From an uncultured delta proteobacterium (GTDB taxonomy: Bacteria > Myxococcota_A > Polyangia > Polyangiales > Polyangiaceae): DNA of 64,000 nt. The position numbers and the translations under genes are program-made. Shown one piece after another: positions 1 to 64,000 of this stretch. Location of the stretch: positions 1-64,000 of the forward strand of contig CAIVJW010000007.1 in assembly GCA_903906315.1 (NCBI GenBank), in the 5' to 3' direction. Position 1 is the stretch's first letter. Every line of letters starts with the position of its first letter. The notes under the pieces were generated by a model. That model did no database searches. It had not been told where the DNA came from and saw only the letters and a program-made list of their open reading frames with translations.

Positions 1-1
1 C

Positions 2-256
2 CTCGAGGGCTACATGACCCTCGAGGAGTCCGACGGCGTCGAGATCGAGTCGCTCGGCGGGCAGTCGCTGTGCGTGCTGCTCACGGGCCAGAGCGACAAC
101 GGCAAGCCGGCGAAGTGCCCGCGCGAGGCCGGCAAGCTGACCGTCGCGGGCGACTTCTGCTCGGCGACCAACTCGGCTGGCGGCTGCAACGACGCCGTCC
201 AGCTCAGCGCGAGCTTCGCGGCCAGCGGCGTCACAATCAACGGCGACTGCAAGTGA
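2..256 (+). CDS. C-terminal end of a secreted/hypothetical protein (5' partial)
   Basis: The frame is open from the left edge and ends at TGA 254-256, so only the last 84 residues are seen. They contain four cysteines in a Gly/Ser/Ala-rich, beta-prone sequence, which suggests an exported, disulfide-bonded domain. There is no membrane segment and I recognise no family. The next gene lies about 270 nt away on the other strand, so this is the end of a transcription unit; the stretch 257-529 shows no gene. Third codon positions are almost all G/C, which supports real coding. Function unknown. Confidence 0.6.
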   Translation, partial: LEGYMTLEESDGVEIESLGGQSLCVLLTGQSDNGKPAKCPREAGKLTVAGDFCSATNSAGGCNDAVQLSASFAASGVTINGDCK

Positions 257-529
257 TCCGCGGGTCGGCTCCGCCTTGCTCGCCGGGCGCGTTTCCCGCG
301 GGGCCGCGCGCCTTGGAGGTTGGCTGCGGGCGGGTCGACGTCGCGTCGCGGAGTGGGACCCGGGTCGACTGAGCCCGCTTTCGGGGGCGTTCGACCGGGT
401 TGAAGCGGCCGCGAGCTCCTCCCTCCCCACCCCGGAGCCCTCGCGCGGGCCCGGGGAGCTTGGCGCGCCGCCGGCGAGGGCTTCCCGGGCGGCGCGCGAA
501 GCCCGCTCGGGGCCGCGACCGGCGGGATT

Positions 530-1441
530 TCACTCCTCGGCGGGCTTGCCGAGGCCCTTCGGGGCGGCCGATCGGCCGGCGGCGAAGGCGAGCACGAGGA
601 GCGTGGCCACGTACGGCAGGAGCTGCACGAGGTCGCCCAGGCTGCCCTTGCGGGCCTGGTCCTGGAGCACGATCTGGAGCGCCTCGAGCGCGCCGAAGGC
701 GAGGCACGCCATCGCCGCGCGGCCCGCGCGCCAGCCGGACACGACGACGGCCGCGAGCGCGATGAAGCCGCGCCCGTTCGACATGCCGGACTCGAAGCGG
801 TGCTGATCGAACGCGAGGTGCACGCCGCCGAGCGCGCAGACCGCGCCCGAGATCGCCAGCGCCGACAGGCGGACGCGCGTCACGTCGACGCCGACGGCCG
901 CAGCGGCGACCGGGTTCTCTCCGGCGGCGCGCACGCGCAGGCCGAGGCGCGTCCTCGCGAGCACGAACGGCGTCGCGACGACAGCGGCGATCGCGAGCAG
1001 CGTGACCGGGTCGGCGAAGACGCGCGCGAGGAGCGACCAGCCGGCCGACCCCGTGGGGCCGAAGCGGAAGCCCTCGATGGCGGGCGAGTTCGACGCGCTG
1101 CCGTAGAGGCCGCGCAGAGCGAGGCGCGTGCCGGCCATCGCCGAGAGGTTCAGCGCGATGCCGCTGACGACGGCGTCGACGCGCGCCTTCTCGACGAGCA
1201 GCCCGTGGCCGACCGAGATGGCCGCGCCGGCGATCACGCCCGCGACCACGCCGAGGGCCGCGCTGCCGGTCGCGTGCGCAACGGCGACCGAGGTGAACGC
1301 GCTCGTGAGCAGCACGCCCTCGAGGCCGATCTGGATGACGCCCGATCGCTCGGCCCACACGCCGCCCGCGGCGGCGCAAGCGTACGGCGCCGAGATGCGG
1401 AGCGTCTCGGCGACCATCGTGAGGGAGAAGACGGCGCTCAC
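530..1441 (-). CDS. ABC transporter permease, nucleoside/BMP type (second permease)
   Basis: A 303-residue hydrophobic protein of the BPD_transp_2 family, matching inner-membrane permeases of nucleoside importers (YufQ/NupC-like). It has about eight to ten predicted membrane segments, and the early motif ERSGVIQIGLEGVLL is typical of the family. I place the start at GTG 1441, because it overlaps the TGA of the upstream permease (GTGA); the frame stays open further upstream but only inside that gene. It is the last gene of the importer operon. It should pair with the 1438-2514 permease to form the channel. No substrate-binding lipoprotein is visible beside it. Confidence 0.88.
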   Translation of the reverse strand: MSAVFSLTMVAETLRISAPYACAAAGGVWAERSGVIQIGLEGVLLTSAFTSVAVAHATGSAALGVVAGVIAGAAISVGHGLLVEKARVDAVVSGIALNLSAMAGTRLALRGLYGSASNSPAIEGFRFGPTGSAGWSLLARVFADPVTLLAIAAVVATPFVLARTRLGLRVRAAGENPVAAAAVGVDVTRVRLSALAISGAVCALGGVHLAFDQHRFESGMSNGRGFIALAAVVVSGWRAGRAAMACLAFGALEALQIVLQDQARKGSLGDLVQLLPYVATLLVLAFAAGRSAAPKGLGKPAEE

Positions 1442-2514
1442 GTCGAGGCCTCCGGGGCCGAGGTGGACGCGGGCGACGCGGCCGTGGCGGCGGGCGCGCG
1501 CGAGGCGTGCGCGGCGACCGCGACCAGGACGATGACGACGGCCTCGAGCAGGTTCATCGCCTCCTTCGGGACGCGCGCGTTGATGGCGAGGCCGGCCTGC
1601 TCGAGCGTGCCGAAGAGCAGCGCCGCGAGCACGAGGCCGGTCGCGCTGCCGCGGCCGAGCATGGCGACCGCGATGCCCGAGAAGCCCGCGCCGGCGCCGA
1701 GGCCGAGCTCGTAGTAGCCCTTGTAGCCGAGCACGGTCGACGTCATGCCGAGGCCCGCGATGGCGCCCGAAATGAGCATGGCCTGCGCGAGGCGCCGCGG
1801 GACCGCGACGCCCTCGGCGCGGCACGCCTCGGCGTTCAGGCCGAGGAAGCGCAGCTCGCGGCCGACGCGCGTGCGGCCGAGGAGCGCGTGGGTCGCGTAG
1901 ACGGCCGCGACGGCGAGGGGGAACGCGGCGCTCGCGGCGCTGCCGGAGAAGGACGGCACGACGCGCTCGAGGCGCATCATGGCGGCGCCCGGCGCGATGT
2001 CGCCGGTGCGCAGCGACGACGACCCGACGACGACCGTGAGCGCCCAGGGGACGATCACGTCGACGACGCGGTTCATCATGATGCCGGTGATGATCTCGTG
2101 GACGCCGAGGCGCGCGCGCATGATCGCGGGCGGCAGCGCGACGAGGGCGCCGACCAGCGCGGCGACGACGAGCGCGGAGAGCACGGCGACGGGCCAGGGC
2201 GTGCCGGCGGGGAGCTTCGCGGCGTAGGCGCCGCCGACGAGGCTCGCGAGCGCGAGCTGGCCCTCGGCGCCGATGTTGAAGAGGCCGGTGCGCAGCGCGA
2301 CCTCGAAGGCGAGGCCCGTGAGCAGGAGCGGGCTCGCCTTGAAGAGCACCTGGCCGATGCCGTACGGCGTGCCCCAGGTGCCCTCGACGACGCGGCGCAG
2401 GGTCGCGGCCGGCGCCTGGCCGAAGGCGAACGCGACGAGGTTCAAGACCAGCACCACGCCGGCGAGCGCGAAGACCAGGCCGAGGGCGTTGCGCGCGGCG
2501 CGCGAGGAGATCAC
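1438..2514 (-). CDS. ABC transporter permease, nucleoside/BMP type (first permease)
   Basis: A 358-residue integral inner-membrane protein of the BPD_transp_2 family (YufP/NupB-like), with a hydrophobic N-terminal segment and further spans throughout. The motif ALRTGLFNIGAEGQL near residue 80 is characteristic of nucleoside/simple-sugar permeases. The ATG overlaps the stop of the ATPase gene by four bases, and its own stop overlaps the GTG of the second permease, so the three genes are translationally coupled. The Ala/Pro/Ser/Thr-rich C-terminus is probably cytoplasmic and disordered. Confidence 0.9.
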   Translation of the reverse strand: MISSRAARNALGLVFALAGVVLVLNLVAFAFGQAPAATLRRVVEGTWGTPYGIGQVLFKASPLLLTGLAFEVALRTGLFNIGAEGQLALASLVGGAYAAKLPAGTPWPVAVLSALVVAALVGALVALPPAIMRARLGVHEIITGIMMNRVVDVIVPWALTVVVGSSSLRTGDIAPGAAMMRLERVVPSFSGSAASAAFPLAVAAVYATHALLGRTRVGRELRFLGLNAEACRAEGVAVPRRLAQAMLISGAIAGLGMTSTVLGYKGYYELGLGAGAGFSGIAVAMLGRGSATGLVLAALLFGTLEQAGLAINARVPKEAMNLLEAVVIVLVAVAAHASRAPAATAASPASTSAPEAST

Positions 2515-4058
2515 GCGGCCTCCACGCCGAGCATGGCGCGGCCGATCTCGGCCTCCGACGCGGTCGGCGGCAGGGTGGCGACGATGCGGCCGCGGCGCAT
2601 CACGACGAGGCGGTGCGCGAGGCGGCGGAGCTCCGCGAGGTCGGCGCTGACGACGAGCACGCCGAGGCCGGCGGCGGCGGCCTCGCCGATGGCGGCGTGG
2701 ATCGCGGCGGCGGCGCCGACGTCGACGCCGCGGGTGGGCTGCGCGAGCACGGCCGCGCCGGTCGCGCGGGCGGACAGCAGGCGGTCGAGCGCGCGGGCGA
2801 CGACGAGCTTCTGCTGGTTGCCGCCGGAGAGCTCGCCGGCGAGGCGCGCGGGGTCGGCGGGATCGACGTGGAAGCGCCCGAGGCGCCGAGCGACGACGGC
2901 GGCCTCGTCGAACGCGATCGATCGCGGGTCGCCGAGGTCGCCGATCACGAGGTTGTCGGCGACCGACGCCTCGAGCATCAGGCCGTCCTCGTGGCGATCC
3001 TCGTGGACGACGGCGAGCACCGATCGGCGCGCGCGCACGGCGTCGCGGGCGCGCGGGTCGAGGCGTTGGCCGGCGACCGTGACCGTGCCCTCCGCGCGGG
3101 GCTCGAGGCCGGCCAGGGCGCGGACGAGCTCGCGCTGGCCGTTGCCCTCGACCCCGGCGACGCCGACGATCTCACCGGCGCGCACCTCGAGGTCGACGCC
3201 GTCGAGCAGCGTGCGGCCGGCGCCGTCGCCGAGCCGGAGGCCCGCGACCGCGAGCGCGACGGCGGCGCCCTCGGCGAACGCGGGCGGCGCGAACGGCGGC
3301 GGGGGATCGCCGCCCATGATCGCGCGCGTGAGCTCCTCCTCCAGGCCCGCGGCCGGGCGCCGACCGCCGCCCTCGAGGCGCAGCTCGGCCTCGTGCACGA
3401 CGCGGCCGCGGCGCATCACGGTGACGCGGTCGGCGAAGCGCACGACCTCGTCGAGGCGGTGGGTGACGACGGCGACGGCGCGCCCCTCGGCGGCGAGGCG
3501 GCGCAGCGTGCCGTAGAGCTCCTCGGCCTCGAGCGGCGAGAGCACGGCCGTGGGCTCGTCGAGCAGGAGCACGCGCGCGCCGCGGTAGAGCACGCGCAGG
3601 ATCTCGAGGCGCTGGCGCTCGCCGACCGTGAGATCGTCGGTGATCGCGTCGAGCGGCACGGGCAGGCCGGACGCGGTCATCAGCTCGCGCACGCGGGCCG
3701 TGGCGGTCGCGAGGTCCAGCCGGCCGCCCGATCGCACCGGCTCGGCGCCGAGGACGACGTTCTCGATCGCGCGGAAGGCGCCGACGAGCATGAAGTGCTG
3801 GTGGACGAGGCCGACGCCGCGGCGGCTGGCCTCGGCCATCGTCGCGGGGGCCAGATCGGCGTCGCCGATGAGGACGCGGCCCGACGAGGGCGCGAGCACG
3901 CCGGCGCAGAGCTTGAGGAGCGTCGATTTGCCCGCGCCGTTCTCGCCGACGATCGCCGAGACGGCGCCGGCCTCGAGCGTCAGGCTCGCGCCGTCGACCG
4001 CGACGAGCTCGCCGAAGCGCCGCGTGGCGCGATCGACCCGGAGGACGGGAGCGGGCAT
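2511..4058 (-). CDS. ABC transporter ATP-binding protein, nucleoside/sugar type (two ABC domains)
   Basis: A 515-residue protein with two fused nucleotide-binding domains, as in RbsA/YufO importers. Domain 1 has Walker A GENGAGKST (38-46), a signature drifted to LTVGERQ, and Walker B LLLDEP. Domain 2 has the usual degenerate P-loop (GVEGNGQREL), signature LSGGNQQ and the AQPTRGVDVG segment. It would power uptake through the two downstream permeases. It is the first gene of the operon and starts at ATG 4058. The architecture favours nucleosides or purines, and punA-cdd in the same window fits salvage, but the substrate cannot be read from sequence alone. Confidence 0.92.
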   Translation of the reverse strand: MPAPVLRVDRATRRFGELVAVDGASLTLEAGAVSAIVGENGAGKSTLLKLCAGVLAPSSGRVLIGDADLAPATMAEASRRGVGLVHQHFMLVGAFRAIENVVLGAEPVRSGGRLDLATATARVRELMTASGLPVPLDAITDDLTVGERQRLEILRVLYRGARVLLLDEPTAVLSPLEAEELYGTLRRLAAEGRAVAVVTHRLDEVVRFADRVTVMRRGRVVHEAELRLEGGGRRPAAGLEEELTRAIMGGDPPPPFAPPAFAEGAAVALAVAGLRLGDGAGRTLLDGVDLEVRAGEIVGVAGVEGNGQRELVRALAGLEPRAEGTVTVAGQRLDPRARDAVRARRSVLAVVHEDRHEDGLMLEASVADNLVIGDLGDPRSIAFDEAAVVARRLGRFHVDPADPARLAGELSGGNQQKLVVARALDRLLSARATGAAVLAQPTRGVDVGAAAAIHAAIGEAAAAGLGVLVVSADLAELRRLAHRLVVMRRGRIVATLPPTASEAEIGRAMLGVEAA

Positions 4059-4109
4059 GGCGCGCCGATGGTAGTCGGACCGCCGCCCATGGCGAGGGAG
4101 AAGCGCGGG

Positions 4110-4376
4110 CTACTTCGCCCGATGGCCGTTCGGGCGGCGCGAGCTCGGCTGCTTCTCGCCGACGGCGCCGTCGTCGGCCAGGCTCTCGACGTGCACCGCG
4201 CCGTCCTCCTCGCTGAGGACGTCCCCGCCGCGCAGGTCCGCCGCGACCTCGTCGCCGGAGAGGGCCGAGGCCACGTACTCCTCGGCGAGGATCTCCGCGA
4301 GCTCGTCGCGCAGGTGGATGGGGCCCCCCGCGGGGTCGTGGATGAACGCGTCGCCATCGCCGGAGCGCCTATGCAC
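4110..4376 (-). CDS. Small acidic hypothetical protein
   Basis: A soluble protein of about 88 residues, rich in Asp, Glu and Ala, with the segment DAFIHDPAGGPIHLRDE followed by an acidic amphipathic stretch (ELAEILAEEYVASALSGDE). The tail is basic. I recognise no domain, although the DPAGGP...RDELAE style recalls small conserved myxobacterial proteins. The start is uncertain: I use GTG 4376 because the residues upstream in the open frame (to 4442) are Arg/Pro-rich and look non-coding. It lies between the importer operon and the divergent spermidine-synthase-like gene. Confidence 0.5.
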   Translation of the reverse strand: MHRRSGDGDAFIHDPAGGPIHLRDELAEILAEEYVASALSGDEVAADLRGGDVLSEEDGAVHVESLADDGAVGEKQPSSRRPNGHRAK

Positions 4377-4498
4377 GCGCTCATTCTTGCGGAGCGCCGG
4401 CGAGAAGCAAGGCCCCGCGCGCCGGCGCCGAAGCTCCGGCACCGCGCCGCCCCGCGCGGCCCCGCGCGCCCGCGTTCACCTCGCCGTCGCCTTTGGAC

Positions 4499-4504
4499 TA
4501 TGGT
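4499..4504 (+). promoter_or_regulatory. -10 box (TATGGT) just upstream of the GTG at 4510
   Basis: TATGGT ends 5 nt before GTG 4510. The same hexamer precedes the 5' end of rnpB in this window, so transcription should begin at or next to the start codon. There is no Shine-Dalgarno sequence. Confidence 0.45.
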
Positions 4505-4509
4505 GCGCC

Positions 4510-6894
4510 GTGCGCGCACGATTCCCCCTCGTAGCAACCCTGTTCCTGGTGTCCGGCGCGACGGGCCTCCTCTACGAGGTCGCCTTCTCGAAGCTGCTCG
4601 GGTACGTGTTCGGGGCCACCGCCTACGCCGTCTCGGCCGTGCTCGCGTCGTTCATGGCGGGGCTCGCGCTCGGCGCGCACGTCGGCGGCCGGCACGCGGG
4701 CCGCGCGGCGCGCCCGCTCGCGGCCTACGGGGCGCTCGAGGTCCTCGTCGGAGCCATCTGCGCGGTGAGCCCGATCGTGCTCGACGCGCTGACGGGCCTG
4801 TACGTCTCGGTGGCGCGCGCCGCGCCCGGGTCGCTGGCGGTGATCACGATCGCGAGGGCGCTGATGACGGCGGTCGTCGTCATGGTCCCGACGATGGCGA
4901 TGGGCGCGACGCTGCCGCTGCTCGCGCGCGTGGTCGCCGGGCAGCGCGACGCCGAGCGGGAGGCCGGCGGCAAGCGGCTCGCGGTGCTCTACGCGATCAA
5001 CACCGCCGGCGGCGCGATCGGCGCGCTCGCGAGCGCGTACGCGATCCTGCCGCTCCTCGGCATCCGCGGGACGATGCGCGCGGCCGCGGTAGCCAACGTG
5101 GTCATCGGCGTCGTCGCGATCCTCGCGGCGCGCGCGGGCGCCGACGAGCCTGCCGAGGCGACGACCGATGCGCCCGCCGGCGAGGCGGCGACCGCGGCGG
5201 ACCGCCCGCCCGTGAGCCTCGCGGCCGCGGCGCACGACGAGCGCATGCTCGCGGTGCTCGCCTTCGGTTCGGGGTTTCTCGTCTTCGTGGTCGAGGTCGT
5301 CCAGACGCACCTGCTCGCGCTCCTCATCGGCAACAGCGCGTACGCATTCGGGCTGATGCTCGCGGTCTTCCTCGTGTGCCTCGCGTTCGGCGCCGCGCGC
5401 GCGCCGGCGTTCGCCGGGCGCCACGGCCGGGGCGCGCTCGGGCGCGGCCTGTCGGTCGCGGCGCTCATGATCGCCGCGACGCTGCCGCTGTGGGACCAGC
5501 TGCCGCGCCTGTTCGCGCTCGCCGGCAAGCACGTCGACTCGTGGGCGGGCCGCGAGGCCACGCGCGCCGTTGCCGCGTTCGTGATCCTGTGCCTGCCGAC
5601 GATCTGGATGGGCACGACGTTCCCGCTGCTCCTGCACCGCGTCGCGGGCCGGCGGGACGTGGCGGCCCGCGTCGGCAAGCTGACCGTCGCCAACACGGTC
5701 GGGACGATCTTCGGGTCGATCCTGACGGGCTACCTCGTGCTTCCCGCGCTCGGATCGCAGGGCACGCTGCGCGCAGTCACGATCGCGTTCGCCGCGCTCG
5801 CGATCGCCGCGGGCTGGGCGCCGGGCATCGCGCGCCGCGAGGTCTCGACCACCGCCCTCACCGGCGCGGCCGCGGTCCTGCTCGCGCTCCTCTTGCCGCG
5901 CTGGGATCTCGCGCGGCTGACGAACGGCGCGAACGTCTACTTCACCGCCGGCCCGGCGCCCGACGCGATCGCGTTCGTGCGCGAGGACGTGCACGGCGGC
6001 GTCACGACGGTCACGCGCCGCGGCCCGCTCACGACGATGTACACGAACGGGAAGTTCCAGGGCGACGACGGGCCCGAGATGGCCGCGCAGCGCCGCTTCG
6101 CGCACTTCCCCTCCCTCTTCGTCGCGAAGGAGGACCGCGCGCTCGTCATCGGCCTCGGCACGGGCACGACGCTCGGCACGATCGCGAGCTACCCGTGGAA
6201 GCACATCGACGTCGCCGAGATCTCGCCGGCGATCGTCGAGGCGTCGCGGATGTTCTTCGGCGGACCGAGCCTCGGCGCGCTCGACGACCCGCGCGTCGAG
6301 CTGCACCTGAACGACGGGAGAAACCACCTGCTCGTCGCGTCGCAGCCCTACGACCTCGTGACGATCGAGCTGACGAGCGTGTGGTTCGCCGGCGCCGCCG
6401 CGCTCTACAGCCGCGAGTTCTACGAGCTCGTCCGCGCGCGGCTCTCCGAGGGCGGCGTGCTGCAGCAGTGGGTGCAGCTGCACCACCTCCGGCCGCGCGA
6501 GCTGGCGACGATCGTCCGCACGCTGCGGGGCGTGTTCCCGCACGTCGCGCTCTTCGAGGGCGGATCGCAGGGCATCCTCGTCGCGAGCGCGAGGCCGCTC
6601 GTCGCGTCGTCGGCCCGGCTCGCGGCCCTCGGCGCGCGGCCGGAGACGCAGCGCACGCTCGGCAAGGTGCCCCTGCCCGGCCTGATCACCGAGCTCGTGG
6701 CGTCGGGCGACGACCTCGACCGCCTCGTCACGGACGAGGGCGGGTCGATGGTCTCGACCGACGACAACCTCTACCTCGAGTACGCCACGCCGAAGGGCAA
6801 CGTGCTCGAGTACCAGAGCTCGCTCGAGTCGACGCTCGCGCTGCTCGGCCGATACCGCACGCGCGATCCCGCCGCGCGCCACCTCGGGCCGTGA
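4510..6894 (+). CDS. Membrane-fused spermidine synthase-like protein
   Basis: A protein of about 794 residues. The N-terminal two thirds hold about twelve or more hydrophobic helices, starting with the spermidine-synthase-type motif SGATGLLYEVAFSKLLG. The C-terminal third is a soluble Rossmann methyltransferase-like domain with VIGLGTGTTLGTIA for nucleotide/decarboxy-SAM binding, followed by acidic VAEISPAIVEAS and LHLNDGRN. This matches 'fused MFS/spermidine synthase' proteins, for which aminopropyl transfer is inferred but rarely shown. GTG 4510 is preferred because it directly precedes the first membrane helix and follows a -10 box; the frame is open further upstream without protein-like sequence. 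Confidence 0.85.
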   Translation: MRARFPLVATLFLVSGATGLLYEVAFSKLLGYVFGATAYAVSAVLASFMAGLALGAHVGGRHAGRAARPLAAYGALEVLVGAICAVSPIVLDALTGLYVSVARAAPGSLAVITIARALMTAVVVMVPTMAMGATLPLLARVVAGQRDAEREAGGKRLAVLYAINTAGGAIGALASAYAILPLLGIRGTMRAAAVANVVIGVVAILAARAGADEPAEATTDAPAGEAATAADRPPVSLAAAAHDERMLAVLAFGSGFLVFVVEVVQTHLLALLIGNSAYAFGLMLAVFLVCLAFGAARAPAFAGRHGRGALGRGLSVAALMIAATLPLWDQLPRLFALAGKHVDSWAGREATRAVAAFVILCLPTIWMGTTFPLLLHRVAGRRDVAARVGKLTVANTVGTIFGSILTGYLVLPALGSQGTLRAVTIAFAALAIAAGWAPGIARREVSTTALTGAAAVLLALLLPRWDLARLTNGANVYFTAGPAPDAIAFVREDVHGGVTTVTRRGPLTTMYTNGKFQGDDGPEMAAQRRFAHFPSLFVAKEDRALVIGLGTGTTLGTIASYPWKHIDVAEISPAIVEASRMFFGGPSLGALDDPRVELHLNDGRNHLLVASQPYDLVTIELTSVWFAGAAALYSREFYELVRARLSEGGVLQQWVQLHHLRPRELATIVRTLRGVFPHVALFEGGSQGILVASARPLVASSARLAALGARPETQRTLGKVPLPGLITELVASGDDLDRLVTDEGGSMVSTDDNLYLEYATPKGNVLEYQSSLESTLALLGRYRTRDPAARHLGP

Positions 6895-6910
6895 CGGGCG
6901 ACGCGGGCGG

Positions 6911-7693
6911 TCAGCCGTCGCCCGGCTTCGCCGTCGGCGGGGGCGGCGGGATCTCGTGCGTCTCGTTGCCCGTGGCCGTGAACACCTTGCGCACCGGCGC
7001 GACGCGCGGCGTCGCGAGGCGCTCCTTGGCGAGGCGCCGCTCCGCGAGGCTCTGCACGTCGAGCACGTAGCCGCCGTTGGTCGGGTCGCGGTTCTGGAAG
7101 AGCCGCCCGTTCACCTCGACGACGTGGAACTCCGTGCGCCGATTCTCGGCTCGGCCCTCCACCAGCTCGTTCGGTGCGATCGGCCGCGACTCGCCGAAAC
7201 CGACGGCGATGAGCCGCAGGTGGTCGACCCCGTGGTCGACGAGCCAGTCGCACACCGCGAGGCTCCGGCGCGCGCTCAGGTGGAGGTTATACTCGTCGTC
7301 GGCGCGCGCGTCGGTGTGGCCCTCGATGCGCACGCGCGTGATCTCGGGGTGCTCGTTCACGAACGCGAGCAGCTTCTGCAGGACCTTCTCGCTCTCCGGC
7401 AGGATGACGGATTTGTCCGTCTCGAAGACGATCTTGCCCTCGATGAAGATGCGGCTCGAGTCCTTGCCAGCCCAGCCCTCGGGGTACCACGCGGGCACGG
7501 TCGGGACCTCGTCGTGGCGCGGCACCGGGATGGTCGGGAGCGGCCCGGCGCAGCCCCCGGCGAACGGCAGGGTCGCCATGGCGACGACGACCGCAGCCGC
7601 CCGGGTCGCGGAGGCGCCACGCGAGGCCCGCGCGGGGCGCGGGGGCGGCGGGGCGGAGGACCTCCTGGCGGAACGCTTCGACTTCGCTTTCAT
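6911..7693 (-). CDS. OmpA-family peptidoglycan-binding lipoprotein
   Basis: About 260 residues. A basic N-terminus and hydrophobic stretch end in the lipobox FAGGC, so it is an exported lipoprotein. The OmpA/MotB-like domain shows the canonical pattern VRIEGHTDARADDEYN, then LSARRSLAVCDWLVDHGV and ENRRTEFHV, which binds peptidoglycan. It probably ties the outer membrane to the cell wall. A Pro-rich tail follows. ATG 7693 is preferred; in-frame ATGs also occur at 7714 and 7732. It is convergent with the gene ending at 6894. Confidence 0.88.
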   Translation of the reverse strand: MKAKSKRSARRSSAPPPPRPARASRGASATRAAAVVVAMATLPFAGGCAGPLPTIPVPRHDEVPTVPAWYPEGWAGKDSSRIFIEGKIVFETDKSVILPESEKVLQKLLAFVNEHPEITRVRIEGHTDARADDEYNLHLSARRSLAVCDWLVDHGVDHLRLIAVGFGESRPIAPNELVEGRAENRRTEFHVVEVNGRLFQNRDPTNGGYVLDVQSLAERRLAKERLATPRVAPVRKVFTATGNETHEIPPPPPTAKPGDG

Positions 7694-7811
7694 GGCCGCG
7701 CAAGGGTCGCCCATCTGGAGGCCGTTTCGCAAGTAACAGGGAGCGCCGCCGACGTCCGACCCGCGCGGGATCGGGGCGCGCGCCGGGCGCGATCGGGGCC
7801 CGGCAGCCGTG

Positions 7812-7820
7812 TGCTAGACC
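7812..7820 (+). promoter_or_regulatory. Extended -10 element (TGC-TAGACC) for larE
   Basis: TGC plus TAGACC ends 6 nt before ATG 7827, and there is no Shine-Dalgarno sequence. This predicts a leaderless transcript covering larE and the next gene. Confidence 0.5.
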
Positions 7821-7826
7821 TCGCCC

Positions 7827-8678
7827 ATGGACGCCGCCCCCTCGCCGGACCTCGACCGCAAGCTCGCCGCCCTCCGCGCGCGCCTCGGCGAGCTCGGATC
7901 CGTGCTCGTCTGCTACTCCGGCGGCGTCGACAGCGCGTTCGTGCTGGCGATCGCGCACGAGGTGCTCGGCCGATCGGCGGTCGGCATGACGACCGTCTCG
8001 CCGAGCCTCGCCCCCGCCGAGCGGGAGGACGCCGAGCGCGTGGCGGCCCGCATCGGCGCCGACCACCGCCTGGTCGAGTCGCACGAGATCGACGACCCGA
8101 GCTACCAGGCGAACGGCCCGGACCGCTGCTACCACTGCAAGAGTGAGCTCTACCGCATCGCGGCCGCCAAGCGCGTCGACTGGGGGCTCGCCGCGATCCT
8201 GAACGGCACCAACGTCGACGACCTCGGCGACTACCGCCCCGGCCTCGACGCGGCGCGCGAGACGGGCGTCCTCTCGCCGCTGGTCGAGCTGGGCTTCACG
8301 AAGGCCGACGTCCGCGCGGGCTCGGCCGCCATCGGCCTGCCGATCTGGGACAAGCCCGCGGCCGCCTGCCTCTCGAGCCGGATCCCCTACGGCACGAGCG
8401 TGACCGAGGATCGCCTCGCCCGCATCGGCGCCTTCGAGGCCGCGATCAAGGCGATCGGCTTCCGCCAGGTGCGCGTGCGCTACCATGACGATCTCGCGCG
8501 CATCGAGCTCGACCTCGCCGATCTCGGGCGCGCCGCCGAGCCGGGTGCGCGCGAGGCGATCGTCCGCGCCGGCAAGGAGCACGGCTTCAAGTACGTGACC
8601 CTCGACCTCGGCGGCTACCGGACGGGCAGCCACAACGAGGTGCTCGTCGGTCGCGCGCTGCGCGTCGTGCCGAGCTGA
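7827..8678 (+). CDS. larE: LarE-type ATP-dependent sulfur transferase
   Basis: 283 residues with the PP-loop SGGVDS (31-36) that adenylates the substrate, then RCYHCKSE and KPAAACLSSRIPYG. In lactate racemase maturation, LarE sulfurates the nicotinate-derived dinucleotide to make the nickel-pincer cofactor. Three cysteines fall at C101, C104 and C181; the last occupies the position of the sacrificial cysteine of Lactiplantibacillus LarE. The tri-cysteine pattern is that of LarE proteins reported to carry a [4Fe-4S] cluster. No larA, larB or larC is in the window. The downstream hydrolase begins 2 nt after its stop, so the two are probably co-transcribed. Confidence 0.93.
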   Translation: MDAAPSPDLDRKLAALRARLGELGSVLVCYSGGVDSAFVLAIAHEVLGRSAVGMTTVSPSLAPAEREDAERVAARIGADHRLVESHEIDDPSYQANGPDRCYHCKSELYRIAAAKRVDWGLAAILNGTNVDDLGDYRPGLDAARETGVLSPLVELGFTKADVRAGSAAIGLPIWDKPAAACLSSRIPYGTSVTEDRLARIGAFEAAIKAIGFRQVRVRYHDDLARIELDLADLGRAAEPGAREAIVRAGKEHGFKYVTLDLGGYRTGSHNEVLVGRALRVVPS

Positions 8679-8680
8679 GC

Positions 8681-9598
8681 GTGGGGCGCTTCGACCACCG
8701 GGCGACGAGCCCGCGGCGCGGCCCTGCGGACCTGCTCCGGTGGCGGGTCGTCGACGCGATCGCGGGCAGAAACCGCAAGGATCCCGGCGGTTTCGTGACG
8801 CCGCGGCGCGACCCCGATCGCGCGCTCGTCGCGGGATCGGCCGCGCAGATGACCTGGATCGGGCACGCGACCTTCCTCGTCACCCTCGGCGGCGCGCGCC
8901 TGCTCACCGACCCGGTGCTCGCGCCGCGCCTCGGCCCCGTGCGACGGCATGCCGCGCCGGGGCTCGCCGTCTCCGAGCTGCCGCCGATCGACGTCGTGCT
9001 CGTCAGCCACAACCACCACGATCACCTCGATCCGTGGACGATCCGGCGCCTCGGCCCCGCGCCGCTCTACGTCACGCCGCTCGGCAACGGCAGCGTGCTG
9101 CGCCGATCGGGCGCGGGCGAGGTCGTCGAGCTCGACTGGTGGGAGTCGACGCGCCGGGGCGACCTCGAGATCACGCTCGTGCCCGCGCGCCACTGGTCGA
9201 TGCGGACGCCGTTCGATCGCAACGAGGCGCTCTGGGGCGGCTTCGTCGTCCGCGGCCCCGAGGGCACCGCGTACCACTCGGGCGACACGGCCCACTTCGA
9301 CGGCTTCGCCGAGATCGGCCGACGCTGTGGGCCCATCGACTGGGCGATGCTGCCCATCGGCGCCTACGAGCCGCGGTGGTTCATGGAGCCCCAGCACATG
9401 TGCCCCGAGGAGGCGGTCGAGGCCGCCCACGCGCTCGGCGCGCGGGAGGTGATCGCGATGCACTGGGGCACGTTCAAGCTGACCGACGAGCCCCTCGGCG
9501 AGCCCCCCGAGCGCGCCCGCGCCGCGTGGCGCGCCCGCGGCGCCGACGACGATCGCCTGTGGATCCTCGACGTCGGCGAGACGCGAAAGCTCGGCTAG
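8681..9598 (+). CDS. Metallo-beta-lactamase-fold hydrolase (UlaG/NAPE-PLD-like)
   Basis: 305 residues starting at GTG 8681, two bases after larE. The di-zinc motif is at 109-117 (SHNHHDHLD: H110, H112, D114, H115), with further ligands in PARHWS, YHSGDTAH and AMHWGTFKL. MTWIGHATFLV is typical of the UlaG/NAPE-PLD branch, which cleaves phosphodiester or lactone bonds. It is cytoplasmic, with no signal peptide. The natural substrate is unknown; the tight link to larE may be functional or only transcriptional. It is convergent with the next gene, with only a few bases between the stops. Confidence 0.88.
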   Translation: MGRFDHRATSPRRGPADLLRWRVVDAIAGRNRKDPGGFVTPRRDPDRALVAGSAAQMTWIGHATFLVTLGGARLLTDPVLAPRLGPVRRHAAPGLAVSELPPIDVVLVSHNHHDHLDPWTIRRLGPAPLYVTPLGNGSVLRRSGAGEVVELDWWESTRRGDLEITLVPARHWSMRTPFDRNEALWGGFVVRGPEGTAYHSGDTAHFDGFAEIGRRCGPIDWAMLPIGAYEPRWFMEPQHMCPEEAVEAAHALGAREVIAMHWGTFKLTDEPLGEPPERARAAWRARGADDDRLWILDVGETRKLG

Positions 9599-9602
9599 CC
9601 CC

Positions 9603-10889
9603 TCAGAACTTGTGGGCGCCGTGCGCGCCGATCACGAACTCGACCGCGAGGAACCCGGCGAAGATCGGGTGCGGCAGCCACGAGGGCAGGTCGGTCGACC
9701 CCTGCAGTCGCAGGCGCGAGAACTCGGTCGGGAAGAAGGTCACGTTCGCGGCCACGCGCTGACGATCGCCGGCCCACTCGGGATCGAGCGGGTCGCCGCT
9801 CGGGCCATTGCCAATCTCGTAGCGGGCCGCGGTGGACCAGCGCTGCGCGAAGCGCCAGAGGGCCTGCGCGTAGATCCCCTGGTCGGTGAGCGTCCCGACG
9901 GCCGTCTCGCGGCGACGGCCGAGGGCCTCGGCCTGGAGGGAGACCGTCGTGAAGCTCTGGCGCGTGATGGGCCGGTATTTCAGGTAGAGGTCGGCGCCGA
10001 GGATCGTCGTCCCGAGGGCGTGCGGGGTCGCGGGGCTCGGGCCGATCGCTCCGGATAGGCCCGTCGCCAGCGACCAGTCGTCGGAGAGCGCGTGAAACTG
10101 CTTGATCGCGAGCGTCGTTTGCAGGTCCTGCGGGCCGCGGACGGGCGAGGGGTCGTCGCCGTAGAAGCTGCGGGCGCAGCACGCGTCGTTCGCCATCGTC
10201 TCGGACAGGACGACCTCGAGGTACCACGGGAGCGGCGACAGCCAGGACAGCTCGGCGCCGAGCCCCCGGTTGCCGTCGGGTCCCAGCATCTTGCCGAGCA
10301 CGAACGGCTGGTCGACGAAGTCCCATTGATGCGGGTGAGAAGCGTTCGCGCGGCCGAAGCGGGTCAGGAACTTGCCCGCGCGCAGCTCGAGGCTCCCGGG
10401 GAGCGCGGTCGTGCTCGCGTAGGCCTCCTCGAGCTCGAAGCCCTCGGCGCCGAAGACGAGGTGCGTGACGAACTTGAAGTACGGGTCGACGTCGGCGCCG
10501 ATCGTGAGCTCGAGCCCCTGCAGGTTGAAGCCCGACTGCGTCGGATCGTGCCCACCGGTCTGGAGGTTCTGGTCACGGCTGAAGGCCGCCAGGGCGAAGT
10601 CGGCGACCGCCGAGAGGCTCGGGTTGAGCGGCGCGATGGCCCGCTGGGCCGCCGATGGAAGCTCGACGCGGGGGGGATCGGGCGGAGGGGTGGCGGCGGC
10701 GCGGTCGGCCCCGAGCGCGCGCTGGATTTCGGCAAGATCCGAGGCCGAAGGCGCCTCGATCACCGGGGGCGCGGCGGCGGGCGGCGCGGCCTCGGCCGTC
10801 GCCCGCGCCGCGGAGAGCGCGGCGGCCGCCGCGATCAGAATGGCTGATAGGGCCCGCGGGAGGGCCGAAGAAGAGTGGCAATGTCGCAT
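9603..10889 (-). CDS. Outer-membrane beta-barrel, zinc-regulated receptor/porin-like family
   Basis: 428 residues with a Sec signal peptide (about 1-33) and a C-terminal Phe typical of outer-membrane barrels. After a short helical segment (AEIQRALGAD) come alternating beta strands. The hallmark ASHPHQWDFVDQP, preceded by LRAGKFLTRFGR, matches the proteobacterial family annotated as zinc-regulated outer-membrane receptors/porins. The role in metal or small-solute passage is inferred. The start ATG 10889 has a GGGAGA ribosome-binding site. The gene upstream on the same strand encodes a His-rich protein, which strengthens the metal link. Confidence 0.8.
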   Translation of the reverse strand: MRHCHSSSALPRALSAILIAAAAALSAARATAEAAPPAAAPPVIEAPSASDLAEIQRALGADRAAATPPPDPPRVELPSAAQRAIAPLNPSLSAVADFALAAFSRDQNLQTGGHDPTQSGFNLQGLELTIGADVDPYFKFVTHLVFGAEGFELEEAYASTTALPGSLELRAGKFLTRFGRANASHPHQWDFVDQPFVLGKMLGPDGNRGLGAELSWLSPLPWYLEVVLSETMANDACCARSFYGDDPSPVRGPQDLQTTLAIKQFHALSDDWSLATGLSGAIGPSPATPHALGTTILGADLYLKYRPITRQSFTTVSLQAEALGRRRETAVGTLTDQGIYAQALWRFAQRWSTAARYEIGNGPSGDPLDPEWAGDRQRVAANVTFFPTEFSRLRLQGSTDLPSWLPHPIFAGFLAVEFVIGAHGAHKF

Positions 10890-11022
10890 GAGCGTCTCCC
10901 TGGAACCGGGCGCGGTGCGCCCTCGCCGGGCGCGCCCGGCCTCCTGTCCACGAGCGCCCGCGTGCGGCCGGGGTGGTCACCGTCGGTGCCACTCCCCGGC
11001 GCGCCCCTGGCGCGGGCGCGGT

Positions 11023-11478
11023 TCAGGCGGGCGGCGAGCCCTTCGGCGCGAGGGAGAGCAGCGCGACGACGGTCGCCGCCGGGCGCGGGCGCGCCGTGTC
11101 GGGGGCGGCGCACCACGCGATCACGGCGGAGGGAGCGATCGAGGCCGGCGGGTCGATCCGCGCGGGAGCGACCGCGAGCCCGTCGCAGTGGTCGTGATCG
11201 CCGTCGGCCGTCGGCGACGCCTGGACGACGGGCGCGCGCGTCGGGGCGTCGCCCGGGCGCGCGGCCGCGTCGCCGGCGGCGGGCTCGGCGTGCGCGTGCA
11301 CGAGCGCCCCGTGCGCGCAGCGCACGTGCGGGACGAAGACCAGGTGCCCGAGCCGCGCGACGTGCGCGAACAGGAGCGCAACCGCGACGACGAGCAGGGC
11401 GGCGAACGGTCGGCGCGCTGAAGCCGGCCGCGCTTCACCGCCTCGCTTCACCGTTCGCCCCGGACGCATCGCGCCCAT
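11023..11478 (-). CDS. His-rich single-span membrane/periplasmic protein
   Basis: About 151 residues: a basic N-terminus, one hydrophobic helix (about residues 25-45), then an Ala/Pro-rich exported part containing HVRCAHGALVHAHAE and DGDHDHCDG. The paired Cys/His clusters look suited to binding zinc or copper. I recognise no family. It lies about 130 nt upstream of the barrel gene on the same strand, so the two are likely one operon for metal handling; this is inferred from composition and context. ATG 11478 is chosen, with ATG 11469 as an alternative. Confidence 0.62.
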   Translation of the reverse strand: MGAMRPGRTVKRGGEARPASARRPFAALLVVAVALLFAHVARLGHLVFVPHVRCAHGALVHAHAEPAAGDAAARPGDAPTRAPVVQASPTADGDHDHCDGLAVAPARIDPPASIAPSAVIAWCAAPDTARPRPAATVVALLSLAPKGSPPA

Positions 11479-11543
11479 CTTGGCCCGGTCGGGCGACCGC
11501 ACGCAAGCGCACCGACCCGCGCGCGCCGCCCGGAGGGCGCGGA

Positions 11544-12653
11544 TCAGTGGCACTCGTAGACCTGGTAGGAGACGCCGCTCTCCGAGCGGAGCGCCTGGAC
11601 GACGCCACCGCCATCGAGCACCACGAGGTCGCGGAACGTCTCCTCCGGCAGGGTGTTGACCGGCAGCACGACCGCCCCGACCGGCTGGCCGCGCCGCGGC
11701 TCGAGGCACGTGATGGCGATCCAGTCGCGGCCGGGTTCCTCGTGGAGCTCCGCGCCGAAGTAGATGGTTCCCGCACGATCGGAGTCGAGCAGCACGATCG
11801 AACGTAGCTCCGCCCGCAGGCGCAGCTCGCGCGTGAAGCGGTGCGCGCCCGTCGCCCGGTCGACCGCCGACACGTAGGCCCGCCCCGCCGCCCCGTCGAC
11901 GATGCCCGCGTGAAGCCACGCGGCGCCGTCGCGGCTCGGGCGCCCGGGGACCTCGGTGGGCTTGCCCGCCGCGCCGGAGGTGTCGCCGATCCGGGACAAC
12001 ATGCCGTGCTCGCGCTCCACGTAGACGTCGGTGCCGTCGACGAACACACCCGTCAGAAGGCCCGAGTCGGCGCCCGCGCCAGACAGGGAGAGGTCGCCGC
12101 GCAGCGTTCCGCTCTCGTCGTAGATTGACACCTTCTTGTCGCCGAGGCGGTCGAGCACGACGAGGGATCCGTCGGCCGCGACGGCGAGATCCTGCGCGCC
12201 CGAGAGCGCGATCGGCACCGTCGCCTCGAGCGACCCGTCCGCGCCGCGCCGCGCCACCCGGCCATTGACCTGGTCGAGCACGTACATCCGACCACGCGCG
12301 TCCGTCGCGAGGCTCATCGGCCCGACCGGATTGCCCTCGAGCGGCCGATCGTGGCCGAGTTGGTCCCTCGTCGATCCACCCCATGGAGAAAAGAACACCA
12401 CCCGACCATCGGACAGTTGCCCACCCTCTGCGCCATGGGATAGCGCAGAGGTCGGGACGCTGCTCGAGGTCACGCGGGGCCCCTCCGTGGGGAGAGCTCG
12501 CGGCGCCTGCGCGCCTTGCTTCGCCGGCAAAGTCGCGCCCTCGCCGGGCGCGGCCGGGCGGAGGAGCCAGAGCCCGATCGCCGCGAACGCGACGATCACG
12601 CCGAATACGAGGACTTGCGTGCCTCTCTCACCCGGTCGCACTCGACCATTCAT
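11544..12653 (-). CDS. Membrane-anchored NHL-like beta-propeller protein
   Basis: 369 residues. A short cytoplasmic N-terminus precedes one membrane helix (about residues 12-30), then a Pro/Ser linker and a periplasmic domain. That domain has repeats such as SLATDARGRMYVLDQVNGRV and DLAVAADGSLVVLDRLGDK, the signature of NHL/SMP-30-type propeller blades. Such domains usually mediate protein or ligand binding; no catalytic residues can be assigned. ATG 12653 is chosen because the hydrophobic anchor follows directly. It is divergent from the NlpC/P60 lipoprotein, with a 75-nt shared upstream region. Confidence 0.75.
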   Translation of the reverse strand: MNGRVRPGERGTQVLVFGVIVAFAAIGLWLLRPAAPGEGATLPAKQGAQAPRALPTEGPRVTSSSVPTSALSHGAEGGQLSDGRVVFFSPWGGSTRDQLGHDRPLEGNPVGPMSLATDARGRMYVLDQVNGRVARRGADGSLEATVPIALSGAQDLAVAADGSLVVLDRLGDKKVSIYDESGTLRGDLSLSGAGADSGLLTGVFVDGTDVYVEREHGMLSRIGDTSGAAGKPTEVPGRPSRDGAAWLHAGIVDGAAGRAYVSAVDRATGAHRFTRELRLRAELRSIVLLDSDRAGTIYFGAELHEEPGRDWIAITCLEPRRGQPVGAVVLPVNTLPEETFRDLVVLDGGGVVQALRSESGVSYQVYECH

Positions 12654-12728
12654 GTGCTCGCTCGCAGACTCGACGGTACGCGCATTGCTGTCCTCGCTCC
12701 CACGCAGGCCTCCGAAAGGAAAGCACGA

Positions 12729-13613
12729 ATGTCGCCGATCACGCACCGCTGGATTTCTCTCGTGACAGTCGTCGCGTCGATCGTCGGATCGGGGTGCGCA
12801 GCCATCCCGGACGAGCCCGAGTCGACCGATCTCACGGGCGCCGAGGAGAGCGTCAGCACCGGCGAGCGCGCCGTGACCGACGCGGTCGCCGTCGGGACCA
12901 CGCTGCGGGCGACGGCGAACGTGAACCTGCGGACGGGCTCGAGCCAGTCCTACGCCATCCTGCACGTCGTGCCCGAGGGGTCGACCGTCACGGTCGTCGC
13001 CGGGAACCCGAACGGCGGCTACTACCAGGTCAAGCACGGCGGCACGGTCGGCTGGACCTACGGCAAATACTACGAGCTCGCGTCCGCGCCGGACAACGGC
13101 GGCGACGCGCCGCCCGACCCGGGCAACGTCCCGAGCGACCTGAGGCAGGAGGCGATCGCGCGCGCCCAGGCGACGGTGGGCTTCTCCTACTGGTGGGGGC
13201 ACGGGCGCTTCCGCGAGGAAGGCCCCTCGGCGTCGAGCGCCGGGTCCTGCTCGGGGTCGTGTCCGAGCTGCTCGCACTCCGGCAAGTACGGCGGCGACTG
13301 CTCCGGCCTCGTCGCGAAGGTGTGGCAAGTCCCGGGCGGCAACGACGACCTCACGGTCGACGAGCACCCCTACTCGACGGCCGACTTCGTCGACGACACC
13401 TCGACGTGGAAGACCGTGTCGCGCGCCTCGCTGAAGTCCGCCGACGCGATGGTCTATCGGTCGGGCTCCTCGGGGCACATCTTCCTCTACTCGAAGGGCG
13501 ACGCCTGGGGCTCGGTGTACGCCTACGAGTGCAAGGGCTGCGCGACCGGCTGCGTCTACGACCTGCGCAGCGCGACGGGCGCGTACCACGGCATTCGTCG
13601 CGCCGGATACTGA
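12729..13613 (+). CDS. SH3b-NlpC/P60 cell-wall hydrolase lipoprotein
   Basis: 294 residues with a good AAAGGA ribosome-binding site before ATG 12729. The lipobox SGC places the lipid on Cys23. A bacterial SH3 domain (about 58-118; NVNLRTGSSQSY) should bind peptidoglycan. The C-terminal domain resembles NlpC/P60 endopeptidases: GGDCSGLVAKV gives the nucleophile C191, and SSGHIFLY gives H250. A Cys-rich insert (about 174-181) lies just before the active-site cysteine. It probably cuts or remodels peptidoglycan peptides in the periplasm or on the surface. Confidence 0.82.
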   Translation: MSPITHRWISLVTVVASIVGSGCAAIPDEPESTDLTGAEESVSTGERAVTDAVAVGTTLRATANVNLRTGSSQSYAILHVVPEGSTVTVVAGNPNGGYYQVKHGGTVGWTYGKYYELASAPDNGGDAPPDPGNVPSDLRQEAIARAQATVGFSYWWGHGRFREEGPSASSAGSCSGSCPSCSHSGKYGGDCSGLVAKVWQVPGGNDDLTVDEHPYSTADFVDDTSTWKTVSRASLKSADAMVYRSGSSGHIFLYSKGDAWGSVYAYECKGCATGCVYDLRSATGAYHGIRRAGY

Positions 13614-13681
13614 CGCCCCGACGGCGCCCACGGGGGGCGCTGGCGGACGCCATCCTCGGGCGCGACGACCACGCTCTCCGG

Positions 13682-13690
13682 TGCTAGCCT
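13682..13690 (+). promoter_or_regulatory. Extended -10 element (TGC-TAGCCT) for the cyclophilin gene
   Basis: TGC plus TAGCCT ends 10 nt before ATG 13701. No Shine-Dalgarno sequence is present, so a leaderless or very short-leader mRNA is likely. Confidence 0.45.
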
Positions 13691-13700
13691 CGCGCCCACC

Positions 13701-14216
13701 ATGGCAAACCCCACCGCCACCTGCGAGACCTCGCTCGGCAACTTCGAGATCGAGCTCTTCGTCGACCGGATGCCGATCACCGCTGGAAACTTCGTGAAGC
13801 TCGCCAAGGGCGGCTTCTACGATGGGCTCCACTTCCACCGGGTGATCAAGGCCTTCATGGTCCAGTTCGGCTGCCCGTTCAGCCGCGACCCGATGAGCCC
13901 GCGCGCCGGCACCGGCGACGGCCCGGACGGCACGATCCAGGACGAGCACCCGGCCAACGCGAAGATCTCCAACGAGCCCGGCACCCTGTCGATGGCGAAC
14001 ACCGGCCGCCCCAACAGCGGAAGCTGCCAGTTCTTCATCAACACGGTCCACAACGACTTCCTCGATTTCTTCTCCCCGGGCGCCTCGAAGCACCCGGTGT
14101 TCGGCAAGGTCGTCGCGGGCCTGGACGTCGTGAACAAGATCGGCACCACCCCGACCGACAGCGGCGACCGGCCGCGCACGCCGGTGAAGATGATCAAGGT
14201 CACCATCCACGAGTGA
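13701..14216 (+). CDS. Peptidyl-prolyl cis-trans isomerase, cyclophilin type
   Basis: 171 residues, no signal peptide, so a cytoplasmic PpiB-type cyclophilin. Active-site features are clear: [13 protein letters not shown], then [17 protein letters not shown] and [13 protein letters not shown]. It catalyses proline isomerisation during protein folding. It is slightly longer than E. coli PpiB because of an insert around [15 protein letters not shown], common in this subfamily. It stands as its own unit behind an extended -10 box. Confidence 0.95.
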
Positions 14217-14252
14217 CGCGCTGAAGGCCCCCCTCGTGCGATAGTCCCGGCC

Positions 14253-14687
14253 GTGAACGACCGAGACTCCGAACGCGAGGCGCCGCTCGCACGCGCGGCT
14301 CTCTCCCCCGGGCTGCGCGCCACCACGCACGCGATCGCCGAGGCCCTCTTCACCACCGAGGACGGCCCGCCGCCCGAAGAGCGGCTCGCCTGGCTCGTCG
14401 ACGACCTCGACGACTTCTTCGTCCGGGCCGGCGGTCGCGCGCTCTTCCTGTTCCGGCTCTGCGTCGTGGCCATCTCCGTGATCGCCCCGCTGCTCGTGGG
14501 CAAGCTCGCGCCCTTCCGCGCGCTCGGGCAGGCCGACCGCCTCCGGGCCCTCGAGCGCCTGGAGCGCAGCCCGCTCGCGCTCGCGATCTTCGGCGCCAAG
14601 ACGACGCTCTGCATCCTCTACTACGAGCACCCGGGCGCGGCCGAAGAGGTCGGGTTCGACGGGTCGTGCCTGCGAGGCGAGCCGTGA
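14253..14687 (+). CDS. Small protein coupled to a GMC oxidoreductase
   Basis: 144 residues from GTG 14253, 5 nt after a TAGTCC box. The centre is moderately hydrophobic (FLFRLCVVAISVIAPLLVG), and the C-terminal part GAKTTLCILYYEHPGAAEEVGFDG ends with a Cys. It overlaps the following GMC oxidoreductase by four bases (GTGA), so the two are translationally coupled. This arrangement resembles small accessory subunits of membrane-associated GMC dehydrogenases, but I cannot assign a named family. It may anchor or chaperone the oxidoreductase. Confidence 0.72.
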   Translation: MNDRDSEREAPLARAALSPGLRATTHAIAEALFTTEDGPPPEERLAWLVDDLDDFFVRAGGRALFLFRLCVVAISVIAPLLVGKLAPFRALGQADRLRALERLERSPLALAIFGAKTTLCILYYEHPGAAEEVGFDGSCLRGEP

Positions 14688-16237
14688 ACGCGCACCACGA
14701 GGCGCGGGAGACGCCGCGCGGCGGCCTCCGCAGCGGGCGCGAAGAGGGCGGCGACGTCGAGCTGTCCTGCGACGTCGTGGTCGTCGGGTCGGGCGCGGGC
14801 GGCGCGGTCGTCGCGACGGAGCTGGCCGAGTCGGGCCTGCACGTCGTCGTGCTCGAGGAGGGGCCGAGCGTGTCGGGCGCCGAGCTCGGGCAGATGCGGC
14901 CGAGCGAGTCGATGCGCGCGGTCTGGCGCGACGGCGCGTTCACCTTCGCCCTCGGCCTCGGCGACTCGCCGACGATCAACGTGACGATGGGCCGCTGCGT
15001 GGGCGGGTCGTCGGTCCTCACCGGCGGGGTGTGCTTCCGCGTGCCGGACGCGGTGCTGGCGCACTGGACGCGCGTGCTCGGGCTCGCGGACTACACGCCG
15101 GAGGGGATGGATCGCTACTTCTCCCACGTGGAGCAGCGGATCCACGTCGAGGAGGTGCCGGCCTCGATGCGATCGCACGGCGTCGAGCTCTTCGCGATCG
15201 GCGCGAAGAAGCGCGGCTTCGAGGTCGAGCCGATGCGGCGCAACACCGAGGGCTGCAAGGGCTGCGGCCGGTGCAACTTCGGCTGTCCGCACGGGGCGAA
15301 GCGCAGCGTGGACCTCTCGTACCTGCCGCGCGCGGTCGATCACGGCGCCGAGGTCCTCTCCGACTGCCTCGTCGAGCGCATCGTGATGAAGGGCGCGCGC
15401 GCCGCGGGCGTCGAGGGCCGCGTGCTCGACGCGCGCGGCGGCCGTACGCACGCGCTCCGCGTGCACGCGCGCGCGGTCGTCGTCGCGGCGGGCGCGTGGC
15501 ACACGCCGCTCTTGCTGCGGCGGAGCGGCCTCGGCAACCCGGAGGTCGTCGGCCACCGGCTCACGCTGCACCCCGGCTTCCGCGTGCTCGCGCGCTTCGA
15601 CGAGCCGGTCCGCGGCTGGCGCGGGGCGCTCCAGAGCGCCTGGTCGGGAGCGTTCGAGCACGAGGGGGTGACGCTGACGAGCCTCTTCGTCCCGCCCGGC
15701 GTGCTCGGCGCGACGATGCCCGGCGTCGGCCCGGAGCACACGCGTCAGGCCGCGAACATCGATCACCTCGCGATGTTCGGCGGCATCGTGCACGACCAGG
15801 GCGGCGGCACCGTCCACCGCGGCCTCGGGCGCGAGCCCATCGTCACGTACCGCATGGCGCGCCGCGATCGCGCGAGCGTGGCCAAGCTCGTGCGCACGAT
15901 GGCCGAGACCTTCTTCGCGGCCGGCGCGCGCGAGGTCTACCTGCCGATCCTCGGCCTGCGCGGCGTCGACGCCGACGGTCTCGCGGCGGTCCCGCTCGAG
16001 ACGGTGCCCGCGCAGCGGCTCGAGTGCGCCTCGCAGCACCCGCTCGGCAGCGCGCAGATGGGGTCCACCGCCGAGCACTCGGTGGTCGACGGCGACGGCC
16101 GCGTGTGGGGCGTCGACGGGCTCTACGTGGCCGACGGCAGCGTCCTGCCCACGAGCCTCGGCGTGAACCCGCAGCTCGCGATCATGTCGGTCGCGACGCG
16201 CGTCGCGTGGCGCATGCGCGAGCGGCGCGAGGTCTGA
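14684..16237 (+). CDS. GMC-family FAD-dependent oxidoreductase with Cys-rich insert
   Basis: 517 residues. The N-terminal dinucleotide fold shows VVVGSGAGGAVVATELAE and the acidic ribose-binding VLEEGP. The C-terminal GMC_oxred_C domain has HPLGSAQMG (active-site His region) and VADGSVLPTSLGVNPQLAI. A cluster EGCKGCGRCNFGCPHGAKRS (about residues 190-209) resembles those of cholesterol-oxidase-like and dehydrogenase-type GMC enzymes. It probably oxidises an alcohol or sterol with an unknown acceptor. GTG 14684 is chosen for its overlap with the upstream stop; an in-frame GTG at 14666 is less likely. Confidence 0.9.
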   Translation: MNAHHEARETPRGGLRSGREEGGDVELSCDVVVVGSGAGGAVVATELAESGLHVVVLEEGPSVSGAELGQMRPSESMRAVWRDGAFTFALGLGDSPTINVTMGRCVGGSSVLTGGVCFRVPDAVLAHWTRVLGLADYTPEGMDRYFSHVEQRIHVEEVPASMRSHGVELFAIGAKKRGFEVEPMRRNTEGCKGCGRCNFGCPHGAKRSVDLSYLPRAVDHGAEVLSDCLVERIVMKGARAAGVEGRVLDARGGRTHALRVHARAVVVAAGAWHTPLLLRRSGLGNPEVVGHRLTLHPGFRVLARFDEPVRGWRGALQSAWSGAFEHEGVTLTSLFVPPGVLGATMPGVGPEHTRQAANIDHLAMFGGIVHDQGGGTVHRGLGREPIVTYRMARRDRASVAKLVRTMAETFFAAGAREVYLPILGLRGVDADGLAAVPLETVPAQRLECASQHPLGSAQMGSTAEHSVVDGDGRVWGVDGLYVADGSVLPTSLGVNPQLAIMSVATRVAWRMRERREV

Positions 16238-16354
16238 CCGGGGCGCCCCCCTGCGCCCGGTCGCGACGCCGTCGGGACCGATCACGATCGGCGTGGACCG
16301 CGCGATTCGGGCCGGCGCGCGGCCCGCGACCGGACCGCTCGCGGCCCGATCGAA

Positions 16355-16915
16355 TCAGGGATCGACGAGGGTGATCTCCACGCGCGCGCCTACCTGGTCG
16401 GTGACGTGCACGGGCGCGGCGCCGGTCGCGGCGGGATCGTCGGCCCCCGGCTTGTCCGGGTCATCGGAGCCGAGATCGAGATAGGTCGTCAGCGTGTAGT
16501 CGCCGGCCAGGACGCTGAGCAGCTGGACCTCGTACGGGAAGGTCGGAAACTCGTCGACCTTGCTCGAGTCCGGGCCGCCCACGTACGTCGCGCCCTTCCA
16601 GAGCCCGACGTGCATCGTGCCGCTCTTGCCGCCCGCGTACGCGACGACAAGCCGGACGCTGTTGGGCGGCTCGGCCGGGGGCGCGTCCACGGCCGCGTCG
16701 CCGCTCGCACCGCCGTCCCTCTTGACGACGTGCCCGCCGTGGCCGCCCGTGCTCGAGCTGCCGCCCGCGCCGCCCGCGCCGCCCGCGCCCACTGCGCCGC
16801 CCGATCCGTCGGCGCCGCCGGCGCCGGCCGCCGCGTCGTCGGAGGACGAGCAAGCCGCCGATGCGAGCGCGAGGAGCGTTCCCGAGACCACGAGCGCCGA
16901 CCAGCACATCCTCAT
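16355..16915 (-). CDS. Lipoprotein with Gly-rich linker and small C-terminal domain
   Basis: 186 residues. GGAGG lies about 10 nt before ATG 16915. The signal peptide ends ALASAAC, followed by a Gly/Ala/Ser linker typical of myxobacterial lipoproteins. The C-terminal domain (about 95-186; SVRLVVAYAGGKSGTMHVGLWKG ends within it) is beta-rich and ends RVEITLVDP, like a small immunoglobulin-like or carbohydrate-binding fold. It is surface or periplasmic. No catalytic motif is seen and the function is unknown. Confidence 0.8.
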   Translation of the reverse strand: MRMCWSALVVSGTLLALASAACSSSDDAAAGAGGADGSGGAVGAGGAGGAGGSSSTGGHGGHVVKRDGGASGDAAVDAPPAEPPNSVRLVVAYAGGKSGTMHVGLWKGATYVGGPDSSKVDEFPTFPYEVQLLSVLAGDYTLTTYLDLGSDDPDKPGADDPAATGAAPVHVTDQVGARVEITLVDP

Positions 16916-17153
16916 CGAAGGCAAGCCTCCCTGGAGCGCGCCGCGTGCGCGCCCGACGCGGCCACGATACACGTAGCGCGCGCGCCGCGGGAGCTCCGCC
17001 CTCGCGGAAAGGACGGGGTCGGGCCACTCCGGAGCGGGGCCCGGTGGGGCACCGCGGGCCTGCGGACCACGAGGCCAGGGCGTGACGACGCCGCGTCGCA
17101 GCAGTCCGAGGAGCGCCAGCCCGGCAGCCCGACGGACGCGCTCCGCGGGACGC

Positions 17154-18005
17154 CTAGCCCGAGACGAGCGACGACTGGACGGCCTTCACGCGCTCGTCGC
17201 GCTCCTTGATGGTCTCGAGGATGATGACCGCGGTCTCCTCGATCGCGCGCCCGGTGACGTCGACGACCGGCCACTGCGGGTTCGCCCGGAAGAGGGCGTG
17301 AGCGAACTCGAGCTCCTTCCGCACGTGCTCGCGCATCGCGTAGTTGGTCTCGCCCGGCATGCCGAGCTGACGCAGGCGCGCCGCGCGGATCTCGCAGAGC
17401 TGCTCGAGCCCGATGGTCAGCCCGACGCAGCGCTCCGGCGGGGCCTCGGCGAGCTCGGGCGGCGGCGCGACGCCGAGGACGAGCGGCAAATTCGCGACGC
17501 GGAGCCCGCGCTGCGCGAGGAGCGTGGAGAGCGGCGTCTTCGACGTCCGCGAGACGCCGACGAGGATGATGTCCGCCTTGCGGAAGTTGCGCGGCTCCTT
17601 GCCGTCGTCGCTCTTGACCGCGAATTCGACCGCCTCGATGCGGCGGAAGTACTCGTCGGACAGCGGCAGCATCGCGCTCGGCAGGTTGATCGGCTCGCGA
17701 TCGAGGAACGTGGCGAGCTTGCCAATCAGGGCGCCGATGACGTCGATCGAATCGATCTTGAGCTCGGCCGTCATCGCGTGGACGAACTCGCGCAGCTCGG
17801 GGCTGACGATCGTGAAGACCACGAGGGCTCGCTCGGCGGCGGCGCGCTCGAGCACGGGCCTCGCGACCTCCTTCGTGCGCACGCGCGTGTGCAGGCGGAT
17901 CTGCGCGCCGGCCTGCGGAAACTGGAGAAGCGCGGCGCGGACGACCTTCTCGGCGGTCTCGCCGGTCGAGTCGCTGAGCACGTCGATGAAGCGGGAGGTT
18001 TCCAC
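17154..18005 (-). CDS. Kinase/pyrophosphorylase regulator of PEP synthase or PPDK (DUF299)
   Basis: About 283 residues of the bifunctional PEP synthase/PPDK regulatory family, which switches its target by ADP-dependent phosphorylation and phosphate-dependent dephosphorylation. Key motifs are SDSTGETAE near the start, the P-loop GVSRTSKT (150-157) and PLSTLLAQRGLRVANLPL. I place the start at GTG 18005: family members begin just before the SDSTGETAE motif, and a TAGAGC box lies 10 nt upstream; the frame is open to 18062. It controls flux between pyruvate and PEP. The dnaJ gene lies upstream on the same strand. Confidence 0.9.
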   Translation of the reverse strand: METSRFIDVLSDSTGETAEKVVRAALLQFPQAGAQIRLHTRVRTKEVARPVLERAAAERALVVFTIVSPELREFVHAMTAELKIDSIDVIGALIGKLATFLDREPINLPSAMLPLSDEYFRRIEAVEFAVKSDDGKEPRNFRKADIILVGVSRTSKTPLSTLLAQRGLRVANLPLVLGVAPPPELAEAPPERCVGLTIGLEQLCEIRAARLRQLGMPGETNYAMREHVRKELEFAHALFRANPQWPVVDVTGRAIEETAVIILETIKERDERVKAVQSSLVSG

Positions 18006-18081
18006 GATGACGAGTGCTCTATCTGGATCCCGCGCGTAGTCAACGCGAACCGCCGCGATCACCCGCCCGGATCACCGAGCG

Positions 18082-19191
18082 TCAGCCGAAGAGCGCGCGG
18101 AGCTTCTCCAGGAACGTCGCCTGCTGCGGCTGGACGTCCTCGCCGAGCGCCTTGCCGAGCTCCGAGACGAGCTCGCGCTGCCGATCGGTGAGCTCCGTCG
18201 GCACCTCGAGCGCGATCTCGACCAGCTGATCGCCTCGGCCGCCGCGCACGCGCCGGGGGACGCCCTTGCCCTTCACGCGCAGCACCGAGCCCGGCTGCGT
18301 GCCGGGCGGGATGCGCAGCTTGCCCTTGCCCTCGAGCGTCGGGATCTCGAGCTCGCCGCCGAGCGCGGCGGTGGGGAACGACACGGGCAGCGCACAGACG
18401 ATGTCGTCGCCTTCGCGCCGGAAGAAAGGGTGCGGCGCGACGCGGATGGTGAGCTCGAGGTCGCCCGCGGGCCGGTCCGGGCGGGCGACGTTGCCGCCGC
18501 GCTCGACGAGCCGCTGCGCGCCGTTCTCGATGCCCGGCGGGATGGTCACCTCGATGGTGCGCGGCTTGGCGACGAGGCCCGCTCCGCGGCAGGGCGCGCA
18601 GGGGACGGTGACGACGCGGCCCGTGCCGCGGCAGCGCGAACAGGGCCGCTCGATGGCGATCGGCAGCACGCCCTGCTGGAAGCGCACGCGGCCGCGGCCG
18701 TTGCACGCCGTGCATCGCTCCATCTTCGACCCGGGCGCGGCGCCCGCGCCGGCGCAGTCGACGCAGGGCTCGATGCGGTCGTAGGTGACGTCCTTCGTGC
18801 AGCCGAACGCGGCCTCCTCGAAGGTGATCTTGAGGTCCTTCTGGAGCGTGCCGCGATCGCCGACCTTGATGCCGAGCGCGCCGAGGAGGTCGCCGAAGAG
18901 GCCGTCGAGGTTGAGGTCGCCGACGTCGAACGGCACGCCGCCCGCGAACGGGTTGCCCATCGGGCCGGCCTGGCCGACCCCCGCCGCACCGAATCGGTCG
19001 AACGCGGCCCGCTTCTGCGGGTCGCTCAGGATCTGGTACGAGGCGTTGAGCTCCTTGAACCGGTCGTCGGCGCCCGAGTCGCCCGGGTTCTTGTCCGGGT
19101 GGTGCTGACCCGCGAGGCGCCGAAAGGCGCCCTTGATCTCGTCCTGCGTGGCCGAGCGGTCGACGCCGAGCACCTCGTACGGATCGCGCAC
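18082..19191 (-). CDS. dnaJ: Chaperone protein DnaJ
   Basis: 369 residues with full type I architecture: J domain (1-65) with HPD at 31-33, a Gly/Phe-containing region (about 68-100), four zinc-binding CxxCxGxG repeats (C143, C160, C184 and C198 start them), and C-terminal substrate-binding domains. It stimulates DnaK ATPase and delivers unfolded clients. GTG 19191 is the start; a TGC-TATCTC box ends 6 nt upstream. The G/F linker is shorter and less Gly-rich than in E. coli. dnaK and grpE are not in the window. Confidence 0.95.
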   Translation of the reverse strand: MRDPYEVLGVDRSATQDEIKGAFRRLAGQHHPDKNPGDSGADDRFKELNASYQILSDPQKRAAFDRFGAAGVGQAGPMGNPFAGGVPFDVGDLNLDGLFGDLLGALGIKVGDRGTLQKDLKITFEEAAFGCTKDVTYDRIEPCVDCAGAGAAPGSKMERCTACNGRGRVRFQQGVLPIAIERPCSRCRGTGRVVTVPCAPCRGAGLVAKPRTIEVTIPPGIENGAQRLVERGGNVARPDRPAGDLELTIRVAPHPFFRREGDDIVCALPVSFPTAALGGELEIPTLEGKGKLRIPPGTQPGSVLRVKGKGVPRRVRGGRGDQLVEIALEVPTELTDRQRELVSELGKALGEDVQPQQATFLEKLRALFG

Positions 19192-19197
19192 GCGGCG

Positions 19198-19206
19198 GAG
19201 ATAGCA
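19198..19206 (-). promoter_or_regulatory. Extended -10 element (TGC-TATCTC) for dnaJ
   Basis: On the minus strand TGC plus TATCTC ends 6 nt before GTG 19191. No Shine-Dalgarno sequence is present. It predicts a leaderless dnaJ mRNA. Confidence 0.5.
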
Positions 19207-19407
19207 CCTCTGCGAGCCCGGGCCCAGACGGCGGTGGCGACGCCGCGGGCCGCGCGGCCCGAAACGAGTGCCCCGAACGGCCGTCCGCTAAAACGGACAC
19301 CGCGTTGCTGCCCCCCGGCGGGTCCTGTGGTAGGACCGGTCCGGAGGAGGGGACGGCCACGCGGCCGGCGCCCGTTCCATCATCCATTGATCTCTCTTGG
19401 AGGTGTC

Positions 19408-20988
19408 ATGACGTCGAGGCATTCACTGGGGCTCGGTCTTCTCGTGAGCGGTTTCGTTCTCGCGTTCGGCGGGGGCTGCAGCAGCAGCACCACCGAGTCG
19501 GCCGCGACGGGTGGTGGGTCGACGACGACGACGACCGGCGGCCAGGGCGGCGGCACGACGAGCACGGGCTCGACCTCGACCAACACCGGGACCGGCGGCG
19601 CGGGCACGGGCGGCGCCGGCGGGAGCACGGGGCCGGGCGGCGCCGGCGGCGGCCCGGGCGACAACCACGACTTCGCGGGCGCGCTGCCCGTCGACATCGA
19701 CGCGCAGAACGGCTCCGTCGGCACGCTCGTCGACGCCGCGACCAAGGACTTCTACAAGTTCACCGGCACGAAGGGCGCCCGGCTGACGCTGATCGCGCGC
19801 GCCCAGAGCCTCGTCGACGGCGCGACCGGCAACGACAACTCGATCATCGACACGGTCGTCACCCTCTTCAACTCGAAGCAGGAGCAGATCGCCCAGGACG
19901 ACGACGCCTGGCCGCGCTTCGGCCGCGACGCGCAGCTCTTCACGACGCTCCCCGAGGACGGCGACTACTACGTGAGCGTCGAGGACTGCAACTCGGCCCT
20001 CGGCCCCGACGCATGCGCGCCCGCCGACGGCCTCGTGAAGTTCGACTACCAGCTCGACATCTTCTCGGTCGACAAGCTCACGGCCCCCGAGGCGTGGGCC
20101 GGCGCCGCGCAGGACGGCACGCCGGCGAAGGCCGTCACCGTCGGCTACAAGGTGCCAAAGGGCAACCAGGCCGGCGAGTACGGCATCTACATCGTGGACG
20201 GCTCGTTCAGCGCCAAGGGCGACACGCACGTCTTCGGCTTCACGCCGCCGGCCGACACGACGGTGATCGCGGGCGAGCGCCCGCGCGCCGAGTTCTGGGT
20301 GCAGCCGATCGGCCCGCAGAACGGCGACGGCTCGACCTCGAACGTCAACGTCTGGGTCGTGGACGCGGCCGATCCGAGCAAGGTCCTCGCGAAGGCCGAG
20401 CAGAAGTACTACGCCGACGGCGACAACGCGACCAATGGCCCGATCGGCCTGAGCGTGCCCATCACGCTCGAGCACGGCTATTACCTCTACGTGCAGAGCG
20501 ACGCGGCGCAGTCGGCCCCGGCGACGGACTTCTACTTCGCCGAGCACTACGTCGGCACCTACTACTACGGCACGGCCGAGGCGAACCCCGACGCGAACGA
20601 CGCCGTCGCGACCGCTGAGAAGCTCGAGACGCCGCCGAACGCCACGCCCGGCGACTTCTTCGTCGACGGCGACATCTCCGTCGCGGGGACGGACCTCGAC
20701 TACTACGAGGTGACGGTGCCCGCGGACGCCGATCAGGTGAGCCTCTATTGCGCGGCGCAGCGCCAGGGGTCCGGCCTCCGCGGCTTCACCGCGTCGGTGC
20801 TGGGCGCGGACGGCACGACCGTCCTCGCGACGGCCACCGAGAGCCCGGACGCCGAGATGAACGCGACGCAGAAGCCGGTCGCGGCGGGCGGCGGCAAGGC
20901 GTTCCTCGAGGTCAAGGCGTCCTCGCAGGACCCCGACGTCGCGGGCACGTACTACCACTGCACGGTCGCGTTCTCGAAGAAGCCGTAA
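19408..20988 (+). CDS. Large secreted lipoprotein with PPC-like beta domains
   Basis: 526 residues. TTGGAGGT precedes ATG 19408. The lipobox GGGC is followed by about 60 residues of Gly/Ser/Thr linker. Two segments resemble pre-peptidase C-terminal (PPC) domains: about 85-215 (TKDFYKFTGTKGARLTLIA ... DYYVSVEDC) and about 400-526 (TDLDYYEVTVPADADQVSL). A middle part (about 225-390) has another beta-sandwich-like sequence. It is expected on the cell surface; PPC domains are usually non-catalytic folding or binding modules. Confidence 0.82.
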   Translation: MTSRHSLGLGLLVSGFVLAFGGGCSSSTTESAATGGGSTTTTTGGQGGGTTSTGSTSTNTGTGGAGTGGAGGSTGPGGAGGGPGDNHDFAGALPVDIDAQNGSVGTLVDAATKDFYKFTGTKGARLTLIARAQSLVDGATGNDNSIIDTVVTLFNSKQEQIAQDDDAWPRFGRDAQLFTTLPEDGDYYVSVEDCNSALGPDACAPADGLVKFDYQLDIFSVDKLTAPEAWAGAAQDGTPAKAVTVGYKVPKGNQAGEYGIYIVDGSFSAKGDTHVFGFTPPADTTVIAGERPRAEFWVQPIGPQNGDGSTSNVNVWVVDAADPSKVLAKAEQKYYADGDNATNGPIGLSVPITLEHGYYLYVQSDAAQSAPATDFYFAEHYVGTYYYGTAEANPDANDAVATAEKLETPPNATPGDFFVDGDISVAGTDLDYYEVTVPADADQVSLYCAAQRQGSGLRGFTASVLGADGTTVLATATESPDAEMNATQKPVAAGGGKAFLEVKASSQDPDVAGTYYHCTVAFSKKP

Positions 20989-21127
20989 GCCCCCGAAGCC
21001 CTTGCGCCCCGGTCGGGCTCGCCGCGCCACGCGCAGGCGGGCCCGACTCCCGCGGCGCGGGGCCGACTCCCCTCCCCCTGAACACTCGATTCCCGGGACC
21101 CGGCGCGGGTCTCCTGGAGATGGATCC

Positions 21128-22696
21128 GTGAGCACCCCCCCGCCTGCCCCCGCCGCATCCCCGAAGGTCCCCACGCTGCACGAGCGAGCGAGCGGGGTCC
21201 TCTTGCACCCGACGAGCCTGCCCGGCCGGCACGGTTCGGGCGACATCGGCCCGGCCGCGCGCCGCTTCGCCTCCGATCTCGCGGCCGCCGGACAGCGATG
21301 GTGGCAGATGCTGCCCGTCTGCCCGCCCGGCCACGGCGACTCGCCCTACGCCTCGTCCTCGGCCTTCGCCGGCAGCCCGCTGCTCGTGAGCCCGGACGAC
21401 CTCGCGGCCGACGGCCTGCTCGACGCGCACGCCCTCGGAGAGGTCGCCGGGCCGGACGACAAGGTGGACTTCGGCGCGGCGGGCAAGCACCGCGAGCGCC
21501 TGCTGCACGTCGCCTTCGAGGCGTTCCGCGCGGCGACCAGCCGCGGCGCCGAGCACGCCCACTTCGACGTGTTCTGCCACGCGAGCCGGAGGTGGCTGGA
21601 CGACTACGCGCTCTTCGCGGCGCTCAAGCGCGCGCACGGCGACGCGACCTGGACCGCGTGGCCGGCCGACGTGCGCGATCGCAAGAAGGCCGCGATCGAG
21701 GCGGCCCGCGAGGGCCTCGCCGGCGAGATCCTGTTCCACAAATTCACCCAGTGGGTGTTCGCGAAGCAGTGGAGAGCGCTGCGCGACCACTGCAACGCGG
21801 TCGGCGTCGGCCTCGTCGGCGACGTGCCGATCTTCGTCGCCCACGACAGCGCGGACGTCTGGCAGTACCCGGAGCTCTTCCGCCTCGACGACGAGGGCCA
21901 GCCCAAGGTCGTCGCCGGCGTGCCGCCGGACTACTTCAGCGCGACCGGCCAGCGCTGGGGCAACCCGCTCTACCGCTGGAAAGCGCACGAGAAGCACGAC
22001 TACCGCTGGTGGGTCGAGCGCCTCGGCACCGCGCTCGAGCGCTTCGACGCGATCCGGCTCGACCACTTCATCGGCTTCGTGCGCTACTGGGAGATCCCGG
22101 CCGACGAGCCGACGGCCGTGAACGGCCGCTACCTCGAGGGGCCCGGGATCCACCTCTTCCACGCCGCGAAGAAGGCGCTCGGCGCGCTACCGCTCATCGC
22201 CGAGGACCTGGGCGTCCTGACGCCCGAGGTCGAGAAGCTCCGCGACGACCTCGAGATGCCGGGCATTCGCGTGCTCGAGTTCGCGTTCGGGCCCGACGGC
22301 ACGTCGCCGCAGTTCATCCCGCACGGCTACCCGCGACGCGCGGTGGTCTACACGGGCACGCACGACAACGACACCGTCGTCGGCTGGTACGGCTCGCCGG
22401 TCGGCGGCGGCGAGGGTGCCACTCCGGCGCGCGAGGACGCCGCCCGCCACGTCGCGCGCGAGTACATGGCCACCGACGGCCGCGAGATCCACTGGGACAT
22501 GATCCGCCTCGCGCTGATGTCGGTCGCCGACCTCGCGATCGTCCCGGCGCAGGACCTCCTCGGCCTCGGGTCCGAGGCGCGGATGAACCTGCCCGGCGCG
22601 CCCGACGGCAACTGGGCGTGGCGGCTGCGCGAGGGGGCGCTCGACCAAGCGGTCCTCGGGCGGCTCGCGCACCTGACGCGGCTCTACGGGCGCTGA
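21128..22696 (+). CDS. malQ: 4-alpha-glucanotransferase
   Basis: 522 residues of glycoside hydrolase family 77. RASGVLLHPTSLPGRHGSGD at the N-terminus, IRLDHFIGFVRYW (catalytic nucleophile region), LIAEDLGVLTPEV (acid/base Glu) and YTGTHDNDTVVGW are all diagnostic. It moves alpha-1,4-glucan segments between maltodextrins, for glycogen or maltose metabolism. GTG 21128 is used because GGAGA lies just upstream and protein-like sequence starts there; the frame is open to 21002. It faces the glutathione transferase gene across a hairpin. Confidence 0.95.
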   Translation: MSTPPPAPAASPKVPTLHERASGVLLHPTSLPGRHGSGDIGPAARRFASDLAAAGQRWWQMLPVCPPGHGDSPYASSSAFAGSPLLVSPDDLAADGLLDAHALGEVAGPDDKVDFGAAGKHRERLLHVAFEAFRAATSRGAEHAHFDVFCHASRRWLDDYALFAALKRAHGDATWTAWPADVRDRKKAAIEAAREGLAGEILFHKFTQWVFAKQWRALRDHCNAVGVGLVGDVPIFVAHDSADVWQYPELFRLDDEGQPKVVAGVPPDYFSATGQRWGNPLYRWKAHEKHDYRWWVERLGTALERFDAIRLDHFIGFVRYWEIPADEPTAVNGRYLEGPGIHLFHAAKKALGALPLIAEDLGVLTPEVEKLRDDLEMPGIRVLEFAFGPDGTSPQFIPHGYPRRAVVYTGTHDNDTVVGWYGSPVGGGEGATPAREDAARHVAREYMATDGREIHWDMIRLALMSVADLAIVPAQDLLGLGSEARMNLPGAPDGNWAWRLREGALDQAVLGRLAHLTRLYGR

Positions 22697-22720
22697 GCGG
22701 GAGAGGCCCCTATCCCCCGA

Positions 22721-22751
22721 CCCCTTTCCCGCGATTTCCGGGGGAAAGGGG
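22721..22751. terminator. Hairpin between malQ and the convergent GST gene
   Basis: CCCCTTTCCC pairs perfectly with GGGAAAGGGG across an 11-nt loop. It lies between two convergent genes and could end transcription from both sides, although no T-run follows. A degenerate relative is at about 23600-23630, so this may belong to a dispersed intergenic repeat family. Confidence 0.5.
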
Positions 22752-22795
22752 AGCAGAGGAGAGGCAGCGGGGAGGACAGGAGAGGGGGCGGAGCG

Positions 22796-23482
22796 TCAGC
22801 GGGGGGGCTGGCCGAAGAGGATCTTCTTGGCCTCTTCGTCGAGCGGGCCGGGCTTCTTGTGCTCGCTACCCACCTCCATCGCGCGCGCGACGGCAGGGCG
22901 GGCGCCGAGACGGTCTACCCACGCCGCGACGCGCGGAAAATCGGCGCGCTTCTGCTGGTAGCTCTCGAGGAGCTTCACCCAGGGGTAGAGCGCCATGTCG
23001 GCGATGGAGTACTCGCCGGCCACGAAGTCGCGGCCCTCGAGGCGCCGGTCGAGCACGCCGCAGAGGCGGCCGACCTCCTTCGTGTAGCGGTCGACGCCGT
23101 AGGCGATCTTCTCGGGGGCGTAGAAGAGGAAGTGGCCCGCTTGCCCGAACATCGGGCCGACGCCGCCCATCTGCCACATGAGCCACTCGATCGCCTCGGT
23201 CTTCGCGCGCACGTCGGTCGGCAGGAAGCGCCCGACCTTCTCCGCGAGGTAGAGGAGGATCGCGCCCGACTCGAAGACCGAGATCGGCGCGCCGTGGTCG
23301 CTGGGATCGTGGTCGACGATCGCCGGCATGCGGTTGTTCGGGCTGATGGCGAGGAACTCGGGCGTGAACTGCTCGCCCCGGCCGATGTTCACCGGCACGA
23401 CCCGGTAGGCCAGCGCCGCCTCCTCGAGGAACATCGTGATCTTGTAGCCGTTCGGGGTGGGCCAGAAATGGAGGTCGATCAT
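22796..23482 (-). CDS. Glutathione S-transferase family protein (YfcG/YghU-like)
   Basis: 228 residues. The N-terminal thioredoxin fold begins MIDLHFWPTPNGYKITMFLEE, with cis-Pro MPAIVD and FESGAILLYLAE for glutathione binding. The all-helical C-terminal domain has WLMWQMGGVGPMFGQAGHF and the N-capping motif YSIADMALYPW. The TPNGxKI motif places it in the Nu-class of YfcG/YghU disulfide-bond reductases, which use two glutathione molecules. The start has a GGGAG ribosome-binding site and overlaps the stop of a 33-codon upstream frame that mimics its own first residues. Confidence 0.92.
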   Translation of the reverse strand: MIDLHFWPTPNGYKITMFLEEAALAYRVVPVNIGRGEQFTPEFLAISPNNRMPAIVDHDPSDHGAPISVFESGAILLYLAEKVGRFLPTDVRAKTEAIEWLMWQMGGVGPMFGQAGHFLFYAPEKIAYGVDRYTKEVGRLCGVLDRRLEGRDFVAGEYSIADMALYPWVKLLESYQQKRADFPRVAAWVDRLGARPAVARAMEVGSEHKKPGPLDEEAKKILFGQPPR

Positions 23483-23580
23483 CGAAGGCTCCCACCGGCC
23501 TCACGGCCGGCGCTCGGGTCAACGGCCTCACGGCCGGGGTTCCACATGGTGAGGGTCGGCCAGAAGAGGCAATCGATCAT
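23479..23580 (-). pseudogene. GST-start relic or leader peptide upstream of the GST gene
   Basis: A 33-codon frame from ATG 23580 begins MIDCLFWPTLTMWNPG, copying the MIDLHFWPT start of the real GST gene. It then diverges into GREAVDPSAGREAGG, where GREA is repeated. Its TGA overlaps the GST ATG (ATGA). Most likely this is the remnant of a tandem copy of the gene's start, but coupled translation as a leader peptide is possible. Two palindromes lie inside it. Confidence 0.5.
23495..23536. repeat. Two copies of the palindrome GGCC-TCAC-GGCC
   Basis: CCGGCCTCACGGCCGG (23495-23510) and CGGCCTCACGGCCG (23523-23536) are the same hairpin repeated 28 nt apart, each with a TCAC loop. They lie in the leader region of the GST gene and could affect its mRNA. 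Confidence 0.6.
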
Positions 23581-23683
23581 CGCGTCGCCTCTGTGGGCTC
23601 CCCCATTCCCCCGAGATCGGGAGAAAGGGGGTCTGGGGGGAAACGGGACCGCGGGGTTTGGGGCCGCTGGAGGCCCCATCGTT

Positions 23684-24841
23684 TCAAAACGCCTTGGGCA
23701 GCCCGAGCACGCGCTCGGCGACGTAGCTGTTCAGCATGTTGTTGAACACGAACACGGTGGCGTCGCGGAGCTTGCGCTCGATGTGGTACTCGCCCGCCAG
23801 GCCCCAGCCGCCGAAGGTCGTCAGCGCGGCGCGCGCGGCCTCCCAGGCGGCCTCCGAGGCGAGGACCTTGGCGAGCGCCGAGCGGCCGCCCGCGTCCTTC
23901 TTCGCGTCGATGAGGCGGACGGCGTCCCAGCGCATCAGGTCCGCGGCCTCGAGGCGGCCGTAGGCCTGCGCGAGCGGGTACTGCACGCCCTGGTTCGAGC
24001 CGATCAGGCGGTCGAAGGTGCGGCGGGTCTTGGCGTGCTCGAGGCTCCGGTCGAGGAAGAAGCGGCCGTTGCCGATGGACTCCGAGGCCGCGAGCGCGCG
24101 GCGCACCGAGAAGCCGCCCATGAGCCCCTTGAGGCCGCCGCCGGGCGGGCCGAGGCGCGCCGAGTCGGGCACGCGCAGACCGTCGATGAAGAGCGTGGTA
24201 GTCATTCGATTGGCGATGAGGTCAATCGGGCGGATCTCGCACCTGCCGCGAACCTCGGCCATCTCGAGCAGGAAGGTGGTCGCGCCCTCGCTCGTCTTCA
24301 CGAGCAGGATCATGACGTCGGCGACCTCGGCCAGCGAGATGAGGACCTTCTGCGCGTCGAGGATCCAGTCGTCGCCGTCGCGCCGCGCCGTGCTGTTGAG
24401 GTGGCTCATGTCGGCGCCGCTATCGGGCTCGGTCGCGGCGACCGTGAGGAACTTGCACTCCCCGGTGGCGACCTTGGGCAGATAGCGCTGCTTCTGTTCC
24501 TCGGTGCCGGCGCGCTCGAGCGTGCCGCAAATGGCCATCTGAGCGTTCACGATCGCGGCGTCGCCGCCGGCGCGGTTGATCTCCTCGACGACCACGCTCG
24601 CGACGCCGGCACCGAGGCCGAGGCCGCCGTACTCGGGCGCGATGAGCGTCCCGAAGTAGCCGGCCTCGCCGACCGTGGCCAGAAACTCGGCCGGATAGGC
24701 CTTCTCGGCGTCGACGCGGCGCCAGTAGTCGACGTCGTATTTGGCGCAGATCGCGCGGATGGCCTTGCGGACCTCGTCGCGCTCGGCGTCCGCATCGGGG
24801 GCTTCGGTGGGGGCGTTGGGGAGGTCGGTGGGCTCGGTCAT
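23684..24841 (-). CDS. Acyl-CoA dehydrogenase family protein
   Basis: 385 residues with the family fold: helical N-terminal domain, LTVAATEPDSGADMSHL (FAD/substrate loop), beta domain WILDAQKVLISLAEVAD, and C-terminal helices with RRTFDRLIGSNQGVQYPLA and TFGGWGLAGEYHIERKLRD. It would oxidise an acyl-CoA with FAD and pass electrons to ETF. Where many family members have the catalytic YEGT, this protein reads FNNM (about residue 365), so the base may lie elsewhere or the activity may differ. The start is ATG 24841, behind an extended -10 box. Confidence 0.9.
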   Translation of the reverse strand: MTEPTDLPNAPTEAPDADAERDEVRKAIRAICAKYDVDYWRRVDAEKAYPAEFLATVGEAGYFGTLIAPEYGGLGLGAGVASVVVEEINRAGGDAAIVNAQMAICGTLERAGTEEQKQRYLPKVATGECKFLTVAATEPDSGADMSHLNSTARRDGDDWILDAQKVLISLAEVADVMILLVKTSEGATTFLLEMAEVRGRCEIRPIDLIANRMTTTLFIDGLRVPDSARLGPPGGGLKGLMGGFSVRRALAASESIGNGRFFLDRSLEHAKTRRTFDRLIGSNQGVQYPLAQAYGRLEAADLMRWDAVRLIDAKKDAGGRSALAKVLASEAAWEAARAALTTFGGWGLAGEYHIERKLRDATVFVFNNMLNSYVAERVLGLPKAF

Positions 24842-24852
24842 GGCGAACGGGG

Positions 24853-24861
24853 GGGATAGCA
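24853..24861 (-). promoter_or_regulatory. Extended -10 element (TGC-TATCCC) for the acyl-CoA dehydrogenase
   Basis: On the minus strand TGC plus TATCCC ends 11 nt before ATG 24841; no Shine-Dalgarno sequence is seen. Confidence 0.4.
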
Positions 24862-25063
24862 GAAAACGCGCGGGAAGGGCTGCGGAGGGCGACTTGGCGG
24901 GCGGCAACGCCCTTCCGACCCTGCGGGACGCCCCTCCGAGGCCCGGCCCGGCGAGGGGCCGGCCTTCGTGGCTGCCCCGCAGCGGCTGTCGAGCCGGCGT
25001 CCCGCCCCAGCCCGTTTCAGCACAGGGGAAGCGCGGCCGGGCCGAACCGCCCGCATCGGGGCC

Positions 25064-25072
25064 TGCTACCCT
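25064..25072 (+). promoter_or_regulatory. Extended -10 element (TGC-TACCCT) for the Uma2 gene
   Basis: TGC plus TACCCT ends 7 nt before ATG 25080 with no Shine-Dalgarno sequence, predicting a leaderless mRNA. Confidence 0.45.
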
Positions 25073-25079
25073 GTCGCCG

Positions 25080-25655
25080 ATGGCCGACCCCGCCCGGAAG
25101 CTCGCCACCTACGACGACCTCCTCGCGGTCCCCGACCGCTTCGTCGCCGAGATCATCGCGGGCGAGCTGCGCGCGCAGCCGCGCCCCGGGCCGCGCCACG
25201 CCTGCGCGTCCTCCGTGCTCGGCGGCGACCTCGGCGGGGCGTTCCAGCGCGGCCGCGGCGGCCCCGGCGGCTGGTGGATCCTGGACGAGCCCGAGCTGCA
25301 CCTCGCCGGGGGCGACATCCTCGTGCCGGACCTCGCCGGCTGGCGCGTCACCCGCATGCCCGACCTGCCCGAGACGGCTTACTTCGGGGTCGCGCCCGAC
25401 TGGGTCTGCGAGGTGCTGTCGCCCTCGACCGAGGCCGACGATCGCGCCGACAAGCTCCCGATCTACGCCCGCGCGGGCGTCGCCCACGCCTGGCTCGTCG
25501 ACCCGATCCTGAAGACGCTCGAGGTGCTGCGTCGCGAGGGCGATCGCTGGACGCTGTTCGGGACGTACAAGGGTGACGCGGCCGTCCGCGCCGAGCCCTT
25601 CGACGCCGTGCCGCTCGAGCTCGGCGCGCTCTGGGGCAAGCCCGCCGGGGCCTGA
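25080..25655 (+). CDS. Uma2-family PD-(D/E)xK endonuclease-like protein
   Basis: 191 residues starting ATYDDLLAVPDRFVAEIIAGEL, the standard Uma2/DUF820 beginning. The restriction-endonuclease-like core shows DILVPDLAGWR, then PDWVCEVLSPSTEADDRADKLPIYARAGVAHAWLVDP, which supplies the Asp, Glu and Lys of a PD-(D/E)xK site. Members are common in cyanobacteria and myxobacteria, often in many copies; their cellular role is not established. No partner gene is linked, and it is convergent with the acyl-CoA synthetase. Confidence 0.9.
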   Translation: MADPARKLATYDDLLAVPDRFVAEIIAGELRAQPRPGPRHACASSVLGGDLGGAFQRGRGGPGGWWILDEPELHLAGGDILVPDLAGWRVTRMPDLPETAYFGVAPDWVCEVLSPSTEADDRADKLPIYARAGVAHAWLVDPILKTLEVLRREGDRWTLFGTYKGDAAVRAEPFDAVPLELGALWGKPAGA

Positions 25656-25676
25656 GGCGCGCCGCCCGCGCCCGCT

Positions 25677-27386
25677 TCAGCCGAGCTCGCGCAGCTCGCG
25701 CTTGAGCACCTTGCCGGTCGGGTTCTTCGGCAGCGCTTCGAGGAACACGACGTCGCGCGGCACCTTCGGCCCGGCGAGGCGCGCTTTGCAGTGATCGCGC
25801 AGCCCGGCCTCGTCGAGCGCCGACCCCGGCCGGCGCACGACGAACGCGCGAACGCGCTCGCCCCACTCCGGGTCGGGCACGCCGATGACGGCGGCCTCGA
25901 CGACGTCGGGGTGCGCGTCGAGCGCGGCCTCGACCTCGGCCGGGTACACGTTGACGCCGCCCGAGATGATGAGGTCGCGCTTGCGGCCCTCGAGGTGGTA
26001 GCAGCCGCGCGCGTCGACGCGGGCGAGGTCGCCGACCGAGAAGAAGCCCTCGAGCATCGAGCTCCTCGTGGCGTCGGGGTCCTTCGAGTAGCCCTCGACC
26101 ATCAGCGAGCTGCGCACGTAGAGCTCGCCGACGGCGCCGACGGGGCACGCCTCGCCGCGCTCGTCGACGAGGCGGATCTCGTTGCCCGGCACGCGGTGGC
26201 CGATGGTGCCGGGCGAGGCGCGCAGATCGGCCGGCCCCGCGACGGTGACGAGGCCCGTCTCGGTGGCGCCGTAGAAGTTCCAGAGCTTGTCGCCGATCAC
26301 GTTCAGCACGTCGAGGGCGAGCGACGCGGGCAGCGGCGCGCCGCCCGAGAAGATGGCCTGGATCGAGGTCGTGTCGTGCGCGCGGAGCGTGTCGGCGCCG
26401 AGCGCCATCAGCCGGTGGAGCATCGTCGGCACGACGGCGGTGGTCTCGACGCGGTAGCGGCGCACGGCCCAGAGGAACGTGTCGGGCCTGAAGTCGGGCA
26501 GGAGGACGATCGTGCCACCGAGGATGTACGTGAGGTTGACGAAGCCGAACGCGGTCGAGTGGTAGAGCGGGCAGACGCAGAGGTGGACCTGCCCGACGCG
26601 CAGCGGGGTCTCGCCGACGAAGGCGAGGGCGCCGGAGAGGGCGTCCTTCGGGAACTTGCGGACGGCGCCCTTGGGGCGGCCGGTGGTGCCCGAGGTGTAG
26701 ATGACGACGGCGGCGTCGCCGGTGTCGGCGTCGACGACCTTCTCGCCCGTGGCCGAGTCGGCGACGAGCTCCTCGACGCTCGGGAAGCCGGCGGAGGCGC
26801 CGCCGACGCTCACCCAGGCGTCGATCGGCGCGGCGGGCGTGCCCGCGGAGGCGGCGCGAGCGACGTCGGCGACGTCGGCGTCGAAGAATACGACCTTCGC
26901 CCCGGAGTGATTGACCAGGTACTCGAGCTCGCTCGCGGTCGATCGCCACGAGATGGTGACGCTCGCGCCGCCGACGCGGCTGACGGCGGCGGGCAGGATG
27001 ATGGCGTCGGCGCGGTTCTTCAGGGCGAAGAGAACGGGGGTGCCGCGCCCGACGCCGCGGCGCGCGAGGGCGCGGGCGGCGCGGTCGATGGCGCGGTCGA
27101 GCTCGAGCCACGAGTAGACGCGGTCGCGCGCCCGCCCTGCGTCGACGCCGGGCTGCGCGGGGATCACGAGCGCCGTGCGGTGCGGCGTGTTGCGCGCGTG
27201 ATAGCGGTAGATGAGCGACGGGTTGGGCGTGCCCTTGGGCAGCTCGCGCAGCAGCAGAAGCGCGCCGGGCAGCTCGAGCGCGCGGGCCATGCCCGATCGG
27301 ATCCCGACGACGCCCAAGGTCGCCGCACGGAAGGCCAACCCGCGGGCGGATCGGCCGACGTCGAGCACGGTGTCGCGGAGTCCCAT
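25677..27386 (-). CDS. Acyl-CoA synthetase (AMP-forming, class I adenylate-forming)
   Basis: 569 residues. The adenylation motif is YTSGTTGRPKGAVRKF, followed by FYGATETGLV, the hinge SVGDLARVDARGCYHLEGR and the catalytic Lys in NPTGKVLKRELREL. It activates a carboxylic acid to acyl-AMP and then acyl-CoA. The hydrophobic N-terminal segment resembles that of FadD-like/VLACS enzymes at the inner membrane. ATG 27386 follows a TGG-TAGAGT box by 8 nt. The nearby acyl-CoA dehydrogenase suggests fatty-acid degradation, though they are not one operon. Confidence 0.93.
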   Translation of the reverse strand: MGLRDTVLDVGRSARGLAFRAATLGVVGIRSGMARALELPGALLLLRELPKGTPNPSLIYRYHARNTPHRTALVIPAQPGVDAGRARDRVYSWLELDRAIDRAARALARRGVGRGTPVLFALKNRADAIILPAAVSRVGGASVTISWRSTASELEYLVNHSGAKVVFFDADVADVARAASAGTPAAPIDAWVSVGGASAGFPSVEELVADSATGEKVVDADTGDAAVVIYTSGTTGRPKGAVRKFPKDALSGALAFVGETPLRVGQVHLCVCPLYHSTAFGFVNLTYILGGTIVLLPDFRPDTFLWAVRRYRVETTAVVPTMLHRLMALGADTLRAHDTTSIQAIFSGGAPLPASLALDVLNVIGDKLWNFYGATETGLVTVAGPADLRASPGTIGHRVPGNEIRLVDERGEACPVGAVGELYVRSSLMVEGYSKDPDATRSSMLEGFFSVGDLARVDARGCYHLEGRKRDLIISGGVNVYPAEVEAALDAHPDVVEAAVIGVPDPEWGERVRAFVVRRPGSALDEAGLRDHCKARLAGPKVPRDVVFLEALPKNPTGKVLKRELRELG

Positions 27387-27394
27387 CGCCGCCG

Positions 27395-27403
27395 ACTCTA
27401 CCA
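27395..27403 (-). promoter_or_regulatory. Extended -10 element (TGG-TAGAGT) for the acyl-CoA synthetase
   Basis: On the minus strand TGG plus TAGAGT ends 8 nt before ATG 27386; no Shine-Dalgarno sequence. Confidence 0.45.
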
Positions 27404-27502
27404 CCCGCGGCCGCGGCGGCGTGAAGGGTGCGCCGCGGCCGGGCACGACGCGGTGACCTTGGCGGATGGGGTCCGTCGACGCGCGCGTGTATGCTTTCGA
27501 GC

Positions 27503-27886
27503 GTGACCGAGCCCGACCGTCGGAGCGCATCGCGGGCCCCCATCGAGCTCAGCGTCGAGTACAAGCGCGTCAACAGCTTCTTCGCGGACTACACGCGCAA
27601 CATCTCCAAGGGCGGCACCTTCATCCGGACGGAGCGACCGCTCGAGGTCGGCACGGAGCTCGTCTTCGAGCTGCGCGTGCGCGGGATCGACGAGGGCCTG
27701 CGGCTGCGCGGCAAGGTCCAGTGGGCCGTGCGGCCCGAGGATGCGTCGCCCGCGTCGCCCGCCGGAATGGGAATCGAGTTTCTGTACGATGACGAAGGGC
27801 AGCGAGGGCGCAGCGCCGAGCTCGTCGAGCGGCTGCTCGTGAGCGAGCTCGGGGCGGGGCTCGCGGCCCGACTGCTGGCGAAGTAG
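27503..27886 (+). CDS. PilZ-domain protein
   Basis: About 127 residues forming a single PilZ-like domain. It has RRSASRAPIELSVEYKR followed by YTRNISKGGTFIRTERPLEVG and LRGKVQW. The first Arg cluster and the (D/N)xSxxG-like NISKGG correspond to c-di-GMP-binding positions, with Asn replacing the usual Asp. It matches the myxobacterial TIGR02266 type. GTG 27503 is preferred because a TATGCT box ends 7 nt before it; ATG 27491 is in frame but overlaps that box. It is a stand-alone, presumably cytoplasmic adaptor. Confidence 0.85.
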   Translation: MTEPDRRSASRAPIELSVEYKRVNSFFADYTRNISKGGTFIRTERPLEVGTELVFELRVRGIDEGLRLRGKVQWAVRPEDASPASPAGMGIEFLYDDEGQRGRSAELVERLLVSELGAGLAARLLAK

Positions 27887-27967
27887 CGCTCGGCGCACGC
27901 CCGGCGCGGAGATCGGAGCGGAGCGCCCGGGTGCGCGCGGCCGACCGCCGTGTACACTGCGGCGGCA

Positions 27968-30220
27968 ATGGCCCGTGCTCTCCCGTCCGCGGCTCGCCGC
28001 CCCCGGTCCGCCGCGCTCGCCGTCCTCCTGTCGCTCGCCGCCGCCGGGTGCGGCGCAGCGCCCACCGCGGCCCGACCGCGCCCCACGCTAGGCGGCGAGG
28101 CGACGATCGGGGTGACGGACGTGCCCGACGATCGCTTCGCCGAGAGCCTGCACCGCGTGCTGCGCGACGGGAGCGCGTCGCCGGATCGGAGCGCGCTGCT
28201 CGCCGGCGTCGTGCGGCGACAGCTCGCGCACGCGGACAAGCGCTTCGCCGGCGGGCGGGACGCGCGCGGCACCGAGAGCGTGCTCGGGGCGATCGCGCTG
28301 CTCCGATCGGGCGAGGCGCAGCGCGCTCTCCTCGACGCAACCGGCGATCGCGCGATCGCGGGCGCGCTCGCGCGGGCCAGTCAGCGCGGTGACGAGGGGC
28401 GCGCACTGGCGCTCCTGCGCCTGCGGTCGGCGGCGCTGCCCGAGGGCGCGCCGGCGCGGGCCGAGGTAAGCGATCACCTCGCGGCGCTCGAGCGCTGGAT
28501 GAAGGAGACGCGCACGGGAGGGCCGCTCCAGCGGCTCGGCGCCGAGGAGCGCGCGGCCGTCGGGCGCGCGCTGATCGACCCGTCGGACGAGGCCCTCGCG
28601 GCGGCGACGAGCGCGATCGGCGCGTTCGTGGACCGCGCCATCCAGTACAACTTCGAGCTGCAGCAGACGCGGCAGCGGCCCGAGCGCGAGGAGGCCATCG
28701 AGGCCGCGCGCGCGCTCGAGTCGGGCGCCGAGACGATGGCGGCGCTCTACCTGCGCCAGGGCGACGCGAAGCGCGCGCTCGAGGCGATCGATCGCACCGG
28801 GGCGCGGAGGCTCATCCGGCCGCCGCTCTACGAGCGGATCCGGCTCGCGGCGACCGACGACGGCGCGCGCGACTGGCAGGTGCTGGCTGCGGTGTTCGCG
28901 CAGAAGGCAGCGCGCGCGGGCGACGCGGACGACACGCCGGAGACGGCCGTCGCGCCCGCGGTGGTGTCGGCGGGCCTTTGGGGCGCGTCGCTCGAGAGCT
29001 ACCGCCGCGCGCCGACCGCCTTCGAGAGCGGAATGCTGCTCGCGCGGTCGCTCGTGAGCCTCGGCCTCTCGGAGGCCGCGCCGCTCGTGGTGAACGACGG
29101 CCTCGGCGCGCAGCCGAACCTCGGCGCGCTGTCGGCCGCGATGGGCCTCGTGATGGCCGCGGTGGGCGACGGCGCGGAGGCGGACGACCTCGACGCCGCG
29201 CGCCGCACCTTCGCGGCGTCCGCGCCGATCCTGGCGGCCGCGGAGCGACCCGACGCGAAGGGCCACGTCGAGCCGACGCCGGCGCGCGTGCGGCTCCTGA
29301 TGGCCTCGATCGAGATCCGCGACGGCAAGCTCGCGGCGGCGCGCCCGCTGCTCGAGGCGGCCGCCACGGCCGAGCCGACGGTGGCGGGCTTCACGCTGCT
29401 GGCAATGCTCGAGCGGCAGGCGGGCGATGGCGCGGCGGCGCTGGGGCACCTCGCCAAGGCGCTGACGGCGCCCGACGCACGCACGGCGCGGCTCGACGTC
29501 GCCGAGGCGCACGCGCTCGCTTTCGAGATCCGACGCGATGGCGGCGCGGGCGCCTCGGCCCGGGCCGAGCTCGACGCGGCGCTCACGTGGGCGCTGTCCG
29601 CCCGGCAGCTGCGCGGCGACGTGGTGGCGCGAGCGCGCACCGAGCGCCTCCTCGGGCGCGTGCTGGACGACTACGGCGACCGCAAGGGCGCGGCGCGCGC
29701 GCTCGATCGCGCGATCTCGGCAGCGGCCGAGGATCGCGCGACGCTCGGCGCGGCGATGCTCGACGCGGTCGCGCGCGCGCTCGTGCTGAAGGACCTGGCC
29801 TCCGCGCGCGCGGCCGTGCGCCGCGGCATCGACAGCGACGCGCCCGAGGAGGACCTCGTCTACGCGGGCCTGTGGCTGCAGCTGCTCGAGCGCGAGCTGC
29901 GCCAACCGGGCGATGGCACCGCCGACCGCGCGCTGCGATCGCCCGGCCACGGCACGTGGGCGAACAAGCTCGCCGCGTGGGCGACGGGCAAGCTCCCCGA
30001 CGCGGACCTCGCGCGCGCCGCGCAGAGCGCCGCGCAGCGCGTGGAGCTCGATTTCTACCTTGCGATGTCGAGGAAGGTCGCCGGCGATCCGGGCGCCGAC
30101 GAACGACTGCGGGCCATCGGCAAGAGCCCCGTCCTCGATCTGATCGAGGTGCAGATCGCGCGCGAGCTGTACGCGCCGCGCGCCCGCACCGAGCTGCCGG
30201 GCGGCGTCACCGTCCCCTGA
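27968..30220 (+). CDS. Large TPR-like lipoprotein
   Basis: 750 residues. The lipobox AAAGC follows the signal peptide (lipid on about Cys28). Nearly all the rest is Ala/Arg/Leu-rich helix with tetratricopeptide-like pairs, for example ALYLRQGDAKRALEAIDRTGA and GFTLLAMLERQAGDGAAALGHLA. This suggests a periplasmic helical-repeat scaffold for protein contacts. There is no catalytic motif. A TACACT box ends 9 nt before ATG 27968. It is convergent with a second membrane protein that also ends in a TPR-like unit. Confidence 0.8.
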   Translation: MARALPSAARRPRSAALAVLLSLAAAGCGAAPTAARPRPTLGGEATIGVTDVPDDRFAESLHRVLRDGSASPDRSALLAGVVRRQLAHADKRFAGGRDARGTESVLGAIALLRSGEAQRALLDATGDRAIAGALARASQRGDEGRALALLRLRSAALPEGAPARAEVSDHLAALERWMKETRTGGPLQRLGAEERAAVGRALIDPSDEALAAATSAIGAFVDRAIQYNFELQQTRQRPEREEAIEAARALESGAETMAALYLRQGDAKRALEAIDRTGARRLIRPPLYERIRLAATDDGARDWQVLAAVFAQKAARAGDADDTPETAVAPAVVSAGLWGASLESYRRAPTAFESGMLLARSLVSLGLSEAAPLVVNDGLGAQPNLGALSAAMGLVMAAVGDGAEADDLDAARRTFAASAPILAAAERPDAKGHVEPTPARVRLLMASIEIRDGKLAAARPLLEAAATAEPTVAGFTLLAMLERQAGDGAAALGHLAKALTAPDARTARLDVAEAHALAFEIRRDGGAGASARAELDAALTWALSARQLRGDVVARARTERLLGRVLDDYGDRKGAARALDRAISAAAEDRATLGAAMLDAVARALVLKDLASARAAVRRGIDSDAPEEDLVYAGLWLQLLERELRQPGDGTADRALRSPGHGTWANKLAAWATGKLPDADLARAAQSAAQRVELDFYLAMSRKVAGDPGADERLRAIGKSPVLDLIEVQIARELYAPRARTELPGGVTVP

Positions 30221-30268
30221 AGCGCGCCGAGGCGCCGCGCGCGAGCCGCGCCGCGCGACGGGGCGCGA

Positions 30269-31309
30269 TCAGTCCTCGCCGGCCCGCTCGAGCGCCGCGC
30301 GGAGGTAGTTCGTCGCGCGCAGCGCGAAGCGCCCGTCGGGCGCCGCCTCGAGGTGACGCCGGAGCTGCTCGACCGCGAGCGGGAAGCGCCCCATGCGGTA
30401 CGCGAGCATGCCCCTCGCCAGCGCGGCGGGGTACGCCGGGTCGACGCGCGAGAGCTCGTCGACCTTCTTGAGGCGGTACCCCTCGACGAGCGCGAGGCGA
30501 CGCTGCTCGACCGCGTCGAGCTCCGCATCGGGACCCGCGGGCTTCGACGCGCCCGGCGTGCCTGTAGGCCCATCGGCGGCCGCGGCCACCTGCGAGGGCG
30601 GGTGGCGCAGCAGGAAGCCCGCGAGGACGCGCTCCTCGTCGAGCGTGACCGCGATCGGGCCGCCCTCGAGCCCCGTGATCTGACCCCAGCGCTTCTTGAA
30701 GACGACCCGGAGCGCGGCGTCATCCATCCGGATGTGGCGGCGCGGCGCGACCGGCGGCTCGACGAGCCAGCCGTTGCGGCCGAGCATGTGCAGCAGGCTG
30801 CCCCCGAGCTCGACGAGCTCGTCGGTCTCCTCGCCGGTCGCCTCCCACCGGCGGAGCTCGCGCAGCAGCGAGCGCTGCTCGAACGCACGGAGCTTGGCGA
30901 CCTCGATCTCGCCGACCTTCAGCGCGCGCCCCGCCACGTCGGCGAGCCGGCGGCGAGCCCCGCCGAGGTCCTCGGCCTGCCCGGCGCGGTCCGCGCGCCC
31001 GTAGGCGCGGTAGGCCGACCCGAGCTCGCGCACGTCGATGTCCAGCCGCTCCTGCTCGGCGGCGGCCGCGAGCGCGTCGTCGGCCGACGTCACGCGGGCG
31101 AGCTCGCGCCGGTCGACCCTCGGATCGGGCAGCGCCTCGTCCGGCTCGACCGGACGGGGAACGGCGACGAGCGCGACGAGCGCGGCGAAGGCGACAAGGA
31201 CGACCGCTGGCTGCCAGCCCTCGAGCGGGTCGCGACGGGGCCTGCCCGGCGACGGGAGGAAGCGCGCCTTGACAGCGGGCGGACGGGATCGCGAGGATGG
31301 CTTGGGCAT
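30269..31309 (-). CDS. Membrane-anchored protein with C-terminal TPR-like repeat
   Basis: 346 residues: a Lys/Arg/Pro/Ser-rich cytoplasmic start, one membrane helix (AVVLVAFAALVALVAV, about 35-52), a helical region of unknown type (about 65-150), a central beta-rich part and a C-terminal TPR-like unit (AALARGMLAYRMGRFPLAVE...). I recognise no family. ATG 31309 is chosen because upstream in-frame residues are unlike coding sequence. It is divergent from the small PilZ gene and may share its promoter region. Confidence 0.72.
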   Translation of the reverse strand: MPKPSSRSRPPAVKARFLPSPGRPRRDPLEGWQPAVVLVAFAALVALVAVPRPVEPDEALPDPRVDRRELARVTSADDALAAAAEQERLDIDVRELGSAYRAYGRADRAGQAEDLGGARRRLADVAGRALKVGEIEVAKLRAFEQRSLLRELRRWEATGEETDELVELGGSLLHMLGRNGWLVEPPVAPRRHIRMDDAALRVVFKKRWGQITGLEGGPIAVTLDEERVLAGFLLRHPPSQVAAAADGPTGTPGASKPAGPDAELDAVEQRRLALVEGYRLKKVDELSRVDPAYPAALARGMLAYRMGRFPLAVEQLRRHLEAAPDGRFALRATNYLRAALERAGED

Positions 31310-31394
31310 CCGAGGTAGACTCGGGGCCGAGCATAGCAAGACGCGCCCGCCGCCTGCGCGCGCGTTCGTCGCGCGATGATGAGAAGGAGTCTCC

Positions 31395-31703
31395 GTGCCT
31401 GAGAATCGCCAGCACCAGCGCCAGCCCGTCGCCATCCCCATCGCGTTCGACGGCGTGGGCAGGGCTCGCACGGAGGCCATCTGCCGCGACGTGAGCCTCG
31501 GCGGCATGTTCATCGAGACGTCGACGCGGGTGCCCTTCGGCGAGCCGCTCCGCCTCTACCTGCTGCTGCCCGGCATGAAGGTGGAGACCCGGGTGGCGGG
31601 CATCGTGCGCTGGACGAAGCCCGAGGGCCTCGGCATCCAGTTCGGGGCCATGGGCGCGCGTGAGACGTACGCCCTGACCGAGCTCCTCGCCTCGAGGAAG
31701 TAG
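31395..31703 (+). CDS. Small PilZ-domain protein
   Basis: 102 residues from GTG 31395 with a strong AAGGAG ribosome-binding site. A minimal PilZ domain: RQHQRQPVAIPIAFDG, then CRDVSLGGMFIET (DxSxxG c-di-GMP motif intact) and GIVRWTKPEGLGIQFG. It likely binds c-di-GMP and acts as an adaptor for motility or exopolysaccharide control. Unlike the PilZ protein at 27503 it keeps the full DVSLGG motif. Confidence 0.9.
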   Translation: MPENRQHQRQPVAIPIAFDGVGRARTEAICRDVSLGGMFIETSTRVPFGEPLRLYLLLPGMKVETRVAGIVRWTKPEGLGIQFGAMGARETYALTELLASRK

Positions 31704-31715
31704 CGCGGAGCGCGC

Positions 31716-31735
31716 CGGCCCCGCTTCAGGGGCCG
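31716..31735. terminator. Hairpin between convergent PilZ and FecR-domain genes
   Basis: CGGCCCC pairs with GGGGCCG across a 6-nt loop and includes the stop of the minus-strand gene. It could serve both convergent units; no T-run is present. Confidence 0.4.
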
Positions 31736-32991
31736 AAGGCCACCGGCAGGCTCAGCGTGCGGGGGCCCTCGCCGAAGCGGCCACCGAGCACGCCGCCGGA
31801 GCAAGCCAGGAACTCGGGCTTCATCGGCGGGTCGAAGCGAGCGGACTGCACGGAGCCGTCGTCGCGGAGCGTGACGGTGAGCGTCGATCGGACGGACAGG
31901 CCGAGCGCGGCCCCGGCGCCGCCGTACGCCTGAGCGAAGCAGCGATGCAGGCCGGCGCGCACGCCCCCGAGCGTGAGCGTGGGGAGCGTCGGTGCGGCCG
32001 CTTCGGGCGCGGCGGCATCGGCGACCGACGGCGCGGCGCCTGCGCTCGCCTCCGGCTCGGCGCCACGCGCGGCCACGGGAGACCGAGCCGGAGTGCCCGC
32101 GGCCCGAGCAGACACGCTAGCGCCGGGCGGCGCGCCCGAGGGCTCGTCGTCGCGCGGAGGCGCCTCGGTGGGGTCGGGCTCGCGCTCCGCCGCGACGGCG
32201 AGCGGGCGCGGCAGATTGCGTGCGGTACGGCCGCCATCGAGCGAGAACGCGGCGCGGGACGGACCGACCAGGAGGTGGCCGCTCGTCGCGCCCACGTGCC
32301 CGACCGGACCGACGGCGACGGCCCCGTGCTCGACGTCGACCACGATCCCGCCGGGCCCCCGGGACACGGAGAACGCCGTCCCGTGCACGGCGACGCGCGT
32401 GCCGCCGACCTCGACGGCGAAGGCCTCGATGAGCCCGAGCGACGGGTCGCGCGGCGCGACCTCGGCTCGGAGCGAGCCCTGCTCCAGCGCGACCACGTGC
32501 CCGCCCTCCGACTCGGCGAGGCCGGGCGCGCGCGCCTGGGTCTTGATGACGACGCGGCTGTGCGGGGCGATCGACCAGCGCAGCGACCCTGCCTGGGAGA
32601 ACGTCGCGGCCGCGTCGCCGGTTTCGACCACGTCACCGGCGCGGAGCGCGGAGAGATCGTGATCGCCTCGGCCGCCCGCCTCGCCGGACGCGAGCGCTAC
32701 GGACGCGGGGGCAACGTGGCGCGACGCGCCGACCGCCGGCGCCGGCGCGCTCGTTCCGCCGAGGCCGATCCCGAGCACGATGGCCGCGGCCGCCGCGACG
32801 AGCGGCAGCGCCATGCGCAGCGGCGAAGCGATGCGCACCGGGGCGTGGAGCCTCGACACCCGCTCGACCTCGTCGAGGCGCACCGACAGGCGCTGCTCGA
32901 CCGCGTCCCAGTCGTGCTGCGGCGCGTCCTCCTCGCGGAGGGCGCTCACCATCACGCGCATTGCCCGTGCCTCATCCATGCGGTGCGTCAC
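31726..32991 (-). CDS. FecR-domain membrane protein with AgmX-like C-terminus (likely sigma partner)
   Basis: 421 residues from GTG 32991, overlapping the sigma-factor stop (GTGA). The cytoplasmic N-terminus (about 1-55) is followed by one membrane helix (PLVAAAAAIVLGIGLGG, about 62-78), a periplasmic FecR domain (about 105-245; RAGDVVETGDAAATF, GTRVAVHGTAFSVSR), a Pro/Ala linker and a C-terminal domain (about 340-421; LHRCFAQAY ... LTVTLRDDGSVQSARF ... FLACS). The last matches the AgmX/TonB-like C-terminal domain of myxobacteria. It probably binds and controls the upstream sigma factor. Confidence 0.82.
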   Translation of the reverse strand: MTHRMDEARAMRVMVSALREEDAPQHDWDAVEQRLSVRLDEVERVSRLHAPVRIASPLRMALPLVAAAAAIVLGIGLGGTSAPAPAVGASRHVAPASVALASGEAGGRGDHDLSALRAGDVVETGDAAATFSQAGSLRWSIAPHSRVVIKTQARAPGLAESEGGHVVALEQGSLRAEVAPRDPSLGLIEAFAVEVGGTRVAVHGTAFSVSRGPGGIVVDVEHGAVAVGPVGHVGATSGHLLVGPSRAAFSLDGGRTARNLPRPLAVAAEREPDPTEAPPRDDEPSGAPPGASVSARAAGTPARSPVAARGAEPEASAGAAPSVADAAAPEAAAPTLPTLTLGGVRAGLHRCFAQAYGGAGAALGLSVRSTLTVTLRDDGSVQSARFDPPMKPEFLACSGGVLGGRFGEGPRTLSLPVAFGP

Positions 32992-33629
32992 GTGGCCTCC
33001 GTCCCCTGTCGGGCCTGGCTGGCCCGGTCCCCGGCATCCCCGGCGAGATCGGTCGCGAGCTGCGCCAGCGCGGGCTCTTCCCGCATCATCTCGGCGAGCT
33101 CGCGGCGCGCGTAGAACAGGCGGGTCCGCACGGTGAGCACCGGCGCGCCCACGGCCTCGGCGATCTCGGCCGGCGTCATGCCCTCGAGCTCGTGCAACAC
33201 GAACACGGTGCGCTTCTTCTCGGCCAGTCGATCGACAAGCCGCCGGAACGCCTCGATGCGGCGCTGGCGCGAGGCGTCCTCGTCCGGCCAGATGCCGGCG
33301 TCCGGCTCACGGTCGGACAGCGGCTCACCCGTGAACACCGGGCGGCTCTTGGCGGCTCGCCGCACCATCAGCACGACGTTGACCGTCACCCGGTGCAGCC
33401 ACGTGGTGAAGCGCGCCTGCCCGCGGAACTCGCCGAGGCTGCGGTGCACCTGGAGGAAGACCTCCTGGATGACGTCCTCGGCGTCCGCGGTCGGGCCCAT
33501 CATGCGGAAGACGAGCCGGGCGACGTCGGCCCGATGTCGCCGGAAGAGCTGCGAGAACGCGGCTCTGTCGCCCTTTTGCGAACGCTGGACGAGCTCGTCG
33601 AGCTCGGCGTCCGCGCCTGGATCGCTCAC
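32988..33629 (-). CDS. ECF sigma-70 factor
   Basis: About 213 residues. Sigma region 2 is DRAAFSQLFRRHRADVARLVFRMMGPTADAEDVIQEVFL with RFTTWLHRVTVNV; region 4 is RTVFVLHELEGMTPAEIAEAVGAPVLTVRTRLFYARREL, the helix-turn-helix for the -35 site. There is no region 3, as expected for ECF factors. I choose GTG 33629: a TACGCT box ends 7 nt before it and the sigma domain begins soon after. The frame stays open to ATG 33842 with Pro/Arg-rich sequence. It is translationally coupled to the downstream FecR-domain protein. Confidence 0.9.
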   Translation of the reverse strand: MSDPGADAELDELVQRSQKGDRAAFSQLFRRHRADVARLVFRMMGPTADAEDVIQEVFLQVHRSLGEFRGQARFTTWLHRVTVNVVLMVRRAAKSRPVFTGEPLSDREPDAGIWPDEDASRQRRIEAFRRLVDRLAEKKRTVFVLHELEGMTPAEIAEAVGAPVLTVRTRLFYARRELAEMMREEPALAQLATDLAGDAGDRASQARQGTEAT

Positions 33630-33996
33630 CCGCGTCAGCGTAGCGATCCCGTCCGACGGGCGCGAGGGCACGGAGGCGCGCGAGAACGGAATGTTCCGGG
33701 GCGGCGGCTCAGGAAGGCTGGGCACGGAGGGCGCCACGCACTCGCGCAGGACGACCGGCACCGCAAGGGACGGCCTGAACGCCCGGAACGCGCCTGGCGG
33801 CGTCGACCGGAAGTCCCCCTGGAGTCCCACCGTGCTCATCATGTCCGGCCGGTGAGGTGCCCCTCCTCACCACCGCATTCAAGGCCGCGTCCGCGCGGGT
33901 CGCCAGACCCCGGACCGACCCGACGCCTCGAGCCGTCGCACCGCGGAGCGCGCAGCAAATTTGTCCGAAACCCGCGTCCGACGGCAGGGTCGGCGC

Positions 33997-34092
33997 ATGG
34001 TGTTCATCGCGATCGGCCTGACGGTGGCCCTCGTGACGGCGGACCTGTTCGACCTCGGAGCCCGTCGCACGGCGCGCAAGCCGCCGCTCTAG
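33997..34092 (+). CDS. 31-residue single-span membrane peptide (candidate small gene)
   Basis: ATG 33997 to TAG 34092 encodes 31 residues: a hydrophobic helix (MVFIAIGLTVALVTADLF) and a basic tail (RRTARKPPL). This positive-inside layout is typical of small bacterial membrane proteins. It lies in the roughly 400-nt gap between the sigma gene and the 34249 gene, where nothing else codes. The upstream ribosome-binding site (AGGG) is weak. Conservation is untested. Confidence 0.4.
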   Translation: MVFIAIGLTVALVTADLFDLGARRTARKPPL

Positions 34093-34176
34093 GCTCTTCG
34101 GATCGAGACAGGGGGGACTGACCTGCACGCGACGAGCGCGCACGGCGCCCCTGCGTCGTCACGACGGGGAATGCAG

Positions 34177-34214
34177 AAAAACGAACGCCGCCCGCGACTG
34201 GCGCAGGCGGCGTT
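34177..34214 (-). terminator. Intrinsic terminator after the 34249-34638 gene
   Basis: On the minus strand AACGCCGCC pairs with GGCGGCGTT across 13 nt, followed by CGTTTTT. This is a good rho-independent terminator for the gene ending at 34249. Confidence 0.7.
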
Positions 34215-34248
34215 TCGAGCGGGGCGCTGGGGAGCGCGCCGGCTGGGC

Positions 34249-34638
34249 TCAGCCCTCGGCGGCCGCCTCGACCGGCGCCGCGGCAGGCGCCTTCTTGGGA
34301 GCGTCGAAGAGCGCCGAGAGCTCGACCTTCGCGAGCTTCTTCTGCTCGAGGACCGCATTGACCGCGCGCAGCATGCGGGTCTTCGCCGGACCGCTCAGCG
34401 TCTTGCCGATGAGCGCGGCCGAGAGGGTGCGGTCGGTGATCGGACGGCCGCTGCGCGGCTTCGTCGGCGTCTCGCCTTCCTTCTTCTTGGGGCCGTCCTC
34501 GCTCTTGCGCGCGATGCGGCGGGAGAGCCGAAGGGCGCGGTCCTCGGGGTGCAGCCGCTCAATCTTGGCGGACGCGAGGAGGATGCGGCGGGGGTCGACC
34601 TTGCTCGCCTTGAGAAACTCTTCGAACTTCGTGGCCAT
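34249..34638 (-). CDS. Conserved-looking small basic protein
   Basis: 129 residues, soluble, with a helical start (MATKFEEFLKASKVDPRRIL), a very basic middle (ARKSEDGPKKKEGETPTKPR), a second helical part (SGPAKTRMLRAVNAVLEQKK) and an Ala/Pro tail. The Lys/Arg content suggests nucleic-acid or ribosome contact, but no domain is recognised. A GGGAAG ribosome-binding site and a TAGCGT box about 40 nt upstream support a leadered mRNA, and an intrinsic terminator follows. It looks like a well-expressed, independent gene. Confidence 0.75.
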   Translation of the reverse strand: MATKFEEFLKASKVDPRRILLASAKIERLHPEDRALRLSRRIARKSEDGPKKKEGETPTKPRSGRPITDRTLSAALIGKTLSGPAKTRMLRAVNAVLEQKKLAKVELSALFDAPKKAPAAAPVEAAAEG

Positions 34639-34809
34639 GTCTCTTCCCTGGACGCTCTAAATGAGGGGGGCGCACGCTATCATGGGGGCCCCGGTTGTCC
34701 ATCGGATTCGGCACATGGCCCCGCTCGGAGGGCCGCCGGCGCCACGACCACTCGGGCCTCGCCACCGGACGGCGGACACGCGAGCCGGTTCTCGGTTCGT
34801 CCGCGCAAA

Positions 34810-34818
34810 TGATAGGTT
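34810..34818 (+). promoter_or_regulatory. Extended -10 element (TGA-TAGGTT) for punA-cdd
   Basis: TGA plus TAGGTT ends 6 nt before ATG 34825; no Shine-Dalgarno sequence, so a leaderless punA mRNA is predicted. Confidence 0.5.
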
Positions 34819-34824
34819 CGCACC

Positions 34825-35691
34825 ATGAACGCGGTGACCCAGATCCTCGACGACGCGGTGCGGTTCGTGCGGACGAAGGCGACGACGAAGCCCCTCGTCG
34901 GCGTCGTGCTCGGCTCTGGCCTCGGCGCGTGGGCGGACGCGCTCGACCAGGCGGTGAAGATCCCGTACGCGGAGATCCCCCACATGCCGATCTCGACGGT
35001 CGCCGGGCACGCGGGCAACCTCGTGATCGGCGTCGCCGACGGCGTCCCGGTGGCGTGCTTGCAAGGGCGCGTTCACCCCTACGAGGGCCACCCCGCCGTG
35101 CGATCGGTCTTCGGCGTCCGGATGCTCGCGCGGCTCGGGTGTCGCGGGGCCGTGCTGACCAACGCGGCGGGCGGCATCCGGCCCGCGTTCCAGACCGGCG
35201 ACTTCATGCTGCTCTCCGACCACCTGAACCTGAGCGGCCAGAACCCGCTGGTAGGGCCGAACGAGGACGCGCTCGGGCCGCGCTTCCCGGACATGTCGAC
35301 GGCCTACGACCCCGAGGTGCGCGCGCTCGCGCGCGAGGCGGCGGCCGAGGTCGGGGTGCCGATCCACGAGGGCGTGTACGCCGCGCTGCTCGGCCCGTCG
35401 TACGAGACGCCGGCCGAGATCCGCATGCTCGGGCGGCTCGGCGCGGACGCGGTCGGCATGAGCACCGCGCTCGAGGTCATCGCCCTCCGGCACATGGGCG
35501 TGCGGTGCGGCGCGATGTCGTGCATCACGAACCTCGCCGCCGGCCTGTCGCCCGCCGCGCTGAACCACGCCGAGGTCGAGGAGACCGCGAGGCGCGTGCA
35601 CGACCGATTCAAGGCCCTGCTCTCCGCGTGGGTCCGCCGCGTGGGCGGCCTGGTCGCGGGCGCGCCGAGCGCGAGCGGGAGCCCGCGGTGA
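34825..35691 (+). CDS. punA: Purine-nucleoside phosphorylase (trimeric class)
   Basis: 288 residues. Phosphate-binding GSGLG is at 30-34, with HPYEGHP, TNAAGGIRPAFQTGDFML and the base-binding GPSYETPAEIRMLGRLGADAVGMST, where Glu contacts the purine. It cleaves purine (deoxy)nucleosides with phosphate for salvage. The Ala/Gly/Ser-rich C-terminal tail is extra. It overlaps cdd by four bases, forming a purine/pyrimidine salvage operon that matches the nucleoside-type importer at 530-4058. Confidence 0.95.
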   Translation: MNAVTQILDDAVRFVRTKATTKPLVGVVLGSGLGAWADALDQAVKIPYAEIPHMPISTVAGHAGNLVIGVADGVPVACLQGRVHPYEGHPAVRSVFGVRMLARLGCRGAVLTNAAGGIRPAFQTGDFMLLSDHLNLSGQNPLVGPNEDALGPRFPDMSTAYDPEVRALAREAAAEVGVPIHEGVYAALLGPSYETPAEIRMLGRLGADAVGMSTALEVIALRHMGVRCGAMSCITNLAAGLSPAALNHAEVEETARRVHDRFKALLSAWVRRVGGLVAGAPSASGSPR

Positions 35692-36137
35692 CGGCCGCGG
35701 CGGGGCCTCGGGCGGGCTCGCCCTCGACGGACGACGGCGTCGCATGGGGCGCGCTCGAGGACGCCGCGAGGCGCGTCCGCGATCACGCCTACGCGCCCTA
35801 CTCGGGCTACCACGTCGGCGCGGCGATCGTGACGCGTTCGGGTCGCGTCTTCGCCGGCTGCAACGTCGAGAACGCCTCGTACGGGCTCGCGATCTGCGCC
35901 GAGCGATCGGCCATCGCGCAGATGGTCGCCGCAGGCGAGAGCGACCCCGTCGCGGTGGTCGTGGTGACGCGCGGGCCCGAGCCGGGCTCGCCGTGCGGCA
36001 TGTGCCGGCAGACCCTCGCCGAGTTCGCGATCGACCTGCCCGTGCGCCTCGTGAGCGCGGACGCGCCCTCGGCCGCGCGCACGACGACGCTCGCGGCGCT
36101 GCTCCCCGACGCCTTCCGCGCCGACAAGCTGAAGTGA
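35688..36137 (+). CDS. cdd: Cytidine deaminase
   Basis: 149 residues from GTG 35688, overlapping the punA stop (GTGA). The zinc site is CAERSA plus PCGMCRQ (three cysteines and the proton-shuttle Glu). AYAPYSGYHVGAAI and GCNVENASYGL bind the nucleoside. It deaminates cytidine and deoxycytidine to uridine forms. The homotetrameric type (about 130-150 residues) fits the length. An Ala/Gly/Pro-rich N-terminal extension of about 20 residues precedes the domain. Confidence 0.95.
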   Translation: MTAAAGPRAGSPSTDDGVAWGALEDAARRVRDHAYAPYSGYHVGAAIVTRSGRVFAGCNVENASYGLAICAERSAIAQMVAAGESDPVAVVVVTRGPEPGSPCGMCRQTLAEFAIDLPVRLVSADAPSAARTTTLAALLPDAFRADKLK

Positions 36138-36144
36138 GGCGCGA

Positions 36145-36162
36145 GGGGCCGCTCGCGGCCCC
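36145..36162. terminator. Hairpin between cdd and the convergent FrzS-like gene
   Basis: GGGGCCG pairs with CGGCCCC across a CTCG loop, 8 nt after the cdd stop. It sits between convergent genes; there is no T-run. Confidence 0.45.
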
Positions 36163-36178
36163 GTCGTGACCCGCTCCG

Positions 36179-38596
36179 CTACTCGATCGGGCGCCCCACC
36201 GCGGCCTGGATCTGCTCGATCGCCGCGCCGAGCGAGGCGCGCGCCTTCTCGAGCGACGCGCGGTCCTCGCCCCACTTGGCGCGCGCCTTCTCCAGACGCC
36301 CGCGCTCGCGGCCGAGGTCGGCCTCGAGCTCGGCGCGGCGCGCCTCGAGGTTCGCGACCTCGTCGGCCCTCTGCTTCGCTTCGGTCGCCTGCGCGTCCCG
36401 CTCCTGCGTCCGCGCGGCGAGATCGGCCTCCGCCGCGGCGAGCTTCTGCTCGGCCGCCTGAGCGCGCCCGTTGACGTGCTCCAGCTCGAGCGCGCGCTTG
36501 CCGAGCGACGTCTCGAGCTCGTGCATGCGCGCCTCGGTCGCGGCGACCAGGTTCTTCGCGGTGGCGACCTCGGCCTTCGCGGCGGACGCCCGCGCCTCGA
36601 CCTCGGCCTTCGCGCCCGACGCGACGTCCGCGTCGGCGCGCGCCTTCGCGAGCTCCGCGTCCTTGGCGGCGAGCGCCTGCGCGTGCTTGCCCTCGAGCTC
36701 CTTCAAGCCGCGATCTCGCTCCGCGGCGAGCTCGCCCTCGCGCGCTGCGAGCCGCGCCGCCGCCGCCTGCGCGGCCTCGTCCGCCGAACGCTTCTGCGCC
36801 TCGACGGCCACGGCCTCCAGGCGCGCTCGCTCGGCGCCGACGGCCTCGTCGCGCGCCTTGCGTGCGGCCGCCTCGGCCGTCGCGATTTCCTTCTCGTGAT
36901 CGTCGGCGAGGCTGCGCAGCGCTGCCTTGTGCGCCGCCTCGATCGCCGCAACCTTCTGCTCGGTCTCGGCGCTGCCGGCGCGGGCCTTCGCGAGCTCCGC
37001 GTCGACGTCGGTAGCGCGGGACTTGTGCGCGGCGGCCTCGTTGCGCGCCGCAGACAGCTCGGCTGCGGCCTTGTCCGCCGCGGCCTTCAGCTCATCGGTG
37101 CGCTTCACGGCGGCGTCGCGCTCCGTGCGCGCCGTCTCGGCCTCCGCGTCGCGGTCCTCCGCCGCGCGCTCGAGCTCGAGGAGGCGATCGTTCTGGTCGG
37201 CCTTCTGGTGCTCGAGCGACAGGTTCTGGTCGCGCAGCTCGAGCCCGTCCTTGTCCTTGCGCGCCATCTGGTCGCGCAGGGAGAGGATCTCCTTGTCCTT
37301 CTTGTTGAGCGCCTCGCGCAGGTCGAGGAACTCTCGGCTCGAGACGTTCGACGCCTTCGCGGCCCCCGGCGCGGCCGAGGCCTTGACCTTGAGATCGTCG
37401 AGCTCGCGGCGCAGGCGCTGGGCCTCCTGGGCCTGCTCGCCGGCGTCGAGCTCCACCTTGTGCGCGTGCGCGCCGGCCTCCGAGGCCTCCCGCGTCAGCT
37501 TGACGACCTCGGCCTTCGTGAAGTCGAGCTCCGCGCGGGAGCGCTCGAGCTCCCCGCGCATCCGTTCGAGGTCGGCCGTCACGTCGGCCGGCAGCGCGTC
37601 GGACACCTTGAACACCGCCGCGTGCTTGCCCGTCGACGACGTCGCCACAGGCACGGCGCGCGAGGAAACGGGCGTAGCGCGCGAAAGCGCGGGCGATGCG
37701 ACGACGGGCGCGGGCGGCACGGGCGCGACGATGGCAGGGCGCAACGGCAAGGGCGAGGTGGACAGGCGCGCCGGCGTCGGCGCGACCGGCGCCGGGACGC
37801 TCACCGGAGCTGGGGTGAGCTGGACCGCGGGAGCGCTCGGGGCCGGCGCGCTCACGGCGGTCGGGGGGGACGCGAGGGCGACCTGCGCCGCGGGCGGCGT
37901 CGGCTGCTGGGCCAACCCGAGCAGATCGCTCGCGGGCTTGGTGAACGTCGACTCGTCGTCGTCGGAGAGCAGCCGGTCGAACGCACCGCCGATGAAGGCG
38001 TCGATCTCGCTGTCGGGGTCGCCCTCGCGGGGCCGCGCGGCCTCCGGCGCCACGGCCTCGAACGGCGCCGGGGTGTGGCGATTCTGGCCCATGGCCTGCC
38101 TCGCGTGGACGGGGGCATGCACGGGGGGCGCGTCGACGACGGGCGGCGGCGCCGGCTCGTCGAGGACCTCGGCCTCGTCGAAGGCGATGAGGTCGTCGAC
38201 CTCTCCCTCCGGCGGCGGGCCCGCGTCGATCGCCACGTACGCGCGGATGTGCTCGAGCAGATCGACGAACGCGATCGGCTTGTGGACGTAGTCTTCGGCG
38301 CGCGTCCGGAGCTTGCGGTGCTGCTCGAACGTCTCGTCGCTGGACTCGCTCGACATGATGATGAGCGGGACGTCCTTGAGCTGCGGATCCTTCTTGAGCT
38401 TGTTGCAGACCGAGAAGCCGTTCATCCGCGGCAGCTCGATCGACAGCAGGATCAAGTCGGGGCGCTCGGCGCTCGCGGCCTGGAGGCCGACGTTGCCGTC
38501 GTCGACCACCTGCACGCTGCACTGAAACCTCCCGAGCTCCGTTCGCAGCTCTCCGGCAAAGGCAGGATCGCTTTCAAAGACGAGGACTTTGGTCAT
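36179..38596 (-). CDS. FrzS-like pseudoreceiver/coiled-coil motility protein
   Basis: 805 residues. An N-terminal response-regulator fold (1-125) has ESD at 8-10, then DLILLSIELPRMNG, where the phospho-acceptor Asp is Ser52. ICxKLKK-like CNKLKKDPQLKDVPLIIM and QHRKLRTRAEDYVHKP closely follow Myxococcus FrzS, which also has an atypical receiver. A Pro/Ala linker (about 130-340) leads to about 450 residues of Ala/Glu/Lys/Arg coiled coil. FrzS moves between cell poles to direct type IV pilus motility. This protein is longer than M. xanthus FrzS, so orthology is likely but not proven. Confidence 0.85.
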   Translation of the reverse strand: MTKVLVFESDPAFAGELRTELGRFQCSVQVVDDGNVGLQAASAERPDLILLSIELPRMNGFSVCNKLKKDPQLKDVPLIIMSSESSDETFEQHRKLRTRAEDYVHKPIAFVDLLEHIRAYVAIDAGPPPEGEVDDLIAFDEAEVLDEPAPPPVVDAPPVHAPVHARQAMGQNRHTPAPFEAVAPEAARPREGDPDSEIDAFIGGAFDRLLSDDDESTFTKPASDLLGLAQQPTPPAAQVALASPPTAVSAPAPSAPAVQLTPAPVSVPAPVAPTPARLSTSPLPLRPAIVAPVPPAPVVASPALSRATPVSSRAVPVATSSTGKHAAVFKVSDALPADVTADLERMRGELERSRAELDFTKAEVVKLTREASEAGAHAHKVELDAGEQAQEAQRLRRELDDLKVKASAAPGAAKASNVSSREFLDLREALNKKDKEILSLRDQMARKDKDGLELRDQNLSLEHQKADQNDRLLELERAAEDRDAEAETARTERDAAVKRTDELKAAADKAAAELSAARNEAAAHKSRATDVDAELAKARAGSAETEQKVAAIEAAHKAALRSLADDHEKEIATAEAAARKARDEAVGAERARLEAVAVEAQKRSADEAAQAAAARLAAREGELAAERDRGLKELEGKHAQALAAKDAELAKARADADVASGAKAEVEARASAAKAEVATAKNLVAATEARMHELETSLGKRALELEHVNGRAQAAEQKLAAAEADLAARTQERDAQATEAKQRADEVANLEARRAELEADLGRERGRLEKARAKWGEDRASLEKARASLGAAIEQIQAAVGRPIE

Positions 38597-38746
38597 GTCG
38601 AGGTGGGGTCTCTCGCGGGCGGGAGATCAAGATATCGGCGGGGTGAAAGGGGTGTCAAACGTTGCGGGAGCGGCGAACCGAACCGACATGTCGCCTCGTG
38701 AATGGGCGCGCTCCGGGGCAGGCGACCGCATTGCGATCATGCGCGA

Positions 38747-38922
38747 TCACGCGGCGAAATAGCCGTCGGGCTCGTCGCCGAACGCGACGCCCTGCTCGCG
38801 CCCGGTGGACGGTGTCCCCGTCGAGCGGCACCAGCTTCGCGCGGCGGGTCGCCTCCTCGAGGGATGACGGCGTTCAGGCCGGGCGCGTCGCCTCCCCCGG
38901 TGTCGATGGCGATCTTCCGCAT
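38747..38922 (-). pseudogene. Internally deleted 6-phosphofructokinase relic
   Basis: From ATG 38922 the frame reads MRKIAIDTGGGDAPGLNAVI, the ATP/PPi-binding start of PfkA. After Ile20 it jumps directly to a segment that, in the next frame, reads LEEATRRAKLVPLDGDTVHRAR, a PfkA C-terminal motif. After a second shift it reads EQGVAFGDEPDGYFAA and stops at 38747. Only about 176 nt remain of a normal gene of about 1 kb, so the middle is deleted and the ends are frameshifted. No activity is possible. The rest of the 38597-38982 gap holds nothing else recognisable. Confidence 0.8.
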
Positions 38923-38982
38923 GGCGAGGACAGCATCCCCCACGCTCGCCCGGACGGACAACTCCGGGGGGCGAGCGTCGCT

Positions 38983-39942
38983 TCAGCTCGCGACGGGGGG
39001 CACCGGCGTCGCGCGGACCTCGACCCTCGGCGCGAGCGGCGCCGGCGTGCGCGAAGGCCGCAGCGCCCCGATCGCGAGGCCGATCCCGGCCGCGATGACG
39101 AGCGTCGACCCGACGGCGGAGGCGAGCGTCGGCCGCTCCCCGAGCACGAGCGCGCCGAGCAGGTGGGTGACGACGACCCCGAGGTAGCCCACCGCGCCCA
39201 CGCGGGCCGCGCGATCGAGCGCGTACGCCCGCGTCATCGCGAGCTGGCCGAGGCCGCCGGCGAGGCCCGTCGCGCCGAGCAGCACCCAGCCGACCGGGTC
39301 GGGCGAGGACCACGATCGGGCCGCGATCACCCCGGTCGCGACGCTCGCGACGAGGGAGAAATGCAGCGCCACGGCCTCGGGGCTCTCGCGGCGCCCGCCG
39401 GCCTCGCCCCCGAGGCGGCGGAGCCAGATCATCGCGACGGCCGTGCAGAAGGCGCCGATCGTCGCCACCACCGCGACGTGACCGGCGATCTCCAGACGCG
39501 GCCCCACGACGAGCGCCGCGCCGGCGAACGCGATCGCCATCGCCCCCCAGACGCGGCGATCGCTCCGCTCGCCGAGCATGCGCGGGGCGAGGAGCGCGAT
39601 GAAGACGGGCGAGGTCGCGCCGAGGGTGACCACGTCGCCGATCGCCACGGAGGGCGCGCCTAGCGTGTAGAACACGCAGATCATCGCGCACGTGCCGGCG
39701 AGCGATCGCGCCCAGGCCTTGCGCTGATCGTGCACCACCAGCGGCGCGCCGCGCAGCCTCGCGACGCCGAAGGCGACGGCCGCGCCGACGATCGTCCGAG
39801 CGCAGGCGACCTCGGGCCATGCGGCGTGCGAGGTCGCCACGCGCGCCAGCACGCTCATCGCGCCGAACGCGAGCTGCGCCGCGGCCATCCACAGCACACC
39901 GGCGACGGCCTCCGGCAGCGCGCGCACGGGTGGCGAGGTCAC
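38983..39942 (-). CDS. EamA/DMT-family membrane transporter
   Basis: About 319 residues with ten hydrophobic helices in two halves of five, the EamA (drug/metabolite transporter) pattern. The first half opens LWMAAAQLAFGAMSVLARVA and the second contains LLGATGLAGGLGQLAMTRAYA and YLGVVVTHLLGALVLGERPT, typical of DMT exporters. It probably exports a small metabolite; the substrate is unknown. GTG 39942 follows a TGG-TACGAC box by 7 nt. It is divergent from the PhyH gene, with about 90 nt between them. Confidence 0.9.
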   Translation of the reverse strand: MTSPPVRALPEAVAGVLWMAAAQLAFGAMSVLARVATSHAAWPEVACARTIVGAAVAFGVARLRGAPLVVHDQRKAWARSLAGTCAMICVFYTLGAPSVAIGDVVTLGATSPVFIALLAPRMLGERSDRRVWGAMAIAFAGAALVVGPRLEIAGHVAVVATIGAFCTAVAMIWLRRLGGEAGGRRESPEAVALHFSLVASVATGVIAARSWSSPDPVGWVLLGATGLAGGLGQLAMTRAYALDRAARVGAVGYLGVVVTHLLGALVLGERPTLASAVGSTLVIAAGIGLAIGALRPSRTPAPLAPRVEVRATPVPPVAS

Positions 39943-39949
39943 GGCGGGG

Positions 39950-39958
39950 GTCGTACCA
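39950..39958 (-). promoter_or_regulatory. Extended -10 element (TGG-TACGAC) for the EamA gene
   Basis: On the minus strand TGG plus TACGAC ends 7 nt before GTG 39942; no Shine-Dalgarno sequence. Confidence 0.4.
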
Positions 39959-40033
39959 CGCGCCGGCCGCCCGACCACGCGGCGCGTCGACGTTCCGCGC
40001 GCCCGCCCGCCGCGCGCGCTACGCTCCGCGCCG

Positions 40034-40822
40034 GTGCTGATCCCCGAAGCCCGATCGCTCGACCTCGGTCCGGTCCTCGCCGACTACGCGGCCCACGGCT
40101 TCGCGCGGCTCGGCCCCCTCCTCGACGGCGACTCCCTCGCCGCGCTGCGCGAGCGCGCCGACGACCTGATGCTCGGGCGCGTGCGCCACGAGGGCCTGTT
40201 CTTCCAGCACGACGGCGCGACCGGCCGCTACGAGGACCTGCCCTTCGGCGAGGGCTGGGTGGGGCCCTCGCTCGCCTACCGCAAGATCGAGAAGCTCGAG
40301 CGCGACCCGGTGTACCGCGCGCTCCTGGAAAACGAGCTCTTCGAGCGCATCGCGCACGCCGTGGTCGGCCCCGAGGTGACGCTCTACCGGGCGCTCCTGA
40401 TGGCCAAGGGCGCGCAGGGCGGCACCCTCCTGCCGTGGCACCAGGACGGCGGCCGCTTCTGGGGGCTCGATCGCGATCCGACGCTCCAGATCTGGGTCGC
40501 GATCGACGACGCGCCGATCGAGGCCGGCTGCGTCGAGGTCCTCGACGCGAGCCACACGGGCGGGCTGGCGACGCCGCTCGGGGGGATGATCCCGGCGGCG
40601 ATCGTCGAGGCCCGCGGCGCGGGTCGGGACGCCCTCGCGCTGCCGGCGCGCGCCGGCGACGGCCTGCTCATCCACAACTACCTCTGGCACCGCTCCGGCG
40701 TGAACCGGACCGACCTGCCGCGCCGCGCGGTCACGTTCTGCTACCTGCCCGCGTCGACGCGCTGCCTGCGCAAGCGCCGGGCGCCGCGCCAGTTCGTTCG
40801 CCTCTTCGACCCGCCGCGCTGA
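40034..40822 (+). CDS. Phytanoyl-CoA dioxygenase (PhyH) family oxygenase
   Basis: 262 residues of the Fe(II)/2-oxoglutarate PhyH family. The iron site is WHQDGG (HxD) plus the distal His in IHNYLWHRSGVNRT, with the following Arg for 2-oxoglutarate. MAKGAQGGTLLPWHQD and GCVEVLDASHTGG are typical. The substrate could be a lipid, an ectoine-like compound or a secondary metabolite; context gives no clue. GTG 40034 follows a TACGCT box by 8 nt. It is convergent with the HtrA gene. Confidence 0.9.
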   Translation: MLIPEARSLDLGPVLADYAAHGFARLGPLLDGDSLAALRERADDLMLGRVRHEGLFFQHDGATGRYEDLPFGEGWVGPSLAYRKIEKLERDPVYRALLENELFERIAHAVVGPEVTLYRALLMAKGAQGGTLLPWHQDGGRFWGLDRDPTLQIWVAIDDAPIEAGCVEVLDASHTGGLATPLGGMIPAAIVEARGAGRDALALPARAGDGLLIHNYLWHRSGVNRTDLPRRAVTFCYLPASTRCLRKRRAPRQFVRLFDPPR

Positions 40823-40830
40823 CCCGCCGG

Positions 40831-42294
40831 TCACTTCGCCGGGATCGGCATCGCCGCGAAGCGCGCGATCGGGCCGCGGCGCACGCGCGCGAGCGCCGTC
40901 GCCCCCGGCTTCGCGTGGCCGAGCGCGACCGCGAGGTCCGCGCCGCTCCGCACCGGCGCGCCGTCGACCTCGGTGATCACGTCCCCCGGGTGCAGCTCCT
41001 CGGCCGCGCCGCCCTCGGCGACCGAGTCGACGCGCGCGCCGCCCGGCACGTCGGACACCGTGATGCCGTAGCGCCCCGCCGCGTGCGCCTTGCGATCTCC
41101 GTCGCCGACGCGGCCCGGGCGCGCCGGCTTCGCGTCGTCGTCCTGCAGGGCGTCGAGGGTGGCCGACACCTCCGTGCGCTTGTCGCCGCGGACGAACGCC
41201 AGCGTGATCGTGGATCCGGGGGCGTGGCGCGCGACGTTGCGCGGCAGCTCCTCGGCGTGGCGAATGGGCGTGCCGTCGACGGCGACGATCACGTCGCGCG
41301 GGCGGATCCCCGCGCGCGCCGCGGCGCCGGTCGGGTCGACGTCGGAGACGAGCGCGCCCTGCGGCGACGAGAGGCCGAGGCCCCTCGCGAGCGCGGGCGT
41401 GACGGGCTGGAAGGCGATGCCGATCTTGCCGCGCTCGACGTACCCCTTCTCGCGGAGCTGCGACAGGACGTCGCGGAGCGCGTCGGACGGGATGGCGAAG
41501 CCGATGCCCGTCGCGCCGGCCCGGATCGCCGTGTTGATGCCGACGACCTCGCCCTTCCAGTTGAAGAGCGGCCCGCCGGAGTTGCCGGGGTTGATGCTCG
41601 CGTCGGTCTGGATGAAGTCGTCGTACGGGCCGGCGCCGATCGTGCGCGCCTTGGCGCTCACGATGCCGAGCGTGACCGTGTGGCCGAGGCCGAACGGGTT
41701 GCCGACCGCGAGCACGCTCTCGCCGACGCGCGTCTGCTCGCTCGATCCGAGCGTGGCCACGGGCAGCCCCGTCGCGCCCTTGATCTTGAGCAGCGCGAGG
41801 TCGAGCTTCGGATCGCGACCGACCACCTCCGCGACGAGATCGCGGTCGTCGGCGAGATGAACGCGCACGTCGTCCGCCTCCCGCACGACGTGCTCGTTCG
41901 TCACGACGTACCCGCTCGCGTCGATGATGAAGCCGCTGCCGAGGGCGGATCGCTTGGTGCTGCGATCCGGCTGGCGCGGGCCTCGCGGGCCGAAGAAGAA
42001 GTCGAACGGGTCGGCCTCACCGCCCCCGGGCACGCGGACCTCCTGCGTCGTCGTGATGCTGACGACGGCGGGCTTCACGCGCTCCGCGAGCGCGGCGACG
42101 TCGAACGTCGCGGGCACGGGAGGCGCGATCGGCCCGACGGGCGAGGGCGAGCCCTGCGGCTCCGCGGCGATCGGCGCGCCGGCGCCCGGGTGCGCGGACG
42201 GGTGCCCGCAGCCGGCGGCGACCGATCCGAGGGCGAGCGCGAGCGTCAGGGGCCTGCACGAGGCAACGGCCGTGCGATCGATCATCGAGTTCAT
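40831..42294 (-). CDS. HtrA/DegP-family periplasmic serine protease (lipoprotein)
   Basis: 487 residues. The lipobox AAGC puts the lipid on Cys29, unlike soluble DegP. The trypsin-like domain has H135 (TNEHVV), D165 (KLDLALL) and S239 (GNSGGP). Two PDZ domains follow (about 295-385 with GAAARAGIRPRDVIVAVDG, and about 410-480 with LHPGDVITEVDG). It degrades or refolds misfolded envelope proteins, tethered to a membrane. The ATG has a GGAG ribosome-binding site; ATG 42285 is an alternative. Confidence 0.94.
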   Translation of the reverse strand: MNSMIDRTAVASCRPLTLALALGSVAAGCGHPSAHPGAGAPIAAEPQGSPSPVGPIAPPVPATFDVAALAERVKPAVVSITTTQEVRVPGGGEADPFDFFFGPRGPRQPDRSTKRSALGSGFIIDASGYVVTNEHVVREADDVRVHLADDRDLVAEVVGRDPKLDLALLKIKGATGLPVATLGSSEQTRVGESVLAVGNPFGLGHTVTLGIVSAKARTIGAGPYDDFIQTDASINPGNSGGPLFNWKGEVVGINTAIRAGATGIGFAIPSDALRDVLSQLREKGYVERGKIGIAFQPVTPALARGLGLSSPQGALVSDVDPTGAAARAGIRPRDVIVAVDGTPIRHAEELPRNVARHAPGSTITLAFVRGDKRTEVSATLDALQDDDAKPARPGRVGDGDRKAHAAGRYGITVSDVPGGARVDSVAEGGAAEELHPGDVITEVDGAPVRSGADLAVALGHAKPGATALARVRRGPIARFAAMPIPAK

Positions 42295-42443
42295 CCTGGC
42301 TCCGTGGAGGCGCGTTCGTCGAGGCCACGCAGGGCCGCGCGGCGAGCGCGTCGCGGTTCGACCGGGAGAACCGGCCGGGCCCGCGGATCATTCCAGGCGG
42401 GCGCCGCCGAGCGCAACGAAGCCTGCGCGGCTCGGCGCACCGG

Positions 42444-42452
42444 TGGTAGGGT
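42444..42452 (+). promoter_or_regulatory. Extended -10 element (TGG-TAGGGT) for proC
   Basis: TGG plus TAGGGT ends 6 nt before GTG 42459; no Shine-Dalgarno sequence, so a leaderless mRNA is predicted. Confidence 0.5.
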
Positions 42453-42458
42453 CCGGCC

Positions 42459-43316
42459 GTGTCCACGACCAACGCAAAGCTGCTCCACGGGCGGCGCATC
42501 GGCTTCCTCGGGGGCGGCAACATGGCCGCCGCCCTCATCCGCGGCCTCCTGCACTCGGGGACGGTCACGGCCGACCAGATCATGGTCAGCGACGTCAAGG
42601 ACGAGCGGCTGACCGAGCTGCACGCGACGTACGCCGTCACGACGACCGACGACAACGACGAGCTCGTCCGCTCGTCGAACGTGATCGTCCTCGCGGTCAA
42701 GCCGCAGATCGTCGACCGCATCCTCGGCACGCTGTCCAACGGGCTGAAGGACGGCGACCTCGTCGTCTCGATCGCCGCCGGCGTGCCCATCGACGCCCTC
42801 GAGGCGCGCCTGCCGGCGTCCGCGCGCGTCGTGCGATCCATGCCCAACACGGCCGCGATCGCGCTCGCGGGCGCGACGGCCATCGCGGCCGGCACCCACG
42901 CGACCCGCGACGACGTCGAGATCGCCAAGGCGCTCTTCGAGGCCGTCGGCCGCTGCGTGGTGCTCGACGAGTCCCTGCTCGACGCCGTCACGGGCCTCTC
43001 GGGCAGCGGCCCCGCCTACGTGATGGTCATCATCGACGCGCTCGCCGACGGCGGCGTGAAGGTCGGGCTCGGCCGCGACACCGCGCTCCTGCTCGCCGCG
43101 CAGACCGTCTACGGCGCGGCCAAGCTGCAGCTCGAGACGGGCGAGCACCCGGGCCGCCTCAAGGACATGGTCACGAGCCCCGGCGGCACCGCCATCGCCG
43201 GCCTGCACACGCTCGAGTCGGGCGGCCTGCGTCGCACGCTGATCGACGCCGTCGAGGCCGCGGCGGGCCGATCGGCAGAGCTCGGCGAGCAGATGGCGAA
43301 GAAGCTCCGCCGCTGA
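42459..43316 (+). CDS. proC: Pyrroline-5-carboxylate reductase
   Basis: 285 residues. The NADPH-binding fold begins RIGFLGGGNMAAALIRGLL; VLAVKPQIV and VVRSMPNTAA follow. The C-terminal dimer/active-site helix region reads DAVTGLSGSGPAYVMVIIDALADGGVKVGL and MVTSPGGTAIAGLHTLESGG, both diagnostic for P5C reductase. It performs the last step of proline synthesis. It is a single gene followed by a strong hairpin. Confidence 0.96.
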   Translation: MSTTNAKLLHGRRIGFLGGGNMAAALIRGLLHSGTVTADQIMVSDVKDERLTELHATYAVTTTDDNDELVRSSNVIVLAVKPQIVDRILGTLSNGLKDGDLVVSIAAGVPIDALEARLPASARVVRSMPNTAAIALAGATAIAAGTHATRDDVEIAKALFEAVGRCVVLDESLLDAVTGLSGSGPAYVMVIIDALADGGVKVGLGRDTALLLAAQTVYGAAKLQLETGEHPGRLKDMVTSPGGTAIAGLHTLESGGLRRTLIDAVEAAAGRSAELGEQMAKKLRR

Positions 43317-43332
43317 CCGCGCCCGGTGACCG

Positions 43333-43358
43333 GCGGGTCAGCCGTCGTGCTGACCCGC
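43333..43358 (+). terminator. Hairpin downstream of proC
   Basis: GCGGGTCAGC pairs perfectly with GCTGACCCGC across a 6-nt loop, 17 nt after the proC stop. A 10-bp GC-rich stem without a T-run; likely terminator or mRNA-stabilising element. Confidence 0.6.
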
Positions 43359-43566
43359 GAGTCACGTTGCACGTCACGAACGGCGCCTCGAGCTTCGGCG
43401 AGATCGGCGTCCTGGCCTCGCCGAGGATCGACCCCCGGACGTGCGCGTCGCGCGGCGTCTCGCAGAGCTTCGCGACGAGGTCCGCGGGCGGAGCCGGCAC
43501 GTCGAGATCGGGCCGGAGGTCGCCCGACGGTCCGGCCGCGCTCGTGGGCGACGTCCGACGACGCGA

Positions 43567-44964
43567 TCAGCCCCGCATCGAGGCCTCGACGGCCGAGGCC
43601 TCGATCGGGATCGCCCGCGTGAGGATCTCCGACCCGGACGCGGTCACGAGCACGTCGTCCTCGAGGCGGATGCCGCGCACGTCGGCGAAGCGGGCGAGCG
43701 CGGCGCGGTCGAGATCGGCCTCGACGGGCCCCACGATGGCCGGGTCGCGCAGGATGGCGGGGACCTGATAGAAGCCCGGCTCGATGGTGACGACCATCCC
43801 GGCGACGAGGTCGCGGTCGAGGCGCAGGTAGGCGTCGCCGAAGCGCTGGCTGCGCGATCGGCCGGGCGCGTAGCCGGCGCGATCGCCGAGGTCCTCGAGG
43901 TCGTGGACGTCGAGGCCCATGAGGTGGCCGACGCCGTGCGGGAAGAACAGCGTGTGCGCGCCCCGCTCGAAGAGCCCGTCGACGTCGCCGCGGAAGATGC
44001 CGAGGTCGACGAGGCCGCGCAGCACGGTGCGCCCCGCCTCGAGGTGCACGTCGCGGTAGGAGACGCCCGGGGCGATCTTCGCGATGGCGGCGCGGTTCGC
44101 CGCGTGCACGACGTCGTAGATCGCGCGCTGCGTGGCGCTGAAGCGACCGCTCGCCGGGTAGACGCGCGTGACGTCGCTCGCCCAGCCCTCGGAGGTCTCG
44201 GCGCCGGCGTCGCACAGCACGAGGTCGCCCTCGCGGACGAGGCCGCCGTGGGACTCGTTGTGGAGGACCTCGCCGCGCACGGTCGCGATCGTGCCGAACG
44301 AGGGCGCCATGTCGGCCGCGAGGAAGACGGCCTCGATCGCGGCGCGCGCTTCGGACTCGCGGATGCCCGGGCGCACGGCGCGCGAGCAGGCGAGGTGCGC
44401 GGCGGTCGTGACCTCGACGGCGGCGCGGATCTGCGCGAGGCCGGCCTCGTCGTGCGCGAGGCGGATCGCGATCACGGCGTCGGCGAGGCGCGCGTCGACG
44501 CCCTCGACGCGGGCGCCCGTTCGGGCGCGGATCGTGCGGCCCGTGGCTTCGGATTGCCAGGCGGCCACGGCCTCGTCGTTCGACGGCAGGGTCGCGAGCT
44601 CGCCGCGCCGCCCGCCGACGACGTCGACTACCCGGTCGAGCGCGATCACCTCGTCGACGCCCGTGTCCTCGCGGATCGCCTCGTCGCTCGGGGTCTCGCC
44701 GAGCCAGAGCGCGTGGTCGGGCTCGGGCGGCTCGACGAGCAGGGTCGAACGACCGCGGTCGAGGAGCAGCGCCGCCCCGGCGATCGGGCGGCCGACGAAG
44801 TAGAGGAAGTGGCTCTCGGCGCGGAACGGCGTGGTGTTCGCCGGGTAGTTGCGCGATCGCGGGCGACCCGCGACGATCAGCGCAGGCGCGTCGCCGAGCG
44901 CGGCGAGGAGCCTGTGGCGTCGAGCGACGAGGGCGGCCGTGGGCGTGGGGGTCTGGGCGGTCAC
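43567..44964 (-). CDS. pepP: Xaa-Pro aminopeptidase (aminopeptidase P)
   Basis: 465 residues. The N-terminal AMP_N domain contains NTTPFRAESHFLYFVGRP. The C-terminal creatinase-like pita-bread domain supplies the five metal ligands: DAGAE, SDVTRVYP, HGVGHLMGLDVHD, TIEPGFY and RLEDDVLV. It removes the N-terminal residue before proline, probably with manganese, in the cytoplasm. The start GTG 44964 lies 6 nt after a TACCCT box. An in-frame open stretch continues past its stop toward proC, discussed separately. Confidence 0.95.
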   Translation of the reverse strand: MTAQTPTPTAALVARRHRLLAALGDAPALIVAGRPRSRNYPANTTPFRAESHFLYFVGRPIAGAALLLDRGRSTLLVEPPEPDHALWLGETPSDEAIREDTGVDEVIALDRVVDVVGGRRGELATLPSNDEAVAAWQSEATGRTIRARTGARVEGVDARLADAVIAIRLAHDEAGLAQIRAAVEVTTAAHLACSRAVRPGIRESEARAAIEAVFLAADMAPSFGTIATVRGEVLHNESHGGLVREGDLVLCDAGAETSEGWASDVTRVYPASGRFSATQRAIYDVVHAANRAAIAKIAPGVSYRDVHLEAGRTVLRGLVDLGIFRGDVDGLFERGAHTLFFPHGVGHLMGLDVHDLEDLGDRAGYAPGRSRSQRFGDAYLRLDRDLVAGMVVTIEPGFYQVPAILRDPAIVGPVEADLDRAALARFADVRGIRLEDDVLVTASGSEILTRAIPIEASAVEASMRG

Positions 44965-45093
44965 GCGCCGAGGGTAGGCGGCCGCGCGCGGCGGGGGAAG
45001 GCCGCGCGATCCCGCGAGCCGACGGGCGCGGCCTGCGGACGCGGGCTATGGTGCTCGTTTCCCGCGCACGCCGCGCGGTGGAGACCCAGGTCC

Positions 45094-45786
45094 ATGCGCC
45101 CCATGATCCGTTTCGCTCCGTGCCTCGCGATCGCCGCCCTCGGCGCCCTTCTAGGGTGCAGCTCGAGCTCGACCGAGAGCTCTGCGACGAGCACCGCCTC
45201 CACGACCTCCTCGGGCACCGCGACCGGCGCCGGCGGCATGGGCATGGGTGGCATGGGCCAGGGCGGGTGGGGGCAAGGCGGGACGGGCATGGGAGGCGCC
45301 GCGGCGGCCACCTGCGACGGGTACTGCGCGCACGTGATGGGCAACTGCACGGGGGCGCTCCAGCAGTTCCCCGACGAGGCCTCGTGCAAGGCGTTCTGCG
45401 CGACCTGGGACGCGGGCGATCCCGGCAAGCACGCGGGCGACACGGTCGCGTGCCACGACTACCACGCCGATGCGCCTGCGCAGGGGTCGCCGGACCCGCA
45501 CTGCTACCACGGCGGCCCGAGCGGCGACGGGCAGTGCGGCGCGAGCACCTGCGACGACTTCTGCGCCGCCGCGGTGAAGCTCTGCACGGGCGACCAGAAG
45601 GCGTGGGCCGACGAGGCGTCGTGCCTGACGGACTGCGAGGGATTCGGGTCGAACGGCCAGGGGTTCTCGACGAATGCCACGACCGGAGACACGGTCGAGT
45701 GCCGGCTCTACCACCTCACGGTGGCCGCGACCGACCCGGCCACGCACTGCGCGCACATCGGCAAGGACTCGGCCGTCTGCAAGTGA
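45094..45786 (+). CDS. Lipoprotein with two tandem Cys-rich repeats
   Basis: 230 residues with lipobox LLGC, then a Ser/Thr and a Gly/Met-rich linker (GGMGMGGMGQGG). Two homologous domains of about 75 residues follow: CDGYCAHVMGNCTG...SCKAFC and CDDFCAAAVKLCTG...SCLTDC, each continuing with GDTVxCxxYH and DPxxHC. The regular spacing implies a disulfide-stabilised fold produced by internal duplication. A TATGGT box 41 nt upstream and GGTGGAG near the ATG support a leadered mRNA. It overlaps the next gene, a c-type cytochrome. Confidence 0.8.
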   Translation: MRPMIRFAPCLAIAALGALLGCSSSSTESSATSTASTTSSGTATGAGGMGMGGMGQGGWGQGGTGMGGAAAATCDGYCAHVMGNCTGALQQFPDEASCKAFCATWDAGDPGKHAGDTVACHDYHADAPAQGSPDPHCYHGGPSGDGQCGASTCDDFCAAAVKLCTGDQKAWADEASCLTDCEGFGSNGQGFSTNATTGDTVECRLYHLTVAATDPATHCAHIGKDSAVCK

Positions 45787-46304
45787 GCTCCACGTTCACG
45801 GCGCGGATCGCCGTCGTGACGGCGCTGGCGGTGCTCGGAGCCGCTCTCGCCTCGTGCCGCGCGGAGCTCGACGAGGGCTGCATCGGCGGCGCGTGCGGCG
45901 GCGCTGCGCCCGGCACGGCGGGCCCGGGCGGCGGGGCCGGATCGGGGGAGGACGGGGGCGCGATCGACGCGGCGCCGTGCGAAAACGCGAAGCCTGCCGG
46001 CGACTTCCCTCCGGCCGTCGCGAAGGCGCTGGTCAACTGCCAGCGCTGCCACGTGCCGGCGGACCAACACCCCGCGGCGCAGGGGCCTTTCGAGCTGCTC
46101 CGCTACGAGGACGTCAAAGGCCGCTACGGGGGCACGGAGATCTGGTCGCGCATGGCCCGCGTGATCCGCGAAGGCACGATGCCGTCCGCCCCGCCGAAGC
46201 TCGCCCCCGCCGACGAGCGGGCGCTGCTCGACTGGCTCGATGCGTGCGCCCCGCCCGCCCCCGAGGGAGAGGGCTGCGACGTCGGCGAGGGCTGCGCGCC
46301 GTGA
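45783..46304 (+). CDS. Small c-type cytochrome lipoprotein
   Basis: 173 residues from GTG 45783, overlapping the upstream stop (GTGA). The lipobox LASC is followed by a Gly-rich linker. The haem motif CQRCH lies near residue 81, and EGTMPSAPPKL offers the axial Met, as in cytochrome c. ERALLDWLDACAPP is the usual C-terminal helix. It probably moves electrons in the periplasm; its coupling to the Cys-rich lipoprotein suggests a functional pair. Confidence 0.85.
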   Translation: MSSTFTARIAVVTALAVLGAALASCRAELDEGCIGGACGGAAPGTAGPGGGAGSGEDGGAIDAAPCENAKPAGDFPPAVAKALVNCQRCHVPADQHPAAQGPFELLRYEDVKGRYGGTEIWSRMARVIREGTMPSAPPKLAPADERALLDWLDACAPPAPEGEGCDVGEGCAP

Positions 46305-46463
46305 GCCAGGTTCCCCCGCGGCGGCCGAAGGTGCCCGCGCCACTTGCCGCATGAAGGCCGAGGGTAGAGCCGCGCGCGCGGCGTGTCTTCCTCGAGCGCG
46401 GTCGTCGACGGCGCGCCCACCCCTGCCCCACCGGGCGCGGATCGAGGGCGCGCCCACGCCGGA

Positions 46464-48059
46464 TCAGCGCAGGGCGCAGGCGCCGTGCGCGCAGGTGCCG
46501 GGCTCGGCCGCGCACCGGAGGCCGCCGCCGCAGCGCCCCTGGCAGTCGGCGCCGAGGGTCGCGGGCAAGTCGACGCAGAGCCCGCCCTTCGGGCCGAACT
46601 CGCAGTAGCCGCCGGCACAACCGAGATCGGATGCGCAGGCAGCGCCCGCGGGGCCGGGGGTCGCGCACGCCTGCGCGACCGGGTCGCAGTAGAGCCCCGC
46701 CTCGCAGAGCCAGTCGCCGGCGCACGCGGCGCCCGCGGCGGCGAGCACGTGGCACGTCGCGGGGAGGAGGAAGTCGCACGCCGCGCCGGCCACGCAGATG
46801 CCGCCGGCGCACGCCTCGCCGTCCTTGCCGGCGGGCGCGCAAAGGCCAGTCTGCTCGCTGCAGCCGAGGCCGGTCCCGCAGGCGATCGAGGCGCCGGAGA
46901 GGCACGCCTCGCCGAGCTTCGGCGCGGCGACGCAGACCTGGGAGACGTCGCACGCGACGCCCTCCGCGCACTGTCCGAGGATGCACGGCGATCCGACGGC
47001 CGGCAGCACCTTGCACGTGGGCGTCAGGGTCGCGGCGTCGCACCCCAGCGTGGCCTGGCAGTCGTCGTAGCTCGAGCACGCCTCGCCGACGGCGCCCTTC
47101 GCCCTGCACACCGGCGGCGCGATCGACGCGGAGCAGACGTGGTCCGCGCCGCAGCCGGCCGGCCCGCACGTGGCCCCGAGCGCAGGCCCGTCGGCGCACA
47201 CGCCGATCGCGCAGACGAGCCCGGCGGCGCAATCGGTCGCTTCGAGGCACGGGTCGCCCTTCGCGGCGACGGCTGCGCAGGTCTGGGTGACCCCGCAAGC
47301 GAGACCTACGGCGCAGCCGTCGTCGGAGCTGCACGGCGCGCCCTCCGCGCCGAGATCGGCGCAGGCCCCGTCGACGCACGCGAGCCCCAGGTCGCAGCGC
47401 CCCATCGGGCACGCGCCGCCCTTCTTCGGGAGCGGCTCGCACGTGGCGGCGCCCGGTCCGCCCGGCTGGCCGCACGCGCCGGTGCCGCCTGCGCAGAGCA
47501 GGCCGATGCCGAGCGGCGAGCACGGACCGCCGAGCTTCGCCCCGTCGACGAACGTGGACTGGCACGCGATCGGACGGTTGCGAGCGGTCGGCTCCGCGCA
47601 AGCCTCCGCGACGCCCTTCACGGCCGCGAGGCAGGCTGCGGCCGCCACGGAGTCGAACGCGAGGTCACCGAGCACGACGCCCCCGACGAGCGCGGCGAAG
47701 CTCTTCTCGCAGATCCCGCGCTGCCGATCGAGGCACGGGCTGCCGGGCGGGTCCGCCGGGCAGCCGCAGCCCGCCGTGCCATCACAGACGGTCGCGGCGA
47801 GATCGCCGCAGAACGCCCCCATCGCGTCGCCCGTGCCGCCGTCCGGCGACGCGCCCGCCGCGCCGCCGGAGCCCGTATCGCCGCCCGCACCGCCGGATCC
47901 GCCCGCACCGCCGAATCCGGTGGTCGTATGCGTGGTCGTGGTCGTCGTTCCGACAGGCGCCGTATCGCTCGACGACGAGCACGCCGCGGGGATCGAGGCC
48001 GCCACGACCAGCAAGGCGAGCGCGGGGAACGGTCGGAGGTGGAGCGGTACGTTGCGCAT
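46464..48059 (-). CDS. Large Cys-rich repeat lipoprotein
   Basis: 531 residues from ATG 48059, 7 nt after a TGG-TAGCGT box. The lipobox IPAAC and a Thr/Gly linker lead to about ten short Cys-rich repeats of the form GxxCxxxxxCxxGLxCxxxxxxC (for example GAPCSSDDGCAVGLAC), resembling Dickkopf-like or EGF-like knots seen in myxobacterial surface proteins. It is likely an extracellular, disulfide-dense protein for adhesion or matrix. No enzyme motif is present. Confidence 0.82.
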   Translation of the reverse strand: MRNVPLHLRPFPALALLVVAASIPAACSSSSDTAPVGTTTTTTHTTTGFGGAGGSGGAGGDTGSGGAAGASPDGGTGDAMGAFCGDLAATVCDGTAGCGCPADPPGSPCLDRQRGICEKSFAALVGGVVLGDLAFDSVAAAACLAAVKGVAEACAEPTARNRPIACQSTFVDGAKLGGPCSPLGIGLLCAGGTGACGQPGGPGAATCEPLPKKGGACPMGRCDLGLACVDGACADLGAEGAPCSSDDGCAVGLACGVTQTCAAVAAKGDPCLEATDCAAGLVCAIGVCADGPALGATCGPAGCGADHVCSASIAPPVCRAKGAVGEACSSYDDCQATLGCDAATLTPTCKVLPAVGSPCILGQCAEGVACDVSQVCVAAPKLGEACLSGASIACGTGLGCSEQTGLCAPAGKDGEACAGGICVAGAACDFLLPATCHVLAAAGAACAGDWLCEAGLYCDPVAQACATPGPAGAACASDLGCAGGYCEFGPKGGLCVDLPATLGADCQGRCGGGLRCAAEPGTCAHGACALR

Positions 48060-48331
48060 TCCCCCGACGCTACCAGCAGCGGCCGACGCCGCGCCGCAGG
48101 CGCGCGCCTGTTCCGTGGCGCAGAACACCGTGCGATCCCCCGGGTCGAGGAGATCGCGGCGACCGATCGCGTCCGTAGGTGTCCCCGGCCACGCGCCGCT
48201 CGACGGTCGATCGGCGGCCTGCGCGAGGCCGTGACCTCGGCGCCCCGCTCCGGCTCGCCGCGTGCGCGCGCGCGGTCGATCCGCGGCTACTCTGGTCGCG
48301 CCGCGCCCGCGGCACCGAGGAGCGCCCACCC

Positions 48332-49447
48332 ATGGAATCGTCCACTTTCCCGCTTCCGACCGACGTCCGCTGGCGGCGCCTCGTCGGCGTCGCGTTCTTC
48401 CTCGGCATCCTCTACGGCTTCCGGCACCTCGCGGTCGTGCTCGTCTGCGCGGTCCTCATCTCGCGCGCGCTCGGCGCCACCGCCGACTTCGTCGACCGCC
48501 ACACGCCGCTCGGCCCGAAGAGCTCGATCGCGACCGTCCTCGTGGGCCTCCTCGGCACGATCGGGCTCGGGGTCTTCCTCGGCGTGCGGCGGCTCGTGCC
48601 GATCGTGCACACGGTCCGCCTCGACGGGCGCGAGTACCTCGAGCACCTCGCCGAGCACCCGACCGTGCGGAGCCTCGAGCGCGCGACGGGCATCGACGGC
48701 AGCCAGGTGGTCGAGAGGGCCCGCGAGCACGCGGCCGAGGCCGTGCACTACGCGACGGCCACCGCGCACGTCGCGATGTACCTGCTCATCGGCCTCATCC
48801 TGGGCGTCATCTACCTGTTCGAGCGCCACGAGATCGATGCGTGGCTCGCGGGCCTGCGCACGACCTCGGTGGCGGGCACGCTCGTGCGCTGGTTCGGCTA
48901 CGTCGGCGACGCGGTCACGATCACGGTCCGCATGCAGGGGATCGTGGCGCTCGTGAACGCGGTCGTGACGCTGCCGGTGCTCCTCGTGCTCGGGCTACCG
49001 CGCGTCGAGCTGCTCTTCGTGCTGATCCTCGTGAGCGGCCTGCTGCCGGTCGTCGGCAACGCGATCGCGGGCGCCGTGCTCTGCACCGTCGCCTACGCGA
49101 CGAAGGGCCCGAGCGCCGTCGTCGTCTTCCTCGTGGTCACGTTCGTGCTGCACAAGGTCGAGAGCTACTACCTGAACCCGCGCCTCGCGGCGCAGCACGT
49201 CCGCCTGCCCGGGCTGGTGCTCGTCGTCAGCCTGCTGCTGTTCGAGCATGCGTTCGGCTTCGTGGGCCTGTTCCTGTCGTTCCCCGCGCTGTACGTGGCC
49301 ACGCGCATCCACAACGAGTGGAACGACGCGCCCGCCCCGTCTGCTATGGTTCCGCCCGTCGCAGCGGGACAGACGGTCGCCGGCGGCGAGGCGCGAGCCG
49401 AGCCGCGGGAGGAAAGTCCGAGCTCCGCAGGGCAGGGTGCCGGGTAA
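48332..49447 (+). CDS. AI-2E-family transporter (TqsA/YdiK-like permease)
   Basis: 371 residues. About eight hydrophobic helices, with the family pattern LVLILVSGLLPVVGNAIAGAVL-like region (VLILVSGLLPVVGNAI) and VESYYLNPRLAAQHVRLPGLVLV. The family includes TqsA and sodium/proton exporters, so the substrate is open. GAGGAG precedes ATG 48332. The last 29 or so codons (from about 49360) lie inside the RNase P RNA gene, so the Gly/Glu/Ser-rich tail is dictated by the RNA; the membrane domain ends before it. Confidence 0.9.
   Translation: MESSTFPLPTDVRWRRLVGVAFFLGILYGFRHLAVVLVCAVLISRALGATADFVDRHTPLGPKSSIATVLVGLLGTIGLGVFLGVRRLVPIVHTVRLDGREYLEHLAEHPTVRSLERATGIDGSQVVERAREHAAEAVHYATATAHVAMYLLIGLILGVIYLFERHEIDAWLAGLRTTSVAGTLVRWFGYVGDAVTITVRMQGIVALVNAVVTLPVLLVLGLPRVELLFVLILVSGLLPVVGNAIAGAVLCTVAYATKGPSAVVVFLVVTFVLHKVESYYLNPRLAAQHVRLPGLVLVVSLLLFEHAFGFVGLFLSFPALYVATRIHNEWNDAPAPSAMVPPVAAGQTVAGGEARAEPREESPSSAGQGAG
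49342..49350 (+). promoter_or_regulatory. rnpB promoter, extended -10 (TGC-TATGGT)
   Basis: TGC plus TATGGT lies 7-10 nt before the predicted 5' end of RNase P RNA, inside the AI-2E transporter frame. No clear -35 hexamer is visible. It fixes the expected distance between this type of box and the start of transcription. Confidence 0.55.
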
Positions 49448-49782
49448 CGCCCGGTGAGGGTGACCTCGAGGAAAGTGCCACAGAAAACAGACCGCCTCGA
49501 CGCGCCTTCGCGGGCGCCTCGAGGTAAGGGTGAAACGGCGGGGTAAGAGCCCACCGCGCCCTCGGTAACGAGGGTGGCATGGCAAACCCCACCCGGAGCA
49601 AGGCCGCGTAGGGAGGCGAGGCGTCACGAGCCGCGAGGCTCGAGGCGCGAGAGGGCTGCCCGCCCGATGCCTCCGGGTTGGCTGCTCGAGGCGCGCGGCA
49701 ACGCGCGCCCTAGAGGAATGATCGTCGGCTCGACGTGGGCGACCGCGTCGGGCAACAGAACTCGGCTTACGACCCCTGCGAC
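49358..49782 (+). ncRNA. rnpB: RNase P RNA, bacterial class A
   Basis: The catalytic RNA that matures tRNA 5' ends. Universally conserved blocks are present in order: GAGGAAAGTCCG (49409-49420), the GGGTAACGCCCGG stem, GTGCCACAGAAAACAGACC, GGTAAGGGTGAAACGG, GTGGCATGGCAAACCCCACC, TAGAGGAATGATCG (49711 on) and ACAGAACTCGGCTTAC (49755 on). P1 is formed by CGCAG-C-GGG (from 49360) and CCC-CTGCG (to 49780). The length of about 423 nt is somewhat above the E. coli RNA. Its 5' part overlaps the transporter's last codons. Confidence 0.95.
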
Positions 49783-49783
49783 C

Positions 49784-49820
49784 ACGACGCCCGCCTGTGA
49801 AGGTGGGCGTCGTGCTTTTG
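49784..49820 (+). terminator. Intrinsic terminator of rnpB
   Basis: ACGACGCCCGCC pairs with GGTGGGCGTCGT (one G-U) across a 6-nt loop, followed by GCTTTTG. A classic rho-independent terminator right after P1. The stretch from 49821 to 50069 holds no recognisable gene. Confidence 0.88.
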
Positions 49821-50069
49821 TCGATGGGCGCGGGGTGCGGCGGCGCGGGGTAGCTCGGAGGGGCAAGCGCGTTCCGGCCCGGTCGCCGCCTCAGGATCCC
49901 CGTCGCCCGTCTCGAGGCGCGCGCCCCGCGGACGACCTCCAGTCCACGACGCGCGGTGATCCCTCTCTTCGCCGTCGGACGCGCTCGATCACCACGAGCA
50001 CCGTTGGACGAAGTGCTCGGCGTCCTCCGCGTCTCTGTCGTTGATCCCTCCGTATTCCTGGCCGGACCT

Positions 50070-50744
50070 TCAGCGCCGCACGAACACGAGGAAGTGCTGG
50101 TTCGGCAGGAACGCATGACCCTGATCCAGCCGATAGCCGGCCTCGGCCATCTCGGCGGTCACCTGATCGGCCGGGATTTTGTGGGCGTCGGGCGGCCCCA
50201 TCGGCTGGCCTCGGCGGAAGTCGACGATGGCGACGCGGCCGTTCGCGGTGAGCTTGCCCTGGAGCCGTCGGAAGTACGCCGGGCGCGCGTCGAGGTGGTG
50301 GTAGGTGTCGACGACGAGGACGAGGTCCACCGCTTCGGGGAGGTTTGCGTCGTCGGCCGAGGCCACGACCCCACGCACGTTCGCGAGGCCTTCCTTCTTC
50401 GCCCGCGCCTCGAGGTAGCTCGCCATCTTTGGCTCGACGTCCACGCCGTAGACGACTCCCTTCGGTGCCGCGCGCGCGAGGCGCACGGTGAAGTAGCCGG
50501 TGCCGGCGCCGAGGTCGGCGAGCTTCGCGTCATCCGCGACGGCGAGCGCCTTCACGACCTCGTCGGGGCGCTGCCATGCGTCGCGCCCCGGGTCGTCGAA
50601 GCGCGCGGCCCACACCTCGGGATCGTCGAAGCGGTGGTGCATGCCCTCGCCGTGGTGCATCGGGTGCATCGGGGTCGGCTTCGGCGCCGGCGCGCAGGCG
50701 GCGAGGAGGGGCAGGACGAAGGCGAGGGCTCGAGTCTTGGTCAT
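50070..50744 (-). CDS. Exported SAM-dependent methyltransferase-like lipoprotein
   Basis: 224 residues. A signal peptide with lipobox LLAAC and a His/Met-rich segment (MHPMHHGEGMHHRFDD) precede a class I methyltransferase fold: ADLGAGTGYFTVRLAR (SAM motif I), GVDVEPKMASYLE (motif II), DLVLVVDTYHHL (motif IV) and VAIVDFRRGQ. Export is odd because SAM is cytoplasmic. The His/Met cluster could bind copper or another metal. Similar signal-peptide methyltransferases exist, of unclear role. Confidence 0.85.
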   Translation of the reverse strand: MTKTRALAFVLPLLAACAPAPKPTPMHPMHHGEGMHHRFDDPEVWAARFDDPGRDAWQRPDEVVKALAVADDAKLADLGAGTGYFTVRLARAAPKGVVYGVDVEPKMASYLEARAKKEGLANVRGVVASADDANLPEAVDLVLVVDTYHHLDARPAYFRRLQGKLTANGRVAIVDFRRGQPMGPPDAHKIPADQVTAEMAEAGYRLDQGHAFLPNQHFLVFVRR

Positions 50745-50807
50745 CGGGATCCCATGCGCCGCGCTCTCACGGCCTCGAAAGGGCAGCGTCGTTGATCGAC
50801 GCTCGGG

Positions 50808-51461
50808 TCAGCGCGAGGCCGGCGCCTCGGCCCAGAGCGCGCCCCGCAGGTCGCCGGCGGCGTAGCCGGTCGCGGTGTCGGCCGGGTAGCGCGCCGCGAT
50901 CATGGCCTTGACGTCGGGCGCGATCGCCTCCGGGGCACCGTGGCAAGCGAGGCACTTGGCCTCGACCTCGATGGGCTTCAGCACGCGGGCGGTCGCGCCC
51001 AGGGGCGTGTCGACGATCTCGCGAACGCCCTTCGCTTCGGCGGCCTTTCGCGCGCCCTGCGCGAGGAGCCACTCGCCGACCCACGGCGGCCCGCCGTCGA
51101 CCGGGTTACGGAGGCGGCGCGAGGCGCGGCCGACGGTGACGCCCGTGTCGGCGCGCACCTTCGCGGCGACGGCCTGAGCCTCCGAAGCGCACACTTCGAT
51201 CGCGCGCGCCGCGCCGCCCTGGGTCATCGCTTCCTCGAGCTTGCTCCGGAGCGTCCCGCCGAGCCGCTTCGCCGCCGCCTCGGCTCTCGCGAGCGAATCG
51301 TTCGTCGAGGGCGGCGACGTCGACGCAGCCGCCCGGGCCGCGCCCGTGCTGGCCTCGGATCGACACGCGCTGCCGGTCAGCGCGATCGCGAGCGCGAGCC
51401 TCGTCGCTCGCCCCGGCCCTCGCGAACCGTTGGAGGTCGCGAGGGCTCTCACCCTCACCAT
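50808..51461 (-). CDS. DUF3365-type haem-binding lipoprotein
   Basis: About 217 residues. A signal peptide ends with lipobox TGSAC. The C-terminal domain (about 60-215) fits DUF3365 (Tll0287-like), with EVCASEAQAVAAKV, GVTVGRASRRLRNPVD and the c-type haem motif CLACHG, then DVKAMIAARYPADTATGYAAGDLRGALW. Such domains are sensor or redox modules in the periplasm. The start is not certain: ATG 51461 is used, ATG 51479 is in frame. The region 51462-51736 contains no other supported gene. Confidence 0.78.
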   Translation of the reverse strand: MVRVRALATSNGSRGPGRATRLALAIALTGSACRSEASTGAARAAASTSPPSTNDSLARAEAAAKRLGGTLRSKLEEAMTQGGAARAIEVCASEAQAVAAKVRADTGVTVGRASRRLRNPVDGGPPWVGEWLLAQGARKAAEAKGVREIVDTPLGATARVLKPIEVEAKCLACHGAPEAIAPDVKAMIAARYPADTATGYAAGDLRGALWAEAPASR

Positions 51462-51736
51462 GGTCGTCGTCCAAGTCATCGTCGCGGTCCTCGCCTGCGC
51501 AGCCGCCTGCGCACGGGAGAGAGCCACGAGGATGGGAAAGGGTTCCGCCGACAGGGACCATCGCGGCGGGCTGGGCCGCGCCGACCACGGCGGCGTGGCG
51601 CCGACCGGAGCCGGCGTCCTCGATCTCGTGGAGGCCCTCCGCCGGCCCGGGGTAGTAGCGCGGGGGCCGGGCCCTTTGCGCGGCCACTCACGCGGCGGAT
51701 CGCGAGGCCGAACGGGCCGATCGCGGCCCCGCTGGA

Positions 51737-52063
51737 CTACGCGCTGAAGGAGGATCCGCAGCCGCAGGTGCCCTTCACGTTCGGGTTGCCGAACTTGAAG
51801 CCCGAGCCGTGCAGGCCCTCGACGTAGTCGATCTCGGTGCCGTCGAGGTACTGGTACGAGAGCGGATCGACGTAGAGCTTGACGCCCTTGTCCTCGAAGG
51901 TCTCGTCCATCTCGGTCGGCTTGTCCTCGAAGTAGAGGTCGTAGCTGAAACCGGCGCAGCCGCCGCCGATGACGCGGAGGCGCAGCCCCTGGCCGGCCAG
52001 GTCCTCGGCCTTGGCGATCTCCTGAACCTTCTCGGCTGCCTTCTCCGTGATCGTGATGCTCAT
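51737..52063 (-). CDS. A-type iron-sulfur carrier (IscA/ErpA family)
   Basis: 108 residues from ATG 52063, preceded by GGAGGA. The three cluster-binding cysteines are in GGGCAGFSYDL (one) and GTCGCGSSF (two), the exact A-type carrier pattern. It delivers [2Fe-2S] or [4Fe-4S] clusters to apo-enzymes. The sequence is closest to ErpA/IscA in length; the exact paralogue cannot be told without comparison. There is no isc or suf gene nearby, so it is a stand-alone carrier. Confidence 0.93.
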   Translation of the reverse strand: MSITITEKAAEKVQEIAKAEDLAGQGLRLRVIGGGCAGFSYDLYFEDKPTEMDETFEDKGVKLYVDPLSYQYLDGTEIDYVEGLHGSGFKFGNPNVKGTCGCGSSFSA

Positions 52064-52315
52064 CCGTCGTCCTCCTGCGGGGTCCGTCGCGGGCGTCGGG
52101 CGGCCCGCCGAAGCGTGTCGGTCGAGGCGGAGCGAACGGTACGTACCGTTCGCCTCGCGACTGCCTAGGCAAGGATACGCACTCCGTGGACGCCGTGCCA
52201 CCCGGGACGCGAGGCCGCGTGCGAGCCCTGGCCCGGATCGCGGGTTTCGGCCCCGATCGCCGCCCCCGCGTGACCACCACCGCGGGATCCGGGGCCCGCT
52301 TCGGCCCCGGCCCGG

Positions 52316-53869
52316 TCAGCCCGCGGGCGGGCTCGAGGTATTGCGCGGTGCCGCCGGGGCCAGGGTGGCCCAGTCCGTCGCGTCGTCGCCGGTCGTGCCG
52401 CAGTTGCCCGCCGCGCCGCCGGGCTTGCGCTCGATCGCGACGTCGCTGTTGCTGGCGGCGCTGGTCGCGTCGTTGTGCGGCAGGTTCGACGCCGGCGTGC
52501 CGTGGCACGTGAAGCCCTTCGCCGGGTCGACCAGCTCGGCTGCGGTCGCGGCGTTGTACGAGTAGCAGACCGCGTCCACGACGACGCCCGAGTGGAGGAG
52601 CCGCAGGCCGGCCGCGTCCTTGATGCCCGTCGTGAGCGCCGCGTCGGACTTCGTGGCGCCCGCGTACGCGCCGCCCGTCACGAGGAAGTGACCGTGGCTC
52701 GGGATCACCCCTCCCGTCCCGAGGTAGCGCGTCGTGTAGTTGGCGGTGCCCGGGCTGCGCGAGTCGATCGTCCAGGCCTTGTCGAGCGTGATCGCGCTCG
52801 AGGTGGGGTTGTAGATCTCGACGAACTCGTCGGACGCGAGCGCCGCGCCGCGCGATCGGATCTGGCTGAGCACCAGGTGATCGCACGCGCAGCCGGGCTG
52901 GCAGGCGCACGCGCTCTGCGAGCAGTTGGCCGTCGCGCAGTCCGCGGCCTTCGAGCACGCCTCGCCGACGTCGCACTTGCTCGCGCACGCGCCGCCGCAG
53001 TCGACGTCCGTCTCGTCGCCGTCCTTGAGGCCGTCGGTGCACGTCGGGGCGCACGTGCCGCCGGTGCACTTGCCGCCGGCGCAGTCGGAACCGATCGAGC
53101 AGAGCTTGCCGAGGGCGCAGGGCGAGCACGCGCCACCGCCGCAGTCGACGTCCGTCTCGGCGCCGTTCTTCTTGCCGTCCTTGCAGCTCGCCGCGACGCA
53201 CAGGTGCGTGTTGCCGTCGCAGACGCCGCTCGGGCAGTCGACGGCGAGGACGCACTCGACGCACTCGCCGCCGGCCATGCACACGCTGCCGCCAGCCTGG
53301 TTGCAGGCGCTGCCGGTGGCCTTGGGGGCGTGCTGCGGGACGCCCCCCGAGCAGCCCTCGACGGTGCACTGCTTGCCGTCGTCGTCGGGGAGGTTCGCGT
53401 CGTCGTCGAGCACGGTCTGCCCGCCGTCGCCGTCGCAGACCACCTGCTGGCAGGTGCCCTGGGTCTGGGGGCCCGCAGGCGTGCCCTTCGCGACGTCGTC
53501 GACCCCGCACACCGACTGCACGCACGTGCGCGTCGAGCAGACCGAGTCCGACCCGGGACAGTCGTCGACCGTCCCACAGCCACCGCTGCCGCCCGTGCCC
53601 TGCCCGCCGGTGCCCTGCCCGCCCGTGCCCGTCCCGCCGCTGCCGGTCGACGTCGCGCCGCCTTGCCCCGCGCCTCCGCCCTGCCCCGCCCCGCCCGATC
53701 CGGTGCTCGAGCCCGCGCCGCCCGAGCCGTGCGTCGTGGTGCGCTTGCCCGTCGATCCGGTGAGGAGCGAGGCGTCGTACACCGAGCACGCCGGGATCGC
53801 GGCCAGCGTCGCCAGGGCGGCGATCGACAGGCCGAGGACGGGGCGACGACCGCTCGTTCGCATGGGCAC
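52316..53869 (-). CDS. Cys-rich lipoprotein with lamin-tail (LTD) domain
   Basis: 517 residues from GTG 53869 (or ATG 53863); a TACGGT box ends 5 nt upstream. The lipobox IPAC and a long Gly/Ser/Thr linker (about 35-100) lead to Cys-rich repeats, including two copies of DGxKNGxETDVDCGG-like motifs (DGKKNGAETDVDCGG, DGLKDGDETDVDCGG). The C-terminal part (about 335-500; LVLSQIRSRGAALASDEFVEIYNPTS is split across it) is an LTD domain. It should be a surface-displayed binding protein. It is divergent from the S41 operon. Confidence 0.85.
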   Translation of the reverse strand: MPMRTSGRRPVLGLSIAALATLAAIPACSVYDASLLTGSTGKRTTTHGSGGAGSSTGSGGAGQGGGAGQGGATSTGSGGTGTGGQGTGGQGTGGSGGCGTVDDCPGSDSVCSTRTCVQSVCGVDDVAKGTPAGPQTQGTCQQVVCDGDGGQTVLDDDANLPDDDGKQCTVEGCSGGVPQHAPKATGSACNQAGGSVCMAGGECVECVLAVDCPSGVCDGNTHLCVAASCKDGKKNGAETDVDCGGGACSPCALGKLCSIGSDCAGGKCTGGTCAPTCTDGLKDGDETDVDCGGACASKCDVGEACSKAADCATANCSQSACACQPGCACDHLVLSQIRSRGAALASDEFVEIYNPTSSAITLDKAWTIDSRSPGTANYTTRYLGTGGVIPSHGHFLVTGGAYAGATKSDAALTTGIKDAAGLRLLHSGVVVDAVCYSYNAATAAELVDPAKGFTCHGTPASNLPHNDATSAASNSDVAIERKPGGAAGNCGTTGDDATDWATLAPAAPRNTSSPPAG

Positions 53870-53970
53870 GACGCACCGTACCGCGGCGCCGGAGCGCTGA
53901 GAAGGAGCCGCTCACGCGGTGGAGCCCCGCTCGACGTCGGAGGAGCGCTGCGGTAGGGGTCGAGGCCAAC

Positions 53971-56007
53971 ATGCTCGCTTTCCCTCGGCGAAGACGTCCC
54001 TCGACCCTCGTCGCGCTGACGATCGGAGCGCTCGCGGGCAGCCCCTCCGCGGCGCTCGCCGGCACGTTCGCGGGCGACGGCGCGTTCTCCTTCGACGCCC
54101 GCGCTGCCGCCACGCTCGACTTCGAGGAGCCCCTGCAGCCGGGATCCGGCGGCAAGGTCACCAAGGACGACGGCGCGCTCTCGGGCGCGAGCGTGCTCGT
54201 GCTCGGCGCCTACGGCCAGGTGTCGCTGCCCGTCGAGCTGCCGAAGACCGCGCGCACCTACCGGCTGCGGCTCTGGGCGCGCGGCGGCGAGGTCGTCGGC
54301 GGGCTCGAGCTCGCGTACGGCACGCCGGGCCGGACGGACGACGTCGCCGCGCTCTACCCCACCGGCCGCGTCACCAGCGACGGCTGGGTCGAGCTCGGCA
54401 ACGACGGCGTCGCCGTCGACGGCGCGCGGCTGGTCGGCGCCAACGTGAGCGCGTTCGCCCCGGGCGGCGCCGCGGTCGACGCCATCGAGATCGTGCCCGA
54501 GGGCGACCTCGTCGTGCCGGGCGGCGCGCCCAACCCCGCCTGCGGCGGCGCGACGGACCCGCTCTCCTGCCGCGCCGGACAGATGTGCCTCTGGAGCGAG
54601 TGCCGCGACACGGCGACCTGGGTGCCGCCCATCCCGGCCGACCGCGACGACGTCGCCGCCTACCTCGCGAGCCGGCTGCATTTTCTGTTCGGGCCCGACC
54701 TCGAGCGCAAGGTCGACATGCCCGCCGTCGACGCGGCGCTCGAGCAGATGCGCCTCGCACAGGATCGCTGGGCGTACTGGGGCGGTTTCCTGCTCGCGGT
54801 GCGGCGCCTGCACGACGGGCACACGACGACCAACAGCATCGCCGACTACGTGATGCGCAACCCGCGACCGATCGCGGTGTGCTTCCTCGAGGGCGACGCG
54901 GACCTCACGCACGGCGCCGCGCCGAAGGACCCGGGCTACCTCGACGTGATCGTCTCGCACGTGGGCGGCGACCACACGCTCGGCCTGCACGCGGGCGATC
55001 GGCTCGTCGCGGTCGACGGCATGCACCCGATCGCGTGGGCGCGGTCGCTCGTGGCGGTCAACACCTCGCAGCCCGGCATCTCGAACCACACGACGTACGC
55101 CGAGCTCGCCTCGACGCTGCGCGCGACGATCTCCCGCTTCGCGCGCACGATCGACGTCGTGCGCTGCGACGCCGGCACCGGGTCGTGCGGCGCGGTGGAG
55201 CGCCTCGCCATCGACGAGCTGCCGATGGACGCGCCGAGCACGCCGGTCGACAACGTCGTCTGCGACAACCGGCCGCTCCGGCACCTGCCGGGCGCGCCCG
55301 CCGATCACGCGATCGGCGAGGCGATCTACCGGGGGCTCGTGATCGGCGCCGATCCCGCCGAGAAGGTCTACGGGATGGAGTGGGAGTCGCTGATGACGCT
55401 CGGCAACGACGCCCTCGGCGGCGAGCTCGAGGCCGCCGTCGCGTCGTGGCGCGCCGACGCGCGCGGCGTCATCCTCGACCACCGCACCGGCAACGGCGGC
55501 ACGATCGTCGGGCCGCAGATCCTCTGGAGCTTCGGCGTGCCGCAGCACGCGAGCGACCACTACGTCGACCGGGCGGGCGCCGAGGACGAGCTGCCCGCGA
55601 TCGAGGACGGCAAGGCGATCTTCGACGCCGCGGTCGCCGCCGGCACCGTGGGCTACGCGGGCACCGCGAACCCGAACACGAAGGTGCCCGTCGCGCTGCT
55701 GCTCACGCAGGACGTCTCGGCGAGCGACTGGCTTCCGCTCGGCATGAAGGGCGCGCCGAGCACGAAGCTCTTCGCCCCGTTCCAGACCAACGGCGGCTTC
55801 TCGACGCGCTACTCGTTCGGCTACTGGCTCGGCCTCGGGTACGTGGTGGCGGTCGGCGACACGTTCGTGCCCGACGGCAGCACGCACAACGGGCGCGGCG
55901 TCGAGCCGGACGTCGTCGTCCTGCCGAAACAGTCGGATCTGCTGGCCGGCAAGGACACGGTATTCGAAGCCGCGCTCGCGTGGGTGCGGGGAGGGCTCGC
56001 GCCGTGA
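53971..56007 (+). CDS. Secreted S41-family peptidase A
   Basis: 678 residues. Signal peptide 1-30 (AALA/G). A beta-rich N-terminal domain (35-180) and a small Cys cluster (190-211) precede the S41 module: helical RLHDGHTTT (279-287), a PDZ-like part (LHAGDRLVAVDG, 339-350), RGVILDHRTGNGGT (498-511), nucleophile Ser583 in VSASDW, and the family-typical GVEPDVVVLP near 643. The general-base Lys of Prc/CtpA is not obvious. It is exported to the periplasm or outside. It opens a four-gene overlapping operon and is paralogous to the protein at 56867. Confidence 0.88.
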   Translation: MLAFPRRRRPSTLVALTIGALAGSPSAALAGTFAGDGAFSFDARAAATLDFEEPLQPGSGGKVTKDDGALSGASVLVLGAYGQVSLPVELPKTARTYRLRLWARGGEVVGGLELAYGTPGRTDDVAALYPTGRVTSDGWVELGNDGVAVDGARLVGANVSAFAPGGAAVDAIEIVPEGDLVVPGGAPNPACGGATDPLSCRAGQMCLWSECRDTATWVPPIPADRDDVAAYLASRLHFLFGPDLERKVDMPAVDAALEQMRLAQDRWAYWGGFLLAVRRLHDGHTTTNSIADYVMRNPRPIAVCFLEGDADLTHGAAPKDPGYLDVIVSHVGGDHTLGLHAGDRLVAVDGMHPIAWARSLVAVNTSQPGISNHTTYAELASTLRATISRFARTIDVVRCDAGTGSCGAVERLAIDELPMDAPSTPVDNVVCDNRPLRHLPGAPADHAIGEAIYRGLVIGADPAEKVYGMEWESLMTLGNDALGGELEAAVASWRADARGVILDHRTGNGGTIVGPQILWSFGVPQHASDHYVDRAGAEDELPAIEDGKAIFDAAVAAGTVGYAGTANPNTKVPVALLLTQDVSASDWLPLGMKGAPSTKLFAPFQTNGGFSTRYSFGYWLGLGYVVAVGDTFVPDGSTHNGRGVEPDVVVLPKQSDLLAGKDTVFEAALAWVRGGLAP

Positions 56008-56870
56008 CGAACGCGATCGCATCGATCGGCGCGGCGGCCCTCGTCGCCGCGCTCGCAGGCTGTGGCGGGGGCGAGAGCCTCTCGCCGCGCGACGGCGCGA
56101 TCGCCGTGACGCCGGACGCCTCGGCGCCGACACCGGACGCCGGCGGCGAGGACGCGGGCGCCGACGTGCCCGATGCTTCGGCGCCCGCGGACGCCGGCGC
56201 GAAGAAGCGCGAGGTCTTCGAGCGCAACCCGTTCGGCAACGTCGCCGCGCGCGACAACCTGCTCTGGGACGGCGATTTCGAGTGGTCGAGCGCGTTCTCG
56301 GATCAATACGGGTGGATCAACGTGCCCATCACCTCGCTCACCTTCACCGGCGTGCGCGTCGGGCCCGAGTGCCGATCGGGGCTCAAGTGCGCGGCCGTGA
56401 AGAAGGGCGGCGGCCTCGTCGGCATCGCGGTCACCTCGCGGGGGCAGGAGCTCGCGGCGAGCGTCTGGGCGAAGCCGACGAGCGCGAACGCGAGCCCGCC
56501 GTCATGCACGAAGATCACGGCGTTGCTCACGTCGAACGGCGGGACGGACGCGGACGCGGTCCTGCCGCCCGACGCGGACGCGCCGGACGCGTCGGGGTGG
56601 TGCCACTTCGCCGTGATCGCGCCGCCGCGAAGCGACAAGCCCTACCTCTACCTCCAGAACGACACGGGCGCGGAGCTCGTCGTCGACGACGCGGTGATCG
56701 TGCGCGCGCCGGTCGAAAAGGTGCACACGTTGGAGATCCGCCCGCCGACCCAGGACGAGGTCGCGGCGCACGCCACGCTCGTCGCCGAGCTCGCGAAGCT
56801 GCCGCGCGGCCCGCACGATCCGCCCCCGAACGCCGCGCGCCGCGCCGTCGAGCGCCGGGGGGCGCCGTGA
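56004..56870 (+). CDS. Lipoprotein A, partner of S41 peptidase A
   Basis: 288 residues from GTG 56004, overlapping the peptidase A stop (GTGA). Lipobox LAGC, then an Asp/Ala/Pro linker and a globular domain (about 75-240): ARDNLLWDGDFEWSSAF, VGPECRSGLKCAAVKKGG, WCHFAVIAPP and ELVVDDAVIV. This order resembles carbohydrate-binding (CBM/galactose-binding-like) jelly rolls. The same layout returns in the lipoprotein at 58978. Role unknown; anchor, inhibitor or substrate of the peptidase are all possible. Confidence 0.82.
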   Translation: MTNAIASIGAAALVAALAGCGGGESLSPRDGAIAVTPDASAPTPDAGGEDAGADVPDASAPADAGAKKREVFERNPFGNVAARDNLLWDGDFEWSSAFSDQYGWINVPITSLTFTGVRVGPECRSGLKCAAVKKGGGLVGIAVTSRGQELAASVWAKPTSANASPPSCTKITALLTSNGGTDADAVLPPDADAPDASGWCHFAVIAPPRSDKPYLYLQNDTGAELVVDDAVIVRAPVEKVHTLEIRPPTQDEVAAHATLVAELAKLPRGPHDPPPNAARRAVERRGAP

Positions 56871-58981
56871 GGCCGACCACGACGTCCGCGGCGCGCGCGA
56901 TCGCCGCCGCGTGCGCGATCGGAAGCCTTCTCGCGAGCGGCCCCGCGCGCGCCGGGTCGTTCGGGCCCGACGGCTCGTTCGTGGCCGATCCGGCCGCCGT
57001 CGCCTACGTCGACTTCGAGACCGCGCCGACGCGCTGGCTCCCCGAGGGAGGCGATCCGCGCTGCCGCGCGCTCGGCTTCGCGATCGAGCCGCGCGAGGAC
57101 GCGCTCGATGGCGCGTCGGTCGCGCACCTCACCGCGGCGCAGGGGTGCTCCGAGCGGCTCATGGCCTACCTCCCGCACGTGGAGGCCTCGTACCGCGCGA
57201 GCGTGTGGATGCGGCACGGGTCGCTCAACGCGCAGCTCGTGGCCATCTACCAGGACGGATCGGGCGCGGCGCCGACCGTCGCGAAGCTGCTGCCCACCGG
57301 CCGCGTGACCAGCGACGGCTGGGTCGAGCTCGCGTCGAACGACTTCCCCGTCGACGGCCCGAACCTCCGGCACGCGTACCTGCGCGTGGCCGACTACGCG
57401 GGCGTCGACGGCGCCGAGATCGACGCGCTCGAGATCGTGCCATCGGGCGAGTTCGTCGCGGCGCGGTCGTGCGCCGGCCACGGTGACGCGAGCTGCGGAG
57501 CGGAGCGCCAGTGCGAGTGGGGCCAGTGCGTGCTGCCGCGCCTGAACCTGCCGCCGCTGCCCGCCGACGCGGTGCGCGGCCCGGTCGTCGACGTGCTCGC
57601 GTCGCAGATGCGCCTCTTCTTCGGCGGCCACCGCACGCGCGCCGAGGCGCTGCCGAAGGCGCTCGCGTGGGTCGAGGCGATGCGCGTGGCGCCGACCGCG
57701 ACCGCGTTCTGGGGCGCGTGGGGCCGCGGCGTGCGGGAGCTACACGACTGGCACACGCACGCCGACGCCGGCATCGGCGGCGGCATCCCGCAGGCGCACC
57801 GGCTGAACGCGTGCTTCCTCGAGGGCGACGCCGACGCGAGCCACTCCGCCTGGCCGAAGGACCCGCGCTACGCCGACATCCTCGTGTCCCACGTCGGCCC
57901 GGTGTCCGGCGGCCTCCAGGCCGGCGACCGGCTCGTCGCGGTCGACGGCAAGCACCCCATCGAATGGGTGCGGTCGCTCATCGACGTCTACTGGGGCCTC
58001 TGGCAGGCGTGCGACCCGACGATCTTCGCCGAGGCCGCCGAGCGCCTCGGCGGGCCGGCCTGGGGCGGCGGCGGGCTCATCCTGCGCTACGCCAAGACGA
58101 TCACCGTCGTGCGCTGCGACGCCGCGAAGGGCACCTGCGACGACGTGCCGACGACGATCGCCGTGGCCGATCTGCCGAACGACGGCGGCGGCTACGACGT
58201 CTACTGCGACAACCGCCCGTTTTATCACCTCGAGGAGGGCAAGGGCCCCGACCCGGCGAACCACTACGGCCTCTGGTGGCAGGTGTTCCGCGGCCGCATC
58301 AAGGACACGACCGAGGAGGAGGCCATCTTCGGGATGGCCTGGGACTCGCTGATGGGCGGCGGCGATCCGAACGGCCACATCAACTCCGAGATCAGCGCCG
58401 CCATCACCGACTTCAAGGCGAACGCGCGCGGCGTCATCCTCGATCACCGCGCCGGCAACGGCGGCACCATGGACGCGGCGTCGAACCTGACGCGCCTCGT
58501 GCGCCCGCCCGAGGCGGTCGCGGCCGTGCGCATGCCGATGGAGATCGCCGGCTACGATGGGCCCGCGGACGCCGAGGCGGGCAAGGCGATCTTCGACGAG
58601 TGGGTCAAGACCAGCGGCTACTACGTCGGCGACGCCGACTACGCGCCGGACCTGCCCGTCGCGCTCGTCCTGCACCGCGACGGGTCGGCCAGCGACTACA
58701 TGCCGTTCGGCATGAAGGGCGCGCCGAACGTGCGGCTCTTCGGCCCCCACGCGACGGCCGGGGGCTTCTCCACGTTCATCCAGTTCGAGTACTGGCAGGC
58801 GATCTCGTTCCAGCTGGCCTCGGGCGAGACCATCGCGTTCGATGGGCGCGGGCTCATCGGCCACGGCGTCGAGCCGGACGAGGTCGTGCTGCCGAGGCAG
58901 TCGGATCTGCTGGCCGGCAAGGACACGCTGCACGAGGCCGCGCTCGCGTGGGTTCGCGCCAACCTGAAGGGGGCGAAATGA
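56867..58981 (+). CDS. Secreted S41-family peptidase B
   Basis: 704 residues from GTG 56867, overlapping the lipoprotein A stop. Signal peptide (about 1-30), beta-rich domain, Cys cluster, then the S41 module: ELHDWHTHAD, LQAGDRLVAVDGKHP, ARGVILDHRAGNGGT, Ser607 in GSASDY, and GVEPDEVVLPRQSDLLAGKD. Shared blocks with peptidase A include TGRVTSDGWVEL, CFLEGDAD and FGMKGAP-type segments, so the two are duplicates. An additional Gly/Trp-rich loop (GGPAWGGGGL) is specific to B. The coding frame extends upstream inside lipoprotein A, but the GTGA overlap and signal peptide fix the start. Confidence 0.88.
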   Translation: MRPTTTSAARAIAAACAIGSLLASGPARAGSFGPDGSFVADPAAVAYVDFETAPTRWLPEGGDPRCRALGFAIEPREDALDGASVAHLTAAQGCSERLMAYLPHVEASYRASVWMRHGSLNAQLVAIYQDGSGAAPTVAKLLPTGRVTSDGWVELASNDFPVDGPNLRHAYLRVADYAGVDGAEIDALEIVPSGEFVAARSCAGHGDASCGAERQCEWGQCVLPRLNLPPLPADAVRGPVVDVLASQMRLFFGGHRTRAEALPKALAWVEAMRVAPTATAFWGAWGRGVRELHDWHTHADAGIGGGIPQAHRLNACFLEGDADASHSAWPKDPRYADILVSHVGPVSGGLQAGDRLVAVDGKHPIEWVRSLIDVYWGLWQACDPTIFAEAAERLGGPAWGGGGLILRYAKTITVVRCDAAKGTCDDVPTTIAVADLPNDGGGYDVYCDNRPFYHLEEGKGPDPANHYGLWWQVFRGRIKDTTEEEAIFGMAWDSLMGGGDPNGHINSEISAAITDFKANARGVILDHRAGNGGTMDAASNLTRLVRPPEAVAAVRMPMEIAGYDGPADAEAGKAIFDEWVKTSGYYVGDADYAPDLPVALVLHRDGSASDYMPFGMKGAPNVRLFGPHATAGGFSTFIQFEYWQAISFQLASGETIAFDGRGLIGHGVEPDEVVLPRQSDLLAGKDTLHEAALAWVRANLKGAK

Positions 58982-59841
58982 GCGCCCGTGCGACGTTCAA
59001 CCTCGCGATCACGGCGATCGCGATGGCGGCCTGCGGCGGCACCGAGGCCGGCGTGAGCCCGCTCGCGACCGCGCCCGACGCGGCGGCGCCCGCACCCTCG
59101 GCCAGCGCGGTCCCGACGGCGACCCCCTTCCCCGACGCGGGCGGCGGGTCGGGCGGGCCGCTCGCGGACGCCGGCGTGCCTCGGCGCACGGTCCGGCTCG
59201 TGAACCCGCTCGGCGGACCGGCGGGCAACCTCTTCGTCGACGGCGACCTCGAGTTCTCGACGCTGCCCGCGGGGTCGAGCGGGCAGTTCGGCGTGATCGG
59301 CTTCGACACGGGCGGCGCAGGCGCGAAGGCGTTCGCGGTCGAGACCGGCGGGCTCTGCAAGAGCGGGCTGCACTGCGCGGTGATGGACCGCAAGATGATC
59401 CTGTTCTTCCGCGGCGCCGCGGCGAGCCTCGGGCAGGGCGCGATCGTCCGCCTCGCGGTCAAGCCGCCCGCCGACGAGACCTGCAACGTGGTCACCTCCG
59501 TGCTCGTCTCGTGCGACACCCAGGCGGTCGTGAAGAAGCTCGCGGCCCCGCCCGTTCGCGACGCCGCGGGCTGGTGCGAGCACGCGGCGGTCGTCCCGCC
59601 TCGCGACTTCGGCCTGTGCCTGATGGTCAAGAGCACCCTGCCGGTCGACCGCACGGCGCTCGTCGACGCCGCCCGGCTCGTGCCGGACGACGGCACCGTG
59701 AGCCCGGAGACGGGGGAGATCTGGGTGCCCGACGCGGAGACGGCCTCGCAGCTGCGCGGCCTCGGCGACCACCTGCGGCGCACGATGCCGATGGGGCGCA
59801 CGCCGCCGACGGGGCCGCGGGCGGTCGACGCCGATCTCTAG
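58978..59841 (+). CDS. Lipoprotein B, partner of S41 peptidase B
   Basis: 287 residues from ATG 58978, overlapping the peptidase B stop (ATGA). Lipobox AAC, an Ala/Pro/Ser linker, then NLFVDGDLEFSTLPAG, GGLCKSGLHCAVMDRK, WCEHAAVVPP and TALVDAARLV, which follow the same order as in lipoprotein A (DGDFEWS, CRSGLKCAAV, WCHFAVIAPP, VVDDAVIV). So the lipoprotein gene was duplicated together with the peptidase gene. It ends the operon. Confidence 0.83.
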   Translation: MSARATFNLAITAIAMAACGGTEAGVSPLATAPDAAAPAPSASAVPTATPFPDAGGGSGGPLADAGVPRRTVRLVNPLGGPAGNLFVDGDLEFSTLPAGSSGQFGVIGFDTGGAGAKAFAVETGGLCKSGLHCAVMDRKMILFFRGAAASLGQGAIVRLAVKPPADETCNVVTSVLVSCDTQAVVKKLAAPPVRDAAGWCEHAAVVPPRDFGLCLMVKSTLPVDRTALVDAARLVPDDGTVSPETGEIWVPDAETASQLRGLGDHLRRTMPMGRTPPTGPRAVDADL

Positions 59842-59896
59842 CGCGCGGCCGACGTAGTCCCTTCCCGCGCGCCGCGCGGTCGGCGATCCTTCGCCC

Positions 59897-61159
59897 ATGC
59901 TCGACCGCGAAGAGACCGCGACCGCCGCGTTCGCCATGGTGGGGCTGCCGGCGCGCGGCAAGACGTACGTCGCGCGCCGCGTGGCCCGCTACCTCTCCTG
60001 GCTCGGCCACCCGACGCGCGTCTTCAACATCGGGGCGTACCGCCGCGAGAAGTACGGCGCCTACCAGCCGCACGAGTTCTTCGACCCCGACAACCCGGTC
60101 GGCCACGGCGCGCTGCTCGAGCTCGCGATGCTGGCGCTCGACGACATGCTCTCGTGGCTCGCCGAGCAGCCCGGCCGCGTCGGCATCTACGACGCGACCA
60201 ACAGCACGCGCGAGCGGCGGCGCATCGTGCGCGATCGCTGCAAGAAGGCCGGCATGCCGCTCGTCTTCATCGAGTCGATCTGCAACGACCCCGCGGTCAT
60301 CGACGCGAACGTCCGCGAGACGAAGATCAGCTCGCCGGACTACCGCTTCATGGAGGCCGAGGACGCGATGCGCGATTTTCGATCGCGCATCGCCCACTAC
60401 GAGCGGGCCTACGAGCCCATCAGCGACACGTCGAAGAGCTACATCAAGATCATCGACGTCGGCCGGCAGGTGGTGCTCAACCGCATCCACGGCTACCTGC
60501 CGGCGCGGCTCGCGCCCCTGCTCATCAACCTCCACGTCGCGCCTCGGCCCATCTACCTGACGCGCCACGGCGAGAGCATGGCCAACGGCGAGGGCACGCT
60601 CGGCGGCGACTCCGACCTCACGCCGCGCGGCGAGGCCTACGCGCGATCGCTCGCGCGGTTCATCTCGAGCGCGGGGCCCGAGGGGCGCGTCACGGTGTGG
60701 ACGAGCCGCCTCAAGCGCACCGACCAGACCGCGGCGCCGCTCGGCAGGAGGACGCGAGCGTGGCGCGCGCTCGACGAGATCGACGCCGGCATCTGCGACG
60801 GCAAGACCTACAACGAGTGCAAGGCGGCGATGCCCGACGAGTGGGCGGCGCGCGCCCGCGACAAGTTCCACTACCGCTACCCGCGCGGCGAGTCGTACGA
60901 GGACGTCATCCAGCGCCTCGACCCGGTCGTGATCGAGCTCGAACGGCAGCGCGACCCGGTCCTCGTCATCGGCCACCAGGCCGTGCTGCGGATGCTTTAT
61001 GCGTACCTGATGGACAAGCCGCCGCAGGAGTGCACGCGGGTGTCCATCCCGCTGCACACGGTGATCCAGCTGACGCCCACCGCGTACGGCTGCGAGGAGC
61101 GGCGGTTCCAGCTCGACCCGCAGCTGCCGGTCGAGATCGCGACGCGCGCGTCGGGGTGA
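59897..61159 (+). CDS. Bifunctional 6-phosphofructo-2-kinase/fructose-2,6-bisphosphatase
   Basis: 420 residues. The kinase half has Walker A GLPARGKT (16-23), FNIGAYRR and YDATNS (98-103), as in eukaryotic PFK-2. The phosphatase half is a histidine-phosphatase domain with TRHGES (222-227, catalytic H224), E293 in DEIDAGICDG and H359 in VIGHQAV. It would make and break fructose 2,6-bisphosphate, a glycolytic signal best known from eukaryotes. No signal peptide; cytoplasmic. It stands alone, 56 nt after the S41 operon. Confidence 0.93.
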   Translation: MLDREETATAAFAMVGLPARGKTYVARRVARYLSWLGHPTRVFNIGAYRREKYGAYQPHEFFDPDNPVGHGALLELAMLALDDMLSWLAEQPGRVGIYDATNSTRERRRIVRDRCKKAGMPLVFIESICNDPAVIDANVRETKISSPDYRFMEAEDAMRDFRSRIAHYERAYEPISDTSKSYIKIIDVGRQVVLNRIHGYLPARLAPLLINLHVAPRPIYLTRHGESMANGEGTLGGDSDLTPRGEAYARSLARFISSAGPEGRVTVWTSRLKRTDQTAAPLGRRTRAWRALDEIDAGICDGKTYNECKAAMPDEWAARARDKFHYRYPRGESYEDVIQRLDPVVIELERQRDPVLVIGHQAVLRMLYAYLMDKPPQECTRVSIPLHTVIQLTPTAYGCEERRFQLDPQLPVEIATRASG

Positions 61160-61228
61160 TGCCGAAGGCGGCCCCCCTCTCCCCGGGCGGCGAGGGGGCG
61201 GCGCCGCGCGGGGCCGGGATCCCGTCGG

Positions 61229-61291
61229 CCTCGGGTGGGATCTCCTGGCCCTCAGGTGGGATCTCCTCACCCTCGGGTGGGATCTCCTCAG
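61229..61291. repeat. 21-bp tandem repeat, three copies
   Basis: Three consecutive 21-nt units share CCTCRGGTGGGATCTCCT, with a degenerate unit before and a partial unit after. Read on the minus strand the units encode EEIPPEG heptads, but no supported gene contains them. They lie in the gap 61160-61382 after the PFK-2/FBPase-2 gene. Confidence 0.75.
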
Positions 61292-61382
61292 CCTCGCGGG
61301 CCAGCCCGCGCACGCACGAGACGCCGCTCCTCAGCCCGGCCGCCGCGGCTCCTGGGCCTCCGCGGGCTCGGTCGAGGTGTCG

Positions 61383-62354
61383 TCAGACGGGCTGCTTCGG
61401 AGCGTCGTCGGCGGGGCTCGTGGGGGCGGACGCCTTGCCCCGCGCGTGCGGCGCGAAGAAGGATCGCGTCGCGTTGGCCACGAGCTGCGGGGCGCTCGGG
61501 TCCCGGTCGTGGAGGTTGCCGAAGAAGTCGTACAACCACTGCATGTGCGTGAGACACGTGCCGTCCTGCAGGTCGAGGTCGCGCTCGGTCACACCGCCGA
61601 CGGCGCGCGCGGACTGGGCTCCGGCGACCTCGAGGGCCTTGCCGCCGAGCTCGAGCGCCGCAACCAGCTCGAGCGTGACGTGCTCATGCGCGAGCCGCGC
61701 CGCCACGCGCGCGTCCTTGCCGCGGAGCGCCTCGCGCGCGAGCGGGACGAGCAGAGCGACGGCGGCGGCAAGGGGCTTCGGGGTCACCGCCTTCGAGTAC
61801 GCCGTCGTCACCATGCCGCGGAGCACGGCGTTCCTCTTCGTCGCGTGCTCCAGGGCCGTGTAGAGAACATCGTAGTCCTGGCGGACGGCCTTGGCCGCGC
61901 GGTCGACGCCCACGTCGGCTCCGCCCTGCTCCACCTCGGCGGCCGCCGCGCGGCCCTCGAAGCGCGCGAGCATCGAGCGCAACCGCAGACCCTCCGCGAA
62001 GGCCACGCGCACGTGGCCGACCGAGAAGCCCACGAGCTTGCCGACCTCGGCGGCGGGCGTGCGCCCGAGCCATGCGGCGATGTCGCCCGACCAACGAAGG
62101 AGGTCGGTGAGGATCTTCGCGCTCGTGATGCGCCGCCCGAGGCCGAGGCGCTCGTCGGGGTCGAGGTCGACGGCGTACATGTCACGGTCGACATCCGTCG
62201 GCGCGCCGAGCGCGGCGCCCACGCCGTCCCAGGTGAGGGCCACCATCGTGCCCGGCGCCGCCGGGGCCTGATCCGCGAAGGCGGCGACGGGTGGATCGAC
62301 GGCGTGTTGGGTGAGCTGCTCGGTTCCTTTGCTCGCGTTCGTGCGCCTGGCCAT
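61383..62354 (-). CDS. Hypothetical helical protein
   Basis: 323 residues, soluble, mostly helical and Ala-rich, with no signal peptide or membrane span. Distinct parts are a 40-residue flexible start, a helical body including ITSAKILTDLLRWSGDIAAWLG and HVTLELVAALELGGKALEVAG, and a Pro/Ala tail. I recognise no family. Coding character is good, and a TGG-TAGTTT box ends 6 nt before ATG 62354, so expression is plausible. Function unknown. Confidence 0.75.
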   Translation of the reverse strand: MARRTNASKGTEQLTQHAVDPPVAAFADQAPAAPGTMVALTWDGVGAALGAPTDVDRDMYAVDLDPDERLGLGRRITSAKILTDLLRWSGDIAAWLGRTPAAEVGKLVGFSVGHVRVAFAEGLRLRSMLARFEGRAAAAEVEQGGADVGVDRAAKAVRQDYDVLYTALEHATKRNAVLRGMVTTAYSKAVTPKPLAAAVALLVPLAREALRGKDARVAARLAHEHVTLELVAALELGGKALEVAGAQSARAVGGVTERDLDLQDGTCLTHMQWLYDFFGNLHDRDPSAPQLVANATRSFFAPHARGKASAPTSPADDAPKQPV

Positions 62355-62701
62355 GGCGGGAAACTACCAGGAGGCGCGACGGCGCGGCAAGACCGAATGC
62401 CCGGAGAAGAACGGCATGCTCGGCGTCCGCCAGGCAAACCGCGCTAGACCGTGGACGCATCGGTCACTGCTGGAGAATCCCCAGGCTCGCGCGGGCTGGC
62501 CGCGCCCCCCCCAGGCGCAAATACCGCGCCAGACAACCGCGCGATCCAGGAAGGATTCGGCGAATTTCCATGGTGGCACATTCCACGATTGGAGCGCCCG
62601 CACCCGCCATCGGCACCATGCCGATCCGAGGTCGGCTGCGCAGGTGGGGCCTTCCTGCATGCGGCCCCGCTTCGCTCAGAAGGCTCCAAGGGAGGCTCTG
62701 C
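62355..62701. other. Intergenic region without a supported gene
   Basis: About 350 nt of lower and more even base composition than the rest of the window. It holds the -10 box of the minus-strand gene at its left edge and a GGGAGG ribosome-binding site at its right edge. No frame shows protein-like sequence, and I saw no strong hairpin. Confidence 0.5.
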
Positions 62702-63007
62702 ATGTTGCGCATGGCCCGCGGCTCGAATCATCGACTCGTCATGTTCATCGCTCTCACGGGCGCATCCGGAGTGGCATGCAGCTCTGCCGAGCTGCCTGCG
62801 GACGAGCGCGAGCGGACCTCCGAGGTCGCGTCGCAGCTCGAGGAGGCGGTGGGTGAACACTACTGCGGAGAGCTCCCCTCGCAGGCGGCGCGCGGCGCGC
62901 GGTGGGCGGAACGCGAGCATGGATTCGTCCGGTGGCAGCAAGGACAGCGCGGCAGCCAGCGCGTGGCGGTGAAGGGAGGCGTCCTGTGCGGAAGCTGGCG
63001 CTGCTAA
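62702..63007 (+). CDS. Small lipoprotein upstream of the trypsin-like gene
   Basis: 101 residues from ATG 62702 with a GGGAGG ribosome-binding site. Signal peptide with lipobox GVAC, then an acidic helical part (ELPADERERTSEVASQLEEA) and a basic Gly/Arg/Gln-rich tail (ARGARWAEREHGFVRW...) with three further cysteines. The tail looks unlike the first half, so a frameshift cannot be excluded. It overlaps the next gene by 22 nt, which suggests coupling and possibly a propeptide-like or partner role. Confidence 0.55.
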   Translation: MLRMARGSNHRLVMFIALTGASGVACSSAELPADERERTSEVASQLEEAVGEHYCGELPSQAARGARWAEREHGFVRWQQGQRGSQRVAVKGGVLCGSWRC

Positions 63008-64000
63008 CCGGAGCCTTGTTGGGCGTATCCGCCTCGGGGCGGGCCTGGGCGAACGATGGGTTCGTCGATGCCGACAACACCTACAATGCGACGGTGTATT
63101 TGTCGACGCTGGACGCCGATGGCGTGGGCCATAGCGGCTGCTCCGGCATCCTCGTCACGCCGAGATGGATCCTTACTGCGAACCACTGCGTGGCGGGGTA
63201 CCTCTCGCACGGCATCGCGCCGGATGTCGAGTTCGGGAGCCCGCACGGACCGCACGGCGGCGTGCACGCAGAGTCGGTGTATTTCGCGACCGACACGGTC
63301 AACCACCAGCTATGGACAATGATGGTGGGCGTGATCGCACCGACGCTGAGCTTCGATGACGCGGCGCGCGATCTGGCACTGGTCAAGCTGAACCGCAGGG
63401 TACCGCCGAACGTGGCAACTCCCATTCGCCCACCAACGGCGGTCGCCGAGTGCTATTCCGCGGCATCCACTGGCCTCGTCGTCGGGTTCGGTCGCACCAA
63501 CACATCCTTCTGTGACGGTTTGGATACGACGACCGTCGGGCCCGACAGCACAATACGGCACGTGCTCAGCGCGGATGGATGGGAATGGTCATACCAGCCT
63601 CAGCAGGCGGGCAACTTCGCAGTCTACGAGCGGGCTATCACGGGCCAGCCGACCCTCGAGCCACTCACTGCGCTGATAGCTGCTTGTGACGCGTATGACG
63701 GCCCGGCGGAGGCCGACAGGGGCGGGCCACTGTTCGCGCGCGCCCAGGGCTCACTCGTGCCGACCTCGTTGTGTGGCATTGGAAGTGGTTACGCGCCGCG
63801 GCTCTGGACCTTCCTCGGGATGCCGTGGTGGGCGGACATTCAGTATGCCTACGCCGCGACCGACAGCCCCAGCGCGCTTGACTTCATCAACTCGCATATT
63901 CGCCTCCCGGACGGGACCTACGACGGCGAGTGCGTCGCCGCACCCGGGAGCGATCCGGATGGTGATGGCATCGCGTCGGACTGTGATGTCTGTCCGACCG
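62986..64000 (+). CDS. Trypsin-fold secreted protein, catalytic Ser replaced (3' partial)
   Basis: Open to the right edge (338 residues seen) from GTG 62986 with a GGGAGG ribosome-binding site. A signal peptide is followed by a chymotrypsin-like domain: SGCSGILVTPRWILTANHCV (His), AARDLALVKL (Asp), and the position of GDSGGP reads ADRGGPLF, so the nucleophile is Arg. After it comes SDPDGDGIASDCDVCPT, the start of thrombospondin type 3 calcium-binding repeats. Codon use includes many A/T-ending codons, unlike its neighbours. Probably a secreted pseudo-protease or a decayed gene. Confidence 0.8.
   Translation, partial: MRKLALLTGALLGVSASGRAWANDGFVDADNTYNATVYLSTLDADGVGHSGCSGILVTPRWILTANHCVAGYLSHGIAPDVEFGSPHGPHGGVHAESVYFATDTVNHQLWTMMVGVIAPTLSFDDAARDLALVKLNRRVPPNVATPIRPPTAVAECYSAASTGLVVGFGRTNTSFCDGLDTTTVGPDSTIRHVLSADGWEWSYQPQQAGNFAVYERAITGQPTLEPLTALIAACDAYDGPAEADRGGPLFARAQGSLVPTSLCGIGSGYAPRLWTFLGMPWWADIQYAYAATDSPSALDFINSHIRLPDGTYDGECVAAPGSDPDGDGIASDCDVCPT

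Follow-up and report, generated by a model that had tools for sequence, protein, structure and literature searches.

A phosphofructokinase remnant in a Polyangiaceae genome, very probably left in place by an internal deletion

Between an EamA-type transporter gene and a receiver-domain/coiled-coil gene in the window, the whole 64-kb stretch of DNA analyzed here, 176 bp of the minus strand (38922-38747) resemble the two ends of a phosphofructokinase (PFK) gene. This raises the question of whether a central glycolytic gene has died at this locus, or whether the likeness is owed to chance, to the assembly or to a new use of the DNA. We hold with high confidence that the remnant is a PFK gene deprived of its middle in place, i.e., an internal-deletion pseudogene, the loss of which was probably tolerated through other PFKs.

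The 176 bp hold one PFK gene in three pieces and three reading frames, with MRKIAIDTGGGDAPGLNAVI read in one frame, LEEATRRAKLVPLDGDTVHRA in a second and GVAFGDEPDGYFAA-stop in a third, and the ancestral protein can no longer be read through in a single frame. Twenty start codons are followed by approximately 21 tail codons and then by the last 16 or so with the stop, the tail amounting to about 36 in total (Table 1). The original prediction gave the coordinates 38747-38922 exactly, and its description of the first 20 PFK codons fused to a frameshifted C-terminal tail is borne out by the sequence and by tblastn, although the tail starts earlier than proposed, at LEEATRRAK. It had also envisaged a clean internal deletion; the deletion of ~950 bp stands, but the tail carries a separate 2-bp net deletion, hence the three frames. 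The Pfam profile PF00365 (cut-off 30.9 bits), against which the intact PFK at the corresponding locus in G077 scores 336.8 bits, did not return the remnant among the four matches in its own genome.

Table 1. Positions of the remnant, its neighbors, the remaining PFKs and PFK remnants in related genomes.
Feature	Position	Strand	Remarks
PFK 5' end, MRKIAIDTGGGDAPGLNAVI	38863..38922	-	20 codons; sequence, tblastn vs 16 intact relatives
3' segment A, LEEATRRAKLVPLDGDTVHRA	38796..38862	-	out of 5'-end frame through ~950-bp deletion; junction ~38862
3' segment B, ending GVAFGDEPDGYFAA-stop	38747..38795	-	third frame, after 2-bp net deletion
Receiver-domain/coiled-coil protein, downstream neighbor	36179..38596	-	Pfam PF00072
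EamA-type transporter, upstream neighbor	38983..39978	-	Pfam PF00892, tblastn; beside intact PFK in 4/16 stretches (L054, L055, L057, L067)
Trypsin/PDZ (DegP-like) protease, conserved neighbor	40831..42294	-	
Pyrroline-5-carboxylate reductase, conserved neighbor	42459..43316	+	
Purine nucleoside phosphorylase, conserved neighbor	34825..35691	+	
Sorangium intact PFK (G077)	L059:9298-10419	-	374 aa, open
PFK of window's genome	C200 (L002)		passes ATP-PFK model NF005301, 598.2 (cut-off 400)
PFK of window's genome	C73 (L004)		passes PPi-PFK model NF041103, 637.7 (cut-off 550)
PFK of window's genome	C420 (L001)		passes PRK03202, 321.6 (cut-off 253)
PFK of window's genome	C159 (L003)		passes no model
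G003:C214, PPi-type PFK remnant	L204:1828-2413	-	~96 + 100 residues joined out of frame, middle ~235 residues gone
G021, ATP-type PFK remnant	L201:1973-2260		first 32 residues + inner piece + C end, frame breaks
G110, ATP-type PFK remnant	L202:2113-2400		N 26 + C ~80 residues, one stop
G101, PFK C end only	L203:2317-2670		same locus as G110, ~86% DNA identity around
G088, ATP-type PFK (L002 class)	L209:439-1080		~137 central residues absent, ends in frame; draft genome
G078, N-terminal PFK piece	L205:2196-2656		~80 residues, then frame lost; one-contig genome
G027, PFK N piece + C piece			on two contigs

That the two ends derive from one PFK gene is supported by searches in both directions. 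When the DNA of positions 38945-38730 was compared with 98 family genomes, 76 gave some match at E ≤ 0.01, mostly short and GC-rich; the strong matches were PFK, with E-values for the N-part as low as 2.8e-18. The N-part and the tail lay on one contig and in the right order in 13 of the 98 (G014, G019, G038, G055, G063, G076, G077, G085, G086, G092, G093, G096, and G097), where the distance between them exceeds that in the window by ~0.95 kb. Conversely, a tblastn search of the 64-kb window with 16 full-length relatives as queries recovered the N-part with every one of them (E 1e-6 to 2e-5), and the tail, linked or alone, with 13 at E ≤ 1 (missed with G038, G046, and G076), so both ends resemble a single PFK family. 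In a reversed-window control the best of 277 matches reached E 0.018. Chance similarity is thus rejected, given that both ends are collinear with one orthologue and the reversed window comes nowhere near; the original prediction had argued the same from collinearity on one strand.

Where does the intact gene reside in relatives? Among 80 family genomes with a completeness of at least 90%, 16 carry a PFK at least 68% identical (68-100%) to the Sorangium copy, and no internal stops were counted in these. Fifteen of the 16 PFKs lie within 2 kb of the same receiver-domain/coiled-coil gene (the G038 copy is ~13 kb away), the N-terminal 129 residues of which show 80-90% identity where an intact PFK adjoins it, in these 15 genomes. 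The window's genome was the only one found, across the 80, to have this neighborhood without an intact PFK. The gene order common to window and relatives is P5CR - DegP - (EamA) - PFK - receiver gene - CDA - PNP, and across 16 fetched stretches (L054-L069) close neighbor matches numbered 10 for the receiver gene, nine each for PNP and CDA, eight each for the DegP-like protease and P5CR, and four for EamA; the remaining stretches ended early or held the PFK at a different locus. The receiver gene starts 195-229 bp past the PFK stop in Sorangium (L058-L060) and ~150 bp past the remnant stop in the window. Because the intact PFK adjoins the same gene in 15 Polyangiaceae genomes, and the wider order matches where fetched, the gene appears to have decayed in place; a translocated fragment is rejected, as the remnant's neighbors match those of the intact PFK. 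The Sorangium copy in G077, for example, is alike in neighbors, strand and N- and C-terminal sequence, but it is full length and open, in contrast to the frame-shifted copy in the window with 84% of its length missing. In G003, checked for the same deletion, the receiver gene lies in a different neighborhood, and no remnant was found there.

The relatives' PFK genes measure 1107-1149 bp (with an assumed start codon for G070), so that 931-973 bp, or 84.1-84.7%, are absent from the window across the 16 comparisons, in keeping with the 80-85% originally estimated. The 5' breakpoint follows the codons NAVI and the 3' one precedes LEE, and the window junction has only one or two bases in common with both sides. 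In the 16 relatives, the 37-bp stretches around the two breakpoints have no word longer than 4-9 bp in common, too short for homologous recombination or an assembly repeat collapse to be favored, which argues for a real deletion. The two retained parts differ in their decay. In the tail, differences at codon positions 1, 2, and 3 number 215, 137, and 224 between window and relatives and 919, 820, and 1730 among relatives (first plus second to third, 352:224 and 1739:1730), these counts not being independent owing to ancestry. For the N-part the corresponding, likewise non-independent counts are 23, 5, and 95 against 75, 63, and 720 (28:95 and 138:720). The tail looks relaxed and the N-part hardly so, the 5' 20 codons being still near those of relatives with only slight decay; before TGGGD, all 16 relatives have N or S where the window has D.

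Collinear same-strand ends without a middle, broken frames and an intact orthologue in place are direct observations, and they are what characterizes an internal-deletion pseudogene; the other PFKs were likewise observed directly. One internal deletion of ~950 bp, presumably through illegitimate recombination between ends with almost no common sequence, would have inactivated a functional PFK of the Sorangium kind at this locus in this lineage. The 2-bp loss and the amino-acid changes in the leftover 176 bp would have come later, in what we infer to be the order of events, and the remnant would make no PFK. Ordinary bacterial deletion pseudogenes likewise combine an internal deletion, little or no end homology and small indels, with no essential difference, and by itself the remnant is an ordinary dead gene and a case of ordinary gene decay. 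It is also a clear, locatable case in which a bacterium with several PFKs has lost a central glycolytic gene; none of the titles and abstract openings screened mentions it.

An assembly error, with the assembler dropping the middle of a PFK that is intact in the real genome, is very improbable. As a draft in 455 contigs, the genome leaves room for such an error; however, the lost middle 84% is on no contig of the assembly, stated genome completeness is 98.55%, the tail bears a separate second lesion of 2 bp, and the 4-9 bp near the breakpoints offer no repeat long enough to collapse, making a repeat-driven collapse appear unlikely. Still less credible is a new use of the remnant, or of an ORF overlapping it, as a short peptide or as an element upstream of the receiver gene. 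In favor of this, the 5' 20 codons are well conserved and ORF 38961-38737 is open across 74 codons, but beyond PFK codon 20 that ORF reads the tail in the wrong frame, high-GC DNA is rich in chance ORFs (32 of at least 60 aa overlap a 7-kb stretch), and the DNA search of 98 family genomes found the fused two-ends form in no other genome.

If the gene was lost by internal deletion, which enzymes remain? The PFK identity given in the original prediction holds, but its PfkA label does not fit as well, since the best of all models for the Sorangium orthologue is TIGR02483 (PFK_mixed) and not the classic PfkA model, at 424.8 bits just below the curated cut-off of 430.55. Among those of the lost gene's relatives that were compared for these motifs, three read GGDGS and four PKTIDND, the residues that in "mixed" PFKs belong to the ATP type and the PPi type. 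Elsewhere in the window's genome are four full-length PFKs (PF00365), 36-44% identical to the lost type (Table 1). The suggested search for a second full-length copy yielded none in the assembly, the own-genome matches being these four paralogues of other classes with a best identity of 44%. Since they are retained, loss of the locus PFK was probably tolerated through redundancy. A clean gene-for-gene replacement by the ATP-type PFK on C420 is not supported: at a minimum of 60% identity this type occurs in eight of the 80 genomes (G000, G003, G082, G083, G046, G069, G070, and G044), and three of these (G046, G070, and G083) also have the locus PFK, so the two can coexist. The C420 type reads GGNGS where L047 (G111) has GGDGS, and with this motif its activity is not certain.

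The recurrence of PFK remnants is mildly interesting. It is conceivable, though we hold this only tentatively, that the turnover of PFK paralogues is unusually rapid in this genome's order, with as many as six PFKs from different classes per lineage, one of them repeatedly discarded by internal deletion, and the enzyme of glycolytic flux changed several times; the window's remnant would then be one visible step of the exchange. Together with the remnants of other classes, it offers cases in which to test whether an ATP- or a PPi-type PFK is responsible for the flux in these myxobacteria. A PF00365 search of 119 related genomes (39 + 46 + 34), with inspection of partial interior matches, gave interior remnants in seven, which with the window's genome makes eight of 119 (Table 1), a count that covers the PFK family alone and carries no claim of excess over other gene families. 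Contig-end fragments (G057, G063, and G116), G010 and partial matches above ~140 of 277 profile positions were left out, and small remnants are undercounted, given that the one in the window escaped the Pfam search. The G003 remnant likewise consists of two collinear PFK ends joined out of frame in place, with flanks resembling those of the intact L004 in the window's genome; it differs in PFK class and in retaining far longer ends than the window's 20 + 36 residues. The congeners G110 and G101, with both ends and the C end only at one locus, were cut differently.

Separately, contig C137 of G010 (L068:10791-11856) carries a nearly whole PFK across two frames, either a real frameshift or perhaps a sequencing error.

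Follow-up and report, generated by a model that had tools for sequence, protein, structure and literature searches.

Duplicated, translationally coupled S41 peptidase–lipoprotein pairs in Myxococcota and a candidate docking role for the lipoprotein

The window (the whole 64,000-nucleotide stretch of DNA that was analysed, to which all coordinates refer) carries, at positions 53971–59841, four co-directional genes in the order peptidase A, lipoprotein A, peptidase B, lipoprotein B, with successive genes overlapping by GTGA, GTGA and ATGA. A check of the open reading frames bore out the four genes, their coordinates and the three overlaps given in the initial annotation.

53971..56007, + strand: peptidase A (unit 1), 678 amino acids, secreted S41-family peptidase (ORF, overlap, Pfam S41 match at 5.9e-6, AF2 model)
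56004..56007, + strand: GTGA overlap of the peptidase A stop with the lipoprotein A start (ORF calls)
56004..56870, + strand: lipoprotein A (unit 1), 288 amino acids, GTG start, without Pfam or NCBIfam family
56867..56870, + strand: GTGA overlap of the lipoprotein A stop with the peptidase B start (ORF calls)
56867..58981, + strand: peptidase B (unit 2), 704 amino acids, GTG start (S41 match at 2.6e-9, PDZ_6 at 0.0012)
58978..58981, + strand: ATGA overlap of the peptidase B stop with the lipoprotein B start (ORF calls)
58978..59841, + strand: lipoprotein B (unit 2), 287 amino acids, lipobox MAAC

The peptidases are homologous to each other, as are the lipoproteins: BLASTP aligned the two peptidases over their length at 42% identity (1e-135) and the two lipoproteins at 33% identity (2e-16). 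Near-identical DNA at the 3' ends of the peptidase genes had earlier been taken as further evidence of duplication, an argument that was dropped. The stretch in question, 30 nucleotides over QSDLLAGKDT, falls within a motif conserved throughout the family, and 76% of the residues identical between the two peptidases use the same codon, so that an identical run of 10 codons would be expected there with a probability of about 6% (0.757^10). Because protein conservation and codon bias suffice to account for the near-identity, recent duplication and gene conversion were rejected as its cause. Clustering of the flanking ORFs at 27 loci produced no universal neighbour gene; synteny was at lineage level only, with LipB-like and response-regulator genes at 4–5 loci and a small downstream gene at 6, and a third conserved gene in the module was rejected on these grounds.

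Both peptidases scored weakly above the Pfam S41 (PF03572) cut-off of 24 bits (26.4 and 37.3 bits), and an S41 match at E ≤ 0.01 was obtained for 30 of 32 peptidase homologues. The AF2 model of peptidase A (pLDDT 90.8) has the S41 fold, with Z 25.3 and an rmsd of 3.6 over 358 residues to 4ghn. The architecture predicted by AlphaFold has a CBM-like jelly roll at its N terminus, together with a PDZ-like region and the S41 core; no CBM model was among the Pfam matches of the 32 peptidases.

54094..54504, + strand: N-terminal CBM-like beta jelly roll of peptidase A, amino acids 42–178 (VIA-align Z 11.5–12.1 to CBM16, CBM22 and a porphyran-binding CBM)
54541..54603, + strand: Cys cluster of peptidase A (C191, C200, C206, C211), invariant in 38/38 close and all scorable distant homologues
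55420..55920, + strand: S41 catalytic core of peptidase A (PF03572 match)

Cysteines 304, 399, 406 and 431 of peptidase A are invariant as well. The catalytic half was best matched in fold by the Bacteroidetes S41 structures 4ghn, 4l8k and 8vcb (Z 25.3, 20.9 and 19.3), of which 4l8k shares the C-terminal xDxxxGxDTxxEAA block with peptidase A; over the aligned range, all three lack the CBM-like N-terminal domain and the 8-Cys pattern. CPAF, an S41 enzyme of Chlamydia, matched the catalytic half with Z about 20, at 12% identity and with a different N-terminal part. CPAF is a Ser-His type S41 enzyme, and we know of no lipoprotein partner for it.

The residues proposed to carry out catalysis were located as follows.

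54820..54822, + strand: His284 of peptidase A in the LxDxH(T/S) motif, proposed general base (38/38 close and 12/12 scorable distant homologues)
55717..55719, + strand: Ser583 of peptidase A in the S-A-S-D motif, proposed nucleophile (38/38 close and 14/14 distant homologues)
57752..57754, + strand: His296 of peptidase B (LHDWHT), counterpart of His284 by alignment
58685..58687, + strand: Ser607 of peptidase B (SASD), counterpart of Ser583 by alignment

With both Ser and His invariant, as in Tricorn/CPAF-like S41 enzymes, the active site is predicted to be of the Ser-His and not the Ser-Lys type; the role proposed for His284 as general base is drawn from S41 enzymes with such an active site. 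The CTP active site is Ser-Lys(-Gln), with the Lys 25 residues past the Ser, as in CtpB (Ser309-Lys334-Gln338) (PMC3808539). Among 32 peptidase homologues no Lys was present at columns 606–612, and the residue 25 positions past the Ser is an invariant Gly, so Ser-Lys CTP catalysis was rejected. The curated CTP model TIGR00225 gave 11.6 bits against a cut-off of 218.6 for peptidase B and no match for peptidase A. As a candidate third catalytic residue, D630 is acidic (D or E) in all scorable homologues; no conserved Glu was found near G643-V644 among the homologues.

The lipoprotein matched no Pfam or NCBIfam family, and neither a CBM nor a TPR model was among the Pfam matches of 32 lipoproteins. 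Its fold is nevertheless predicted to be a jelly roll preceded by a conserved segment.

56061..56063, + strand: lipobox Cys20 of lipoprotein A (LAGC), with Gly as the +2 residue; Cys in at least 90% of 32 homologues
56208..56237, + strand: conserved segment of lipoprotein A, amino acids 69–78 (R-x-V-x-x-R-x-P-F-G), between linker and jelly roll, putative peptidase-docking motif
56250..56711, + strand: CBM4/16-like jelly-roll domain of lipoprotein A, amino acids 83–236 (VIA-align Z 12–13, rmsd 3.0 over 133–139 residues to CBM4-2, CBM16 and others)

R69 is invariant in 32/32 lipoproteins, and an R-x-[LIVM] core recurs in 13/13 distant ones; in the model, amino acids 61–80 have a mean pLDDT of 64–68 and no secondary structure. 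The 3' part of the lipoprotein A gene encodes a predicted helix and then a basic Pro-rich tail, and the C termini are not conserved across the 32 homologues. A CBM4/16/22-type jelly roll is thus predicted in both the lipoprotein (Z 12–13) and the N-terminal domain of the peptidase (Z about 12), with sugar binding putative in both. Comparison of the two profiles gave E 0.003–0.006 but an hhalign probability of only 6–9%, and the claim of homology between them was dropped in favour of a shared fold only.

For all 38 close peptidase homologues (22 Myxococcota genomes), a homologous lipoprotein is encoded directly downstream, one of these pairs being joined across two contigs. At 33 of the 38 junctions, an in-frame lipoprotein start codon overlaps the peptidase stop by 4 nt, and at 8 of the 10 other two-unit loci the lipoprotein stop overlaps the next peptidase start in the same way. 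The initial annotation had proposed a dedicated pair, and the data support this: in 74 genomes (59 + 15) none of 33 strong lipoprotein matches proved to be an orphan; the single match without a visible peptidase begins 102 nt from a contig end. The pairing extends to a deeply diverged sister clade beyond the reach of single-protein search, with a homologous lipoprotein in 13/13 members (hhalign 97.5%, E 7.8e-12). The source genome holds four further S41 genes, of the Ser-Lys kind, none of them with such a lipoprotein. Very probably, then, the S41 peptidase and the lipoprotein work together. By eye, another Myxococcota family was seen in which an S41 enzyme is coupled to a different, LolA-looking lipoprotein (no Pfam match), and this S41 enzyme appears to be a lipoprotein itself.

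The two-pair cassette is present in 11 genomes. On neither the peptidase nor the lipoprotein tree do unit 1 and unit 2 partners mix, and on this evidence the cassette goes back to a single ancient duplication of the two-gene unit; that the pair was duplicated as a unit had been proposed in the initial annotation. Tree distances of peptidase and lipoprotein correlate with r = 0.78 (maximum 0.28 in 5000 permutations), an agreement that, like the conservation of the pair, is also expected from mere genetic linkage or joint inheritance. When the shared signal was removed, peptidase 2 still tracked lipoprotein 2, with a partial r of 0.51, but not lipoprotein 1, with −0.01; the partner signal was weaker for unit 1, with a partial r for peptidase 1 of 0.71 with its own lipoprotein versus 0.61 with the other. 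In the L044 and L131 lineages unit 1 is absent as a whole, with both genes gone and no detectable remnant.

A system of this composition had been thought undescribed, which overlooked NlpI–Prc and LbcA–CtpA (PMC5686067, PMC8764530). Prc is a periplasmic S41 peptidase with a PDZ domain, which the outer-membrane lipoprotein NlpI brings to the membrane and to substrate (PMC5686067), and CtpA of Pseudomonas aeruginosa is tethered and activated by the outer-membrane lipoprotein LbcA (PMC8764530). Prc of Escherichia coli (Z 14.4 for 6iqu_B) and CtpA (Z 14–15) were both among the fold matches of peptidase A, and a lipid anchor with an export signal, predicted here, is common to NlpI/LbcA-type adaptors and this lipoprotein. 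In contrast, Prc has a Ser452-Lys477 dyad and CtpA is a hexameric Ser-Lys CTP, whereas the myxobacterial peptidase lacks the Lys and has an invariant His; NlpI is an all-helical TPR protein and LbcA an 11-TPR spiral, whereas the myxobacterial lipoprotein is a predicted beta jelly roll. To our knowledge, neither nlpI and prc nor lbcA and ctpA are adjacent genes. The lipoprotein here is unrelated to the known adaptors and is translationally coupled to its peptidase. A search of the available literature for an S41–lipoprotein pair in myxobacteria, or for one with a CBM, found nothing.

By analogy with these systems, we lean towards the lipoprotein being a dedicated outer-membrane docking or activating partner of the S41 peptidase. 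The cassette would then consist of a two-gene module present twice in diverged form, each copy making, through translational coupling, a Sec-exported, disulfide-rich S41 peptidase and its own lipoprotein. The latter would be anchored in the outer membrane by its Cys and a flexible Ala/Pro/Asp linker, and would present the conserved Arg-containing segment and the CBM-like jelly roll so as to dock the peptidase at the envelope. Once docked, it may position or activate the peptidase for its substrate, much as NlpI does for Prc and LbcA for CtpA. Partnerships between S41 enzymes and lipoproteins are already on record (PMC5686067, PMC8764530). However, conservation of the pair and agreement of the trees follow also from linkage, unit 1 shows a weaker partner-specific signal, and for the S41 enzyme paired with the LolA-looking lipoprotein, apparently a lipoprotein in its own right, a second anchor would be superfluous.

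Two-gene protease–partner units do occur in myxobacteria: PopD is thought to restrain PopC in Myxococcus, although PopC belongs to a different protease family. Secretion of PopC has been described (PMC6434023). An inhibitory lipoprotein that likewise keeps the peptidase harmless at the cell's own envelope would be well served by stoichiometric co-production from a 4-nt overlap, and in the genomes covered no peptidase lacked its lipoprotein, the pattern that toxicity on losing the partner would produce. We consider this unlikely: inhibitors are often encoded ahead of the protease or found alone as protection, neither of which was seen here, the predicted fold is that of a binding module, and nothing in the disordered conserved segment clearly resembles a substrate. 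Also rather improbable is a reading without direct contact, in which the two jelly rolls hold on to a common glycan of the envelope or of prey, the proteins act next to each other and coupling serves only to set their ratio. CBM16 and CBM22 are among the best fold matches of both domains, whose profiles align weakly, but a jelly-roll fold is in itself no proof of sugar binding, and the hhalign probability is low. Moreover, the highest conservation in the lipoprotein extends to the segment outside the jelly roll, and inspection of the flanking-ORF clusters revealed no conserved carbohydrate gene beside the pair. As for the lipoprotein being a dedicated substrate, processed or freed from the surface by the peptidase, S41 enzymes do process C termini, a PDZ-like region is present, and at the C terminus of the lipoprotein lie the predicted helix and the basic Pro-rich tail. 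Tails read by PDZ domains would, however, be conserved, which these are not, and a dedicated substrate in every genome is explicable only by an uncharacterised general preference, making this reading very improbable.

S41 peptidases that depend on a lipoprotein have been described in two intensively studied bacteria, and in each the adaptor is a TPR protein. If the docking and activating role holds, the unrelated, translationally coupled lipoprotein retained throughout a deep S41 clade would show that lipoprotein control of S41 enzymes arose more than once. With pairs A and B adjacent in a single operon, it would also offer a genetically simple system for testing partner specificity by swaps. 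The docking model further supplies a functional hypothesis for a lipoprotein family that has no entry in Pfam or NCBIfam. More tentatively, and with somewhat more doubt than belief, there may be a Myxococcota-wide class of envelope proteolysis modules, in which each enzyme of a disulfide-rich Ser-His S41 clade has a lipoprotein to itself that docks it and switches it on. These lipoproteins would belong to a new jelly-roll family that may have arisen from the fold found in the N-terminal domain of the peptidase, and duplicated modules would thereby act as insulated pairs; the second, unrelated and LolA-looking lipoprotein may act alike for other Myxococcota S41 enzymes.

The cassette consists of four genes on the + strand, two S41 peptidase genes each followed by a lipoprotein gene, and the order proposed in the initial annotation was confirmed, with overlaps of GTGA, GTGA and ATGA in turn:

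53971-56007, + strand, peptidase A, 678 aa
56004-56870, + strand, lipoprotein A, 288 aa, GTG start
56867-58981, + strand, peptidase B, 704 aa, GTG start
58978-59841, + strand, lipoprotein B, 287 aa

Peptidases A and B, both of which matched S41 in Pfam, were 42% identical over nearly their full length (E 1e-135); lipoproteins A and B were 33% identical over 204 residues (E 2e-16) and had no Pfam match, and no cassette protein matched NCBIfam above cut-off. Near-identical DNA at the 3' ends of the peptidase genes had been read as a sign of duplication. These 30 identical nt reflect a conserved motif and codon bias, and were rejected as a sign of recent duplication because 76% of all identical A/B residues use the same codon. 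A gap of 55 nt separates the cassette from a bifunctional 6-phosphofructo-2-kinase/histidine phosphatase gene (59897-61159, + strand; PF01591, 1.9e-73; PF00300, 1.6e-39), which was not seen as a conserved neighbour of the pair at other loci. Upstream and divergent (52316-53869, − strand) lies a gene whose product is rich in Cys and resembles a lipoprotein; its match to the lamin-tail domain (LTD) fell slightly under cut-off. Long reading frames on the strand opposite the peptidase genes (53764-59841) recur at homologous loci, as expected of high G+C coding sequence, and require no gene.

Peptidase homologues were collected with peptidase B as query in 59 related genomes (family present in 18), by a pattern scan of genome contigs (nine loci, some shared with the peptidase B search) and by running a profile against 379 of the phylum's genomes, which added further genes. 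De-duplication left 38 genes of the main clade in 22 Myxococcota genomes, one of which spans two contigs of the same genome (L134, L135) and was assumed to be a single gene. A lipoprotein homologue was next downstream on the same strand in 38/38 cases. The junction was a 4-nt stop/start overlap with an in-frame start codon in 33 of the 38, and the lipoprotein start lay at −26, −1, +7, +13 and +18 in the remaining five. In the reverse direction, the lipoprotein profile gave 33 strong hits in 74 genomes, 32 of them downstream of such a peptidase; the other begins 102 nt from a contig end, with its upstream gene out of view. Weak hits (below about 27 bits) covered the signal peptide and linker only. 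As a control, four further S41 genes in the window's genome were inspected, none of which was followed by a coupled lipoprotein. The suggested check of co-occurrence as neighbours thus came out in favour of a dedicated pair, which is well supported by genomics. One genome, G023, carries five pair copies at four places (L049, L054, L056 and L060), all complete, indicating that the module expands as a unit.

Two units stand in tandem at eleven loci in eleven genomes, and the second peptidase start overlaps the first lipoprotein by 4 nt in nine of these. All 11 first-unit peptidases fell on one side of the peptidase tree and all 11 second-unit peptidases on the other, with single-unit peptidases on both sides. 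When the tree was rooted on a deeply diverged sister clade of 13 genes, every second-unit peptidase fell in one clade (99) without first-unit genes; p-AU for first-unit genes as a clade was borderline at 0.045. In the lipoprotein tree, the 11 first-unit lipoproteins lay within one clade of 13 (95/100) that held no second-unit member. The simplest reading of these positions is a single old duplication of the two-gene unit, in line with the earlier proposal that it was duplicated as a unit. L044 and L131, which have flanking genes in common with two-unit loci, lack the whole of unit 1 with no detectable remnant, which fits joint loss of both genes. Peptidase and lipoprotein tree distances correlated at 0.78 (maximum among 5000 permutations, 0.28) and 21 of 34 splits were common, so that the suggested comparison of partner trees also came out in favour; much of this agreement would be expected from operon linkage alone. 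With the other peptidase controlled for, the second-unit peptidase correlated with its own lipoprotein at 0.51 and with the other at −0.01, and the difference was small for the unit 1 peptidase (0.71 versus 0.61).

The sister clade also keeps the pair. Its peptidases (L061-L068, L136-L138), mostly scoring 170-240 bits against the peptidase profile, retain the 8-Cys pattern, Ser and His, and 13/13 have a lipoprotein of the same layout downstream, one cut off by a contig end. Most of these lipoproteins escaped the main-clade profile, whereas a profile built from all 13 detected 32/32 main-clade lipoproteins, and profile-profile comparison related the two sets (97.5% probability, E 7.8e-12). Weaker S41 matches at L116 and L139 had no such lipoprotein as neighbour.

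In an AlphaFold2 model of the peptidase (pLDDT 90.8), residues 42-178 resembled CBM modules (Z 11.5-12.1) and residues 215-678 S41 peptidases, of which 4ghn scored highest (Z 25.3, rmsd 3.6 over 358 residues); Pfam weakly matched a PDZ-like stretch. The CtpB active site is Ser309-Lys334-Gln338 (PMC3808539); the CTP-type Lys is absent from the family alignment, which has an invariant Gly at the equivalent position. Ser583 and His284 (peptidase A numbering) are invariant, and residue 630, acidic in all cases and Asp in peptidase A, is a candidate third catalytic residue. For the lipoprotein, which has four invariant Cys besides the lipobox Cys, the model (pLDDT 76.8) placed a jelly roll at roughly residues 83-236, after a linker predicted as disordered. 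This jelly roll resembled CBM4, CBM16 and others (Z 12-13); CBM-like jelly rolls are thus predicted in both proteins. Profile comparison of the peptidase N-terminal domain with the lipoprotein was suggestive only (E 0.003-0.006, probability 6-9%). Conservation in both clades extends to R69 and the neighbouring residues (R-x-V-x-x-R-x-P-F-G) at the linker/jelly-roll junction, a segment with no predicted secondary structure that we propose may be a docking motif.

Translational coupling would supply exported peptidase and lipoprotein in a fixed ratio. In other Gram-negatives Asp acts as an inner-membrane lipoprotein signal; the lipoprotein has Gly at +2 and would go to the outer membrane, where it would hold and activate its own peptidase. 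This is most likely how the module works, and precedents are known. In NlpI-Prc (PMC5686067) and LbcA-CtpA (PMC8764530), the S41 peptidase is held at the outer membrane by a lipoprotein, which also stimulates the action of the peptidase on cell-wall hydrolases. With these precedents, the earlier statement that no such system had been described was too strong. Their lipoproteins are TPR proteins, to which the cassette lipoprotein is unrelated, and their peptidases are of the Ser-Lys type, unlike the cassette peptidase; the comparison is therefore one of function, not membership. It is also possible that the lipoprotein is an inhibitor of the peptidase or its substrate, or that the two proteins, each with its CBM-like jelly roll, bind glycan in parallel.

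In Myxococcota genomes of other families, the gene starting at or close to the stop of more distant S41 genes (L140, L141, L154-L159, L163, L166) encodes another type of lipoprotein-like protein. By eye it resembles LolA, with motifs such as WWKGGDFYxxQTxxGxGxxRxGKxGDVIWxEDPINGLRxLxG; one example had no Pfam match. Several of these peptidases appear to carry a lipobox of their own, and the arrangement is a second kind of S41-lipoprotein pair. In the window's own genome (contig C181, L153:4258-5478), a Tox-PAAR-like domain (PF13665) is fused to an S41 peptidase domain, perhaps as type VI secretion cargo.
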